From assembly GCA_010093515.1 (NCBI GenBank), contig MU001680.1:200318-264317 (forward strand): a stretch of 64,000 nucleotides of DNA, given 5' to 3'. The DNA is from Lineolata rhizophorae (Eukaryota; Ascomycota; Dothideomycetes; Lineolatales; Lineolataceae). Of the stretch, positions 1-64,000 are shown in pieces. The stretch's first letter is position 1. The number at the start of each line of letters is the position of its first letter. The notes below the pieces were generated by a model. It ran no database searches, was not told where the DNA came from, and saw only the letters and a program-made list of their open reading frames with translations. Made by a program: the position numbers and the translations under genes.

Positions 1-1
1 C

Positions 2-3000
2 CAGAAGAGGGGCCCGAGTTACTCCACGTTCGGCATCCAAATCAGGAGCGCGAGGCCGGACCAGACGACCCAGACGAACGTCCTGCACTACCTGAACGAC
101 GGGAACGTGACGCTTCGGTTCTCGTGGCGGAAGCAGGAGTTTCTCGTGCCAGTCATGATGGTTTTGAAGGCACTTGTGGAGACGAACGATCGTGAGATCT
201 TCGAGGGGATTGTCGGCGCGGCTGGTTCGAAGGGATTCGAGGAGAGGCAATTCGTGATCGATCGAGTTGAGCTGCTGCTGCGGACATACAAAGCTTACGA
301 ATTGTATGGGAGAGAAAAGACAAGAGCATATCTCGGGAAGCGGTTTAAAATTGCCCTTCAGCTTCACGAAGAGACGCCAGACGAAGAAGCCGGGACGGAG
401 TTCCTGCGAAAGATCGTACTACCACACTTGGGTTCGTCCAACGTTACAGAAGCCCAGGACACAGACAAGTTCAGAATGCTTCTATTCATGATAAGGAAGC
501 TCTACAGCCTTGCCGAGGGTGAGTGTTCGGTCGACAATCCTGACGCTGTTTCTACTCAAGAAATATTGCTTCCGGGATTCCTATACGGGATGCTGTTGAA
601 GGAACGCTTGGAGGAGTATCTGAACAACATACGCGGTGCTCTTTCCGAATGGTCTCGAAACAACAACTGGCAGCCATTCACTGGCGAGCAGTTTAGGAAG
701 GAGTTCGAGTCAAAGATACTTCGGAGGATGAACGAAAACATTGGCCAAGCATTGGAATACTTTCTCTCCACTGGAAACCTCACCAGCCCGACCGGATTGG
801 ACCTCCAACAAGTATCTGGGTTTACTGTCGTTGCGGAGAAGCTCAACTTCCTTCGGTTCATTAGCCATTTCCGAATGGTTCACCGAGGTGCTTTCTTCGC
901 TGAAATGAAAACGACGACCGTAAGAAAACTGTTACCGGAAAGTTGGGGGTTCTTGTGCCCTGTGCACACACCTGACGGAAGCCCTTGTGGATTGCTCAAC
1001 CACTTCGCTCACAAATGCAAGATTGCAACGAGGGGGGTTGATGTGTCGACAATACCTCGTCTAGTGTCTCAGCTTGGTTTAACGAACACAACAGCGGTTT
1101 CGCTATCCGAAAGCGTTGTTGTTCAACTTGACGGTCGTGTTCTGGGTTTCTGCTCACCAAAACAAGCCAAAATTATCGCCGATACGTTGAGGTTCTGGAA
1201 AGTTGAGGGGACGCACGGTGTACCACGCGAACTCGAGATCGGATATATTCCAAATTCGGACCGTGGGCAGTATCCGGGCATTTACATGTCTTCTACGCCC
1301 GCTCGAATGTTCCGACCGGTCAATTACTTGCTCTTAGACGAATTAGACTTTGTCGGGCCCTTGGAACAACCGCACATGTCAATCGCGTGCGTCGAGGAAG
1401 AGATTACCCCCAAAGAGCACACGCACGTTGAATTTGACCCGACACACATCCTTTCAATACTCGCAAACATGACTCCCTTCTCCGATTTTAATCAGTCGCC
1501 CAGGAACATGTATCAGTGCCAAATGGGGAAGCAGAGCATGGGCACACCTGGGACCGCCATACGCTACCGTACTGACAATAAGACATATAGGCTTCAAACA
1601 GGCCAAACTCCAATCGTACGGCCTCCGCTCCACAATGAGTATGGTTTTGACAACTTTCCCAATGGTATGAATGCCGTTGTGGCCGTCATTTCCTACACGG
1701 GGTATGACATGGATGACGCTATGATAGTGAATAAGCATGCACACGAGCGAGGGTTTGCGCATGGCACCATTTACAAGACGAAGAAGATCGACTTAGATGA
1801 GTCGAATCGAAGAGCCAAGACGTCCAGAACCATTACCAAGCTTTTCGGGTTTGCTCCTGGCGGTCTCGTTCGTTCCCAGTGGCGGGAGAAGCTAGACGAC
1901 GACGGCCTGCCACACATAGGATCTTTTATTCGCCAAGGCGACATCATCGCTGCCTCGCACAGCGTCACGTACAACCCTGTTTCACGAATATACGAGAACA
2001 GGGACGGCGAAACTCAACTGCACCGCTACACTGAGCATGAGGACGCTTTCGTCGAGGAGGTGCGTGTGCTGGGTGCGGAATCCGGCGCTGAGCCTTGCCA
2101 GGCCGTCAGCATCAAATTCCGCGTGCCTCGCTCACCCGTCATCGGCGACAAATTCTCCTCGCGCCATGGTCAAAAAGGTGTGTGTAGCCAAAAGTTTCCA
2201 GCTATCGATATGCCTTTCTCGGAGAGCGGGATGCAACCCGACGTCATCATCAATCCGCACGCGTTCCCGTCGCGCATGACAATTGGCATGTTCGTGGAGA
2301 GCCTGGCAGGGAAAGCGGGCGCATTGCACGGCCTCGCGCAGGACAGCACGCCGTTTCGCTTTGACGAGGAGCACACGGCTGTCAACTACTTCGGGGAGCA
2401 GCTGCGCCGAGCCGGCTACAACTACTACGGCAACGAGCCCATGTACTCGGGCATGACAGGCGAGGAGCTACACGCCGACATCTACATCGGCCTCGTGTAC
2501 TACCAGCGGCTGCGGCACATGGTCAACGACAAGTTCCAGGTGCGCACGACGGGGCCCGTGTCGGCGCTGCACGGGCAGCCCATCAAGGGCCGCAAGCGCG
2601 GCGGCGGCATCCGCGTCGGCGAGATGGAGCGCGACGCCCTCATCGCCCACGGCGCCGCGTTCCTGCTCCAGGACCGCCTCATGAACTGCTCCGACCACAC
2701 CCTCGCCTACGTCTGCCGCCGCTGCGGCAGCTTCCTGAGCGTCACCTCCGTCGTCGAGGGCTACAGCAAGGCGCGGCACGGCGCCGTGAGCGGGGTCAAG
2801 TGCAGGTGCTGCGCTAAGAGGGTCGATACGGAGGAGAACGTGCTGGTGGCGTCGAAGAGGCGGGCCCGAGCGCAGGCAGAGAGGGAAAAGGACAACGGCA
2901 ACGGCGAAGGTTCGGCGACGGCGGCGGCGGCTGCGGCAACTGAGAAGGAGGGGTGGTTGCCGAAGAGCGAGATCTGGGAGGATGGCGCGGGGAACAGGTT

Positions 3001-3109
3001 CACGGGCGGGAACGACGTCACCGTCGTAGCGGTGCCGGGGGTGCTGAGGTATTTGGACATAGAGCTGGCGAGCATGGGGATCAAGTTGAAGTTCAACGTT
3101 GAGCCGTGA
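2..3109 (+). CDS. RPA2: RNA polymerase I second-largest subunit (RPA135/RPA2-like), 5' partial
   Basis: Catalytic beta-like subunit of RNA polymerase I, which transcribes the 35S rDNA in the nucleolus. The reading frame is open from base 2, so the N-terminal ~200 residues lie outside the window; 1035 residues are visible and no intron is needed. The visible part opens with GPSYSTFGIQIRS. Beta-subunit signatures follow in order: WGFLCPVHTPDGSPCGLLNH, GYDMDDAMIVNK (around 1705-1740), GDKFSSRHGQKGVCS (around 2146-2190) and FPSRMTIGMFVESLAGKAG. The C terminus has a paired CxxC...CxxC zinc-binding element (CRRC near 2716, CRCC near 2803), as expected for this family. An Ala/Glu/Lys-rich insert sits at about 2870-2950. 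Codon use shifts from mixed to strongly GC-ending after about 2.3 kb. Assignment to Pol I rather than Pol II or III rests on overall resemblance to RPA135 and its length; high confidence. Confidence 0.95.
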   Translation, partial: QKRGPSYSTFGIQIRSARPDQTTQTNVLHYLNDGNVTLRFSWRKQEFLVPVMMVLKALVETNDREIFEGIVGAAGSKGFEERQFVIDRVELLLRTYKAYELYGREKTRAYLGKRFKIALQLHEETPDEEAGTEFLRKIVLPHLGSSNVTEAQDTDKFRMLLFMIRKLYSLAEGECSVDNPDAVSTQEILLPGFLYGMLLKERLEEYLNNIRGALSEWSRNNNWQPFTGEQFRKEFESKILRRMNENIGQALEYFLSTGNLTSPTGLDLQQVSGFTVVAEKLNFLRFISHFRMVHRGAFFAEMKTTTVRKLLPESWGFLCPVHTPDGSPCGLLNHFAHKCKIATRGVDVSTIPRLVSQLGLTNTTAVSLSESVVVQLDGRVLGFCSPKQAKIIADTLRFWKVEGTHGVPRELEIGYIPNSDRGQYPGIYMSSTPARMFRPVNYLLLDELDFVGPLEQPHMSIACVEEEITPKEHTHVEFDPTHILSILANMTPFSDFNQSPRNMYQCQMGKQSMGTPGTAIRYRTDNKTYRLQTGQTPIVRPPLHNEYGFDNFPNGMNAVVAVISYTGYDMDDAMIVNKHAHERGFAHGTIYKTKKIDLDESNRRAKTSRTITKLFGFAPGGLVRSQWREKLDDDGLPHIGSFIRQGDIIAASHSVTYNPVSRIYENRDGETQLHRYTEHEDAFVEEVRVLGAESGAEPCQAVSIKFRVPRSPVIGDKFSSRHGQKGVCSQKFPAIDMPFSESGMQPDVIINPHAFPSRMTIGMFVESLAGKAGALHGLAQDSTPFRFDEEHTAVNYFGEQLRRAGYNYYGNEPMYSGMTGEELHADIYIGLVYYQRLRHMVNDKFQVRTTGPVSALHGQPIKGRKRGGGIRVGEMERDALIAHGAAFLLQDRLMNCSDHTLAYVCRRCGSFLSVTSVVEGYSKARHGAVSGVKCRCCAKRVDTEENVLVASKRRARAQAEREKDNGNGEGSATAAAAAATEKEGWLPKSEIWEDGAGNRFTGGNDVTVVAVPGVLRYLDIELASMGIKLKFNVEP

Positions 3110-5132
3110 ATGGTATGGCGCGTGTTGGCATTCGGGCCTGACTTTCGGAACTTGGGCTGGTGGGTTTGTCGCTGACACAGTTTCGGACAGTTTTGCGGGT
3201 TTGAGACTGCTGGGTTTTGTTAGTGTGCATAATTTTTGTGCAGTGATTGTGGTTCAGGTTCCTGTGCTGTCAGATGTACGGAGTTGGAATATGGCGTAGA
3301 TGTATCATAGAGGGATAATGATGTGCTGCGCGCTTTCGTAGTCACTCGATATTGGTTCAGCTGCGCGAACGCCACCACGTGTCTAAATTTCACAAGAACT
3401 GAAACATGTGAGATGTCTTGAAGCAGATCTTCCCGTGTTTTGTCCGCCGTAGGATTGTCATCATATTTATGCATCTTTGGTTTCAAGTTCTATGCCAGTT
3501 AATGTAGTAGACGGAATAGTGAGATCTAAATTCGATTTGGCATGTTGCAGCTGGTAAAGGCATCGCCTCCCAGGCGCCTGGCCTTAACTACGTACATACA
3601 ACCCTGTATCTGACTACACGGTGTCCAATGAAGACGCGTCTACCCACTAAGATTCCCCTTTACCGTGCTGGGTACGCGCATCGCACAAGCTCCAGACGAA
3701 AACCCACAAAAACTCGCAGGACCCGAACCGCTCCCGTCGTTCGCGGCGAACGCCGAACCTGCGCGATGCGCAGCCGATGAGTCAGTCATTTCCCTTCCCA
3801 GCTCACGGGAGAAGAAACAAAAATACCTACCACGTACGTAGTACAATGTAGAGACGACGCTCGTTTTCCACAAATAGCGCCAAGCCGCGAGCACCAACTG
3901 CGGTCTGCCGCACGGCGCCCAATGGCGGAGCTGACCGGACGTTGGCCCGCACCGCGCCAGGCAAGCTTCGGCGCCACGAGGCGCCAAGCGGGGCCAGACT
4001 AATACGGACCGGGAGGAAACCTAGCGCGGCCGGGGGAGGCCAAGAGGCCCAAGCCTTGCTGCATGCGGTAACAGTAGAGATCAGGCCACCAAAGCTTGGC
4101 TTTCGGGTCGGCGGTCGTTGGATCTTTTTGGGTTCTGAAGGCGCGCAGGAGGGTGGAGTATGTAAAAGCAAAAATAAAGGTGGAGATTCGCGGTTCGCAA
4201 GAACGTGGACGTGGCTGCGGTTCATTTCAGAGTCTCACGTTGAAACTAGGTACCTGCTGGGGGAAAACTTTCAGGTGGCCCGAGTTGAGTGATCAAATCT
4301 TCCGCTTCTAGTACGGAGTACAAGAGCGGGAAATGCTTTGCTGCGCAAAACTCGATAGATAATTGTGGAAAGACAGTAACCAAAAAGTGAAAAGGCCATA
4401 CGTCGTCGTACCAAAGCAAGGTACGCAACAAGTCTACGGATGAATTAAAAAAAAACACAGATCTACGAAATAAATAAAATCAAGAAGGGTAGAAAAGAAA
4501 ACCAACGCCTGAACACCCAACAAATTACAACAGAGAGATACGTCACATCTCCCAACCCACTGCCAGAATTCGCGCGAGCTCCGTACCCCACATCCTGCGT
4601 AAGGCTCGTAGTGCGTCCCGCACTTTTCGTACGCCATTCCCGACTAAGAGATTACTGTTAAGAGGAAAAAAAAAGGAAAAGAAGCGAAAAGAACGCCGAA
4701 AGGCGACTTGTAAATCCTACGAGAGACATTGACGTCGGCTTATCCATACCAGGATAGGAAGGATTGTTCAAAAATCCTCTCCGAAGTCCGAAGAGACCGA
4801 GGACGCCCATGTGTGCGTGCCTCTCTCCTGCAACTCTTTCCGAGTTCAGACATAGTCGCAGGATTCGACCTTAGTGAGGGAACGAAGCGAAACCTTAGTG
4901 AGGCTCTAGTAAGGGTGGAGGGCCCGTAAGACCAACGCAACAACCCAATCGTTCGCCCGAATTGTTCCGGGAGTTACGTAGGTTACCTCGTAGCCTCAAC
5001 AAGACATGCCTCTCATGTCTCTGTCCTTTTCTCTGTCTTTCCCTTCCCCAGGGCGGGGTGCCGAGCCTCCCTTGGCATTCAGGTTTCCCATTGCAACCTC
5101 TTTCCCATGGGTCCATGCGCACGACGGAGCGC
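3110..5132. other. Convergent intergenic region, RPA2 / homeobox gene
   Basis: About 2 kb between two convergent 3' ends. It should hold both 3' UTRs. It contains AT-rich stretches (around 4440-4520), one copy of the 9-mer TACGGAGTA at 4312-4320, and an ACGTACGT-containing palindromic patch near 3832. Short open frames occur on both strands, but none resembles a protein family or has a convincing start and splice context. I see no RNA gene. Confidence 0.6.
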
Positions 5133-7396
5133 CTATTCGTCCTCGTGCACGGACTGCACCCTGTACAAGCCGTGAGCGACTCGCTCGTGCCAGATGGCCT
5201 TGCTCTGGACGGGGAACCGCAGCGGGCACAGGCTGCACGTGTAGGACGCAGGGGCCTGCTGCTGCTGGCCTCCGGTGAACAAGGAAGCGCTGGCCTGGGG
5301 TGGCGATAGCGTGATACGCGGCTGCGAGGACCCTCCTGTCACGCCCGGCGTCATCGCCCTAGACTGCGGAGGCGATGTCCCGGTAGTAGAGCCAGCATGA
5401 CAGCCCGCACCGCCGCTCGTAATGTCCCCGGGCAGAATGCCTCCCGGCGGCCCGATCCAGAAGCGCATGTCCTGCCCGGCGCCGAAGTGATTGGACAGGT
5501 GCTCAACGCGGTCCTGCCAGCAGCGGATGTCGGCGCCGCAGATGCCGCACTTGATGAGGACATTGCGCTGGACGGGGCGTTCCCAGGCAGCCATGTGGCG
5601 GCTCATGGCGGACTGCTTGTGGACCTGGGCGAGGTGCTGGAGCAGCTTGTCCTTGCGGGTGAAGGTGCGGTCGGCGGGCTCGGTGAGCAAGCAAGCGGTG
5701 CAGTTGTGGGCCTCGTCCAAGTGGCGCGGTGGGGGGTTCGGCAGGTCGCAGAAGGCGCAGAAGCTGAATCCCGAGGCCGGGTCCGTCATCAGCGGGCCCG
5801 TCGTCATGCACACCCACTCTCGCTGCGGCAGGTGCACAGACTCCTCGTGCCGCCGCCAGTCGTACTTCTGCGCGAAGTCGCGCGGGCAGAAGGTGCACTG
5901 GAAGATCTTCTGCGGGTCCACCCGCTCGCGTGCGATGGAGCGCGTCTGCTGCAGGATCGAGTCGCGCTGACGCTTACGCCCGCGGCGCGGCGCGCGGTCG
6001 GCCGCCGTGTCGATCGATGCCTGCGATGGCGAGCCCCAGGCTATGTCGGTGGTGCTGCTCGGCGTCGAGGACTGGAACGCTGCCTCTGGGGTTTCGGAGA
6101 TGCTATTGCTACGGGAGCGCGCGCGTGCGGTCGACGAGCTTCGCTGGAAGGAAGCGCTGCGAATGGACATGCTGTCGTCATCTCCAGGCGTCTGTCGACC
6201 GGAAGGTGTCCGCTGGGGTGGGAATACGGAAGCCATTGAGCGGGACGGGAGCTTGATGTTCAACTCGGGGCTGCCCTGTGAGGGTGTAGAAGTGTTCGCA
6301 ATCCGCCTACTGCGGATAGTCGCGCCAGAGGATTCAGGGGCCGGCCCAGGAGATGAGCGGTTTGAGCTGGGACGACTGCCTCCCATCCTCCTTGCTCTCG
6401 AGTTGGCGAAGAAAGTGCGGACTTGCCGTTCCGTCAGTCCAGTTGCTTGGGAGAGCTCCGTGGCCTCCTTCTTGTCTAAATAGGGGTTGTCTCGGTGCGA
6501 CTGGAACCAGTCTTCGAGAATGCTCCTGGCCTCGGCTGGAATGCGTCTGCGTGCAAACGCGGTCGGGGGACCGTCTGTTTCGCTGCCATCGGTGAACTCT
6601 TGGGAGGCCAAAAAGGGTGACCCGATAGGTTGACCTAGCTCGCTGAACGGCTGAGAGTTGAGAGGATCCCATGCTGCAAGAGGATCGTGTCCAAGAAACA
6701 TTGGGTTGAGAGGCTCGCCATTGTTGCTGAGAAGCGTCGAGTAGTCGGGAACAGAAGTGGGGTGATAAAACTGCGGTTGCTGCGGCAGTGGGGCGGTAGA
6801 GACGTGGGAGAGGGGAGCTCCAGGTTGCTGCGAAAAGGGCACATCTTGTCTCCTGCGCGTGTTCGGTCAGTCACAGATCTCAAAAAGAAATAACTGCAAG
6901 TTTGATATGAAATCGGGAAGAGATTGCAAGCGGATTGCGTGACCCGCTGAAAACGTCTCGCCATGCTAGCCGGTAATAGTAGGACTAGAGCAAAATTCCG
7001 ATGCCCTCCACCTCGAACGAGTGAGAGTGCCATTAAACTGTGAGCTACCAATACAATCTCGCTTTTGATTGATAGAGCAACTGAACAATCGGTGCCGCAG
7101 TTCATTGGAACATCTCGCCAAAGTGAGGAGTCGGTGGATATGATGCTATCGAGCACTGGCGCGCGGTTCGGCGATATCGTTGCAAACTTCCTCGAGTTAA
7201 CCTACCATCGGTACGGAATATTATGAGTCGTCAACGGCACCGTCAACGGGTCGTTATATCCGAGAGTGTGTCGCCAGTTTTCGAGTGTGTCCGGGTCGAA
7301 GTGATACTGCAATCCGCCGTCGTCCTCGTGCTCTCGAGAAAAGGGGTTCATCACGTTGGTCGGCGCGAACGGGCTTCGAGGGAATGTAGTCGCCAT
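5133..7396 (-). CDS. Homeobox and C2H2 zinc-finger transcription factor
   Basis: Predicted nuclear DNA-binding protein of 636 residues with a homeodomain plus C2H2 fingers, an architecture known from filamentous ascomycetes. Exon 2 is 6852-5133. It has no in-frame ATG at its 5' end but is preceded by a good branch point and acceptor (CTGAC...GCGCAG). Exon 1 is proposed as 7396-7206 (start MATTFPRSPFAP), with donor GTAGGT and an exactly compatible phase; the 353-nt intron is long for this window, so exon 1 is less sure. The homeodomain lies at about residues 165-220 and includes PYLDKKEATEL and TGLTERQVRTFFANSRARR; helix 3 has Phe where most homeodomains have Trp48, while Asn51 is kept. A C2H2 finger (CTFC...H..H) lies near 383-404, two looser Cys/His segments follow to about 475, and a last finger (CSLC...H) lies at the C terminus. 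Ser/Pro-rich disordered stretches lie between. The target genes are not predictable from the sequence. Confidence 0.82.
6853..7205 (-). other. Proposed 353-nt intron of the homeobox gene
   Basis: On the minus strand this begins GTAGGT and ends with a CTGAC branch point 15 nt before GCGCAG. It joins a 63-codon 5' exon to the homeobox exon in phase. It is several times longer than most introns here, so it could instead contain a small extra exon or part of a 5' UTR. Confidence 0.55.
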
Positions 7397-10300
7397 TGCA
7401 GTCTCAACGGTTGCAGTTATGATCTTAACATTATGAACCTCGCCATCTTTAAAGTAAAATAGCTCTCCTGTACGAGAGAGATCTCGCTCTGAGTAGGGAA
7501 GAGTGGCCCATGCATGCAAGACATCACCCACGCCAAGGTGCTTACATACGCCGCCCTGTTCATCAACTCGACAGACTTGTGGAGGCGTTTCCGTCCGGCA
7601 TGATGGCACGGGCGCCAACCGCCTAGGTGGCTGGTAGATGCATGGGCGCGTTAGTCAACCTTTTTTTTGAAGCGCAATCGGGCCGGGCAGCTGCGGCTGG
7701 AGAGCCCAGACTTTTCTTATTTCAGTCTGGGCGAGCTGAAGCCCAAACCTCTGGTGGGGTCTCAGCACAGCCTTTGCCCTCGTGGCTAGTCTCATCCCAT
7801 GCTCTCTTGGTCCCACGTAGGAAGGTTCCTCCATGCTTGATGCGGTTATTGTCAGTGATGCTGGCGGGTTTCGCAGTTGTGGTCGGCAAAGCCTGTTACG
7901 AATAAGAGTTTGCTCAGACGGGTGTGGGCGCTGCCTACCCCTCCTCGCACCATCCCCCCCCTTCCCTGGCATCCCTCCTCTTGTCCCCGAATCACGGTTT
8001 CGGCCGCACACGAGCTCCGGCTAGCCGGTAGCAGCGCTCCAGTGCAAGAGGCGTCTGACTGGCAGCGCCCAGCACCACCACGGCGGGCATGCGCCACCGC
8101 ACGCCGACGACGGGTCGGGCGCTCTATTTCGAGAAGCAGGCCCCTACTTTAAGCTTAAATCACAAGCCCACTTGGCGATTCGGATTGGGCAGACGACTGC
8201 CAGGTTCCATCGGGCAATGGCCAGATGGGCGCCGAGCCCGTACTTCTCCCGTGTCCCCATTCGCCATCCGTACTCCGCCAAAACAGCGGCCGCGCGCACG
8301 GCCGCTCGGCTCTGCTGGGGAGCGCAGCCGAAGCCCAGGCCGTGAAGGGCAGGTCGAAAGTACGAGGCTAGAGTAGACCACCGCCGGGCATCCGTGTGGA
8401 CGTCATGGCCCGGCGAGCCAGGATGGGCCGAGGAATCGGAAATCGACTCATCACCATGGGCCCGCTCGCTCGCGATGGCGGTATGGGCGAAGGGTCGACG
8501 GTCGGGGTGGCCCGCGGCCGGGCGGCGGGCAGGGCACGTCTTACCGACCGTTCGCGCTCAGCTCGGGACGAATTGACCAAATTCAGGAACAGGAATGGTT
8601 GTTTCGCGCCGCCGGGGCCCGGCCGCCAAGCGTCGGCAATCTCAGCGACGAACCCGCCGACCGCTTCCAACGACCGAGGGTCCGACAGACCCCCGGCCGC
8701 GCTCCCCGGCCCCGGCTTCATAACCCACCCTTGCTCCTCGCCCTTTCTTTTACCGCGCGCGACCGCGCGCCCGTGCAGCGTGCAGGCCATGCACTTCTGT
8801 CCTTTTCGTTGGCCGATGGCCGTCCAGACCCTGGCGGCGAAGCCGGCGAGAGCGCGGTCCCGGCAACCCCCGGGGTGTTGGCCAGGGGTCCCGACGCGCG
8901 CCCCCGTCCGCAGCCGAGTCTTCTCGCTCCAGAGCCACAAGTGAGGGTGTCCCGGTCGTTCAGCTCTGCTGCGCCAGAAGGGCCCCGTACGCTAACCAGC
9001 CGGTATACACCTGTCACATCGGTGCTAGACTTACGTGGGGTGCACGTGGGAAATAATCACCGTCCCCCCGGAGCAATCAACTGAGTCAGATCGCGTGTTG
9101 CGGGGTTGATGAGGTAGGCGGTGACGTCTTTTTTCATGTTTGATTTGCACGACACCGCGCTTCTATCTCTGTCCGTTGTGATTATGGAGCAATAGACGAA
9201 TATATCGAGCGCTTGCCTTTGTGCAATCTCACACTTATTCAACAAATACCAAGACTTCCCCGTCGCGTTCTGTAACCGCTTTCTATCAACCTTCCAGCTC
9301 GCGTTTCTTGGCTCAGCTCGTGCTTGAGCGATGCCTTGAGACAATCTCGAAGAACGAGCCTGATCACCTGTCGTCGATTCCGTTCACGCCTGCCCCCGGA
9401 GCCGGAGCGCTGTTCACGCCGACCGTTTGGTTTTCCGGCGCTTGCCAAGTGAAGCCTGGAGCGTGCAAGTCCCTCGGCCACATTCTAAGTGGCCCACGAA
9501 TCTCTTGGGTCACTCGCTAAGCATACCAAGACGCCTAATCCCAAGCACTCGAGCACCTCCACTCTAGCGCTGCCCTGCCACAATGGGCTGAGATGCGATT
9601 TCGTATTCCCTGTCGAGCACGCACCGCAGCGCTCCGACCATGAATGGCTACTTCGAAGACACACGCCTCGCTGCATCACGACCTTTCCACGAGCAGATGA
9701 CCGGTGTCGAGCTCCGCGAAGCGAATACTGGAAGTCGTTCCTCCGACGCGAGTTCTGTATTTCCCTCAGATCGAACTGTGGTGTGGCGCTTTTTCCGCCT
9801 ATAGGCATTATCGAACTCCTCACGTTGCTTCTTCCAATCCTCCTGGCTAACAGGTCCGCAGTATTGTGGCGTCGTCTATATTTCCCTCCTTCTGCACCAT
9901 TGTCCCCTTCGGGCAGGACGGCACGTCGGCACAAAGCAGGACGAGGCGTATTTCGCTCCTTTCAACGTCGTCCGGTCAAAGATTAAGCATATTCGCGTGC
10001 CGAGAGTTTAACCAGTATGGCGGATTCCTCGGAACCTCGGTACAAATCTTCGATTGACCCACGGGCGCGCTATCTAAAACCGTAGCGTAACGGGGATCGC
10101 GATCTGCAATTGTGGGAGTGGGGGAAAGGGGTCGAAGTGGACTGATAGACGCGCTTAGGATTTCCTTCCTGCTTCTCCCGACGACCTTCGCGGGGCTGGG
10201 TTTCGCGTGCTTGCCTTCTCCGCACTTTGACGGGCCGCTCGTGCCTACATGCCGGGAGGCCCGCAATGGCATGCCGGCATATACACATTTAGCTCACGAC

Positions 10301-11179
10301 GAGTTTTCTAACTGTTCAACGCGTAGCATTGCCGTCTCGCATCGCTACGCGCCGCCGTCCCCTCCTTCAACCCAGCCGTATGCATTCCTGTCGGAAGCTG
10401 TACGGGGTAGCTAGCCACTTTCTTCATTTCCAGGGCCATCCTTCGCGCTATATGTGCCATTTTAAGCCAGATGTTTCAGGACAGCGACCGCAGGACACCC
10501 AGACCGCCGGCGCGACCCTGTTTTCCAAGCCGCGCGGCGTCGATTCAGCGCCGCAATCCTATACTAGACAGACGGTCCATTGGCGTCCAGCTTCACGGCA
10601 TCCCTGCCGCCGACGTGTTATCTCACGCCACCAATCAGTCCCTCCTATCAAAATACATATGCCATCTTTCTAATGATATACAAAAATAAACAACTGATAA
10701 AGATATTGATATTCTTGGCTCTTTCTTGTCTACTCCACACCCTGTTAGTTCTGGCCGCATGATCCCTACTTGGACGTATTTACATCTCGAAATTTGAGAC
10801 ATCGGCACTTAGCGAGTCGTGAATGGCGTGCTCATTTGGGGGCTACATTATTCGTGCTTCCAGCTGAAAACCGTATTGTCAGACTTCGTCTCATTCAAAA
10901 ACTCAACACTACCAAGATGGCTCCTGAGAATGCTAAGTATGAGATTGGAAGTTTGTAGGTTGCAGTCTGTCTGATGATTGTGTATTCCGTACTATTGCTC
11001 TTTGCTAATCCCTTCCTAAGTTATGGGTTGTGAACGGAGCAATCTAAAGCCTCTTCTGAGAGAGTCTGCACTACTTCTTGCTCGTCGCTATATTCGCCTA
11101 GGCAACAAGCTTTGATAACTTCACCGCGCGCAATTCCACCTATATGGGAACATCGCCTTGCAAATAATGAACCGATACC
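7397..11179. other. Gene-poor region upstream of homeobox gene
   Basis: About 3.8 kb. The 7.6-9.0 kb part is GC-rich and shows long open frames on both strands at once, the usual by-product of GC-rich DNA lacking stops. The 9.0-11.1 kb part is more balanced and has no recognisable protein. It may include the promoter and 5' UTR of the homeobox gene. Fungal developmental transcription factors often have long upstream regions; that link is inference. No RNA gene or repeat was recognised. Confidence 0.5.
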
Positions 11180-11770
11180 TAAACTTCTAATAAGTTGTAA
11201 GAACGCTTGTGACTAGACCTAATGCAATACATGGCTAACCAAAGCACAAAGAGGTCAAACGTCGCATCCAGCATAGCCATAGGGCCTCTTGGAAAGAAGA
11301 ATCGAAACAATTTCCATAGTTCTCCCATCCAACTCACCAAACAGAATTCGAGGCCGAGGAATTCGTCGATAAAGAAGTTGGTCGGATGAAAATCGCAATG
11401 CAATACCCCTTTTAAGTGAACGTAGGTCAAGGCTTCTACGGCTTGCTTCATCCATTTGGGCGGAGCGCGTCCCAAATACTAGCAGGTTACGCTTTCGAAA
11501 CACAGTGCCCAACATCTACATCGTCGGCGAACTAAGACCGAAGGCCATGCCATTCTTTCCCTATGTACTAAACCAGCGATTCATGGTACTCTGGCGCTAA
11601 GAGGACCGAATGCTCGATGTCTCTACCTTCCTTGCATAGGGGTCGTCTTTGTCGGCAGGGAATTTGAGAACTATTCTATCCGAGAGAAATCTCAGCTTTG
11701 GATTACCAACGGAGAACATGCTCAACACCTCTAGGCGATGCTATGGCTCAAGGTAATCTCGACGACACCA
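11180..11770 (-). pseudogene. Relic of a fungal protein-kinase-like gene
   Basis: Translating the minus strand gives kinase-like pieces in order but in different frames and with several stops: an EIEHSVL-like segment (here DIEHSVLLAPEYH), YIGKE.HGL, an SKA.PASIWDALR segment, then WMKQAVEALTYVH followed by HCDFHPTNFFIDE, the equivalent of the HRDxxxxN catalytic loop (HCD variant), and a FFFPRGP plus DLFVL segment. The order and spacing match a large family of fungal Ser/Thr-kinase-like proteins that I recognise from many ascomycetes; that is recall, not a search. The DFG-equivalent position is degraded (CLVSW). At least two frame changes and five in-frame stops make this non-functional. Some stops fall where Trp would be expected, which fits G-to-A change. 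Confidence 0.75.
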
Positions 11771-12593
11771 TTGGATTAGACAGTTCGAGACGGACCTTTC
11801 CGTTTTGGCGCGTGAGCATACCATCTAAGGCCAACGAGGGCCGTTACGCTTCCTAAATTGGGCGATAGACCCGCTGTGCTATTTTGCGCAAAGAGACAAA
11901 GTGTCACGGCTGATACTAAGGAATGACGGAATGACCGGCGGCTTTGATTTGGAAGTGAAGGCAACAAGAATAGCGGTCATGGATAGGTAGGTAGGTAGAT
12001 TCTTACTCCCATGCCGGCACGCTTCGGCCGAAGGGGGGGGTCATGGAAACTGGGGGCAAGGCAAAGCTAGATTAGAGTGGCGGGGTGGCTGAGTCAATAA
12101 AGCTTGAGGGACCCGGAGAAACCCCGACCAGCCGAACTTACTTAAAGTTGTGGAAACACTTTCCAGATTAGACCTTAATCAACGCATCAGAAGGGTGGCA
12201 AGGTCGTACCTTCTCGCTTGGTCCGCATATTGCATAAGGTAATCATTGAGACTAAATACAGAGTACTGCATGGAATATAGTAATTGACTTTTTAGATTGA
12301 CCATAAAAAAAATTAAGCAGCTGTGTTTGTATCCAGGAGACCTTATCCCAAGATCCGAGACTAAAATGTGCACAAGCACGCAAACCCCGATTACACCCAA
12401 ATCTAGATATCGTTCGAACTTCAGATCTCAGAAGGCTTATTGTCGAGGAAGCGTTTAAGCGGAGAAACAAACCCATTTCCACCGCGGCGAAAACTTGAAG
12501 ATCACTACGGAGTAAGCGTCCCTCAAATCCGGACCAACACATCATTTCCTCCCCACACTTCTGCCACGCACCTCGCAACCACCAAACTCCTCT
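11771..12593. other. Intergenic, no gene seen
   Basis: Roughly 0.8 kb of AT-balanced DNA between the kinase relic and the 3' end of the Cys-rich membrane-protein gene. One TACGGAGTA 9-mer lies at 12506-12514. The segment at 12081-12130 has a short A-box-like string (TGGCTGAGT) but no matching B box, so no tRNA is called. Confidence 0.5.
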
Positions 12594-13905
12594 CTACCCT
12601 TGAACCTCGTACACGTGCTGTCCAGACTGCTGATACGGCTGCTGTTGCTGTTGCTGCGGCTGCGGCGAGCCCGCCCCCGACGCCTGCGTCGCCTCGCCCC
12701 CGATCTCGTACGCACCCTCGTGCGGCGCCTTGGGGTCTAGCGCAAAGCCCTGCGGCTGGTTGATCTGCGCATACGGTGGCGCCGGGCTGCCGGGCGTGGA
12801 CGGGAACCCGCCGCCCGCCGCGCCGCCGTTGCCGAACTTGTTGTCGCCGGCGCCGGCGCCGCCGTAGTAGCTCGTCGTGGCGCCGGGCTGCTGCAGTTGC
12901 TGCGGCGGAGCGGCCGGGTCGAAGTAGCCGCCGGGCTGCTGCGGCAGCGGCGCGTAGCCCGGCTGCCCGTAGTGCTCCATGGACGGGCCTTGCGGCTGCG
13001 GCGCCGGGCCCGGCACCTGCGGCATGTGCGGCCCGGGGCCGGATTGCTGGCCAGCAGCCGCCGTGCGCTGCTTCTTCTTGTGACGGAGGCAGAGCCAGAC
13101 GCCGAGGCAGACGAGGGCGATGGCGCCGATGCCACCGACGACGCCACCAACAATCGCACCCACGGGCGTGTCGTCATCGTCGTCAGGGCTGGGCGGGGGG
13201 GTCGGCGTGCCACAGCTGGAGCTCGAGCTGCACTGCGAGGATGGGTTATCCTCCGAGCGCCAGCCGGTAACGGAGGACTCGGGTGCGACGGGCAGGGAGA
13301 CGCGGCCGGAGCTGGCACCGGAGCTGGAGGCCGAGATGGTGATCCAGGAGTCGATGGGCTCGTCGGAGCAGCCGTAGTCCTGGATCTGCTCGAAGGGGTA
13401 CGTCCACGAGACGCAGAAGGGCGCCGAGCTGGCGGTGCACTTGCGGATGAAGGTGTTGGAGTAGCACGCCGAGCCGCACGACTCCTGCGCGTCCCACGAG
13501 TTGAGGCACTGGTTCGACCAGCCGCAGTCCTGGTAGTCGCCCGCCGTGCAGCAGCCGGCCATGCCAACGCTATTGTCGGGTAGGTATTTCATGCATGTCC
13601 GGGAGACGCCACATGTGAGCGCGAGGCCTAAGCATTGGAGCATTCGTGAGTAATCGGCTCATGGACGAGGCTGGCTACCATTCAACCAACGTACCGTTGT
13701 CTTGCCATCCGCAAGTGTTGTCACCGGCATCGTTTTGTCGTCTCCGAAGCTCAGAAATGTCAATCGCGGGTGCTGGAGTGGGGTTAGGGAAGACGCCCTC
13801 TAGGATTCGATCGACGTGCGTGACTGCCGGGCCCGGGTACGCGATAGCTCGCACGGCCGGGATGAGGCCGCCAAGAGTGAGCGAAGGGACAAGTAATGAA
13901 TGCAT
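12594..13905 (-). CDS. Secreted Cys-rich, single-pass plasma-membrane protein with Pro/Gln/Gly-rich tail
   Basis: Two exons, 13905-13695 and 13627-12594, joined by a 66-nt intron (donor GTACGT, branch CTCAC, acceptor TTAG); the phase fits and gives 414 residues. The N terminus MHSLLVPSLTLGGLIPAVRA looks like a signal peptide. Residues about 62-157 form a Cys-rich ectodomain with the pattern NTCGW...LTCG...TCM...CC...DC..., which resembles extracellular modules of many fungal cell-surface proteins. A Ser-rich, then Asp-rich linker precedes one membrane helix near 226-250 (VGAIVGGVVGGIGAIALVCL), followed by RHKKKQ and a long Pro/Gln/Gly-rich cytosolic tail. This layout recalls wall-stress-sensor-like or Mid2-like proteins. 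I do not recognise the exact family and do not assign a ligand. The alternative donor GTAGCC further downstream does not keep frame. Confidence 0.85.
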
Positions 13906-15287
13906 CTTCGTTTCGGTCTACGCGACCAGCAGGTATTCTCTAGCTAGCCCACGACGCGCGAAACTCTGAACGAGCAACGGGTTGCTAGGACTGAACCAAG
14001 CACGAGTGAATGGTGTTTAGAACAGGATTGAACTAGGAAAAGGAGCAGCGCCTCCGCGGGGCGGGGGCCAAGTTGGTTTTTGACAGCGGCCCGCACGACC
14101 GGTCCTGTCCCACGGCTTACAAGGCAAGCACGCGGTCGCCGTGCTGCCTTGTCCTACCTAGCGCAAGTGCGAAGCCGGAGGCTTGGGGGGCTTGGTGGGC
14201 TTGCAAGAGTTCGTTCTAGACTTCACTGCTAGACGCATCTGGTCTCCCCACAACAAGCCTCGGTAGGGCAGAGCGTGCCTCCTATTGGGCGGAGAGACAC
14301 GCCATGCTCGCGCGGAGGCTCAGCCGCACAAGGGTGGCGTAGGAAGACTGCGATCACCAGCGGTCCAGGCAGAGCTCCCAAGAGCGCCGTCTCGTCCATG
14401 GGCCAGGTTTGCTATGTACCGTGTGCGACGGCTAAGCTTGGCTGTGCTGCAAGACGTGACTAAAATAAGACAGGCTGCAAAAACAAGACCCGAGGTAGGA
14501 TGATTCTTCTGAGAACGGAGAAGTCACCTGCTCCCTTGATACTTTCTCGGCTAAAGCGAAGTATTGGATGCCAGAACAAAAGAGAGATGCCGTGCCTAGG
14601 CCCTTTTTCGTCCCGGGAATCCGAGCGCGGGCTCGAAGGATTCGGACAGAGGGACTTGAAAGATCGCCGGGAAGTTGATCGTGGTGCGAAGCACGGGCTC
14701 GGGCGCTCCGTGCTCGCACGAGCTCGCTAGAGCGGCTAGACCGGCCTCCCTGCGCTAGGGGGGCCGTGGATCCTTGGCATCGTGGCATCCCAAGCCTCCA
14801 AAGGGATGTATAAAGCCGCACTATGAGGTTCTAGTACCGAGCTCGCCCACTAGGGGACGTTGCTTAGCCTTGTTGAGCAGTTGCGATTAAGCGTTATGGG
14901 CGTCGTGGCGTAGCCTGTCCTGACTTCTCTCTGTCTTTTCAGCTTCCCATTCTGGCACAGGCGAGAGCTTCATCTCAGACCAGACCTCTGTTTCAAACAC
15001 CGTGGGATGAAGCTCCGCTATGGTCTCGGGCAATTTATCGTCGTTACTGACTGGTCAGCGGTAGAGGATGTGGCCTCCAGTTCGAGAGTGGCACATCCGT
15101 GGTAGTTCTCGACAAACGTACTTCCAATTAGAGTTAGTACAACTACGTCCACTCAGAACTGAACTCCGCGCTCGAGGAAGAACGGCATCGTGGTCTATCT
15201 CTACGATGGCCTTGTTTCGTTATTCAATTATCTACTACGCCTCAATGCTAGGCTCTCACTGCCGAGACAATTTTGTCATTGTCACCC
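13906..15287. other. Intergenic, no gene seen
   Basis: About 1.4 kb holding the upstream region of the Cys-rich membrane protein and the 3' flank of the thioredoxin-like gene, both on the minus strand. There are GC-rich patches at 14040-14120 and 14260-14440. No protein family or RNA gene was recognised. Confidence 0.5.
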
Positions 15288-16026
15288 TTACAGGTTTCTG
15301 GCCTTGATAAGCTCGAAAAGTCGGGTGAAAGCTTGGGGATCCTGCGCCCCTTCGACCTCGTACTGGTCTTGGAGCGTGAAGTGCGGCACACCAGTGATCA
15401 TGTTCGAATTGGCTTCCGTCACCTCGCTATCGACGTCCTTTCCTCCTTTGCCGCTCTTCAACCAATCCTTGACTTCACTCTCCTCGATCCCGGCCTTGAC
15501 CCCGGCCGAAACGAGAGTCTCCTCGTCCGTAATGTCCTTCTCGTTCTCAAAGTATGCCTCGAACAGCGCCTCGACAATTTTCGTCTGAACGTCCGGCCCC
15601 TTGGTCTTTCCGAGTTGGACCAGCCGGTGGGCATTGCGCGTGTTTCCGGTCCTGCCGCCGAACTTGAAGTTGATTCCTTCGGCCTCGCCAATTGCGGACA
15701 GTCGTGCGAACATCATCCTGGTGCGCTCTGGGCCGAATTTGTTGTCGTACATCTCCTTCTTATCAATTCCCGTTATGGGTGCATCCGGGTTGAGGTAAAA
15801 CGGGTACCACGTCGTCGTGAAGGTATCATTCGAATCTGGGTGTGCTTCCCTGAAGAGCTCAATTCCCTTCTCGAGACGCTTCTTGCCGACATAACACCCT
15901 ACATTAATTCGTTAGAAGTCCTTCATCCAGGGACAACGAATCTAGACGGTAGGTCACCACAAAGATAGGTATATACTGACAGGGGCAGACAACGTCCGAC
16001 ACAATCCTAATGTCGAATTTTGTCAT
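15288..16026 (-). CDS. DsbA/FrnE-type thioredoxin-fold oxidoreductase (CPWC)
   Basis: Two exons, 16026-15981 and 15898-15288, split by an 82-nt intron (donor GTCAGT, acceptor ATGTAG); the junction rebuilds the Trp of the active site. The 218-residue product starts MTKFDIRIVSDVVCPWCYVG, so the catalytic CPWC sits at residues 15-18 right after the first beta strand, as in FrnE-like members of the DSBA family. Further family segments are GKKRLEKGIEL, WYPFYLNPDAP, MYDNKFGPER and, before the C terminus, TGVPHFTLQDQYEVEGAQD, which includes the cis-Pro loop (GVPHF). No signal peptide is visible, so a cytosolic thiol-redox or glutathione-conjugating role is inferred. Length and motif order match the family well. 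The gene stands alone, with no redox neighbours. Confidence 0.93.
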
Positions 16027-17003
16027 GGCGCGAAGACTTTGTCGGAATGCCAGCTTGTAATAAGTTTTGGGGGGTATCTAAAACAGAGGTAGAGTGGAGC
16101 TTTCAGATTTGAAGGCGATTTAAGCTTTTACTGTAGAATTCCATAGGTGTGTAACGCTTCCGGCGTCTATCATAGCTTGATTAAAAATCAGAAATTCACG
16201 CTTGTCCTAGCGGATCGGACAAGGCCGTAGTGTGGTTAGCGGGCTAAAATATTACCTCCCTATATATCCGGCAACAAACTTAATTTGGGCAAAATAAAAT
16301 TTTGTGGACATGCGTAAGAAAAGTCACCACTACTAATATGCAACAAAAGCAAAAGAAAACGGAAGAGCCTTGGATTTGTGTGCTTTGAACTGCAAATCGC
16401 AGTACTCGGTAAGGCGGTAGCCGGCCCCCAAGAACGTTTGTCCGACCGCGGTCAAAAAATGCCAGCGTACGCACACACCAATCTTGACCTCACCAAATTC
16501 CATGTCCGTTATATAATCACTGTATCTGATGAAGCGCACGCTATAGAGTTCGAAAACATGATTCGCACAGTTTAATCAGAAGTCCACCTCAGGTTTAAGC
16601 GGCCTTCCCCTAGGGGTATGGTCGCCTGACTAAGCGCCGCCTTTGACGTCGCCATAAGAACCTCCTCGCTTCACTCCCTTTCTTCTATCTTCAATCCCTC
16701 CTGGCGCGTTTCCGCGCTTTGCGTGACACCACTTAAAACTTTGCTGGGGCCTCTCCCCTTCCGATTTCTCTTCGCGCCACGTCTCCCTCTGGCTCTTGCC
16801 TTCGTGCATCTGACCTTCCAATTATCGGCCGCGCCCTCTTCATGGTCATAACCCCGATCTGAAACCTTTCTATTCAAGCATTACCACTAATTCGACCAAC
16901 GCCTTGTTTAGACTACATGTGTTAGGACCGGCAGGCTATCATTATACGTGATCATGAGGCCGGCACCATTACCAAAGCCATCAAGCCGTGCACGCTGCTA
17001 GGC
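16027..17003. other. AT-rich intergenic, no gene seen
   Basis: About 1 kb of partly AT-rich DNA upstream of the thioredoxin-like gene (TA-rich runs at 16080-16360). A polypyrimidine-rich stretch at 16650-16810 gives spurious open frames on the minus strand. No gene was recognised. Confidence 0.45.
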
Positions 17004-17643
17004 CAACGGGGGGTAGATACGGCTTAAAAATGGCCGCGAGAGCGTGTGTACAACGAAGCTGCTATACTGCGGTTCATCAAAGACAAGATTACCATCCCGG
17101 TTCCGGCGGTTATCGATGTTGGCGAAGGGCCAATTAGCTTCTTCGTAACAACCGAGCTCATCGACGGCGTCCCGCTCGCCGAAATCGGGGATAAGTGCCA
17201 GATGCCGTCGTTGCTCGGTAACCAACCAGCCCACTTCCCGGTATGCAAGGCACTGGCGACCGCAACTACGAAGGCTTTCGTCGAGGAGGTGGTTCTCCTC
17301 CAGCTTAGAGAGATAAAGTCATACGATTGGGTTTAACGGAGTTGTTATCCCACCGTCTTGGGTAACCGAGATTGACAGGAGGGGGGTCTGGAAGACGAAG
17401 ACATCTGCTATACTGGAGTTTGTTTTCTGTCATAGCGACCTAAGGCCTTTTAACATTATGAGTGACTCGCTTAACTAGAAGGTAAAGGCAGTGTTTGATC
17501 CAGAAAATGGTGGTTCCCCCCGCCCCCCACCCCGGTCTTTCTTGAGAAGTGGGCCGTTGACACAAGGATATTTCGATATATACGAAGCCATGTACGAAGA
17601 TCCGACTAACCTTGCGAAACTCGTCAAGGCTCTCAGGCCGTAG
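17004..17643 (+). pseudogene. Broken aminoglycoside-phosphotransferase-family (APH-like) gene
   Basis: The first stretch, to 17336, reads RVYNEAAILRFIKDK, then IPVPAVIDVGEGP and FFVTTELIDGV, the N-lobe pattern of fungal APH/choline-kinase-like phosphotransferases. A stop then ends the frame. Further on, another frame gives FCHSDLRPFNIM near 17429-17461, equivalent to the catalytic HGDLxxxN loop but with Ser for Gly, then KAVFDPENGG, the equivalent of the IDWE metal-binding segment with Trp lost. The tail YFDIYEAMYEDPTNLAKLV ends at 17643. At least two stops and one or two frame changes separate these parts. A TAG at about 17476 lies where a Trp codon could have been, compatible with a G-to-A change. 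I call it a relic of a host accessory gene; its former substrate is unknown. Confidence 0.78.
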
Positions 17644-19947
17644 AGAATGGGTTTGAAGTGAGCAGCGGATTTAGAATCCGGGTCAGCAAATGTCTGTCTA
17701 TTCGCAATCCATCATTTATGGCCTTGTGCCATATGTGACAGAACATAAAACGAAGACCCGATGCATCATCTTGTTGAAAAAGCGCATCGTCCTCCGACCT
17801 AGACCCATGTCATCCCATTTACAAGCGAGTGACGAGAGTAAAACCGCAACATTGCTGCTCTCCTCGCTGTCCCCAAAATCCGCCGATATCGTGAACTTCT
17901 CCCAACGTCAAAACATGCTGCGCGACTGACGTCCGTCAAGAGCACAAGACCGGCTTGACTGACGGACGGCGAGCCGCCCTAGGACGATGCTGAGTGTATA
18001 GTCACTAGAAGGTTGTGCCGCACCCGTTGCGCCTGTATTGTGAGGCGTTTGCCACGGTCAAGCCGCGGCTGGCGCACTTCGTCTGATGTCATTTGCAGGT
18101 GGACAGGGCGGAGGTATCTTGCCAAAGTTCTCCGCAGGCATAGTTGTATTGCGAAGCGTTGGTAATCTCCGCCTCGCAGTGCTTGCAGCAAGACATTGCT
18201 AAGTTTGATAGCGACTGTTTCGTTGGGGATTGGACTGGGTAGGCTGGCTTTGCTGAAGAAAGTATTATGGACGGATCGGGATCTTTGAATAGCAAATCCG
18301 TTATTGCATGTGCAGGTGGGGGAAGCGGATCGGATCCTTGTACTCGGGAGCTAACTACGAGCTATCAGCGGCCGCTCTCCTTGTTCACCTCTCTGACCGT
18401 CGTCTATGTCTACGCGCCCTCGTCTGTCACCCTCCCTGACGACTCAAACTACCTATAGTAGTGTGCTATGTTGCAAATGAAGATTGTATGGCCTAGAATG
18501 TGGATTAACTGTCGTGCCTAGGTCTAGTAGCATGCCGCTGAATGCAATCTGTGGGTGGTTTCCACGACCGCCTTCGCTTCCGGAAACGACTATCTCTGCA
18601 ACAACGACGAAGATGTCTATGATGCGGCCGCTTTCCTCTAGTCGGTGTCATTCGAGGTTTCGATACATGATACACTCTCTGTTCGTCCACATGCATGAGG
18701 ACATAGTAAGGTTGCTGTTGCCTAACTTAGACATGGATGAGTAGAGCAGAACAACTTAAACTGGTTTGCAAGGCTCCGCAATGCATCCTAGATTAGGATT
18801 CGTCCTAATATTTGAGAATTTCTGCATGCAACTATTTGCGTCCAAATAACCCCCCCATTCCAACCAAGCTGGTTTGAATGACTCAACGGGTCATTGGCTA
18901 AGTGTCGTTGCGTTATTGCTAATACTATCCCAATTCAGTGGTATACCTCTTTCACTGCATTATCGCAGCGGCTCTCATGCTTATAAGAGAGAGTCCCTCT
19001 TGCATTGAGTCTTCATTCTAGGTAGTATCACAAAACCCTAAGTAGTTCTAGATGAAAAAATATGTGCCATTCCGTCAATCCAGTTTTGTCTATTCCTTTC
19101 GTAAAAGAGTAACCAACCGAGCCTATTCCCTCTGTCCTAATCCAATTTTCTTATGAACGAAACGTCACTGCGAGATGCTCCTCCTGATCCAAATGTGGCA
19201 GTGAGTTCCACAGAACGGAACACGGAGTGCCCGGCGTGCAAGGGCGAACGGCCAGAATTGATGGCGGTAAGGTTGTCTAAATATGTCGTCCGAAGAAATG
19301 GGTCTAATTTGCATAGTCCTACAGCAATTAACTGTCTGGAAAGGCGGTTACCATTGAACTTGGTTGGGGCCATGCTACTAGAATAATGATAGTAATGATG
19401 CGAGCAAAAGGAGCAAGCATTGGTCGGTTGTCGGCATTGGTTTATTTGGGCGTCTGTTGATTCGGTCTGAAGCGACTTGAGGTCGGCGACAACTTCATCC
19501 GCAGAGCTATAAGTGCCATACCAGCATTTTTTTTTAATGATTTCGGGAACCGGAAAAGCGAGTCATAGCGGATGCCTGAGCCACTCAACTGACGGACTTG
19601 GGTGTCATGCGAATCACCGACGCACCGCTTTTCGCCCTACTGTGGTAATGAGGCTTATCTGCTGCGCCGCGATAGGCTGAGCCGAAGGAGCCGGGCAACA
19701 AATCGCTTAGTAAAGCAGTAAAATGAACTAACCAAAGAGGGTGCCAAGGCTCAGTCAAGATTGGTGTGCGAACACCAAGGCAACCAACACTCAGGTGACC
19801 CATCGCGGAACCGTGCCCTTGTCTGTGCACCGCACATGACGTATAGAACGCGTCTACGGAGCACACTCTGGAACTCTGCTAGCCTTTTGCAGGGCACTCA
19901 CTCATTGCAGCCCTCGGATTCTTGGAGGTTCGGAATTCGTTGGCAAG
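17644..19947. other. AT-richer gene-poor region
   Basis: About 2.3 kb with AT-rich parts (18770-19130 especially). Several short frames exist, including a Cys-rich 35-codon minus-strand stretch near 18195-18089 (MSCCKHCEAEI) and a 78-codon minus-strand frame at 19373-19137. None has splice context, a signal peptide or family resemblance good enough to call a gene. No RNA gene or repeat was recognised. Confidence 0.45.
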
Positions 19948-20860
19948 ATGAGGGTGCCTCTGCATCTGCTCTGGCTATTTCCGCTCGTTGCCGCAGTGAT
20001 TTGGTTTGCGACGCTCTTGACGTTGTTGATCCGATGGCTGGTTCGCGGGATGCCCAAATATCCCGATCAGAGCAATCCGCTCGTGGCGTGCGTATCACCG
20101 ACTACGCGTAGCAGATGGTTTATAGACTATGGGCGGCTGAAAGTAATACTTGCAGATTTATATCCGACATCGCGGCGTTTGAAATGAAGCCGGTGTTTCT
20201 AGTAGGGGGCAGCATCACGGCCGTCGCTTTCGTAGGCACCGTGTGCTCTGTTCACTATGCCAGATACCACCACTCAATGTACGGCATATATGACGTGCGC
20301 TGGAAGCTCTGGCTCTCGATCCTGAGCGTCATCGCGGGCATCGTGGCCAGTTCCGGGCTCGTTCTCCTCGGCATCATGGACACGTTCCGTCACCACGAAG
20401 AGCACAATATTCTGCTAAAAATTTGCTTTGGCGGTCTCAGTGTCTGCGCAATCTGCACTTCAATCGTGTACTGGGACCAAACCAAGAAGCCGTCTCCATT
20501 CCGCAGATTGAGGTTATAGTAAGCTATGTTACTACCGTAATTTCTTCTGATGATTATACTGACAAGAGGATCAGCTGCATCGCAAGCACCGCCGTAGTCG
20601 CCCTTGAGGTATGCCTGGCCATACCATTTATGTTTTTCATGTACACAGGATGGTATCGCTTTGCCGGAGTTCTGGAATGGGTAATATGTTTCACTGGGGT
20701 GTTCTACATCTTGGCCTTCGTCGGATTTGTCGCGTAAGTACTCTATAATTCCATGTCCTCATCTTTTGCTAATTAAAATAGTGTCCCGAAGGAGGCTCTG
20801 TTTGAGCAAGAGCGGCAACAGCTTCTCCAAGAGGATTCAAGAGAAAGCTTGGACGCATAG
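19948..20860 (+). CDS. Frag1/DRAM/Sfk1-family six-helix membrane protein
   Basis: Four exons: 19948-20087, 20156-20518, 20575-20733 and 20782-20860. Donors are GTGCGT, GTAAGC and GTAAGT; acceptors are TTGCAG, ATCAG and ATAG. All phases agree and give 246 residues. About six hydrophobic helices are visible: LHLLWLFPLVAAVIWFATLL near the N terminus, then one after FEMKPVF, then LWLSILSVIAGIVASSGLVL, ILLKICFGGLSVCAIC, IASTAVVALEVCLAIPFMFF and EWVICFTGVFYILAFVGFVA. The tail is short and Glu/Gln-rich (KEALFEQERQQLL). The segment DIAAFEMKPVF matches the family's loop before helix 2. Relatives include yeast Sfk1, linked to phosphoinositide and lipid asymmetry at the plasma membrane, and animal DRAM, linked to autophagy. 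The function here is inferred only from the fold. Confidence 0.88.
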
Positions 20861-21052
20861 CGTAGGAGTTTTGTTTCCAGAGGCGAATAGATTGCATAAG
20901 GACCTTATGGAGCGCACAGGTGCAAATGTGCACTATCACTATTGGCCGCGCAACAATATAGGTAATACATTAGCATCAAATTCCAACTGTTTGCAATTTA
21001 ACGAACTAATAAACTCTTGAAATATTGCTCAAAGGGACGGAGGATTGTAAAA

Positions 21053-21062
21053 ATCACGTGAT
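21053..21062. promoter_or_regulatory. CACGTG E-box palindrome upstream of TLS1-like gene
   Basis: Perfect 10-nt palindrome ATCACGTGAT, about 115 nt before the likely start codon at 21177. TCACGTGA-type sites are bound by Cbf1-like bHLH factors in yeasts and filamentous fungi. That is established for the motif; use at this promoter is inference from position alone. Confidence 0.4.
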
Positions 21063-21176
21063 CGTTAATTAAAGCTAGCATCGTCGCTGATGGCAAAGCG
21101 TACCCGCATACCTACCCTAACGCCCTTCGACAACAGTCCTCACGACACCTTCCACCCTATCATTACCGCAACCAAT

Positions 21177-22480
21177 ATGGTCGAGATCGATGAACCCACC
21201 AGGGGCTCTCTATTTCGCGCCTCCAAACGCCGCAAAGTCTTTCGCAAACGCCAACGAGACGATGAAGACGACGAGACTGTCGCCCCCGAGACCGCGCTTT
21301 CGCCATCCGCGCCCTCGACCGTCCCGCCCGTAGCTGGGCCTTCCACCGGCGACCGGCGCTCGCGTTCTGCCTCCGCCGAGCCTACATCGTCCACGGCCGC
21401 CGCGGGCGCCGCGGGCGATGCGACCGAGGAGTCCGCGCTGTCCGTGGCGGAGATCCTGCGCCGACGCAAGCTCGCCCGCACGCGCAAGGCGGGCATAGAG
21501 TTCTCTGCCGAGGGACACTGGCAGCACCGCGACGGACACGGCAGCGGGCAGGCGGTCCACGCGGACGCCGCTGCGGCGGCGCAGGCGGCGCAGGCGGAGG
21601 AGCGGCGCGCGCTCGAGATCGCAGAGGCGCGGTTCGCGCCGCAGACTGGGCTAGTATCGTCGGATGCGTCCAACAAGCACATGTGAGTGGAGCGCTCGAG
21701 AGGCTACAGGGTGGAGAGATGAAGGTGCCCTGAAGTGTATACTAACGGCGAAAGGATGGCGTACATAGACTCTAAGATGGCCGATCTGCGGGCTCCCCGC
21801 GAGGGTGTAGCCACTGCCGCTGCTGCGTCCACCGCCGCTGACGCCTTGTCTTCGTCGCAGCAAGCCGGTCACGATGCGGATGATGCGGCGCGACCACTCA
21901 GGCCCGACGATGTCGGTCTTCAGCGGCAGCCCGCGGGGCTGGGCAAGCTTCACGAGGTGGATCTGGGCCCGGACTCGACACTGCGGAACATTGCGCGCAC
22001 GGCGCAGGCCACACGGAAGCTACAGAGCGGGGAGGCCGCGGAGCCGGAGCCCAAACTAGGTCCGGACGGCAAGCCGTGGCGCAACCGCAAGCGGAGGACC
22101 AGCGAGGATATCAGGAGGGACAAGTTGGTTGAAGAGGTGCTCAAGGAGACGAGGCGTAAGTACAATCCTCTTGCACGTGATTTGTCACAGTCATTTCATT
22201 GTTGCGCGTCTACTAATTCACTTCTGCAGTTGATATCTACGACGAGCCGGAAGCTCCGCTAGACACCAACGACGACCAAGCGGCCGACGACCGCATTGCT
22301 GAGAAGTTCCGCCGAGATTTCTTGGACGCGCTGAGCACGCGTGCTAATAGGAGGCATGCGGCGCCGAAGAAGAAGAAGGACAACAACGCGGAACAGCGTC
22401 CTAAAGGCCCTAAGATGGGCGGCAGTAGGAGTGCGAGAGCGGCGATGCGTGCGAAGGAGTTGGAGGCTAAGAAGAAGTGA
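21177..22480 (+). CDS. TLS1 / C9orf78 (Hep59)-family spliceosome-associated protein
   Basis: Three exons: 21177-21682, 21755-22155 and 22230-22480. Donors are GTGAGT and GTAAGT; acceptors are GAAAG and CTGCAG. Phases agree and give 385 residues. The start at 21177 (MVEIDEPTRGSLFRASKRRK) is preferred because the KRRKVFRKR motif typical of the family N terminus follows at once; an ATG 29 codons upstream at 21090 is also in frame. Family hallmarks are RFAPQTG, then NKHMMAYIDSKMADLR rebuilt exactly across intron 1, then KPWRNRKRRTSEDIRRDKLV and IYDEP. The C terminus is Lys/Arg-rich. Human C9orf78 is a late spliceosome component, and fission yeast Tls1 affects splicing and heterochromatin; a nuclear splicing role is inferred. 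It starts only 316 nt after the Frag1-family gene on the same strand. Confidence 0.92.
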
Positions 22481-23416
22481 TGTCTCGGAATTGAACGATG
22501 AGGTTGTGTGGAAGATTGGATGCCTTGTGCTAACTGAGGCTAGAGTACGAGTCCGTAGCATTCAATGTTCTCTCATAGTAGCAGCACTTTGCCTGGTGTA
22601 AACGCACGTGAACTTCCTTGAAGTCAGGTGAAACTTACTCCGCAGTCCAGCAAACCCCGGATGCCCCACTCCGTCGCTTCCGGCTTTCCGATTGGGGTTG
22701 TTGCAATACGTCATATCCTGGCGCATGGCCTGACGGATTGCCGCTTATTCCGGCCCGGCTACGCCACGGAGGTTCGCCAGACGCTCCACGGACTACACCA
22801 AGAAACCCCGCTCAAAAGGGTTCACGATAATTGTTTTGTTTCTTCAATCCATTTCTTTTGCCAGGTGTTTTTGCGAGTTTTGGTTCGGCAGCGAGAAGAG
22901 TCCGAGTATGGACAGCGGCGAGTTTCGCGCAGAAAGACGGAAGATCGCACGATCAGCATCAGCGTTGCAAACGGCCCCCGGTCGCCAAGGAAAACAGCCG
23001 TCTTGGCCTGCTTTTAAGCGCTTCCTTTGCACGCTTATCCCCCGGCCTCGGGGCCTATCCGACCAATGCGACCCCAGCTCCGTTTCGCAAGAGGCGCCTC
23101 CACACTGCGCCGCCGGGCTTGGCCGCCTGGGCATGACGTTAGCCGGCTCCGGCGTGTGGAGAGACCCTCGCGTGTGTCCGCCTCACTAAACATTGATATG
23201 TGGGCCAAGGTCAAGGCAGGTCTTCGCTCTTCTTGACCCCGACTCTTGACTGCCTTCGTCGTTTCTCGTCCACAACGCTTGGTCGAGCTTGGTATCGCTC
23301 AGCACTGCTGTCTGTGTTGAGCGGATTTCGCCGTCGTCTGGAGTGCTAGCCGTCACCCACCGAAAAGAGTCCCAGAAGTCAGCAAACGGACAGACCATCA
23401 ATTTCTGACCCACACC
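22481..23416. other. Intergenic / promoter of small membrane-protein gene
   Basis: About 0.9 kb between two plus-strand genes. GC-rich frames at 22620-23240 overlap in all three forward phases and look non-coding. The last ~190 nt, pyrimidine-rich, probably form the 5' UTR of the next gene. No other feature was seen. Confidence 0.5.
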
Positions 23417-23800
23417 ATGTCGTTCGCCAAGGAATTCGTCGTGTTTCCTCGCCAGGAAAGCGAGATTGAGGAAAGCCAATACGTCCCCTATCCGTCACTT
23501 GGCCACGAGTTCGGAATTCTGTTCGGATTCGTCGGTGCTTTCATCGTCTGTATGTGCTCCTCAAAGACAATTTCTCCGTTCCATAACGCATTTGACGCGC
23601 ACGCGCGACTCCCAAGACTATTCCTCGGTACCTTGAACTAACAACGCGGACCAGTTACCGTCCTGTTCTACCTCTGGTGGCTCACCTTCCTCAAGCGCGA
23701 GGAGAGCAAGGAGAGGACCCGTGTTGAGGACCTCCGGTCCAGGGGTCTTCTGAAGGAAGGTCCTTATGCGACCGGCGACGCTGGAAAGGTGCAGCAGTAA
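23417..23800 (+). CDS. Small single-pass membrane protein, 92 residues
   Basis: Two exons, 23417-23549 and 23655-23800, with donor GTATGT and acceptor GACCAG; the phase is exact. The product begins MSFAKEFVVFPRQESEIEES and has one hydrophobic segment across the intron junction (FGFVGAFIVFTVLFYLWWLT). A charged cytosolic-looking stretch KREESKERTRVEDLRSRG follows, and the protein ends GKVQQ. The intron splits the membrane helix. The clean splice signals, sensible codon use and the continuous helix across the junction argue that it is real although short. I do not recognise a family; mitochondrial-inner-membrane or ER small proteins can look like this, but nothing decides between them. Confidence 0.8.
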
Positions 23801-25220
23801 AATCTCTCGGTCGCGAGAGTTTTGAAATGGAGCAGGTGGTGCTTGGCTGCTTTGTATACCCGACCGGCGGAGGAATAATGAACATCTTCCTGTATTTCTA
23901 AAATTATTGGGACGACCTTTCTTTCGGTTGGTACGCGCATCGTCGAGGTGCACTAGGTATTTAATGATCTAAAATGCCCCTAAACGGTACTATCTACGCA
24001 GTAGATTAGTTTTCTGGAGTGGCTTGCGCCGGTCACGGGGTGGCTGGGCACGGCTTTGTAACCGGACCCGGGTATACCATGATTGTGGCTTTCTTAATAG
24101 GGCGCATAATTGCAGTCGCACCATTTTTCCTTGAGAACACACCGTTATTTTTGTGCACCAGTGGCGCATGTGCGTACCAACTTTCCGCAAGCAGCACTCT
24201 CTTGTGATGATTCCTTTCCATGCTTGTGTACTCCGTATTTGCGATAAAACTCCCCGTAAGCGACAGGAAATTCAATAGGCTATTTATATCCCGCGACTAT
24301 AGGAAGCCCGTATCGGGAAGGACAGTGGCGCTCTTGAATTTATTGAAATTTTCCCCATTTTCTCGACGTCCCTCGTACTGGGGCTTATACTGGTACTCGG
24401 GTACCAAGGGTCCCGATTTGTGATTGGCTGAGCTGACGGTGAGAGAGGGTCTCCCAAGCGTCCAATGGTGGCCGTTTTGGGAAGGCGAGGTCGGCCGCGT
24501 GGCTTTCGTCGAACGTCGTCCAGAAATGAAATGCAGATGGACTCGCAACCTTATTCGCGACCCGGGGACATTTGAATGGCTCGAATGACCTCCAGTGGGT
24601 CGAGGCTTGCCCGCTTTGTGCGAGACTTGCCCCCGCTGCACCTAAGGCAGTTATACATGGCGGGGGCTATAAGTTGGCCAGTTGTCTAACGGGGCTGGGA
24701 GCGAGTCATGGGCTTTCGTTGCGTCGTTTCGACCGTGGACCCGGATTTGGGGCGCACTAAGAACGACGGCTCCGGCGGACGGCTCCCCGCCTTGGTGGTG
24801 AGGATGGGTTGAAAATTTCGGCACTTCGATGGTCCAAACTTCACTTTCTGTTCTGGTGCCGCCTCGTTGACTTCTGTCCTACACCCACGACTACGACTAG
24901 CTTCATGCGCCCTAGGACTAGGATTGCAGGCCGCACGAACCTTGGTGTGTGTCGATGCATGCAGCATCGTATTCACCGAAGGTGGAATCTCACTACGGAA
25001 TGGAGAGGGGGAGACCAAGGCTACGCGTGGTGTGAGTGGCTGCTGTGGATGAGGGGCAGCCTGCGGTCATGCCCACCCCATTGGCTACTCCAACCCTATT
25101 GGGGCAGTCATGTTTCACTCTGAGACGTTCTTAGCACGTAGTATGAGTGTGCATGCTGATGGAAAACTACCGGAATCAACTGGTATACGCAACTTACTAC
25201 AACTTGAACAAACAGAAAGA
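23801..25220. other. Convergent intergenic region, no gene seen
   Basis: About 1.4 kb between the 3' ends of the small membrane-protein gene and the MFS gene. TACTCCGTA (9-mer) lies at 24229-24237, and TA-rich runs lie at 24210-24420. No family was recognised. Confidence 0.5.
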
Positions 25221-26970
25221 TCAGTCGCGCTTCACTCCTACCCGTCCAATCCTCCTCAGTCCCCAAATACTCACCGCAACCGTCACAGCGTTCAGTGCCA
25301 GACAGTACCAAAACGCTGCCCGGTATCCTTCTAGCAAACTCATCGCTTGATCCTCTCCTTGGGCCCCATCCGCAGCCGCCTCGCCCCCGTGAGCCAGCGA
25401 GCCTTCGCCCAGCCCGCCCTCGCCATCACACTGCTCGCGATAACGGCGCTCGTCGCCAACCCGACGCTCTTACCGACCTGCGCGACCGTGTTGAAGACGC
25501 CGCCGGCGAGGCCCTGGGTGCGGGAGTCGAGCACAGACGTGATGAGCAGGTTCGCGACGGTGAAGAGGGCGTCGGCGGCGACGGGGATGAGCAGCAGGCC
25601 CGGGAACGGCGACGCCGAGTATGAACAGCCGGATTCGGCAACGGCCATGAGCGCCGGCCACGCGCAGCTGAGCACCGTGCTGGCCAGCACGAGCGCGTCC
25701 GCGCGCACCCGGTGCACGATGGCGCCCATGAAGATGTTGGTGATGGCGCCGGAGATGGGCGTGGCGAGGAAGAGGAGCGACGACCGGGAGGCGCTGAGGT
25801 GCTGGACTTCTTGGAAGTAGAAGGTCAGGAGGTTCTCGATGGCGTTGAAGGTGCCCCAGGTCATGAAGACGTTCAGACAGATCGTGGTGAAGACTCGATT
25901 GCGCCAGAAGGAGTTCAGGATGAGGGCCGGCTTCTTGATTCGTTCTTGTCGTCCCACCCAGAAGACGAAGGCGGGAATCAAACAGATCGATGTCACAAGG
26001 AGTGCAATGGTAGAGCTGTCTTTAATGCTTGACGTGCGCCCGGTGAGTACTCTGTTGGTTTGCAGCTAACTACCAGCGCAGGTCTTTTGTTCTATATCAC
26101 CCTTGGAGAAAGTGAATACTCACACGAATACGTAAGACATCATTCCCAACGAGGCACTGGCGATGATGGCTCCAACCCAATCGATGTGGTGTAGGAACCG
26201 GTCCCACGTTACTGGAGCTGGTTTCCCAATGTTCTTGGGCATGCCCCACCATGCCACCACAAAGATGATCGTGTTGAATATAGCAGCCATGTGGAACCCC
26301 CATTCCCAGCCAATGCCGTCAGCGGAAAACCCGCCCACCGTTAGACCTATAGAAAATCCAATCGGCTGGCCGCCGCCCATGGCGGCAAAAGCCACGTTCC
26401 TGCGCTTCCCGGGAGGAAACGTGTTTGTGATGATGCCGACTGATGAGGGAAGACAGAATGAAATGGCAATGCCGGCAAGAGCGCGGAACAGGATCAGTTG
26501 TAACCCGTCCTGGGGAAGTCCACATGCCATCGTAAACACGGACTGGAGGAAGCAGCCCAGCAGATACATTGTTCGAACACCGATCACGTCTGCTACCGAG
26601 CCTGATAGAAGTAGCGCACAACCACATATCAGGGCGTAGATTGACGCAGGCCTGATGAAGTATCAGCACTCGCCCTCTCCGCAGTCAATTGTTCTCGAAG
26701 ATTAATAGGAAGCCATTCGTCGAATTTTGGGAATAGCTGCAGACCACGTCTCACAAACAACCAAAGACAAAAGGAGGGAGAAACAAAAAATGCCAATCGT
26801 AGACCCTTCTTAACCGGAACGACACACAGACACGAAACTCACCAAAGCAGCAAATCATCCTCCAACCCAACATCCCCCGCCACAACCGGCAACATCACCG
26901 TCACCAACCCAACCAGCAAGGCGCCGATCCCTGTGACGCACGTAACAAAGAAAACACTAGCCGCCGTCAT
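25221..26970 (-). CDS. MFS drug/H+ antiporter-like transporter (DHA2-like), frameshifted near C terminus
   Basis: Three exons read from the minus strand: from 26970 or further upstream to 26843, then 26651-26124, then 26051 to about 25413. Introns have donors GTGAGT and acceptors ATCAG and AACAG with exact phases. The product is a many-helix transporter. The segments MTAASVFFVTCVTGIGALLV, WPASIYALICGCALLLSG, LFRALAGIAISFCLPSS and the loop GRTSSIKDSSTIALLV resemble 14-helix DHA2-type proteins such as yeast YOR378W. After VGLATSAVIASSVMARAG the frame runs into a foreign Arg-rich tail and a stop at 25340, whereas the -1 shifted frame carries a normal family C terminus (LLEGYRAAFWYCLALNAV ... LRRIGRVGVKRD) ending at 25221. 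One base thus seems missing within a G-rich run near 25408-25421. The N-terminal start is also unclear: an ATG at 27176 opens an Ala-rich frame that is out of phase with the transporter. The substrate is unknown. Confidence 0.82.
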
Positions 26971-27135
26971 GCTCTTCGACACGCCCCACTCGACCGGCGA
27001 CGCACGCGCAGCATCTCCGCCGACGCCGCCGTCTCCCTCCAACGAGCGCCGCGCGCCGCCATCTCTCGCACCGCGACCGCCACGGCTTGCGTTGTCGAAG
27101 CGGCCGCCGGCTGGACGGGCTCGAGCTCGAGGGCA

Positions 27136-27166
<31 letters not shown>

Positions 27167-27176
27167 GTGAAGCCAT

Positions 27177-30100
27177 TTGTTGTCGAGGCGCCCGTTTCGC
27201 CGGTCTGCGCGGGTACGGGGCAGCCTGTGTATTTTCGAATTGAAGGGGACTAGTTCGAGGGGAGTCTGACTGGGCGCTTTGGGGATGAAGAGCTGCCTAT
27301 CATGGTCCGCACAGTCCTTCGAAATCCGGATGTTGTCCTTGCGCTCGTGGAGTTTGTCTCGTGCTATGTATCTCAAGTCTGCCAAGCCAAGATGACTTCT
27401 TTTTTTTTTCTTCTCAAAGCTGTTGACCTCATTCTACGAGGCTGCTTGCATGCACGATTTGCCGGAGGCTCAATTGAAGGGAGAGCTGCAGCGCGCCTTA
27501 CAGCGCACGCCAAGCCGAGACCGCTCGGCGCTCTAACCCGCAACGGCAGTTCGAACACTTAATAGGCCCTTACTGTCAAGCGGATGAATATGTATTTCGC
27601 TGATCGTGACTGGAGCAAGTTGGAGATCTACATACCTGGTGTTAAGGCTGGGCATTACGTCTGTTCGGCTTGGCGCAGTGCCAATTCCGTAGATATGGTA
27701 ATTGGTCATCAGGGAACTTGCACGTGACTCTACTGCATTAAATTGCCAGTTAAACTCAAAATAAACCACGCAGACCAGTATTACTTCTAGTCCGAGACGA
27801 CAAGTTCCAAAGCTTAGAATCTTAGACGCTACCACTCTGCGCACGTTGTTAGACCCCCGCTAGCTTGGTGACCAACAACATTGCGTTGACTTCAATTGAC
27901 GGGTATAACGGTCATACATCTACATTTTCTAGAAGGGTAGCCAGTTGAAACTTGGATAACGTGGTCAGACAGCATTGCAGCAAATAATACGTCCGAATGC
28001 TTTGTGGAGATGATTGAGTGGGATGCTTTCGAACTAGATAGAGGAAGGGACTGCCCGTTCTTAGAGGGTAACCAAGATAATAGCTACGGATGCACTTCTG
28101 TGCGACGGGAGGTAACAGGGAAGGGCTGAAGGAAGGGAGAATGTGGGTTGGAAACGTTAGTAACAACTACCTTCAACACGTTCCAGCGATCGTGGCCTGA
28201 ATTCGCTCTGAGCGCTGCCGGGAAATGTGAAGGTTCACCTTGACAACATTATTTTCGGTGCCTTGCAGATAAAGGAAGTGGAGGATTGCCATGGGGATGT
28301 TGGAATGCGGTATTTAGCTTCGTGGTTGCTTCACAATATTTCAAGTCGGCAACTCAATACTGTAGGTCCGTACTCTATGCGCTTGGCTTAGCCTTTTCCA
28401 GTCTATAACACTTGTAAGGTGCGCTTGAAATTGTTTTGATTCGACTATATGTGATATAGAAAGACTATAGCGCATACGTGGTAGACATCTTGGTCTAGAA
28501 GACCCGATAGAGTGACCAAAACAACTGACGAGGGAAGAATTGAATCGAGTACCTCCTAACTAGAAGGTGGACAATAAACGAAAGACAATAGGGCTAAAAA
28601 GCTAGTGGACCAACCTATCCATCACATCATACTATTTGAAAACACATATTCTCCCGGTCGACGGTTTCTATTTCAAAGACTAAGGCTCAGGCTTTTGCTT
28701 GGTAGTAGTAACAGCCAAGCCGGGGCGTAGTTCATACTGCCTCGGAGAACATGGACGCATTCAGCTCACCGGTGACATGGTCAGCCATGCGAATTATTGC
28801 TTCGGCGACGGATAGCCTCTACAACGTCACGGCGAGTAGGGTGAAAAGGACAGATGTTCGGGGTTGTGCCAATGAGAAACTAGGAGGAATTTGGTCCGCG
28901 CCTTGCTTGTTAGCGGCCTGCGTGCGTCCAAAACGGCAGTCTCGCGAGATCCAGACCCACTTGTGGGTACGTCGTACGTGTACCTCCGAGCGCCGTGATA
29001 AGGAGGTAACTGCTTGCAGCGGGTATCCCAAATGATGGCGACGCGCTTAATCATCACCTGCGGTGTCCCCTGATGTCCCAGGTTGATGCCGAAGCCGGTC
29101 GACGATTGGCAAGGCGGGCGTTGAGCGGAACGTTTCTCCTGTACCGAGCGTCGGACGCTCCGCATCTCGTAGCAGTTGCTCGTGAGACGTGCTGGAGATT
29201 TGGCGGAGTGTTCAATTTGGCTGCCTTGTCGATAGGCATTCAGATGGCAGAGAGTAGCACCGGGTAGAACGGGCCAGACACACTATCGCGATTCCACATG
29301 CAAGCAAGCTTCCTGCAAAGAGCGGGACACGGAAGCCGACGAATCGCAACTCGAGCCATCATCGGTCGGGCAAGAAAGATTGGTCATGAGCGGGTCTGGT
29401 CATGTCTCGTGGAGCGCGGGCCCCCGTGGGCACATACAAAGCCGCAGCCGGCCGACAGCGGGTGCCGTGACACTTGGCGCCGCGCTGTTGCATACGTAGA
29501 ACTCCGTAGGTATGCACTGCGGTATGTAGAAAAACGCTCCGGAGGCGCGTGGCCCACGGTGGCTGTGCCTGCGCCAAGCCATGGCGGGAAAGGCGCCAAT
29601 GCGAGGCCGCGCACGGCAACCGGCAGGCGGGCGTGCCCTGCTCTGCCCTGATCTGCCCTGCGCCGCCGCCGGCCATTTACTCTACATCAGCACCCGACCG
29701 CTCCGCTCCAACTGCCTCTCCCATCCTTCTTCCTGCCCTGCTGCCCGCAGACTACTCTCGACCTTGCAGACCTGCCACTCTGTTCGGGTCATCAACACCT
29801 GCCACCCACCACCCACCACCTAACCCCGACTCTTTCGCGCTCGTTCGTGTAAGACCCGTGTCCAACCAGCCTCTCCAGCCGGGTCGTCGCGCGTCTCAGC
29901 CATGCTGCTGCCCAGGGACATTGTGTAAGTCTGCCGGGATCTCCCTTATTTCCCTACTAGTCTCTCTTTTCCCCGTCCGCGACGGCGCGACGCCGTTCGC
30001 TGTGCTGTCGTCATCACCCCGTTGCTATTACCCGCTCCATGACCACCACAACCACCCAATGGATCAGGCCTGCGCCATCGCCACCAGGGTCGTGCGCGAA

Positions 30101-30597
30101 TTGCCGGCAACGGGCTGTGCCCGCCTTTCCAGCAAAGTCTTCTTTGTTCCTGCCGCTTTTCCGCCTCTGCCTTGTTCGCTGCTTTGCTTGCTTTGATGCC
30201 TGCCCTGTTCTAGCCTCTTCCGTTTTCCAAATACTCGTCGTAAGGCGGCTGTCCCGTGTACCCGTGCCACACCAACACAGCCCGCGTTGGTCCGGACAGA
30301 TCCGTGGGCTTTACACAGCTCTCTTTATTACAATCCTATCCTCCCACCATTCATCTGCCTCATTTCACACATACATACATACATACGCCTGTCCTTCGCT
30401 CCATCACCAATTCTACCTAGTCGCTTCCAATCTTCTCCTACTTCTCTCGTCTTCGCGCCGGCCATCTACTACCTATACCCCGCTCTCGCGCGCCGTTGGT
30501 CGATCGAACCACCACCACCACCACCACTCCCAGTCTTTGATTTTTGCCTTCTCTTTACAAGAGAATCATCTCACCGCAACCCAACCAACCGTACTAA
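27177..30597. other. Divergent intergenic region, MFS / RCR genes
   Basis: About 3.4 kb. The 27.6-28.7 kb part is AT-rich with no gene. The 29.0-29.6 kb part is GC-rich with spurious frames on both strands. From about 29.6 kb to the ATG at 30598 the plus strand is CT-rich, typical of a long fungal promoter and 5' UTR for the RCR gene; several short upstream frames may lie in that leader. An (ACAT)n microsatellite lies at about 30368-30387. Confidence 0.5.
30368..30387 (+). repeat. (ACAT)n microsatellite
   Basis: About five ACAT units in the CT-rich leader upstream of the RCR gene. Confidence 0.8.
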
Positions 30598-31185
30598 ATG
30601 CCCGTCAGGTGCGAGGAGGACCAGTTCGGCAACCCGACGCGCTGCTACCGCACCTACTCAGCCTGGGACGACTGGGCCCGCTGGGTCGTTCTAGCCGTCA
30701 TCATCGTCGGCTTCTTCCTGCTCTTCGTGCTGTGCTCGTGAGTGGCCTCCCCCTCCGCAACCCCTCCCGCGACTAACCCGGCGCCCCTCTCTCTTCACAG
30801 CTGCATAACAGCCCGCCGCCGCCGCCGCCGCGGCCTGCACCCCTACCGCGGCACCGGCTGGGCCCTCGGCCGCCACGGCCCCGTCACGTACAACCCGTCC
30901 GCGACGAGCGCGCCGCCGCCGGGCCAGAACCACTACTACTCGTACTACAACACGGGGGGGTCCGCTGCGCCCCAGCAGCCGCAGCCGCAGCAGTGGGACG
31001 CGGCGCCGCCGTACTCGCCGCCGCAGGGCGGCTACTTCGGCGGTCCCGCCGGGCGCGCCGGCCCCGCGGAGTACGAGATGGGCGCCGTGGGCAGGCCCGA
31101 GGGCGCGCATATCAGGGGCGGCGAGGACGTGTATAGTCCGCCGCCGGGGCCGCCGCCGGGGAAGAAGGACGATGTTGTGAGGTAG
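30598..31185 (+). CDS. RCR-family membrane protein (chitin / Congo-red-resistance type)
   Basis: Two exons, 30598-30737 and 30801-31185, with donor GTGAGT and acceptor TTCACAG; the exact phase gives 174 residues. The N-terminal part has paired Cys (MPVRCEEDQFGNPTRCYR), followed by SAWDDWARWVVLAVIIVGFF, one membrane helix. Immediately after, CITARRRRRRG then PYRGTGW match the juxtamembrane signature of the RCR family (yeast Rcr1/Rcr2). The tail is Pro/Tyr/Gly-rich with PPYSPP-like runs, as in yeast RCR proteins, where PY motifs recruit Rsp5. In yeast these proteins influence chitin deposition and plasma-membrane transporter trafficking via the ER, endosome and vacuole. The same general role is inferred here. 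Cell-wall or endosomal localisation cannot be decided from the sequence. Confidence 0.9.
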
Positions 31186-32633
31186 AGCGGTGCGCGGAGG
31201 TGATGGATGGGAAGGGGAGAGGACTGGAGAAGGTGGAGATGGGGGCGGGTTTGGGTTGGGGGCGTGAAATCGGGGGTGGTGGTTTTTCTTTGTGTACGGC
31301 TTGGGTCATGGGTTTACGATGAACATTGGGTTTCTTGGCTTTTCTTTTCTCTCTCCAATGGGCTCGGCTGGCGGGCTCGACTCGAATCCGACTCGGGACT
31401 TTTCCCCACCCCCGTCGATGCGGTTGTTTGCGGCTGTTGCCACACGGGTTCCAGTCTGTCCGGCTCGGTCGCGCCGTTCCCGGAAACGGAGTCGATGCGA
31501 GCTCCCGACGCGAGGGTTGCTGGAGTTGTTCTTTCCTTCTCCCTCTTGTTCTTCTTGCCGCCAAGGATGCGCGAAGATCAATCAAAGTCACGTTTAATGA
31601 GCAAAAAGGGCGGCAGAGGTTGCGCGTGCTGGTAGTCGAGAGTTCGGCGCGATAAGCTCGCGGGGGAGGGTCTACAGGCCGTGTCACTTCGGGGCTCGTC
31701 GAGGAGCGGGGAAGATGGGAGATGTGGGAGGGAGGGGTGGTTTTGAGATGGTTTGTGGAGCTATGCGGTATGGGATCCTAAGCCTTGGGCGCCGAGGCAT
31801 CTCCCGTTCGCCGTGGAATCGGAAGGGGGGGCGGATTTGGGCGCGGATTGTGGGCTTCTTGTGTTTTCATAGGTCCTAGAATCGAGGTATAGTTTCTTTT
31901 CTACCCCTTCCTCTGGATTCGTCAATGCTGAGCTGAGATGGTGAGTGGTGTGTGGCTGTGGAGATGAACTTGGTGAGGAGAGAGTGTGTAAGATTATCTA
32001 TTGGACGGATGGCCTGACTAGGTACTCTCGTAGAACGTCGCCTCGTCTTCGCTCCGCTTCACAACCCGCAGGTCTGAGCGGGAAGTTAGCAAGGACATCA
32101 GCCACAACCAAGTACACAAAGAAAAACAAAAAAATCTTTTATAACTCTATCAGAAGAACAATTCCAGTATCTTGGCGATAAAAAAAAAAAACCAAATGCA
32201 CCCGTTCCCTTTTCCATTCCCCTCCCTGTCCTAAGATCTACATAGCAAGTGCAGCGCTGACCAAAGCCAGCCAAGCCGAGTCCGAAAAGGGGGATGCCAG
32301 TACAGGTATTGCATGTGCGGAACGAGGAGACACGGAACACCCGAAAAAGACAAGACTAAAAATCCAAAACCGCAGATATTGCTTGCTTGCTTGCTTGCTT
32401 GCATACTTGCTTGCTTGCGTGCCTGCATATCGGACCCGAGAAAACGAACCCCGTACAAAAGCCCCACGACGCATCCGAACTCGTCTCCGCTCCCGATCCG
32501 CACCCACGCAATTTGCCCCGCCGCGCGCAGAGTCCGGGCCACGCGCGCCCGGGGAAGACAAAAACAAGGCATTTTGCGGCAACGCGCCTCGACGCACACG
32601 GCTCCTCATGCGGCATCCACCCTCCGGCGCGCC
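31186..32633. other. Convergent intergenic region, RCR / malic enzyme
   Basis: About 1.4 kb of 3' flank from both sides. A (TTGC)n tetranucleotide repeat lies at 32379-32418. GC-rich overlapping frames on both strands at 31.2-31.7 kb look non-coding. Confidence 0.5.
32379..32418 (+). repeat. (TTGC)n tetranucleotide microsatellite
   Basis: Six uninterrupted TTGC units, then a short interruption (ATAC), then three more units. Located downstream of the malic enzyme stop codon at 32634, probably in or beyond its 3' UTR. Confidence 0.9.
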
Positions 32634-35600
32634 TCACAAATGGCCGCGCACGCCGTTCAGCTCCCCCCCGCCCAACGCGAGGCCGCCTCTGCCGGTGCCG
32701 ACGATCTCGGCGGCGCCGTTCGGGCCGGCGCCATTGAGCGCGACGCGGCCGAGGCCGGCGGCGAGCTCGTCGGCGCGGTTGCGGGGCTCGGCGAAGGGGT
32801 CGTACATACGGCGGCGGACGTAGGCGTCGAGGTCCTGGTCGGAGAGGGCGCGGAGGGCGGGCTCGCGGTCGACGGCGGCGGCCTGGGCGGCGCGGATGAC
32901 GCCGGCGGTGACGGTGACGGAGACGTCGCGGATGCGGCGGATGTCCGGGTAGAGCCAGTCGGCGGCGCGCTCGGCGGGGGTGAGGGCGGTGGAGAGGGCC
33001 TCGGCCGAGGCGTAGATCATGGATTGGGTGACGTTGACCGACTTGGAGAGGATGGCGCCGAGGCCGATGCCGGGGAAGACGTACATGTTGTTGCCTGTGT
33101 GGTTTGAGGGCTTGGGTTAGTTTTGGTGGGCGCTTTGGGGTGCATGGGAAGGGGTTTGGGAAGGGGTTTGGGAAGGGGTGGGTGGGGTTGAGCTCTGTTG
33201 GTATAGGTACAAGGGGCTCGGAGGGGGCTGGTAGGGTACGTGTTCGGTGTAGGGAGGTTTAGTGTGGAGAGGGAGGCGGAGAGGAGAAGTAGAGAATGAC
33301 GCCGTAGCGAGGCAGAAGGGAGAAGGATGATGGGGCAGGAAGCAGCGGACACAATGCTTCTTCCGTATACGCAAAGTGGTCTGATGCGCTCGGAGGAACC
33401 CCGCACGAAAATGATGATGCTTGTGGCGCGCCTCGAGAGCCGACGTATAAAGTCCCTCAGAGGAAAAAAAAAAGGAACGTTATCATAGTAAGCCAGACAC
33501 GCCACACGTGCATCGCCTCCTGGGACCATTCCACTGGAACACGCAACAAGCAGAATTCCCGCAATTTCGACGGGGAAAAGAAAATTAAACAAAATACGAA
33601 GGGCGAATGCGAGCGAATCGATAAAACACGCGGCAAAAACAAAAACAAAAAATTAATGAAACAATTAACTCACCTTGCCCCGGTGTCATGACCTTGCCAT
33701 CCCACTCCTCGGCCGGGAACGGGCTGCCCGAGGCGAAGAGGCACTTGCCCTTGGTATGCCTGACGGCGTCCTCGAACGTGCACTCGGACTTGGAGCTCGG
33801 GTTGCTGAGCGGGAAGATGATGGGCCTCTCGTTGATGCGGGCCATGCGCTGCAAGATGTCCTTGTTGAAGGCGCCGCCGATGGTCGAGAGGCCCATGAGG
33901 ATGGTCGGCCGCACGTACTCGATGAGCCGCGACAGGCTCTGGATCTGCTTGCCGCCGTTGTCGTCGCGGCTGAAGTAGATTTTGTGCTCGGCGAGCTTGT
34001 CGCCGCGGTCGTTGGTCACCAGGCCGTTGCTGTCGACGAGCCAGAACTTGCGCCGGGCCTCGTCTTCGCTGAGGCCCTCCTTGACGAAGAACTCGACGAT
34101 CTGCTTGGCCACGCCGACGCCGGCCGAGCCGGCGCCCAGGAACACGGCCTTGTGATCCTGCACCGGCACGCCCGAGTGCCGCACCGCGTTGATGAAGCCC
34201 GCGAGCACAACGGCGCCGGTGCCCTGGATGTCGTCGTTGAACATGGTGTAGGTGTGCTGGTAGCGCTCGAGCGACGGGAACGGGTTCTTGAAGTCCTCGT
34301 ACTGGATCACGATGCTGTGGTTTTTTCAAGACGCGCGAATTAGCAACATAGAAAATTGAGACCCGAAAAAAAAAATCAACAGTAAGATATCTGGTAGAAC
34401 TTACCCCGGCCACCGCCGCGTCAGCGCCTCCATGAGCTCGTCCAAGAACTCGCGCTCCTCATCGGCCGTCACCTTCGGCCGCCTGGAGCCCATGTAGAGC
34501 GGGTCCTCAAGCAGAGCCTTGTTGTTGGTGCCGAGGTCGAGGGTGAGGGGGAGGGTGGCATCGGGACGGATTCCGGCGCAGGCAGTGTAGAGGGCGAGCT
34601 TGCCAACGGGAATGCCCATGCCGTTGACGCCCAGGTCGCCCAGGCCCAGGATGCGGCTGCCGTCCGTCACCACCGTGATCTCCACATTGTGCGGCCAGTT
34701 CTTGAGCACGTTGTAGAGGTTGCCCTTGTCGCTCCACGACAGGTACATGCCCTCGGGCTGCGTCCAGATCTCGTGCCACTTGAGGCAGGCCTCGCCGACG
34801 GTGGGCGTGTAGATCAAGGGGCACAGCTCCTGCGGATCGGCGCGTTAGTTATTTCCTTTCCTTTTCTATCTTGTCTCAATTGTCGCAGAGAGCGAGGTCT
34901 CCCTCGTGAAAGTTGCATAGCGCACCTTGACATTATCGGCGAGGAGTCGGTAGAAAAGGTGGACGTTGGTGGCGCGGAGGTGAGTGAGGTACTGGAATTT
35001 CTCCAGGGGAGTCTGCTTCATGGAGAGAAGCTTCAGGCCTGCGCGCGAAAAGGGGTGTTAGAATTGGTCAGGGGGAGCTCTTTGAAACGGCGCATTTCCA
35101 ACTCACAGCGTTCGGATTGAGCCTCGTAGTTGTCGATGGCTGGCGGGATCATCCCGTAGGTGCCGAGGTACTTGCGGACCTCGACCGGGTACGAGGTATC
35201 AAAGTCACCGCTCCTACAAGCATTGGTTGGTCGGGTGGAACTTGGGAAGACACCCTCAATCTTGCGAGGCCCGCTGGGTGGCTGAGGCGGCGGCGCCTGG
35301 CGGGCCTCGCCCACGAGGGGCACCTTCCAGCGAGCTTGAGGGAAGTCTTGCACGTACGTGGTAGAGAGCTGGCGGGTAGAGGATGGGGCGTGGGAGCCCG
35401 TGCCGTTGGTGAGAGTAGCCATGGAGCTGTCGGGGGTGTGGATGTGGATATTATCTTCCGTGTAGGCGTCGGCGGTGGGTTCGGGAGTAGGAGAGGAGGC
35501 GACAGCGGCGGAGGCAGCTGAGTACGTGTGTCTGGCGGTGGTTGTGGAGGAAGAAATGGAAATGGGTATATGGGAAGAGGAATAGGAACAAGGAGAAGAA

Positions 35601-35770
35601 TGAACAAGAAGGGAAGAAGAAGGTTGTTGGAGACGGGCGACTGCTGGTCGGCCTCGAGGGAGAGCTGAGGGAGTCAAGGGTAAAGGCCCGGGCGGCAAGC
35701 TTCTGAGGGAGGAGGAGGAGGAGGCATTGGCGCGGCGGGCCAGATATAAGGGCGGCGGTAGTTGTCGCAT
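32634..35770 (-). CDS. NAD(P)-dependent malic enzyme, probably mitochondrial
   Basis: Oxidative decarboxylation of malate to pyruvate. Five exons: 35770-35107, 35038-34926, 34829-34405, 34314-33674 and 33094-32634. Donors are GTGAGT, GTGCGC, GTAAGT and GTGAGT, and all phases agree, giving 767 residues; the last intron is long (579 nt). Signatures in order: LGTYGMIPPAIDNYE; YTPTVGEACLKW near residue 266; GLGDLGVNGMGIPVGKLALY near 315; PFPSLERYQHTYTMFNDDIQ with the metal-binding Asp pair; the dinucleotide fold FLGAGSAGVGVA near 459; and PIIFPLSNPSSKSECT. The N terminus MRQLPPPLYLARRANASSSS is Arg/Ser-rich without acidic residues and looks like a mitochondrial presequence. A second in-frame ATG at 35422 would give a 651-residue form closer to the usual length, so two start sites, and possibly dual localisation, are plausible. 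Cofactor choice is not clear from the sequence. Confidence 0.95.
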
Positions 35771-38106
35771 TGACAGGTTTCGATACCAGGGACCACCAGT
35801 AGCGGAAGCACTGGCGGCACACAGCCCTGTCGCAGCACTGGAGCACCACGCGGCGCGTGTGGTGGTTCCTTTTGCCTCTGGCCGGGCCCGGGGGGGTGTG
35901 CTGCTTCTGGAAAAAGTCGAGGGAGCTTTGGCGAGGGGGCGCAGTCCCGACCAGCTCCAAAAAGCGGGTTCGACGGCGGATAAGGGGAGTTCGCCGGCGT
36001 ACGGAGTACTTGTAAGGGGAGGTTTTCTTTTTTTTTCTTTTCTTTTCAACAAGCTAGTTGACGGTAGGTGGCCGACTTGCTCAGGCCGGTCGCCACCAAA
36101 CGCCTGTACCGGTACCGTACGACACGCCGGGCCCTTGTGCGAGCTACGGATCCCGTCCCTCGGCACGACTCAGACATCTTTCTGTCCGTCTCCGCTCCGC
36201 TCGCTGCTGGCGGCGCTGCAAGGATGCCACTTCCGTGAGGCCTGCACAACCATTGATCGAGCGCGGGCAACCTACTCGGCGCACGGCGTGGGCGCGCTCA
36301 GCCCGGGGGCTCATCATCAACTACTCAGCGAAAAAAGGCGCCGCTGCCCGGGACTGCCAGCAGACCGCCTGCGCGCCGGAACGGGAACCCGGCGCGCGCA
36401 AGGCGGTGGGCGGCGGCGGGCGCGCCCCGTCAGGGAGGGGAGCCGAGTCCCGAACGATTATCATCATCATCGTCATTACAGTAAGAAAGCAGAGCGGTAA
36501 ATTGGGGGTCGGTCCCTCGGGGGGCGTGGCGTGTGGGTGCGCAACGCGCGAGAGGAATCTGTGTGACTGCCGTTGCCGGCGGTCTTGGGCACAAAGAAAG
36601 GAAAGGTTGAAAAAAAAAAAGATAGAGAAGCAGTCCCCCCATTGGCGAACTGCCAAGGGTCCCCGGCCCCGGCGCTGGCACAGTTGTCGTCTCACCGCAT
36701 TCGCAGCCTGCGACGAAGTTTTCTGGAGCGCCTGGAGCGCGCCCCCCACCCCGCGGGAAATGTCGGGACGGGGCGGGCCAGGCCCTTCTTGTCGGCTGCG
36801 GCCAGCGCCCGGCGCGAGATCCATGCAGCGTGCTCAGATGCTGGCACTCGCTCATGTCTCGGCTCGGCCGGGGGGCTCTCGCTCAACACTGTTGGCTGCC
36901 TCGATCCGGCCTGTTGGGCTTGCCATCTTTGCTTTCCGACGACGCCTTGTGCTTCCCGCCATCCCCCCGGTTCGCGGCCCGGCACCCGCACAAAATCTGC
37001 AGAAATGGGACCGTACTACGGAGCACATACCTACAGCCTGCGAGCACTTGGGCACACGCATGCCGCAGGCCCGCCGTAAGCGCGTTGCTCGAGCCGGAAA
37101 GGAGCTGGCTGACTGCGGACCACCTGATTGAGCGCCCCCCCTCCCTTCACACAAGTTCCAATCCGTTCCGGTCGCGCCCTCCGCCGGATCCCCATACATA
37201 CGTCTAATTTCGCGCCTTGTATGTACTCCGTACATACATGCGGAGTGCGTCTCCCGAACCCAGCCCTTTTCCGGCCGGCCTCGCCTCGCTCGGGACCCTT
37301 CGTTCCTACAGAAAGAGGGTGAGCAGAACCCCCCATGGCCCACTTCGGCCCGCACGAGGCCCACCCACACCGCTCCCTGGCGGGCGCACCAGGGACGCGA
37401 CGGCTCGACGGCTACATACGGGGTGCAGTGGCCCTGCAACTATTCTTAGCGGGGCGCGAGCGAGAGGAGCGCCGGGCCTAGACGACTCCTTCGTTGCCTC
37501 GTAGGGCCTCGTTCGGACGCCCAATTGGCCTCGACTCTTCCCCGGGGGGCGGGAGCTTCTTTCCCCGGGCTTTGGCTTGCGGCGCGGGGATCAGCAGTAG
37601 CAGATATGTACGTACTACGTACGTAGTATGTAGATGCGGAATGCCGAGGACAGGAAACTGCGAGATGCCATTGTACTCTTTTGATTTTTTTTTTTTTTCT
37701 TGATATCTCCCCCCTGCTGCCGGAAGCTCGCGCGCGGGCTGGACAAGGACGGGGAGCAGGCATCTGGGGTCTACACACCTAGGGGGCTCGCCCAATGGCC
37801 GGCCGGGCCCTGCAAGATGCAGACAAGCTTTTAGCGTCCCGCGTCTGCTGTGCGTCACCCGCCCCCGCGCATCGTGCGTGCGTAGCACACGGTACGTCAA
37901 CCCGACCTCACTGGACCACGGAAAACGCACGCCCCCGGGTCGTCACGTCCCAGCGACGAGAATGCAGTAGCCGCCGCCGCCGCACCTCCGCCGGCCTTCA
38001 CACCGACTTATCTCCCTCCCATCTGCTGGCACATTCCGCCCGCCAGCCACTCCGCATCCCGCGAAGAACGCCAACCCTGCGGTTTCCGAGCACGCGCTCC
38101 GCCGCC
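35771..38106. other. Divergent promoter region, malic enzyme / HAM1-like gene
   Basis: About 2.3 kb, GC-rich. It contains two copies of the TACGGAGTA 9-mer (36000-36008 forward, 37224-37232 reverse) and a perfect 16-nt palindrome at 37613-37628. Long frames on both strands are of the GC-rich shadow kind. A T14 run lies near 37686-37699. No gene is called. Confidence 0.5.
37613..37628. repeat. Perfect 16-nt palindrome TACTACGTACGTAGTA
   Basis: The two halves (TACTACGT / ACGTAGTA) are exact inverse complements. A close relative, TACCACGTACGTAGTA, lies at about 3827-3842. It sits about 0.5 kb upstream of the HAM1-like start. It could be a dimeric transcription-factor site or simply a motif common in this genome. 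Confidence 0.7.
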
Positions 38107-40633
38107 ATGCTGTCGTCGTGCTTCGGCCTCCGCAAGTCGCGGCGCGGCGACGACGAGGAGCAGGGCGCTTCCGGCCGCGGCGGCAGCGGGGCAGACCGGG
38201 AGCCGCTGCTGGCCCGCTACGACGACGAGACGGCCCTGCAGCGCGAGCTGCACAAGAAGCTGCACACGTACGCGATGCTGCGGGCACTGGCCGCGGGCCG
38301 CATGCCGTCGACGGAGCAGGCCATCGCCAACATCCGGACCCTGCTCGCCGCCGACGCGCTCAATCCCGAGGACCCGGGGCTCAGCGACTCCGGCCGCCTG
38401 CTGGCCAAGTACGCGCGCGACTGGCTCGGCCAGCTCGCCGCGCTGCTGCGCAACAAGAACGGGCGCGACCAGCTCCAGGACTTTGCGTGGTGCCTCGCCA
38501 AGGCCCGCGTCTCGGTTGACGCCGACGACGTCGCCCGGAACGCCGGGCGCGCCAGGGCCAGGGCCGACACCGTGGCAGGTGCGTTCCACCCCGCGCGGAA
38601 GGCCCGCCCAGGGTCCAACCACCGCTGTTGCCCCCTGCCTCTCCCCACTCCTTCCCCGATCTTCTCTTCCCTCTCGTTCTGACTGTAGGCACGCCTTGCG
38701 CTCCATCTCAGCCTACCGCAGCCTCCAATCCGTCGGCTCCCTCCTCCTCACCAATTCCGACTTTCGCCTATTCCTCGCCGACCTCAACGTCGTCGGCCGC
38801 GAGGTCTTCAAGGACACCGCCTTCGCCCTGTCTTCCGCCGCCGACGACGCGGGCCGGAAGCTCGAGCCCTCGGATGAGCAGCAGGACCTCCTCAGGGAAC
38901 CCGGAGCCGATGCGGAGATTGCTCCGCGCGGGGAAGGCCAGCAGGATCCGCAGCAGCCCCACCGCCAGCCGGCGCCATCCGGGGAGGATCTCGAGCGCGA
39001 TGCCGCCGAGGTGGGCGGGACGATAGTCAACGGCGCCGCCCAGGTGGCCCGGGAAGCTGCCCGCAGCGCGACCGACAAGGCCAAGGGCGACGAGAAGGAC
39101 ACGCTACTGCACAGGCTCAAGCAGGCGGTGCTTAAGCTGCGCCAGCGGCCTGACTACTCCGAGTCCGTGTCGACGTTGTCCATGCTCCTGAAGCGCTACG
39201 CTCTCACGTACTCGCGCGTCCTGTCAGACGTGGCTGATACCGCTCAAGCCGATGTGCATGCTAACCCGGCCGCCGCACGTGCGGTGCGCAACTTCTGGGA
39301 GCTGCTGACTTCCTTCGGCGACAAGAAGGAGTGGGAGGAGCTGGAGCGGAGGTGGTCGAGAGTGCTTCGGCACAAGGACAACGACCCAGAGTTCGAGGAT
39401 CTGCTCACCAGAATAGGCGACGAGCTTCAGGCGCTGCTCATCGATCCCGACTTCTTCGATCACGCGCAGGACAAATTCGACGAGCTCCGCGAGAAGGCTC
39501 GCCAAGTGGGCTCCAAGTCCGGCTCCTCGCTTCGCGCCGATGCCGACGCCTTCCTCGAGCAGCTGCAGCGCGCCGTCTCCTCCATCGCCCGCGACGCCGA
39601 CATCTCGGCGCTCCTCCAAACGTCGCTGCAAATCTCCCGCATCCTCTCGCCGGCCTCGTCCACCTACAACCGGGAGCTCGTCGACGACGCGCTCCGCGTC
39701 TTCATCCCGCGCCTGATCTCGGCCATCCAGCACATTCCGATCCCGCGCCTCGAGCTCTCGACGCCGTCGCTGGACCTCCTCCTCGAGAACCTAATCCTCG
39801 AGCCGGGAAGCCCCCGCGTGCCCCACACGTCCTTCTTCCCCTCGGCCGTCCGCGTCGAGTCCGTCTCGGCCGTCCAACTGTACCGCGCCGCGCACGACCC
39901 GCTGCGCGACCGGACGCGCCGCGAGGCGCGGCCCGCCGTGGCCGAGAGCCGCGTCGCCATCGCCCTCGACGGCCTCAGCCTGCACGCGGCCGACGTCGGC
40001 TTCGTGCTGCGGGCGCGGCCGCGCGCCTGGTGGCTGCCGCGGCAAGTGACGGCGCAGGGCCTGGCCAGCGCGGCGCTGGACGGGCCAGGCGTCGACGTGC
40101 GCGTCGAGCTGGACGTGGCGGCCCGGGCGGAGACGAGCCCGGCCCACGTGGTCTCGCTGCGGGCGGTCAAGGTGCGCGCCCCCGGCTTCGACGTGGCGGT
40201 GGCGGGCACGGGCTCGTGGTGGCGCGACGCGGTGGCGCGGGCGGCCCGGCCGCTGCTCCGGCCGCTGCTGCGCCGCCGGCTCGAGGCCGCCGTCGCGGCC
40301 GGCGTCGCGGCCGGGCTGCGCTGGCTCGACACCGAGCTCGTCTTCGCGCGCGAGCGGCTGCGGGCGACGCGCGTGGCGGAGCCGAGGGACCTGGCTACGT
40401 TTGTCAGGGCGGTGGCGGCGAGGGCGGCGCCGGCGGAGAGCGAGGATGTGTATGTGAGGGTTGGGGCGCGGGATCAGGGGAGGGGGGTGTGGGCGGGGGT
40501 GAGGGCGCCGGGGAGTTTGGAGGGGGTGTGGGAGGGGGTGTTGGAGGGGGAGGAAGGGGGGGAGGGAGGGGGAGAGGGGGGGTGGAGGTCGGGGGTTTTT
40601 GATGTTGTGGGGGAGGGGAGGGGCGGGTGGTGA
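38107..40633 (+). CDS. HAM1-like protein (hyphal anastomosis family), 797 residues
   Basis: Exon 1 is 38107-38578 (start MLSSCFGLRKSRRGDDEEQG). For intron 1 the strong donor GTGCGT pairs in phase with the acceptor CTCAG before 38712, giving ...ADTVA-AYRSLQSVGSLLLT. The nearer acceptor GTAG (38688) would need a weak donor. Exon 2 is 38712-40633. Segments typical of the HAM1_N/HAM1_C (DUF4449) proteins include LLLTNSDFRLFLADLNVVGR, TLSMLLKRYALTYSRVLSD, IPRLISAIQHIPIPRLELS and LDLLLENLILEPG, a lipid-binding-like C-terminal half. Relatives are known from Neurospora hyphal fusion studies; the role here is inferred. The last ~50 codons are unusual: long G runs coding for Gly/Glu-rich low complexity. 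The stop codon overlaps a GTGAGT donor-like site, so the true 3' end may differ. Confidence 0.8.
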
Positions 40634-43171
40634 GTGCGAAGTGGGGTACTTGCGCCGTGCATTTGTGTGCATTGTGCGTAGTATGTATGAGCATACTTGG
40701 GTTGTTTCTGCTTCTTGTATGTATGGTTAGGGTAACCCCAAAAAGTATATGGTACGTAAGGTTATGAAAAGTTTGGTTTTGTTAATTCGATGGGTGTGGT
40801 GCTGGATGGATTGTGGATCTATGTGGTGGGCAGGTATGCACGTGTGTAGGTGTGTTGTCCTAGCTGCTATGAGTATACGCGGGGTGATGATTCTGGACTT
40901 TGGAGGGAGGAGCGGGTGGTAGGGTTGTGTGCTGGTTGGAATGGATGAACGGGGCGTGCGTGTGCAGAGCGTAGGTTAGGGAGAGTGTGCTGTGGTTGGT
41001 GGGGTATTGTAGCTTTGAAAGTTTTGCGGATTGTAGGACACCCAAGATGGACCTTTTTGAAAAGGAATGTACATGGTCTTTCTCCCCGGCCTGGGGAGAA
41101 CCGGTTTTGTGATGGACGGGTTCTGGACGCCCGCGTGCCTGTTGCGGGGAACTGCTTGATGCGTAGGTTGTAGACGCTCCTAGTTTTCTACTGTGCATAT
41201 ATACATTCTCTCCCTGGTTCCTGTAAACTTTTCTTCTGTTATCTGCTAGCTCTCTTTGTAGTTTCACGGTATACGATGGTATATTAAGCGTGATACCTCT
41301 ATATCTAGGAGACCGATAATAGCTTTCTAGAAGGGGGGCTGGTCTGGTATCCTGTTCCTTTCCGATATTGGAAAGCCTTTTCTCGGTTCTTTTCCAGCAC
41401 CTCCAGCACTAGCAGAGAGATATCACGTCCACAAGACAATGAGGCAAAGCTGTCATAATGTAGAATGACATCTGGCCACCAATCAGCATGTTATCCGGGG
41501 CAAGGCAATACAAAGCCCTGCTCCAAAGCTAGATAATGGGAAATTGAAATTATTCCTGTTCATGCAGCGATCATCATTGTAATGCTCATGTTCTAATTTG
41601 GGATCCAGCCGCCCATTCAGAGCAAGATCTGATCACTCCTCAATTGGGACTTGATCCGATTGGGATCGAGCGCCGGGTTGACAATAACAAACTTCCTATA
41701 TAGGAGGGGATGCCGTAACGTCCTTATTTCCCTGTCGCATACGTGAAGAACACGGGACTTGAGAATGATCATGGTTCACTAGATAGTTGGATTGCGCAAA
41801 ATTACTCTCCGCTCTGTCCCTTGGCATGGAAATGTCGGAGGATCCCGATGTGAACGCAAGATGTTGAACGCTGCTACGGGAACAAGCGGAGTATATTTCC
41901 AGCCAGGCCGAGCCTAAACTCGGAAACTTCCCGTGAATGGAACCGGCGACGGCTCGCGATCAGAGATGGACTCATGTCGTCCTAGATAGATAGCTTCGCG
42001 AACCTTGCGAAGCTATGATGCACGTATACATGGTGCATTCCGCCTCATCCAATCTGCTCCTAGAGCTACAGAAAAACCCACAATGGCCGCCGCCCAACGC
42101 AAAACGGAATCCGCGGAACTTTGCACATCGTCGATATATCGATATACGTAGTACATACGCACTGCAAGCACCGCGCGTCTCCGCCCCCTGCCGCGTGTCG
42201 GGCTAAGCCCGAGAGCGGCCACGGCCACGGACGCGGGGGCCCTGTGCCGAGCTATGTACATGTACAATGTACTACGACCATACATATACATCCCACCGCC
42301 AATTGACAACGGCTCGGCACGACTCCCCCTGTTGCGGCAAGTGAGCACGTGCGTGATCAAGAACTGTCCAATGCAGCAGGGCAAGCCGCACTGCGGGGGA
42401 AAAGCGCGCACTTATGCACGAGCGAGACCAATTGCCGTGCCAACCACTCGGGCAGCGAATTAGAGCTCTCTAACGGAGTGCATGCAAAAGGGCGTTCCCT
42501 TTGCCATGGCGCAAAGGGCAAAATTCGATGGTGCGATGGCGGGAGCGGTTTGTGGCGGCAGAAAAAGAACCTCCAGGCGGGCGGTGAGGGCCAAGGGCTA
42601 TAGGTAGGGCCGAGAGCGACATCGCTCACCCTGGCTCGCTCCTCTCACTCCGCTTCGAGGCTCGACCCACTCGTTCGTCCCCGCCGCTCGTCGACGCGCC
42701 CGCGCTGCGAAAAGATCAATAGCTCCAGAATAGCGGGGCGGATTATGGTGGAAGGGTGCTAAAGAGTCAAAAAGGGAACCATCGTTATAACCCGCGCCCA
42801 ACCACGGCGCCATTACCGGCGCCGCGCCGTCTTAACTTTTTTTTCAACTCTCGCCCGTTTACACCTCAGCCTTTCCATCATCTCGCCGCCGCTCGCCAGT
42901 GAATCGATCTCTCTCTCTCGCCCCGGATGTAGCAGCCACACCAGGCATAGCACACGAGCGCTTCCGTGCCCCTTTCGACGAAGCTCCCGTCCATCCGTCC
43001 CTCCGACACCGCAGGCCAGCTCACCCAGGCTCAGCTCCGCCGCGGCAGCTCAACCTATCCCACACGTCACTGCCAAGAGCCGAGCCCTGACCTGCATCTC
43101 TCGTTTCCCGCCCCCCGGCCCGCAAGCGCGCCCCCCCAAGTTAGTATAGATAACGGCTCCCACCTGGCAGC
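40634..43171. other. Intergenic region between HAM1-like and Mnr2-like genes
   Basis: About 2.5 kb. 40.6-42.0 kb is moderately AT-rich with no gene. 42.6-43.17 kb is GC- and CT-rich, probably promoter and 5' UTR of the magnesium transporter gene. No RNA gene or mobile element was recognised. Confidence 0.5.
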
Positions 43172-43516
43172 ATGCCCACGCACCCGGCAGGCCCATCGAA
43201 TCAGAACGGCCAGCCATCGCCGTCCTCATCTCCTCCTGCGTCGACGTCCGCTTCGGCCGGAGCCTCGCATCAGCACCACCGTTCGACCTCTTCGACTTCG
43301 CCGTCACAGCTTCGCGCCTCCTTCCGCGCGCCCGCCTGGTCTCCGACCGCGTCGTCGCCGCCAGAGCGTCCCCAGGACGCGTCCGCCGCGGGGCCGTCCC
43401 GCTCGCGCGCCCCGGGAGCACCGACGACATCGTTCGCGGCGCTTCCGACGCCAGCGGACGATAACGCGCGTGGCTCCGGCGCCGAGCGGCAAGGCGCGCA
43501 GCAAGGCCAGACTCCG

Positions 43517-43548
<32 letters not shown>

Positions 43549-46500
43549 CAAGAAGCGGCGACATCACCGCGGGGGCAAGAAGAGGCGCGATCGGCGGCGC
43601 AAGTCGTTCGCGGCGCCGCTGGACCTGGGCGAGACAAACGAGGACGACGACGAGGACGTGGACGAGAGCGAGTACGCGGCGGGCGAGAGGCTGCGGCTGC
43701 AACGGCGGCAACAGCAGCAGCTGCAGCAATTGAGGCGGAGGGACGACCAAGAAGATACGCGCGAGGGCGGAAGCGGTGTGGGCGCGGGCGTGGCGCGCGG
43801 CGGGATGCTCGGCGGAGGCGAGAATGGCACGGGTGGCGCGGGGCATAGCAGGAGTAGGAGTAGGAGGGGGAGCGGGTTGCTGCAGGGCGTGGACGAGGCG
43901 GGGAGGGGCTCGGTGCGTGAGGCGGCTAGGTCGGGGTTTTATCGCTTGAAGCAGGCCGAGAGGAGTAATACGAGCTTGGAGAGCGAGGCGTTGCTGGATC
44001 ACAGGTATGCGTCTACGGCTCTTATCATATGGGCTTGTACTGCAGGGAGCCTACGGCTGCCCGACTGCGATTTTGAAAATTGTTATACGGCTGTGCTCGA
44101 ATTGTTTGACTGGGTGCTAACACTTTTTTCTTCACACCTAACAGAGACCAATCCCCCCTTCAAGCCCGCCGCCCGAGCGTCAGCCAGGCCGCCTTTGCCA
44201 GCTCGCGCAGCAGCCTTCCGCACTCTTCTCACCGGCGCCAGCGCTCCTCGACACTGCCCGGCGGTCGCCCTGCCCCACGAGCTTCAGCTCTGTCCCGCTC
44301 TTTCAAGCTGTCAACGCACGCGAGTGAAGATGACCAGGATGACTCGGACGAAATCGCCGTCGACGATCGCACACCCCTCATCACGCGCACTGGCGCCAAC
44401 CCCGACACGCCCGGCCCATCTAGCCGCGGCCGGTACATCGGCGGCGTTAGCGGCGGCTATGGCGGCCTCGGCTTCGGGTCGTCGAGCCAGGTCCAACAGC
44501 ATCACCAGCCGCGGGGCTCGTCCATCGCGTCGTCGCGCTCGAGCCGGCGGCGAGGCATGCGCGGCCTGGGCGCCTCGCACCCCAGCCTGAGCGGCCTGGG
44601 CGAGCAACAGCAGTCCTCGACCTCTTACGACGTCAACAACCCGCCCTCGGTACCCGGCAGCCCCGTCCTGCACCCGCTCGCCGACTTCGACGACGTCCTG
44701 CTAACGGCCGAGGAGTCGCGCGCGCGGGAGGCTGCCGCGGGGCTCGGCCGCGACGCCGTCATCGACATCGACGAGGAGGACGACGAGGCCGCGGCCGCGC
44801 GTCGCGCCGGCCAGGCCGGCTTCGATTCCGTCAGCCCGAGCCCCAAGCAGCTCGATATGCGCAGACGACCGACCACGATCCTCCCCGCCGAGGAGGACGT
44901 GTGCTTCCCGCACGACGCGATGAGCGAGCTGGGCGGGTACGCCTTCGGCGGCGGCGGTCGAGGCGGTGAGGGCGACCTCGCGTCTCGCCGCCCGCGCCGG
45001 CGGGGCGCCCGGCGCCGCCGCGAGTGGCCCGACTTCGCCGTCCTGGAGGAGTGGAGCCGCGAGGAGCAGGAGGAGATGCGGGTGGCGCGCGAGCTGGAGG
45101 AGCGAATGATGGCTGCCGGGGGGGTCGCGGCCGAGCCCGGAAACGGGCCGACGTGGCGGGGCGGCGGGGCGCGCAAGATCTCGGAGCCTCTGTTCGTGGG
45201 CGGAAGGATGCGGCCGGCGAAGACGGGCTGGCATCGCGAGGCCGAGGACGCGCCGTACCGCTGGACCTACTTCACCGAGTTTATCGACACGGTGCATTCG
45301 CAGACGATATCGGAGCTGGTGCAGCCGGGCCAGACGTTCAGGGACCTGTTCTTGCCGGAGCCGCTGGACGAGGAGAGTAGTAGTAGCAGTTGCGCGGGCG
45401 ATGAGGACGAGGACGAGGATGCCTTGGGCTTCGATATGGAGGAGCCAGGTGCCGCCGCTGAGGACAATCTCGATCCCAACACGGCCGTACCGCCGGACGA
45501 TGGCGCGGACCAGCAGCCGTCTGCCAAGCTAAAAGCGTCCAGCGTAGCGACGACAACGGCAGGGCAGAGCCAGGGGCAAAGCCGCGCAGCCAGCCGCATC
45601 CAGTCGCGCGCCCAGAGCCTTAAGAGTCCCACCTTGGCGCCGACGAGGGGCGACGCTGTGTCTAACAAGCAGAGCAGCTCGGGCGAGACGACGGGTGGAC
45701 GGACGACGCCGGCGCTGCAGGGCTCGACGCAAGCGCCGCCGTCAGCAGTGCACACGCCTGGAGGTGGCTCCGGAGGAAAGGGGGCTTCTAGGGCGCAGGC
45801 GCAGGCGCGGCAGCAGGACGGGGAGCGGGGGCGGTTGCGGGAACCTGGGGCCAAGAAGAAGAAGATGGCGCAGGAACGCACGCGGCCCATCTGGTGGCTG
45901 GACGTTCTGTCGCCGACGGACGCGGAGATGAAGGTGTTGCAACGAGCTTTTGGCATCCACCCCTTGACTATCGAGGACATACGGCTGCAGGAGGACCGCG
46001 AGAAGGTGGAGCTGTTCCGCAACTACTACTTCGTCAATTACCGGACGTTCGAGCAGGACACCAACTCGGACGACTACCTGAAGCCTATCAACGTGTACGC
46101 CGTCGTGTTCCGCGAAGGGGTGCTGACGTTCCACTTCAGCATGGTGCCGCACCCGGCCAACGTGCGCCGCCGCATCCGCCAGCTGTCGGACTATCTCATC
46201 CTCGATTCGGACTGGATCGGCTACGCCATCGTCGACGACATCACGGATGCCTACGCGCCCCTCATCGAGTCCATTGAGCACGAGGTCGACGACATCGATG
46301 ACGCCATCCTCGCGCTGCACTCGTCGGCCGTCGACGACGCCGCCGGCGACGGCCGCGCCAGCGTCTATCGCGGCGCCACCCGTTCGCACAACTTCCTCGG
46401 CAAGATGCTACTGCGCGTTGGCGGGGGCGGCAGCAACGCTTCGGCCGGGGGCGGCGCCAGGGACGAGAAGACGGCGTCGGAGATGGTGGCGCAGCAGCAG

Positions 46501-47120
46501 CAGCAGCAGCAACAGACGGACCTGACGGCGGGCGAGAGCGGCGGCGACATGCTGCGGCGGGTGGGCGAGTGCCGCAAGAAGGTCATGGGGCTGTACAGGT
46601 TGCTCGGGACCAAGGCGGATGTGATCAAGGGCTTCGCGAAGAGGTGCAACGAGCAGTGGGAGGTGGCGCCGAAGAGCGAGATTGGGTTTTACCTGGGGGA
46701 TATCCAGGATCATATCGTGACCATGACGGCAAATTTGAGCCATTACGAGAGGTGAGTGAGCCCCCGGGGCGGCCGCGGGCCGGGCGGAAGAGAGCAGAAT
46801 GGCCGAGCCGAGACATTGGATGAGACTGACTGGGGGGGACTCGCAGCCTCCTGTCGCGCGCGCACTCCAACTACCTGGCGCAGATCAACATCCGCATGAA
46901 CGAGCGGCAGGAGAAGACGGCCGACGTGCTGGGCAAGCTGACGGTGCTGGGCACCATCGTGCTGCCCATGAACATCGTGACAGGCATGTGGGGCATGAAC
47001 GTGCTGGTGCCGGGCCAGGACGTCGAGAGCCTGTGGTGGTTCTGGAGCATCACGGCGGGCTTGGTGTTGTTTGGGCTCAGCAGCTTTTTCATCGCGAAGA
47101 GGGTTTATGGGATTGTTTGA
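43172..47120 (+). CDS. CorA-type magnesium transporter, Mnr2-like, with long disordered N terminus
   Basis: Three exons: 43172-44004, 44145-46751 and 46847-47120. Donors are GTATGC and GTGAGT; acceptors are AACAG and CGCAG. Phases agree and give 1237 residues. The first ~900 residues are disordered and charged: a CAG-encoded Gln run near 43516-43547, then KKRRHHRGGKKRR, and acidic and Ser-rich tracts. The CorA domain begins around RPIWWLDVLSPTDAEMKVL and includes HPLTIEDIRLQEDREKVE, YFVNYRTFEQDTNSDDYL and FHFSMVPHPANVRRRIRQL. Intron 2 splits HYE-SLLSRAHSNYLAQ just before the pore. The signature GMN is at about residues 1196-1198 (MWGMNVLVPGQD), between two terminal helices; the protein ends AKRVYGIV. 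In yeast, Mnr2 exports Mg2+ from the vacuole and Alr1 imports it at the plasma membrane. The GMNVLVPGQ context and long N terminus favour Mnr2; that subtype is inference. Confidence 0.93.
43516..43547 (+). repeat. CAG/CAA trinucleotide run coding poly-Gln
   Basis: About ten Gln codons (mostly CAG, one CAA) inside exon 1 of the Mnr2-like gene. Confidence 0.9.
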
Positions 47121-48396
47121 AGGGGGCGCCAGAATGGGGCGTTGTGGCGGAGGCTCGTGGGTGGTGTTGGTGTTGTGATGCCCTTTCTTTCTTTTTTTTT
47201 TTTTTTAATTGCGGAGAGGAGTTGCGGGATTGTGTGAGAGTGGGAAGGGAGTGTGGGGGAATGAGGAGGTGAAAAAAGGGTCTGGCGCGAAGTGCTGTGG
47301 CGGGAAGATGGGCTAGAGTGTATTGCTTGGTGGTTAATTGGCTATTCGCGGGATTTGGTGCTCACTCGTTTGGAAGGGGCTCATTGGATTGTGCACTACG
47401 ACTGCTACGGGAACTGAGGGAAACAAACAATAGAGAGGGACCTTGGGGGAAAAGTTTTGACCTGTTGTATTCTATAAGCGATGTTTTCTATTTTGCGTCC
47501 ATTTTCTTTTGGAACGTTTCTTTTCCGCTGTCGGTTGTCTGCATCGCACATACGCATACACATTGCTGGGCGGCTGCCCGCGGGGTTCTTGTCAAGGTTG
47601 GTCATTGATCTAGGCATCTTGGTCTGTTTCCTTGTGTCAATTGGCAGTGGTAAGGCTCACACGGAACCATTGTTGCACTTGCGGCATGTAAATTGATTGA
47701 ATGGATCCAGTTCGCCAATTGTATATAGAAATGAGGAGAAGGTTTGGGTTGTCTGTTGCATTGAAAATGTTAGACGTGTTGAGCCGTGATATGGTGTTGC
47801 TTTTAAGGAACGTTATTCCAGCTATCAGTTCTCTTGTTGGTTCTTGAGGGATATATCATGTATAGTTCCTAGCCAGCAGCATCGCACCAAGGTGCAATAC
47901 TGCGCCAGTCTTTTGGCCAAGTCGGTTAGTTGCAGGCTAGGGCATGCTAGTTCTAACAAAAATAATTAAAAGAGAAGTCTAAAGGGAAGGATATCAGCTA
48001 GACATTCTACATTGTACGACGGTCGGTCTCCCCTAACTGCTATAAAAAGGGATTTACGACGCGGATATACGGCCAACTCGTACAGTTAGGCTCTAGAAAG
48101 GACCTTCTGTTACCACGGCGTTGACCCATATCACGTGGGACCCTTCCTATATGGGAAAGACCCCTGCCAAGCGCACGTGATGTCAACGCCCCTATGTAGA
48201 TGCCTGACAGGAGGCAGAGGGCACCTTCCACCCTTAGCGATCAGTTTGCCAATGCTTCCTTGAACCATCATTTCTTCGTGCGTTCAACGTGACTTGACTT
48301 GTTGATTCACACGACTATTCGCCCTGGGTCTCCTTGGCCCGTTAATGATAGTCACGTGATGATGCACGCTATGCAAACCTTTCTACGTTGGCGGCG
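47121..48396. other. Intergenic, start of accessory island
   Basis: About 1.3 kb of 3' flank of the magnesium transporter gene, turning AT-richer after 47.4 kb. Several CACGTG cores occur (48132-48137, 48174-48179, 48353-48358). No gene was recognised. Confidence 0.5.
48364..48386 (+). repeat. 23-bp direct repeat, copy 1
   Basis: The 23-nt string from 48364 to 48386 (beginning GCACGCTATGCAAACC and ending CTAC) recurs exactly at 48908-48930, 544 nt downstream. The decayed paralogue fragment lies between the two copies. Confidence 0.95.
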
Positions 48397-48625
48397 GCGT
48401 CTACTCTTATGGTTACAAGTGTCCGGATGGATATCGGCCGCCATTACCTCCCAACTAGGACAAGACTAACAGAAGATTAACGCAGCCGCGGCCTTCCCTT
48501 TCCCCATCCACATTCCCGGAGGGAGCATACCAGGAATTCGCGGAAGCGGAAGCGGAAGCGTTTAATGAGGATGCTGTAAAGGACACAGTACTTCCGGCGA
48601 TGCTAAAAGCCATGGGCGCTAATGC
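48397..48625 (+). pseudogene. Decayed partial copy of the 50688-52309 gene
   Basis: About 230 nt align base for base with 51421-51651 inside exon 2 of the intact gene downstream. Both read YGYKxPDGxRPPLxPN, then SLSPSTF, YQEF, EAxAxAFNED, and VLPAMLxAMGA. The copy has a TAG where the intact gene has a Trp codon (CCCAACTAG against CCCAATTGG), plus a one- or two-base frame disturbance after it, and it loses similarity past 48625. It lacks exon 1 and the conserved C-terminal half. This is a fragment of a second family member, diverged by many substitutions, probably an old duplicate. Confidence 0.88.
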
Positions 48626-49091
48626 AATGCTTGTTTCCTTCAAATACACTTCCCATGCCGAGGCGCCCGTGTCTGCTTGCTCTTGCTCTCGTACCCGAAC
48701 GTCTTGGCGCCTGATGCCTTAGACATGTAAAAGTTGCGAGGAGCATCGAGGCCTTCACTGTGCTGCTGGCCCGCTGCTTTCTCTTTCGACCTGCAAGCGA
48801 TTTCGTGTCGGCTAATGCTCTCCGAAAGAAAAAGCTCCCCGATTCCTCAAAACCCGCCCCATTGTTCAACCCGCGACCTCCTCTCACGTTCCCAATACGA
48901 ACTCGAAGCACGCTATGCAAACCTTTCTACATAGGAGCATACGTGGAGCGAAATGAGTGGCGGGAGGAGATAGGTTGACATCCTGATAGCTCGGCGAGCG
49001 CAGTGCAAGCGGATGCATAATCAATAAATGAGTATGTAATGAAAGACTCGTACACCCATTTATATCACCTAGCTCGGGTAAGGACTTCATA
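48626..49091. other. Intergenic between decayed copy and kinase pseudogene
   Basis: Less than 0.5 kb. It contains copy 2 of the 23-bp direct repeat. No gene was seen. Confidence 0.5.
48908..48930 (+). repeat. 23-bp direct repeat, copy 2
   Basis: Identical to 48364-48386. It lies downstream of the decayed gene fragment. The sequence after both copies differs (GTTGG against ATAGG), so the repeat has sharp limits. Confidence 0.95.
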
Positions 49092-50209
49092 TTATCCTTG
49101 TATCAAATTGTGTTTCTCAAGATGTTCCATGTATTTCAAGACCGTCCAGTCGTAAACATTGTCGTATTCGAAACCATGACGCTGGAAAAGACTGCGGAAC
49201 AAGCGGAGCAGATACTTATAATCAACGCCCCGATTATTGTCGCGAGACGTCTTGATATGATTGAAATATTCCACGAACTCATCCGGCAAGCCCTCGCACA
49301 GCTCTTCAGGTGACGTCGACTGTTTTTTCCGTAGAATGGCCGATTCTTTCTCCGACTGGCTTTTGCCTCGGAGCCCCATCCAAGGAAGGTTGCCTTGCTG
49401 AAGGAAGTATACGAAAACGTATCCTAATGCTTCCATGTCGTCTGCGGGCGATTGCTCTGTAAAATGTCAACCACACTATATTTCAATACCTTAGTATCGT
49501 GCAACCGATAACTTACCTACACCGCGGTGAGCATTAATGCTTGCATACCGCGCAGTACCGATAACAGGACCTTCCCGCTGCCGGTCGTTCAGTGCGGCTG
49601 CTGCGTCTGTAGACTCCTCCGCGAGACCCATATCGGTGATGTAAACGATGTTCCCTCGTGTCCCGCAGCCCATAAGTAGATTCTCGGGCTTAACATCTCG
49701 ATGGAGGAATCCCTTGGAATGGGTGTACTGAAACCGGCGGATGAGCTGGTCTGCCAGTAGTAACACCGTCCGGAGCGAGAATCGTCGACCGCAATAGTTG
49801 AACAGGTCTTCCAGGTTCGGTCCGAGAAGTTCGAACACCATAACCTCGTAGTCGCATTCATGGCCGTTCTAATACAACTCTGGTATGCCTGCACCGCCGG
49901 CAAGTTCTTTGTAGATATAGACCTCATTTTGGAGCCGCTCAGAATGTCGGCTTCGAACGTGTTCCAGCTTGAGCGCTACGTGTCGGGACGTCTGGATATC
50001 GGCACCTGGACAGCTGTCAGATAGTCAAAATAGAGATGTAGACGACGATACCTTCGTAAACGACACCGTAACTGCCACCTCCTAGTCGTTTCAAGAGGCG
50101 GTATTGGTCGTTGACGCGGATATCCTGCGAATATAGAGAGTTACGCCGTGAAACATGGGGTCCATCAGTTTAGAGGATTACGGACCAGCTCTTTCTCTGA
50201 TTCGGACAT
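49092..50209 (-). pseudogene. Casein-kinase-1-like gene with an in-frame stop
   Basis: Four exons are recognisable: 50209-50186, 50124-50052, 50005-49517 and 49456-49092. Splice signals are good (donors GTCCGT, GTATCG, GTAAGT; acceptors CGCAG, CCAG, ACAG) and all phases agree over 316 codons. CK1 features: glycine loop LGGGSYGVVYEG, lysine segment [25 protein letters not shown], the catalytic loop [12 protein letters not shown], then ITDMGLAEE where DFG is changed to [20 protein letters not shown] and ADDMEALGYVFVYFL. A TAG at codon 78 (49869-49871), in the segment GIPELY-stop-NGHE, truncates it to 77 residues, before most of the kinase core. All the rest is open, so it is a young pseudogene, a strain-specific null or a sequencing error. 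The C terminus stops soon after the kinase domain, shorter than canonical Hrr25/CK1 proteins. Confidence 0.88.
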
Positions 50210-50687
50210 TGTTGTAACTCCTAACAGTCATTAAAGTGGTGTGAACGCAAGATTAGAGGAACAATCGAGTGGTAGGTGCTTTTTGAGAGTCACACCGTTG
50301 AGCGCGGAGATGTTTGACCGGTGTTATTCCTGAGGCACGACTATTTTTGAAGTCCTGAGGCACGAAATATTCTCCTTCCTTCTCAGGCACGCGTCGTCAG
50401 TAAAACTCCCCTAGCGGTCGGGCCGAAACTTGGCCATGTCCTGATTGGCACTTGAGTGATGACTCAGAGGTATGCGGCACTTGGCGTGTTGCAAACGATT
50501 CGCTTGCGACATCCCGTCATCCGCGCTTGGCCAGATGCATGGGCGGGCTGCTCTGCCAAACGGTTGCAATTCACGTGCTTGCCGAAACCCTGCTCTAGCC
50601 GTCTCTTCCAGCCGCCGACAGCAAGTCCGTGCAAAGCGGAGAGCGTCAGTTGCGTCGCTCCGACCATCTCCGCAGCCGCCTTTGGCT
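50210..50687. other. Divergent intergenic region of CK1-like and accessory-family genes
   Basis: Under 0.5 kb between two divergent start codons. It presumably holds both promoters. A short near-repeat (TGAGGCACGA) occurs twice at 50330-50365. No other feature was seen. Confidence 0.5.
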
Positions 50688-52309
50688 ATGGCACCCAGCG
50701 TGGGATATAACCACAGGTCTTCTGCCGCTCTTAGGACTCACCACGATCCTGTTGTTAATGGTTCCTACATGCCCGAATCTCAACTTTCCAATCCTCGCAA
50801 GCGACAGCGTACGGGGCAACATCTCCTGTCCCCACCTCCATCTAAGAGGCAGAAGAAGCTCCCGCAGCATACTGCCGGAGGAGGATATATTGACACACCT
50901 GCATTTTGGGACAGCCTATCGAAGATCTGGTTGACCAAGCACGCGTTGAGAGAGTTCGACCGAAGGAATAGTCGCCCACATTCACCGTCCCGTCAAGCCC
51001 GCAGACTGACTACTCGAAACTTCCTAGCCGCGCAGAAGAGCACTCGTCAACGCATATCCGCCGCTGACTTTCTTTCGAACGGTGCACCAACACGTTTGAA
51101 GGAGATCAAGATATTTGCCCGACGTGGTGGTCCAGACTTATCTGATCTAATTGGCGTATGTGCTGTTGAGTTCCTGGCCTTTTGCGTCTTAACTGACCCT
51201 GCTCCTAGTACCCGCCATCCACCCCTCCCGATCGCAAGATGAGCTCGAGCCGATCAGCTTCTTACCGGAATCGTGGTTTATCATCCACGGCGAAGACCAA
51301 AAGCACAGGAAGAACTACTCCAGCGAGCACTACCACTGGGAAAACGACGTCTGGGCTAACTAAAAAGAGTGGAACGTCTAATCCCGGGGACGCCAACTAT
51401 CAACAGAGGCTCATTGATGGTGGCACGTACCCCTATGGTTACAAGTATCCGGATGGACATCGGCCGCCATTATCCCCCAATTGGGGCGCGGCCAACCAAA
51501 GATTGGCTCAATACCGGGCCTCGCTTTCGCCATCTACATTTTCGGAGGAGAAGTACCAAGAATTCGTAGAAGCGGACGCGGACGCGTTCAATGAGGACGA
51601 GATTAAAGACTCGGTACTTCCCGCGATGCTGAACGCCATGGGCGCTTCTAGCGGCGCCCGTAAAAACGTCTTGTTCACTAGTATCGAACCTATTACGGAT
51701 GGCATCACGCAGGCCAAACCGCATTACTACTACGGCGCACGGCCCGAGCAGATCCACAAAAAGATCCGCGATCCAGACGTCCCCGATAACCTCATCAGTC
51801 ACATCATCCCTTCGAACAACGATCACCTCCCCGCCGCACCCAACTTCTTCATGAAGGCGAAGGGGCCGGCCGGGTCCGCTGCGGAGGCCAGGCGGCAGGC
51901 CTGCCATGACGGTGCGATTGGCGCGAGAGCCATGCAGAGTCTTCTTTCGTACGGGCAAAGCGAGCCGGTCTACGACAACAACGCCTACACCATTTCGTCA
52001 ACGTATCATGACGGCACGCTCAAGATGTACGGACGCTCTGTTGCTCAGCCGAACGGCCCCGGGACGCGGCCTGAGTATTATATGCATCAAATAGATACTT
52101 ATGGCATGACTGGCAACAAGAAATCATTCCTCCAAGGAGCCACTGCGTTCAAGAATGCCCAAGACATGACAAGGGGGCACAGGAACGCCGCAATTGCTCG
52201 CGCGAATGAGATGGCAGCTCAAACAGTCGAAGAAGAAGAAGAAGATGATGATGACTCCGAAGCCGAATCGTCGAACCTAGTGCATAGCTTCGACTGCGGG
52301 ACCAACTAA
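50688..52309 (+). CDS. Unrecognised fungal accessory-family protein, 522 residues
   Basis: Two exons, 50688-51155 and 51209-52309. The intron is textbook: donor GTATGT, branch AACTGAC, acceptor CCTAG, phase 0. The start MAPSVGYNHRSSAALRTHHD is the first ATG of the frame after its upstream in-frame region loses protein character. The N-terminal part has two basic nuclear-localisation-like clusters (RKRQR, KRQKK), the motif AFWDSLSKIWLTKHALREFD and the motif LKEIKIFARRGGPDLSDLIG, which leads straight into YPPS at the exon junction. A Ser/Thr/Lys-rich linker follows, then about residues 229-300 with YPDGHRPPLSPNWGAANQRL and EEKYQEFVEADADAFNE. The C-terminal half reads HYYYGARPEQIH, PAAPNFFMKAKGP and YGMTGNKKSFLQGATAF, ending in a Glu/Asp run. 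I recall similar uncharacterised proteins in multicopy in Sordariomycetes but know no function. A decayed copy lies 3 kb upstream. Confidence 0.85.
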
Positions 52310-52860
52310 ACCTTCAGCATATTAGCTGAGGATAAGGATAAAAGCGAAACGTCCGTAGAAGAGGACTCTTAGATCTGTCTACTGGCAAAGCGCTTTTATC
52401 AAGGTCGCACTAGTCTCACCGCTAAAAACGAAAGACTAGCAAATCCAGCAGCCGATAAAGCAGTATAGTTATAGATACTAGCCGGAACGATCGGTAGTTA
52501 TAGCTTAGATAATAAATAAAATATAGTAAAGGTCTTAGAGATTACTCGTTGTCTTAACCTTCGCTTTCGTACTTTACACTATATTTTCCTTTTACTAAGA
52601 TAGCTACTTTCGTATCCCGCTTCGCTTATACCTCGACGATATTCTTATAGCTTATCTAAAATTTAGCTTATTTAATATCTTAGTATTTACTGTTCGGCTC
52701 CGGTGTCTCTTCTACTATTAAATTCCCTATAGCGATTTCGAGCCTCTATCTTAACCGAATATGCTACTCCTATCGCCGTATCCTGCTAAAAGATGAATAT
52801 CAATTATAGCGGCAACGTCTCGATATACTCCCGGCATGGTGCTCTTGTGAAGAGTAACAA
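52310..52860. other. TA-rich tract after accessory-family gene
   Basis: About 0.5 kb unusually rich in TA dinucleotides and short TATAGTTATAG-like strings, with no open frame of note. The composition is like sequence heavily changed by repeat-induced point mutation; the original identity cannot be read. Confidence 0.45.
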
Positions 52861-53330
52861 AGGAAAAGGCTTCTCGTTAAACAAACCGCGGCAGAGTTAG
52901 GAGCATGTTTACCCAAAGTGCCGCAAGGTGCTACCACGAGCATGCGACATGAACAAGCACATAAAGTGGCACGCGTGAACCCACGGATGCACATTCCGCA
53001 CGTGTAACAAGGAATTCGGCAGTAAAAATGACTGGAAGCGGCATGAGAACTCGCAGCATTTCTAGATCGAGGTGTACCGATGCTGAATGCCGGACACGTC
53101 AGCCTCCGCATAGTTTGGTCTCTGCGCGACTGCCTTCTACTTCCGCAAAGAGTTCAAGGCACATCTCATCGAGTGGCGCCAATCCTTCCGGCTGACCCTC
53201 ACGCCGGCGCTGGCGCTGGCGCCAACCCGCTGAAGAAGCGCAGGCTGAAGTCCATGCCTACCAATCCACCCGACCGCCCAAGGGCAAGGAATGGGTCTTC
53301 TCGAAAAGCGAGAGAATGACAGAAACAAGG
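52861..53330 (+). pseudogene. Relic C2H2 zinc-finger gene
   Basis: In one frame from 52901 the plus strand reads PKCRKVLPRACDMNKHIKWH, then after a stop CTFRTCNKEFGSKNDWKRHE followed by NSQH, a complete C2H2 finger. Then YRC, a stop, MPDTSASA, a stop, and FGLCATAFYFRKEFKAHL, a third degraded finger. Four in-frame stops lie between 52980 and 53115 and the first Cys of finger 1 is lost (Tyr). The stops are TGA and TAG codons that a single C-to-T change would make from CGA and CAG. The finger order resembles fungal C2H2 regulators of accessory genomes. It has no start codon or intact C terminus. Downstream of 53180 the frame loses character. Confidence 0.82.
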
Positions 53331-53981
53331 AGGCCAGCGACGGCGATATTGGTGGTGGTCAAATTTCTGGTTAATAGCCGTGGCACATCGGTCAAATGGA
53401 GTGATACCCGATTTCACTACTTCTATGGTGAGAAAGATATTATCAGTAGGCTGGAAACACTACCGTCTTAGTACATTACTCTTAGATCGCGATCTATCTA
53501 TATTACTACTACTTAGAAACTCTCCTAGTAAGTATATATAAACCCCTTCTAGCCTACTCTTCTTCCCTTTGCTTCTCTTCCTTTTCTCTCCTCGTGTAAG
53601 CTCCTGTCTAGTAGCTCGAATTCAAGGTCTTCCTCAGAGAATTTCTGCTTGTCTTCCTGACCGTGACAGCTTGCCTGTATAGAAGGCTAGGGGTCGATCC
53701 CTCAAGAAGTGATCCAGAAGTGCATTAGATCAATGCAATGTCTTAGTACTATATGTGAGATGTGGTACTTTTGATCGATTTCCGTTAGAAGTCATGAAAG
53801 GCGTATCCACGTGAGTTCTAAGCGGTTCTCTCAGTCAAGATTTCAGTTCATACAATTGATTGTTCCAAGTACTATAATAGGCTTCTTTCAACTAGTTTTA
53901 CACTGAGGGGACAAGTTGATAAGGGAAGCGAGTACCAGCAAAGGCAAAAGCTAGAGCAGCGAGTTACCCTTGCGAGCCGAA
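53331..53981. other. AT-rich tract, no gene seen
   Basis: About 0.65 kb. A TATATAAA string near 53535 is followed by a CT-rich run. That could be a cryptic promoter or the remains of a repeat, but without a second copy I cannot classify it. Confidence 0.4.
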
Positions 53982-56976
53982 TTACTTGCTTTGCGGGCTG
54001 TCATCGTTCACTGTTGCCACTGCGTCTAGAAACGCAAACGTGAACTTTTCCCAATTGCTTTGCAGGTACGTTAGGACCTGCTCCGACGTCGTCAGTTCCT
54101 GCGGTACCTTGCGGGGGATGCCGCTGCCCTGTCCCGCCCTGGACCGAATGAACTCGAGCACGGAGTCGACGAACTCGCGCAGCAGGCCAGGGTCCTGCGG
54201 GAGCACGAAGTCCATCACGTACGCGCTCATGATGGTGTACTCGTCATGCAGGGCCCTGAGCAGCATGCGGTTGAGGTGGTCGACGCTCTCGACGCGCTCG
54301 GTGCGGTCGAAGGCGCGCGCGAGCGGCGGCTCGTCCGCGTCGACGATGTACCGGTGGCAGCGGAGGAAGTCGTAGATGGAGACGGAGTCGACGGCGCCGG
54401 CGACGGCGGCGTTGATGAGGCGCACCGCCTCCTCCAGGAACCGGCCCGACACGTGGCCCGGCGACGGGTTCAGCGTCAGCCCCAGCGCGAGCGCCCACGT
54501 GTTGAGCACGACGTGCACCCAGCAGCTCCACTCGCTGGCCTGCGCCGCGCTGCGGATCTCGCCGCCGCCGCGGCCCGCCACCGCGTGCGCGTCCGGGAAC
54601 TCCGGCGAGGCGAAGTCGCCCACGACCGCGTTGTTGTACCACATGAACTGCCGCACGTGAGGGTAGACGTGGTCGCGCAGGATGGCGGCGCGCTCGTCCG
54701 GGGAGAATACGCGGCGCGCGCTGTCGTACCAGCGCACTTGGACGGCGCCGGCGTCGTCGCGCTCGAACATCAGGCCCCACATGTGGTATCTCGTCACCTG
54801 GACGTAGAAGAGGGTCCCTTGCGAGTAGGCCGCCCTCCTCTCGGGGTTCATGCTGGCATGGGGTCCCGTGAGCGTGAACCTGATGTCCGGGTTCTCTCTC
54901 TGGATCGCCCTTGTAACGCTCTCGATCGCGCTGTACACTTCCTCCTGAAACTCGAGCTGCCCGTGAGTGAGCGGGTTCGGCGCCCGCGGCCGAGACTTGT
55001 TGCGTGAAAGCGCCTCGGCTTCAAGCTCGGGCAGCTTGCTCCGGAAATTTGCGCAGATGCTTGCGATGGACGGCCTTCGTGGAGAGGTCAATTTCGTCGG
55101 GCCAGTCGGCGAAGCCTTGGCTTTTCCTTTTTGGACTTTGGGCGATCCTTGCACGCCGAGCGCTGATTTCTTCGCGGCTTTGGACGTTGGAGTTGAGGGT
55201 GGTTTTGACGACGGCGATTGCTGGGACGCCTTTCTCCGTTGAGAGGACGTCGTCTTTTGGGACGACGATTCGAATAGGGACGACGGTACCCTCTGAGACG
55301 AAGGTGTTCTCTGAGATGACGATGCTCGTCGAGACGGACCTGTTTTCTGGGGCGACGTCTTCTGCCCAGGATGCGTCTTGGGAGTTGGGGTCATCAGCAA
55401 GGTCGACGGATCCGGTATGTGCGGCAATGGCAGCCTTTCGTCTTCTGGTATCATCAACTTCCAAGGTGTCTTCGGCGACGGCTGCGTGGCCGGCACTTGC
55501 ACACTAGCCGCTCTTTTGGATGGCGACCCTTTGCCCTTCCGGGGGCTTTTCGGCGAAGCCGGCGAAGCCGGCGAAGCCGGCGAGACTTGGGTCTTCTGAA
55601 CTAGAAACGACGACTTGCTCTTTGTGGGGCTTGGTGTTTCTGATCGTGTTCCTCTGGTTAACGAAGAAGGAAAGTCGACCTCTTCTCCCTCTTCCTCTTC
55701 GTCCTCTACTTTGAGCGGGGGCTCCCCTTCGGTGTCGTCCGTTACTTCGGATGATTCTTCCCTATCCTCGTTTCCCTCCTCGTCCTCGTCCTCGTCCTCT
55801 CCCCCGTCCTCTTCCTCCTCCCCCTCATCCTCCACTTCCTCCTCCTCCTCCTCCTCCTCCTCCTCCTCCTCCTCCTCCTCCTCCGCCTCCTCTATTTGGG
55901 TGTTCGGCACAGCCTTCGCATTTGGAAACAACTCGCTAGGACGCCAAAATATGCGTCTCTCCTCATTGATCCCCTCGAGTGTTTCATACCAGCTCGCCTG
56001 CCAAGCGACCTATACATGCCGTCAGCCCGGGCCGTCATCCTTCGCCAACCACACAGCACACGTAGTAGCAAAACGTCAACAAAACAGAAACGAACGACTC
56101 GCAACATACCGGCTGAACAAACTCCCTATTGCGCGGGTGCCAAGCGAAGACGGGCTGCCCGTGCAGCTCCACGACGGTGAAATCCACCACGGGCACCAGC
56201 ACCGTCTCGGCCGGGAACAGCGCCTCGATCGCCTGGCCGTTCACGACGGCGTGCTCGGCCGGCACCTCCAAGAAGAAGCGCACGATGCGGCGCGGGCCCG
56301 GCAGCGGCGGCGGCGTCTTGCCCCGGGTCCTCGGCTCTTGCCCGGCCAGCCCGTTGGGCTGCTCGATGCCGTTGACCCGGTGGAACCGCAGCTGCCACCC
56401 GTCCGGCTCGCCGCCCGCCCTGCTCTCCAGCCGGCCCGCCACCGTCGACACCTGCCGCCAGACGATGCCGGCGCTCTGGCGGGCGTAGCGCACGGGCTCG
56501 TTCTCGGCCGTCAGGCCCTCGACTGCGCGCCAGTGTCAGCCAGAACCTCGCCCGCGGGGTGGAGGGGGGAGGGGGTGGGTCGCCTTGGAAGCGGCGCCCC
56601 CCCTGGCGGGGAGGGCCGATTCGTTGGGAAGGTGCGGCTTACAGAAGCACAGGGGCAGGGACGCGTCGTCGCCGAAGAGGTCGTCGGCGTCGAGCTCGGC
56701 GAGCTCGGCGGCGGCGGCGAAGAGCACCTGGACGGGGCCCGGCGCCGCGCGCAGCCTGATCAGGTCCCTGGCCGAGGAGCCGGGCCGGAGCGGCGACGGG
56801 AAGGGCGGCGGGCGCGGCCGGACGATGCGAGGCCGGCGCAGCGTACCGGCGGGTTGGCCGGCGCGGCGCCGGCCGGCCGGGTCCGGCGCCATGAAGGTCG
56901 CGGGCCATTCCCAGTCGACGTCTTCCTCGAGGGGGGCGACGATGGCGATCGTTTTGGCCTTCTTCCTCGGAGGCAT
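53982..56976 (-). CDS. Large protein with C-terminal Ulp1 (C48)-like cysteine-peptidase signature
   Basis: Three exons, 56976-56643, 56522-56110 and 56009-53982. Donors are GTAAGC and GTATGT; acceptors are GCGCAG (with CTGAC branch) and TATAG. Phases agree and give 924 residues. The start is MPPRKKAKTIAIVAPLEEDV. Residues ~110-290 form a globular-looking region (RYARQSAGIVWRQVS, EFVQPVAWQASWYETLEGIN, RRIFWRPSELFPNA). A poly-Glu/Asp tract encoded by a GAG run follows at ~290-340, then a long Ser/Pro/Lys linker. The C-terminal domain carries YHMWGLMFERD (His ~658), VRWYDSARR (Asp ~678) and QASEWSCWVHVVLNTWALAL, with Gln ~739 exactly six residues before Cys ~745. This His-Asp-Gln-Cys order and Q-x5-C spacing is that of Ulp1/SENP peptidases, though CW replaces the usual CG. 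It may be a SUMO/ubiquitin-like protease homologue, active or not; no database comparison was possible. It borders the accessory island. Confidence 0.83.
55838..55888 (-). repeat. GAG trinucleotide run coding poly-Glu
   Basis: Plus strand CCTCCTCCT repeats, coding about sixteen Glu residues in the Ulp1-like gene. Repeat length could vary between strains. Confidence 0.9.
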
Positions 56977-58147
56977 TTTGGCACTTTGGGTAAGTTATCG
57001 AAAAGTGCTGGGGTGGTTCTTGCTGATTTGATGGAAGACTGGTATGGAGTGGGAAAGTGAAATTGACCCAAAAAAAAAAAAAATAAAAAGGAAGAGGATT
57101 CAATCAACGGGTTGATAACGTACCTGCGCTTGGAGCGGCGTTTAAATGAATTTTTTCTTGCTCTTTGTGGCAGGAGTGCCGCCGCAACCGGAGTGGTGAA
57201 TGAAAGAAACAGCCGAATAGCCTCAAAGGCTATCAAACAAATGGGGAAGGGAGTTGGATGTTGTGACAGTCCCTTCGATTGACACGACAAAGAAATAAGT
57301 GACTTACAGGCTGGATCCGATTGTCGTCAGTTGCCGCAAACAAAGGATAGGTCCTCGAAATCCTCATTCCACGACTTCGTAGCGATAGTCTGAATGCGTT
57401 GACTACGTTGGCTTTGTGAGCAATCAAACCCACTGAAGCGGGCTGTGGAAGTGAACTTCAGTGCAGTGCTATCAATGACGTGGTTCAGTTACGGATAAGC
57501 CACGCTCCAACGAGTGTTGCGGTGTACTTACTGCGCGCCAGCGACTCTGTACATGTTCCACGTTCCACGGAAACATACTTCCAGGTCCTCGCAAACTCCA
57601 ATGCTGGATACAGACACGTGTGTACCACACGGATAAATATAGCCATATTCCGACTACACAAAAGCAGGTCCCTGACGTTGGCCTGCGGAACCGAGCATGT
57701 GGCATCCGATGCCACAAGCTAAGTATGTATATATATATAAATATATACATATAAATGCTTTCCAACCCAGCGACAAACGAGGAGCTAAACCGCACTTACA
57801 GAAGCCCTCCCCCCAAGTTCAATGCTTTTGCTTCCCCTCGCCCAACAGAATCCGCCGGGACTTAGAACACATATGCTAGGAGGGAAAAAAAAAAAGTTTC
57901 CAAAAGAGGTATCAAATCAAAAGCCCCCTCCCCATCGAACAAAGAACGCCGATCAGCAGCCGCTGCCGCCCGAAGAATGTCGCGGTGGATGCAGCTCCTC
58001 ATGCATGTCGTCTCTCACCTCCCCGCCCCACCCCCAAAAAAAGGGGGGCGAGTCACAACCCACAACCAAAAAAAAAAAAGCCACCCTAACCCGCCCGCAA
58101 ACCATCGGCCGTCAACCAAGCACGCATTTCCCTTCCCCCCCTCCCCC
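56977..58147. other. Intergenic between two minus-strand genes
   Basis: About 1.2 kb. An A13 run lies near 57070-57082 and a TATA-rich string at 57720-57760. It presumably holds the promoter of the Ulp1-like gene and the 3' end of the DUF3431 gene. No gene was seen. Confidence 0.5.
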
Positions 58148-59470
58148 TTACCCCCCATTAACCAACCGCGCCAACAACTCCTGATCGACGCCCCCCCTCA
58201 CAGTCGGCAACTTGGCATGCAGATGCCAGCCGGGACTCGGGACGCCGACGTGGCGCTGGTTTCTCCTCGCGGAGCTGGCGCCGGGGCCGGCGCCGGCGCC
58301 CTTCTTGGGGAACGGCCAGCCGTCGGGCAGGGCGGGCGCGTCGGGCAGGATGTAGCGGTTGTCGCAGGCGTCGGCGGCGGGGCAGCGGAGGCCGCAGTGG
58401 CCGAACTGGGCGCAGTAGCAGTCGCGGGCCGGGGGGCAGTAGACGGGGGGCTTGCCCATGACGACTTGGCGGCGAGGGCGGGTTAGTTTTTGAGGGCGTT
58501 GAGGGGGACGATTGAAAGGAAAGGAAAGAGAAGGAAAGGAAAGAAAATGAAAGGGCCCGACGACGTACTATGCCACAAATTCTCCAGCACCTTGGCCGCG
58601 ACTCCATCCGCCACCCTCGTCTCCACCACCCACCGCCTCATGCGAACGTAGTCCTCCCTGCGCCTCCTCCGCACCTGGTCGCGACTGACGGCGAACTGGG
58701 CGCCGCAGGGGGCGCCGACGGCCTCGGGCACGCGTCCGCCCTGCCCGTCGTCGTCCTCGTCGTCGTCGTCGTCGTCCTCGTCGGCGGGGAAAAAGGCCCG
58801 GTACGCGTCGGCGAAGGCGGCCTCGGCCCGTGAGAAGTCGTCGCTGTGGCGGGTCGGGCTGCGGGGGCGCAGCTCGGCCGGGCAGCCGAGGGCCCAGGCG
58901 CAGCGCAGCGAGACGTAGCCGCTGGCGAGGACGTGGGAGAGGCGGAGGTTGGAGAGGACGGGGACGCCGTCTGGCCGGTGGGGGAGGGGGTTAGTCTGGC
59001 GTTGGGTTGGGGTCTGAGGAGAGAGAGGGGTGGGAGTGACGGGAGGGAGTCGTTCCGAGTGGGCCCGGGGGAAGGCGAAGAGCAACTTACCGTACAGCGG
59101 ATCGTCGTTATGCCACTGGTAGCGGGCGCTATGCGAGAAGGCAATAACGTCGGGCAGATCATCGTAGCGGTCGATGATGTACCTTTCCCGAAGGGTCAGC
59201 CAGGCTTCTCCACAACAAGACATGGAAACGCAAAAAAAAAAAAAAAAAAGTAAATAAATAAAAATAAATAAAAAAATAAATAGATCAATCACATACGTCA
59301 AGTACGCCATCCCCTCCCTCCCCTTGTCCACCGGCACGCTCAGGTTCGCCAGCGCATCGTCCATGACGTACACGTTGGCGCCCCACTCGGGCAGGTGCTC
59401 GCCGATCCAGGCCGTGTCGTCGCCGCGCAAGCTCGCCACGACGATCTCGCGGCTGATGCCGCCGTGGGAC

Positions 59471-59503
<33 letters not shown>

Positions 59504-59649
59504 GCCGGGCGGCGCAGCAACTGGTCGGGCGGGATCGGGTACGCCTCGTCGGAGCGGCCGGCGGCGGACGCGCCGGGGAGCAGGATCCGGCAGGAGACGA
59601 AGAGGGCGAGGAGGAGGAGGGCGAGGAAGGGGAGGCTGCGGAGGAGCAT
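58148..59649 (-). CDS. DUF3431-family membrane-anchored protein
   Basis: Four exons: 59649-59297, 59182-59091, 58970-58569 and 58464-58148. Donors are GTATGT, GTAAGT and GTACGT; acceptors are AAAG, GCCAG and CCAAG. Phases agree and give 387 residues. MLLRSLPFLALLLLALFVSC is a signal anchor or signal peptide. Family segments are IVVASLRGDDTAWIGEHLPE, NVYVMDD, KGREGMAYLTYIIDRYDDLP (rebuilt across intron 1), FSHSARYQWHNDDPLYDG (across intron 2), GYVSLRCAWALGCPAELRP, and a terminal Cys-rich part CPPARDCYCAQFGHCGLRC. An Asp-rich insert lies near 58741-58790. Known fungal DUF3431 proteins have a glycosyltransferase-like look, but no function is established to my knowledge. Secretory-pathway location is inferred from the N terminus. 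Intron 1 carries a long A/AAAT tract. Confidence 0.92.
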
Positions 59650-61558
59650 TGCGGGCGGGGGCTCTCGGTCGAGGGGGGGGGGGCGCGTGTAGCGAATGAG
59701 CGCGGGCGGATCGGTTTGTTTCGTCGTCGGTAGGTAGGGACCGGACGCAGGCGGCCGCCGTGGGCGAAGGGCGAGGCCGGCTGCTTCGAGGCGCGGAGAT
59801 CGCGGGGCCTAGAGGAGCGGCGGGAGCGGGATCCCTTTAGCACGGCGCGCGGAGGCCGCTTCGGCTTCGCGGTCGACGGCGGGACTGCAGCGCGCGCATA
59901 ACCCGGCCAAGCCCTGCTGGAGGGGGAGCGGAGCGCGCAGGACTGTCCTCCGACGCCCGGCTGCCCGGATGCCCTGCGGTCGTGAGTCGTGGGGTCGACG
60001 TGGAAGACGAGATGCCCGGGCCTGGTCGTCGACGCGGTGCTGCACGCAGGTATCTCCCTCGGCCTTGCCTGCCCCGGGACCCGGCGGCGCGCCGGCACCG
60101 GCCCCCATTTAAGTCGTCTTCCCCTCTTCCCCTCTCGCGCAGAATACGGGGAAGAAAAGGGCGTCCATCTCGCTTGGCTCGTTAGCGTGCGCGACCCTGC
60201 GGAACCGCGCCGGGGGGAGGGAGGGAATCCGCCTGGATGTCATCATTGGGCCGGCATGTACTGTACCTGCAGTAGCAGCAGCGCGGCGTGCGGCTCCCAG
60301 GGGCAACTTTGTCCAGGGGGGGAGGGGGAGGGGGGAGGTGTTGGAGGGGGACTGGCGGCCCAATGGCGTCGGCGTCGGCGCGCGCCGGCGGCAGGCCCTC
60401 CTGGCCTCGCGCCGATCCCGGCCGCAATCAAACGCAGACGGGGGCGCCCGGTCGAAACGGCCGTCTTCCGACCGTCTGCCGGTCTGTTTCTGCGCGCGGC
60501 GTGAGGATGCGATCCGGACGCGCGCCCGCGCAGAGCAGGCCTCGTGTTTGGGGGCGCCTGGAGGATGCAGTCCGGCCGTGTTTGACCAGCGGCTCTCGTG
60601 TGACGGCATCGCCTGCAGCAACCGCGACATTTTGCTGGGGACACGCTCTCTCGCTCTCTCTCTCATCTCCCCGTCCGAGGTGCCGGGGGCTGTGCTCGTG
60701 ACGGCGGGGGCTTGCGGCCGATCGAAGCCGCCGTCTTGCGGGCCGCTGCTCTTGCAGTGCCATGCATGGTGTGCGCATTACTAACCCTCAGGCCACTGGG
60801 AAATGGCCGTGAAGCCCTACCGCGTGCATACGAGGACGTCGAAGCTTTTGCGCCGAGACTCACCACGTCTCTTCTGCCGAACGGCGAGCCCTCTTCCTCC
60901 TCCCGGGCGCTCGTTTTCCTGGGCCGGTTTTGGGACTCGGTCGGCTTCTGAAGACCGAGGTCGCTGGGCTCGACTGGTGTGGCATGGCGTGTTTGGAGTC
61001 CGTTGAATTGGCGCGCTTGGTGCTCGTGTGCGGACGTTATGCCCTGACCAGCAAAGCGCCTCCTGACTTTAGTTCTGTCTTGTCTATTGCGTGCGCCAAG
61101 AGGGCGTCTTGAACGAGGCTCGAACTTGCTCGCGCCATGGTGCATGGCTATGGCTATGTGTCTGTGTATCTGCCCAGTTTGATGCCTCCCGACTGCGTTG
61201 AAGTGAACAGTCAGTCACCAAGCACGCATAGCTAGGAGATCTATACTCGAAGATCAACGCAGGGAAGCCTCAGACACCACGTATCGCTCTGCCACCACAC
61301 GGCATCGATTCAATCCAGGAATCCAGTCCACGCCTACCTCTCACACATCCTCCTCAGCCACGTCGCGCGGCCCGCGTCGGATGGCAAGTGGGTCTGCGGC
61401 TCTGCCCGCGTGCCGTGCCAAGCCTTTGCGCAGATCTCCTCCACCCGCATCCGCGATCTTCAACCCTCAAACAACCACCCCTCTTTCGTCACCACCACCA
61501 CCACCACCACCACCACCACCGCACCTCGACCCTCCGCGCCCCTCACCGCCCCGCAGCC
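59650..61558. other. Divergent promoter region, DUF3431 / RED-like genes
   Basis: About 1.9 kb, very GC-rich at 59.65-60.6 kb, with long shadow frames on both strands. A CAC/ACC microsatellite (61495-61520) lies just before the RED-like start. No gene is called. Confidence 0.5.
61495..61520 (+). repeat. (ACC)n microsatellite in 5' leader of RED-like gene
   Basis: About eight or nine CAC/ACC units ending 39 nt before the start codon at 61559, so probably transcribed in the 5' UTR. Confidence 0.85.
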
Positions 61559-63511
61559 ATGAACAACGAGCAGTTCCGCCGGCTGCTCCTCGACCAGGCC
61601 GGCGGCGGCAGCACCGGCGGCGGGGCGCGCAGTCCTCCCGCCAACAACAACAACAACACCACCACCACCACCAGCAGCGCCGGCGCCGGCGCTCCCTCGA
61701 TTCTCGGAGCGCGAGCGCGCGCCATGGCGCCGTAAGTCACGCCCGCATTTCCCCCGGCGCCCTCCCCCCTGCCTAAAAAAAAAAAAAAAAAAAGGCACAA
61801 CTGACACCCCTTCCCCCAACCCAGCCGCACCCTCAAAACCCAAACCCCAACCCCTTTCCCCTCGATCCCACGACGCCCGCCATCGACGCACGACCACGCC
61901 CCCCCCTCAACAACCCCCGCCGGCACCACCAACCCGCGCCCCAAGTTCCGCGCCTCCGCCGCCCCAAAGGGATACAAGCTCGCCGCCGGGTACACGGACC
62001 GGGCGCTGGCGCGGCGCTCGGGCCCGCACGCCGACGCCGACGCCGCCGCCGCCGCCGCCGCCGACGAAGAGGCGGAAACGCAGCCGCAGCCGGAGACGCA
62101 GCCCCGCGGCGGCGGCGACCTGGCCTCGACGCACCTGGTCAAGGGGCTGGACCGGCAGCTGCTGGCGCGGGTGCGGCGCGGGGACGACGTGTTTGCGGAG
62201 GGGGGCGAGCGGGGCGGGGGCGAGGCGGACGGAGCGGACGGGGCGGAAGAGGCCGGCGACGTCGACGCCGCGCTCGACGCGCTCGAGAGGCGCGTCGTCG
62301 CGCCCGCGCCCGCGCCGCGCGCCGACGCGGCCAAGAAGGCCGGGGAGCGCGCGCCGGGGCCGGGGCCGGGACAGGTGGCTGGGGCGAAGCGCTCGCGGGA
62401 CGCGATTCTGGCAGAGCTCAAGGCCGGGCGGCGGCGGCGGGAGGAGGAGGAGGCGGCGGCGGCGGCGTTGCCGCAGTTGGGGGGGAAGTTTCGGCCGATT
62501 GGGCGGGCGCGGGCGGGGGAGAGGAGGGTCGAGGTCGATGGGAGGGGGCGGGAGGTTTTGGTCGTGGTGGATGGGGAGGGGAATGTGAAGAGGAAGGTGC
62601 GGAAGGGGGGCGGGGGGGGCAAGATGTTGGGGGGTAATGGGGAGGGGGAGGGGGAGGGCGGAGGGGGAGGTGGGAAGTTGTTGGTGCCGGACGAGGGCAA
62701 GGCGCTGCTGGGCGCGGATGTGGAGGAGGTGGTTAGGGAGGCGGCGGCCAAGAAGAAGAAGGAGGAGGAGGATCAGCGGGAGGAAGACTTCGATATTTTC
62801 GAGGGGGTGGGCGCCGATTACAATCCCTTGGCGTGCCTCAGCGAGGACGACTCCTCGTCCTCGGCGGACGAAGTCAAGGCGGAGGCGCGAGGAGACGGGG
62901 CGGAGGCGAGCGAGCGGATCCAAGGCGGCCCGAAGGCGGACGCCCATGCCGATGCCGGCGCCGAGCCCACAGCCCAGGAGCTAGACGAGGCGTCTGCGCC
63001 TGGAGCGCCAGCGCCGCCGCCCCCCGCCTCCCGCAACTACTTCAACGACAAGCCCTCCTCCACCGCCGCCGACGCCCCCCCGAAACCGCTCAACCCGCTC
63101 GCCGACCCCGCCATCCTCGCCGCCCTCAAAAAGGCCGGCCAGGTCCGCCACGCGGCCGCGGGAGCCGAGGACGAGGGCGAGGGCGACGACGACGGCGCCG
63201 CCGCCGAGCGGCGCGAGGCCCGGCTGCGGCGCCGCGCGCAGATGCTGGCGGGCGCGGACCGCGACTTGGAGGATGTGGACCTGGGGTTCGGGTCGAGTCG
63301 GCTGGGGGACGAGGACGAGGGGGAGGGGAGGGGCAGGCTGGCGGAGTGGAAGGGGGGGAGGGGGCTGGGGTTTGGGGGGGAGGAGGACGATGGGGAGGAG
63401 AGGGAGAGGGGAGGGAAGAGGAGGAAGAGGGGGCCGAAGAGGAAGAAGGGGGATAAGAATAGTGTGGCGGATGTGATGGGGGTGTTGGAGAGGAGGAAAG
63501 GCGGGAAGTGA
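61559..63511 (+). CDS. RED/IK-like spliceosomal protein
   Basis: Two exons, 61559-61731 and 61825-63511, with donor GTAAGT and acceptor CCCAG; the exact phase gives 619 residues. MNNEQFRRLLLD at the N terminus, then RPKFRASAAPKGYKLAAGYT (about 96-115) and ASTHLVKGLDRQLLARVRRG are the RED_N signatures shared with human RED (IK), nematode SMU-2 and fungal homologues. These proteins join SMU1 in the B complex of the spliceosome, so a nuclear splicing role is inferred. The rest is low-complexity: Ala/Arg/Glu-rich, with FDIFEGVGADYNPL and RNYFNDKPS as more conserved-looking islands near the C-terminal third and a basic end (KRRKRGPKRKKGDK). The intron contains an A19 run (61775-61793). The coding strand has many GGG/GAGG runs after 62.5 kb. 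With the TLS1-like gene, this is the second splicing gene in the window. Confidence 0.93.
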
Positions 63512-63761
63512 AGGGGGAGGGGGGCCTGGAGAGAGAGAGATGTATTGTGGAGAGGTTGTTTTGGAACGGGGTTAGGTATACATACCTGTTCACGAAATGC
63601 CAAGCAATGCTGGTGGAGTTGAGTGCGCACGTGACCCAGCTCAACCTAGGGACGAGCCTATGACGGCACTACTTGTACCAACGCCGACAGAAAAAGCAGG
63701 GAAGATAGTAATCCTTCTAGAATGAAATAAAATGTTAATTTCAAAGTGGCAAAAATGCAAA
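63512..63761. other. Intergenic between RED-like and 5S genes
   Basis: Short 3' flank of the RED-like gene. No feature beyond the Pol III T-run described with the 5S gene. Confidence 0.5.
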
Positions 63762-63880
63762 ACGTACAACACCGGGGATTCCCTCGTGGTCACCCACCGA
63801 AGTACTAGTCCAGCGATCTGTGGCTTAATTACAGGGGAGCGGACGGGACCCGATGTATTCCACAGTCTATGGTCGTACGT
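63762..63880 (-). rRNA. 5S ribosomal RNA
   Basis: The minus strand reads as a 119-nt 5S rRNA beginning ACGTACGACCATAG and ending GGTGTTGTACGT. The first nine and last nine bases pair fully (one G-U) to form helix I. Internal landmarks agree with fungal 5S: TCCCGTCCGCTC, TTAAGCCAC, and the C-box region TAGTACTTCGGTGGGTGACC followed by GAATCCC. TTTT follows directly at the 3' end (63762-63759), and TTTTT again soon after, giving a Pol III terminator. Dispersed single 5S copies, rather than 5S within the rDNA repeat, are usual in filamentous ascomycetes. It looks intact, though a few differences from canonical copies could mark it as a divergent variant or pseudogene. Confidence 0.93.
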
Positions 63881-64000
63881 GGAAGAGCAGTTTGGATTTA
63901 CGATATATAAAGCCCAAGGATTGGGGACCACACATTGTCTAAACCGTTTTACTAGCGTATGGCGGGGCATTCAAATTACGTATATGACGTGACTTTTCGA

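Follow-up and report, generated by a model that had tools for sequence, protein, structure and literature searches.

Peptidases of clan CE are described as sharing a His that is followed by a hallmark Trp, an Asp (or Glu/Asn), and a Cys that has a Gln or Asn in its vicinity (PMC1847702, excerpt). The same excerpt describes proteins of the YopJ family that lack a Trp directly after the active-site His, yet cites data suggesting that they have protease activity, so the hallmark Trp is not absolute; this family enters our comparison from that description alone. In fungi, the set of C48-type enzymes reported for Aspergillus nidulans (PMC7096222, excerpt) consists of UlpA and UlpB together with the deneddylase DenA, and the same source describes an additional protease in Candida albicans, CaUlp3, which is homologous to Ulp2. 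Among the matches listed in the open literature, none dealt with a fungal C48-like protein that is divergent or inactive in the manner considered here.

The gene analyzed here lies in a 64,000-nucleotide stretch of the Lineolata rhizophorae genome (hereafter, the window), and its C-terminal domain had been read in an initial annotation as bearing the catalytic residues of Ulp1-like SUMO proteases. We examined how far this domain resembles the C48 family, which of its residues correspond to the catalytic ones, and what the protein might do.

Gene structure and genomic surroundings

A three-exon gene occupies positions 53982-56976 on the minus strand and encodes 924 amino acids once the exons are joined (Table 1). 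Both introns have consensus ends and carry a CTGAC branch-point-like word close to the acceptor. Within exon 3, GC at third codon positions (GC3) was 0.97 in the C-terminal core, 0.85 in the tail and 0.62 in the acidic/Ser-rich linker. The exon join, the introns and the coding-like GC3 bear out the coordinates, the exon count and the protein length given in the initial annotation, and the joined protein also contains the acidic stretch, Ser-rich linker and separate N-terminal part that it described. The N-terminal 296 residues had no Pfam match. When used as protein queries, residues 573-924 and the part encoded by exon 2 each found only themselves in the genome. The gene is real and single-copy.

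Table 1. Coordinates of the gene, its parts and the candidate catalytic residues (window positions; residues numbered in the joined protein)
Feature	Position	Strand	Remarks
Exon 1	56643..56976	-	residues 1-111; ATG at 56974-56976; GC3 0.94
Intron 1	56523..56642	-	120 nt; GTAAGC...CTGAC...GCAG
Exon 2	56110..56522	-	N-terminal globular-looking part, without Pfam match; GC3 0.96
Intron 2	56010..56109	-	100 nt; GTATGT...CTGAC...TATAG
Exon 3	53982..56009	-	acidic run, Ser/Pro/Lys-rich linker, C-terminal domain, stop
C-terminal domain as analyzed	53985..55079	-	residues 560-924
H658-M659-W660 (YHMWGL)	54777..54785	-	H658 codon 54783-54785
D678 (WYDS)	54723..54725	-	catalytic Asp of the initial annotation
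Q739	54540..54542	-	six residues ahead of C745
C745	54522..54524	-	candidate nucleophile, followed by W746

Toward lower coordinates, the neighbors are genes for a DUF7924 protein and a protein kinase, together with DNA of 0.46 GC; DUF3431 and RED_N genes lie on the higher-coordinate side. The features toward lower coordinates fit the earlier suggestion that the gene borders an accessory island. The DUF7924 match (PF25545) belongs to the plus-strand frame 51209-52306, within 50463-52306, and was just above the cut-off (27.7 versus 27 bits); the frame ahead of it, 50463-51239 on the plus strand, was without a Pfam match. DUF7924 had 37 matches genome-wide, several with internal stops, and by overdispersion across Neurospora crassa strains it is listed with the most divergent families of genes (PMC13412767, excerpt). 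A segment at 48388-48620 shares 76% identity with positions 51414-51646 of the DUF7924 gene, has stops in all three frames and matches no Pfam family; it is probably a decayed partial copy of that gene. Beside the DUF7924 gene, at about 49100-50210 on the minus strand, lies the protein-kinase gene (Pkinase, 44.9 bits over a 117-residue piece), which resembles casein kinase 1. The region between the DUF7924 gene and the 924-residue gene, about 52300-53900, is low in GC (0.46 over the 2 kb from 52001) and is perhaps decayed mobile DNA.

Similarity of the C-terminal domain to C48 peptidases

A search of the 31.0 Mb genome (48 contigs) with PF02902 identified three places, none of them at the 924-residue gene. 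These canonical genes, L001, L002 and L003, scored 98.7, 73.4 and 51.6 bits, respectively. Judging by motifs and layout, L001 appears to be of the Ulp2 type and L003 of the DEN1/SENP8 type, and the best PDB matches of L002 were Ulp1-like protease and SENP1/SENP2. Sequence searches of Pfam, NCBIfam and PDB returned no C48 match for the C-terminal domain, and PF02902 (cut-off 20.7 bits) gave no line for the 924-residue protein at E<=10. At that threshold Pfam listed only Nop14 over the linker (E 0.0031; 16.3 bits, cut-off 34.9), Sigma70_ner, and B12-binding when the C-terminal domain was searched by itself (E 0.19); all three were below their cut-offs and were treated as noise.

A small C48 profile was then built from five sequences, namely the three members from the same genome and stretches of 6dg4 and 2ckg. 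Against the C-terminal domain it gave 6.1 bits (E 3.7e-4 for a single sequence), a score that none of 5000 shuffles equaled, with the match covering only residues 733-762, which form the Cys helix. When the 272 window ORFs with 100 or more amino acids were scored, that of the gene ranked first (5.0 bits; runner-up 2.4), and its E of 0.0008 corresponds to about 0.2 when multiplied by the 272 ORFs. In the five leave-one-out profiles, the domain scored 2.7, 0.0, 4.0 and 3.6 bits and was unreported when 6dg4 was omitted, compared with 30.5-112.2 bits for the true C48 members left out. Because the match vanishes without 6dg4, the profile signal depends heavily on one sequence.

Four collinear C48 blocks scored 35.2 on the domain, against a shuffle mean of 16.9 (standard deviation = 5.5), with 10 of 2000 shuffles reaching as high, and this was the best score among 147 window segments. 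When an alignment of four C48 sequences (A1) was compared with the domain using hhalign, the match was collinear from the HW strand through the helix past the Cys, at E 0.027 for one comparison and a probability of 1.8%. With BLASTP against L002, the strongest piece covered the Cys region (E 0.023, one comparison); the remaining pieces, at E 1.5 or more, were regarded as noise. Judged by these sequence comparisons, the Cys-helix region is closer to C48 than shuffled versions are, and the overall resemblance of the domain to C48 is faint and below normal significance.

Predicted structures were of low confidence. AlphaFold run without an alignment gave a mean pLDDT of 39.6 for residues 560-924 and 40.6 for a 230-residue core, neither of which is good enough for judging the fold. 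In both models, helices and a short strand are followed by three strands in a row and then by further helices, and the C48 core has a comparable order of strands and helices. Foldseek searches with both models found nothing below E 0.07, and the best match was an unrelated chain. The C48 chains 2oiv and 5jp3 were among the best 50 matches, at ranks 10 and 27 in one search and 30 and 47 in the other, a weak hint given that their E values (0.77 to 3.3) are not significant and that they stand amid many unrelated chains. No C48 entry was among the best 50 VIA-align matches of the core model (pLDDT 40.6), a result not counted as contrary evidence, since structure searches with models of this confidence carry little information.

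Relatives were also sought outside the genome. Neither a collection of viral contigs queried with the 924-residue protein nor a collection of genome contigs queried with residues 560-924 yielded a relative; the two collections cover viruses and prokaryotes, in which a query with one protein picks up close relatives only, so that the result has no bearing on fungi. A query of viral contigs with A1 returned one pattern in one stretch, unconfirmed, and no relative. In the genome itself, the DNA pattern for W-x-C-[GWR]-x-H matched the gene and one further place, C9:143353-143382 (L005), which could be a chance match; the control gave 0 hits on either strand.

Correspondence of the candidate catalytic residues

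H658, D678, Q739 and C745-W746 are present as the initial annotation had noted them, with His in YHMWGL, Asp in WYDS, the Q-x5-C spacing and CW instead of CG. When the domain was shuffled 100000 times, the bare order H..D..Q-x5-C with loose spacings arose in 7415 cases, and this order is therefore weak evidence. A tighter pattern (H, 0-1 residue, W; a hydrophobic or aromatic residue before DS; Q-x5-C), composed after the sequence had been seen, occurred in 20 of 100000 shuffles and matched two of the three canonical C48 domains of the genome. The strict H-W form, carried by 38 of 100000 shuffles, is absent from the domain, which has H-M-W instead, so that the hallmark Trp (W660) sits one residue late; likewise, S-C-W stands in place of D-C-G around the Cys. 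Both H-W and D-C-G are invariant in the four sequences of A1.

Alignments with MAFFT were run 12 times, with three sequence sets and four settings, on segments trimmed to the core beforehand. The C48 catalytic Cys fell on C745 in all 12 runs of these trimmed segments, and the hallmark Trp was matched to W660 in 10 of them and to W706 in the other 2. The His position was occupied by H658 in four runs, M659 in two, M705 in two and a gap in four, and the Asp position by D722 in nine, D678 in two and a gap in one. The Q739-x5-C745 spacing is that of the oxyanion Gln, yet the Gln was placed on Q739 in only 2 of the 12 runs, with a gap in the other 10. In hhalign and in the ungapped block score alike, the His position was taken by M659 instead of H658, and MAFFT did not reproduce the register proposed between the domain and L001-L003. 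Compared with the scattered placements of His and Asp, the Cys and Trp correspondences, at 12 and 10 of 12 runs, are the firmer part. H658 and D678, previously proposed as the catalytic pair, exist as residues, but the alignments more often place the C48 Asp on D722 than on D678 and place the His on H658 in a minority of runs.

Like the canonical C48 proteins of the genome, the domain has the order of a W-bearing strand, D-S, Gln and Cys helix, as well as Q-x5-C, and with L002 it shares a helix past the Cys ending in A-L-G and then N-P (ALGVNP and ALGLTLNP in the two proteins). Unlike them, it escapes Pfam and has H-M-W for H-W and S-C-W for D-C-G. The distance from Asp to Cys is 67 residues here when measured from D678 to C745, compared with 46 in L002 and 42 in L003, and it would be 23 if D722 were the partner; the figure of 104 for L001 counts from an earlier D-S and not from the catalytic one. 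The Cys helix of PDB 6dg4, annotated as a Ulp1-like SUMO protease, NGWDCGVFTITNAICLALGVDP, is close to SEWSCWVHVVLNTWALALGLTLNP here, whereas 6dg4 retains H-W, D-S and D-C-G. A deneddylase of the DenA/DEN1 type, to which L003 belongs by our reading, would share the clan CE core if the C-terminal domain has one, but its motifs are canonical and L003 reaches 51.6 bits to PF02902.

Competing explanations and a possible role

Three explanations can be weighed against these data, apart from a papain-like or other clan CA peptidase, which was set aside since the order of residues is reversed: clan CA has the order Gln-Cys-His-Asn. It is quite conceivable, if somewhat short of probable, that the resemblance arose by chance and that the domain has another alpha/beta or mostly helical fold unrelated to C48, in which a Q-x5-C with a nearby His and Asp was picked out. 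The lack of a C48 match in Pfam, NCBIfam and PDB argues for this, as do the 7415 of 100000 shuffles with the bare motif order, the differing placement of His and Asp among alignments, the loss of the profile signal without 6dg4, and the best Foldseek match (E 0.07), which was to an unrelated chain. Against it stand the shuffle controls, in which 0 of 5000 (profile) and 10 of 2000 (blocks) were as high, the first rank among the 272 window ORFs, and the constant placement of C745 on the catalytic Cys in the core-trimmed segments. An active clan CE ubiquitin-like protease appears unlikely. Such an enzyme would accommodate a one-residue bulge through which H658 reaches C745, the third position would fall to D678 or D722, Q739 would line the oxyanion hole, and the enzyme would trim SUMO, Nedd8 or ubiquitin off a restricted substrate held by the N-terminal part. 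The presence of the four residue types in the right order with the exact Q-x5-C spacing, the placement of H658 on the catalytic His in 4 of 12 alignments, and the suggested activity of YopJ-family proteins that lack the Trp after the His (PMC1847702, excerpt) are in its favor; however, H-M-W and S-C-W replace motifs that are invariant in A1, hhalign and the ungapped blocks place M659 at the His position, and the organism already possesses three canonical C48 genes.

The explanation that we tentatively prefer, while holding it to be a little less than probable and on a par with chance resemblance, is a diverged C48-like domain whose active site has eroded and which acts as a binder. The residues and the gene structure on which it builds are observed directly. 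In its favor are the profile and block scores relative to shuffles and to other window sequences, the collinear hhalign match, the strand order of the two low-confidence models and the nonsignificant Foldseek rows of 2oiv and 5jp3; against it are the empty library searches, the low hhalign probability, the leave-one-out scores, the disagreement among alignments on His, Asp and Gln, and the low pLDDT. The protein would consist of a globular N-terminal region, an extended acidic linker rich in Ser and Lys that is probably disordered, and a C-terminal domain, probably C48-like (clan CE) but far diverged. Of the C48 features, the Cys helix QASEWSCWVHVVLNTWALALGL and the W660-bearing strand would have been kept, while the catalytic surroundings would have drifted to H-M-W and S-C-W. 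On the basis of these two motif changes, the role is likeliest non-catalytic or weakly catalytic. The ligand gripped by the domain may be SUMO, a different ubiquitin-like protein or a partner carrying SUMO; binding would probably take place in the nucleus, and the linker would act as a tether. Given a resemblance below significance and altered parts of the catalytic signature, the domain can at most be called a divergent and possibly inactive relative of the SUMO proteases. Of the Ulp1-like reading, what stands is the motif text and a Cys-helix likeness above that of shuffles; a SUMO protease is not supported, given the lack of a library match, the altered H-W and D-C-G, the contested Asp and the low-confidence structure models. 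Because the domain does not reach the Pfam cut-off and has neither H-W nor D-C-G, classifying the 924-residue protein in the C48 family would be unwarranted. The initial annotation had offered a deSUMOylase-like or a pseudo-protease family, and "pseudo-protease" is the better half of that proposal. A broader idea, which we consider rather doubtful, is that the protein represents a new class of fungal C48-derived pseudo-proteases, with an eroded clan CE domain, an acidic linker and a novel N-terminal domain, that would read or shield ubiquitin-like modifications instead of removing them.

If the resemblance is wrong, the case warns against relying on H, D, Q and C in order, which are weak evidence. 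If it is right, the fungus would have a C48-like protein, possibly a SUMO reader rather than a protease, in addition to counterparts of the two SUMO proteases and the single deneddylase described in Aspergillus nidulans, and it would count as extra because the set described in that species is UlpA, UlpB and DenA (PMC7096222, excerpt). Extra C48 genes in fungi have a precedent in CaUlp3 of Candida albicans, described in the same excerpt. Since Pfam misses the 924-residue protein, similar proteins would be missed as well.
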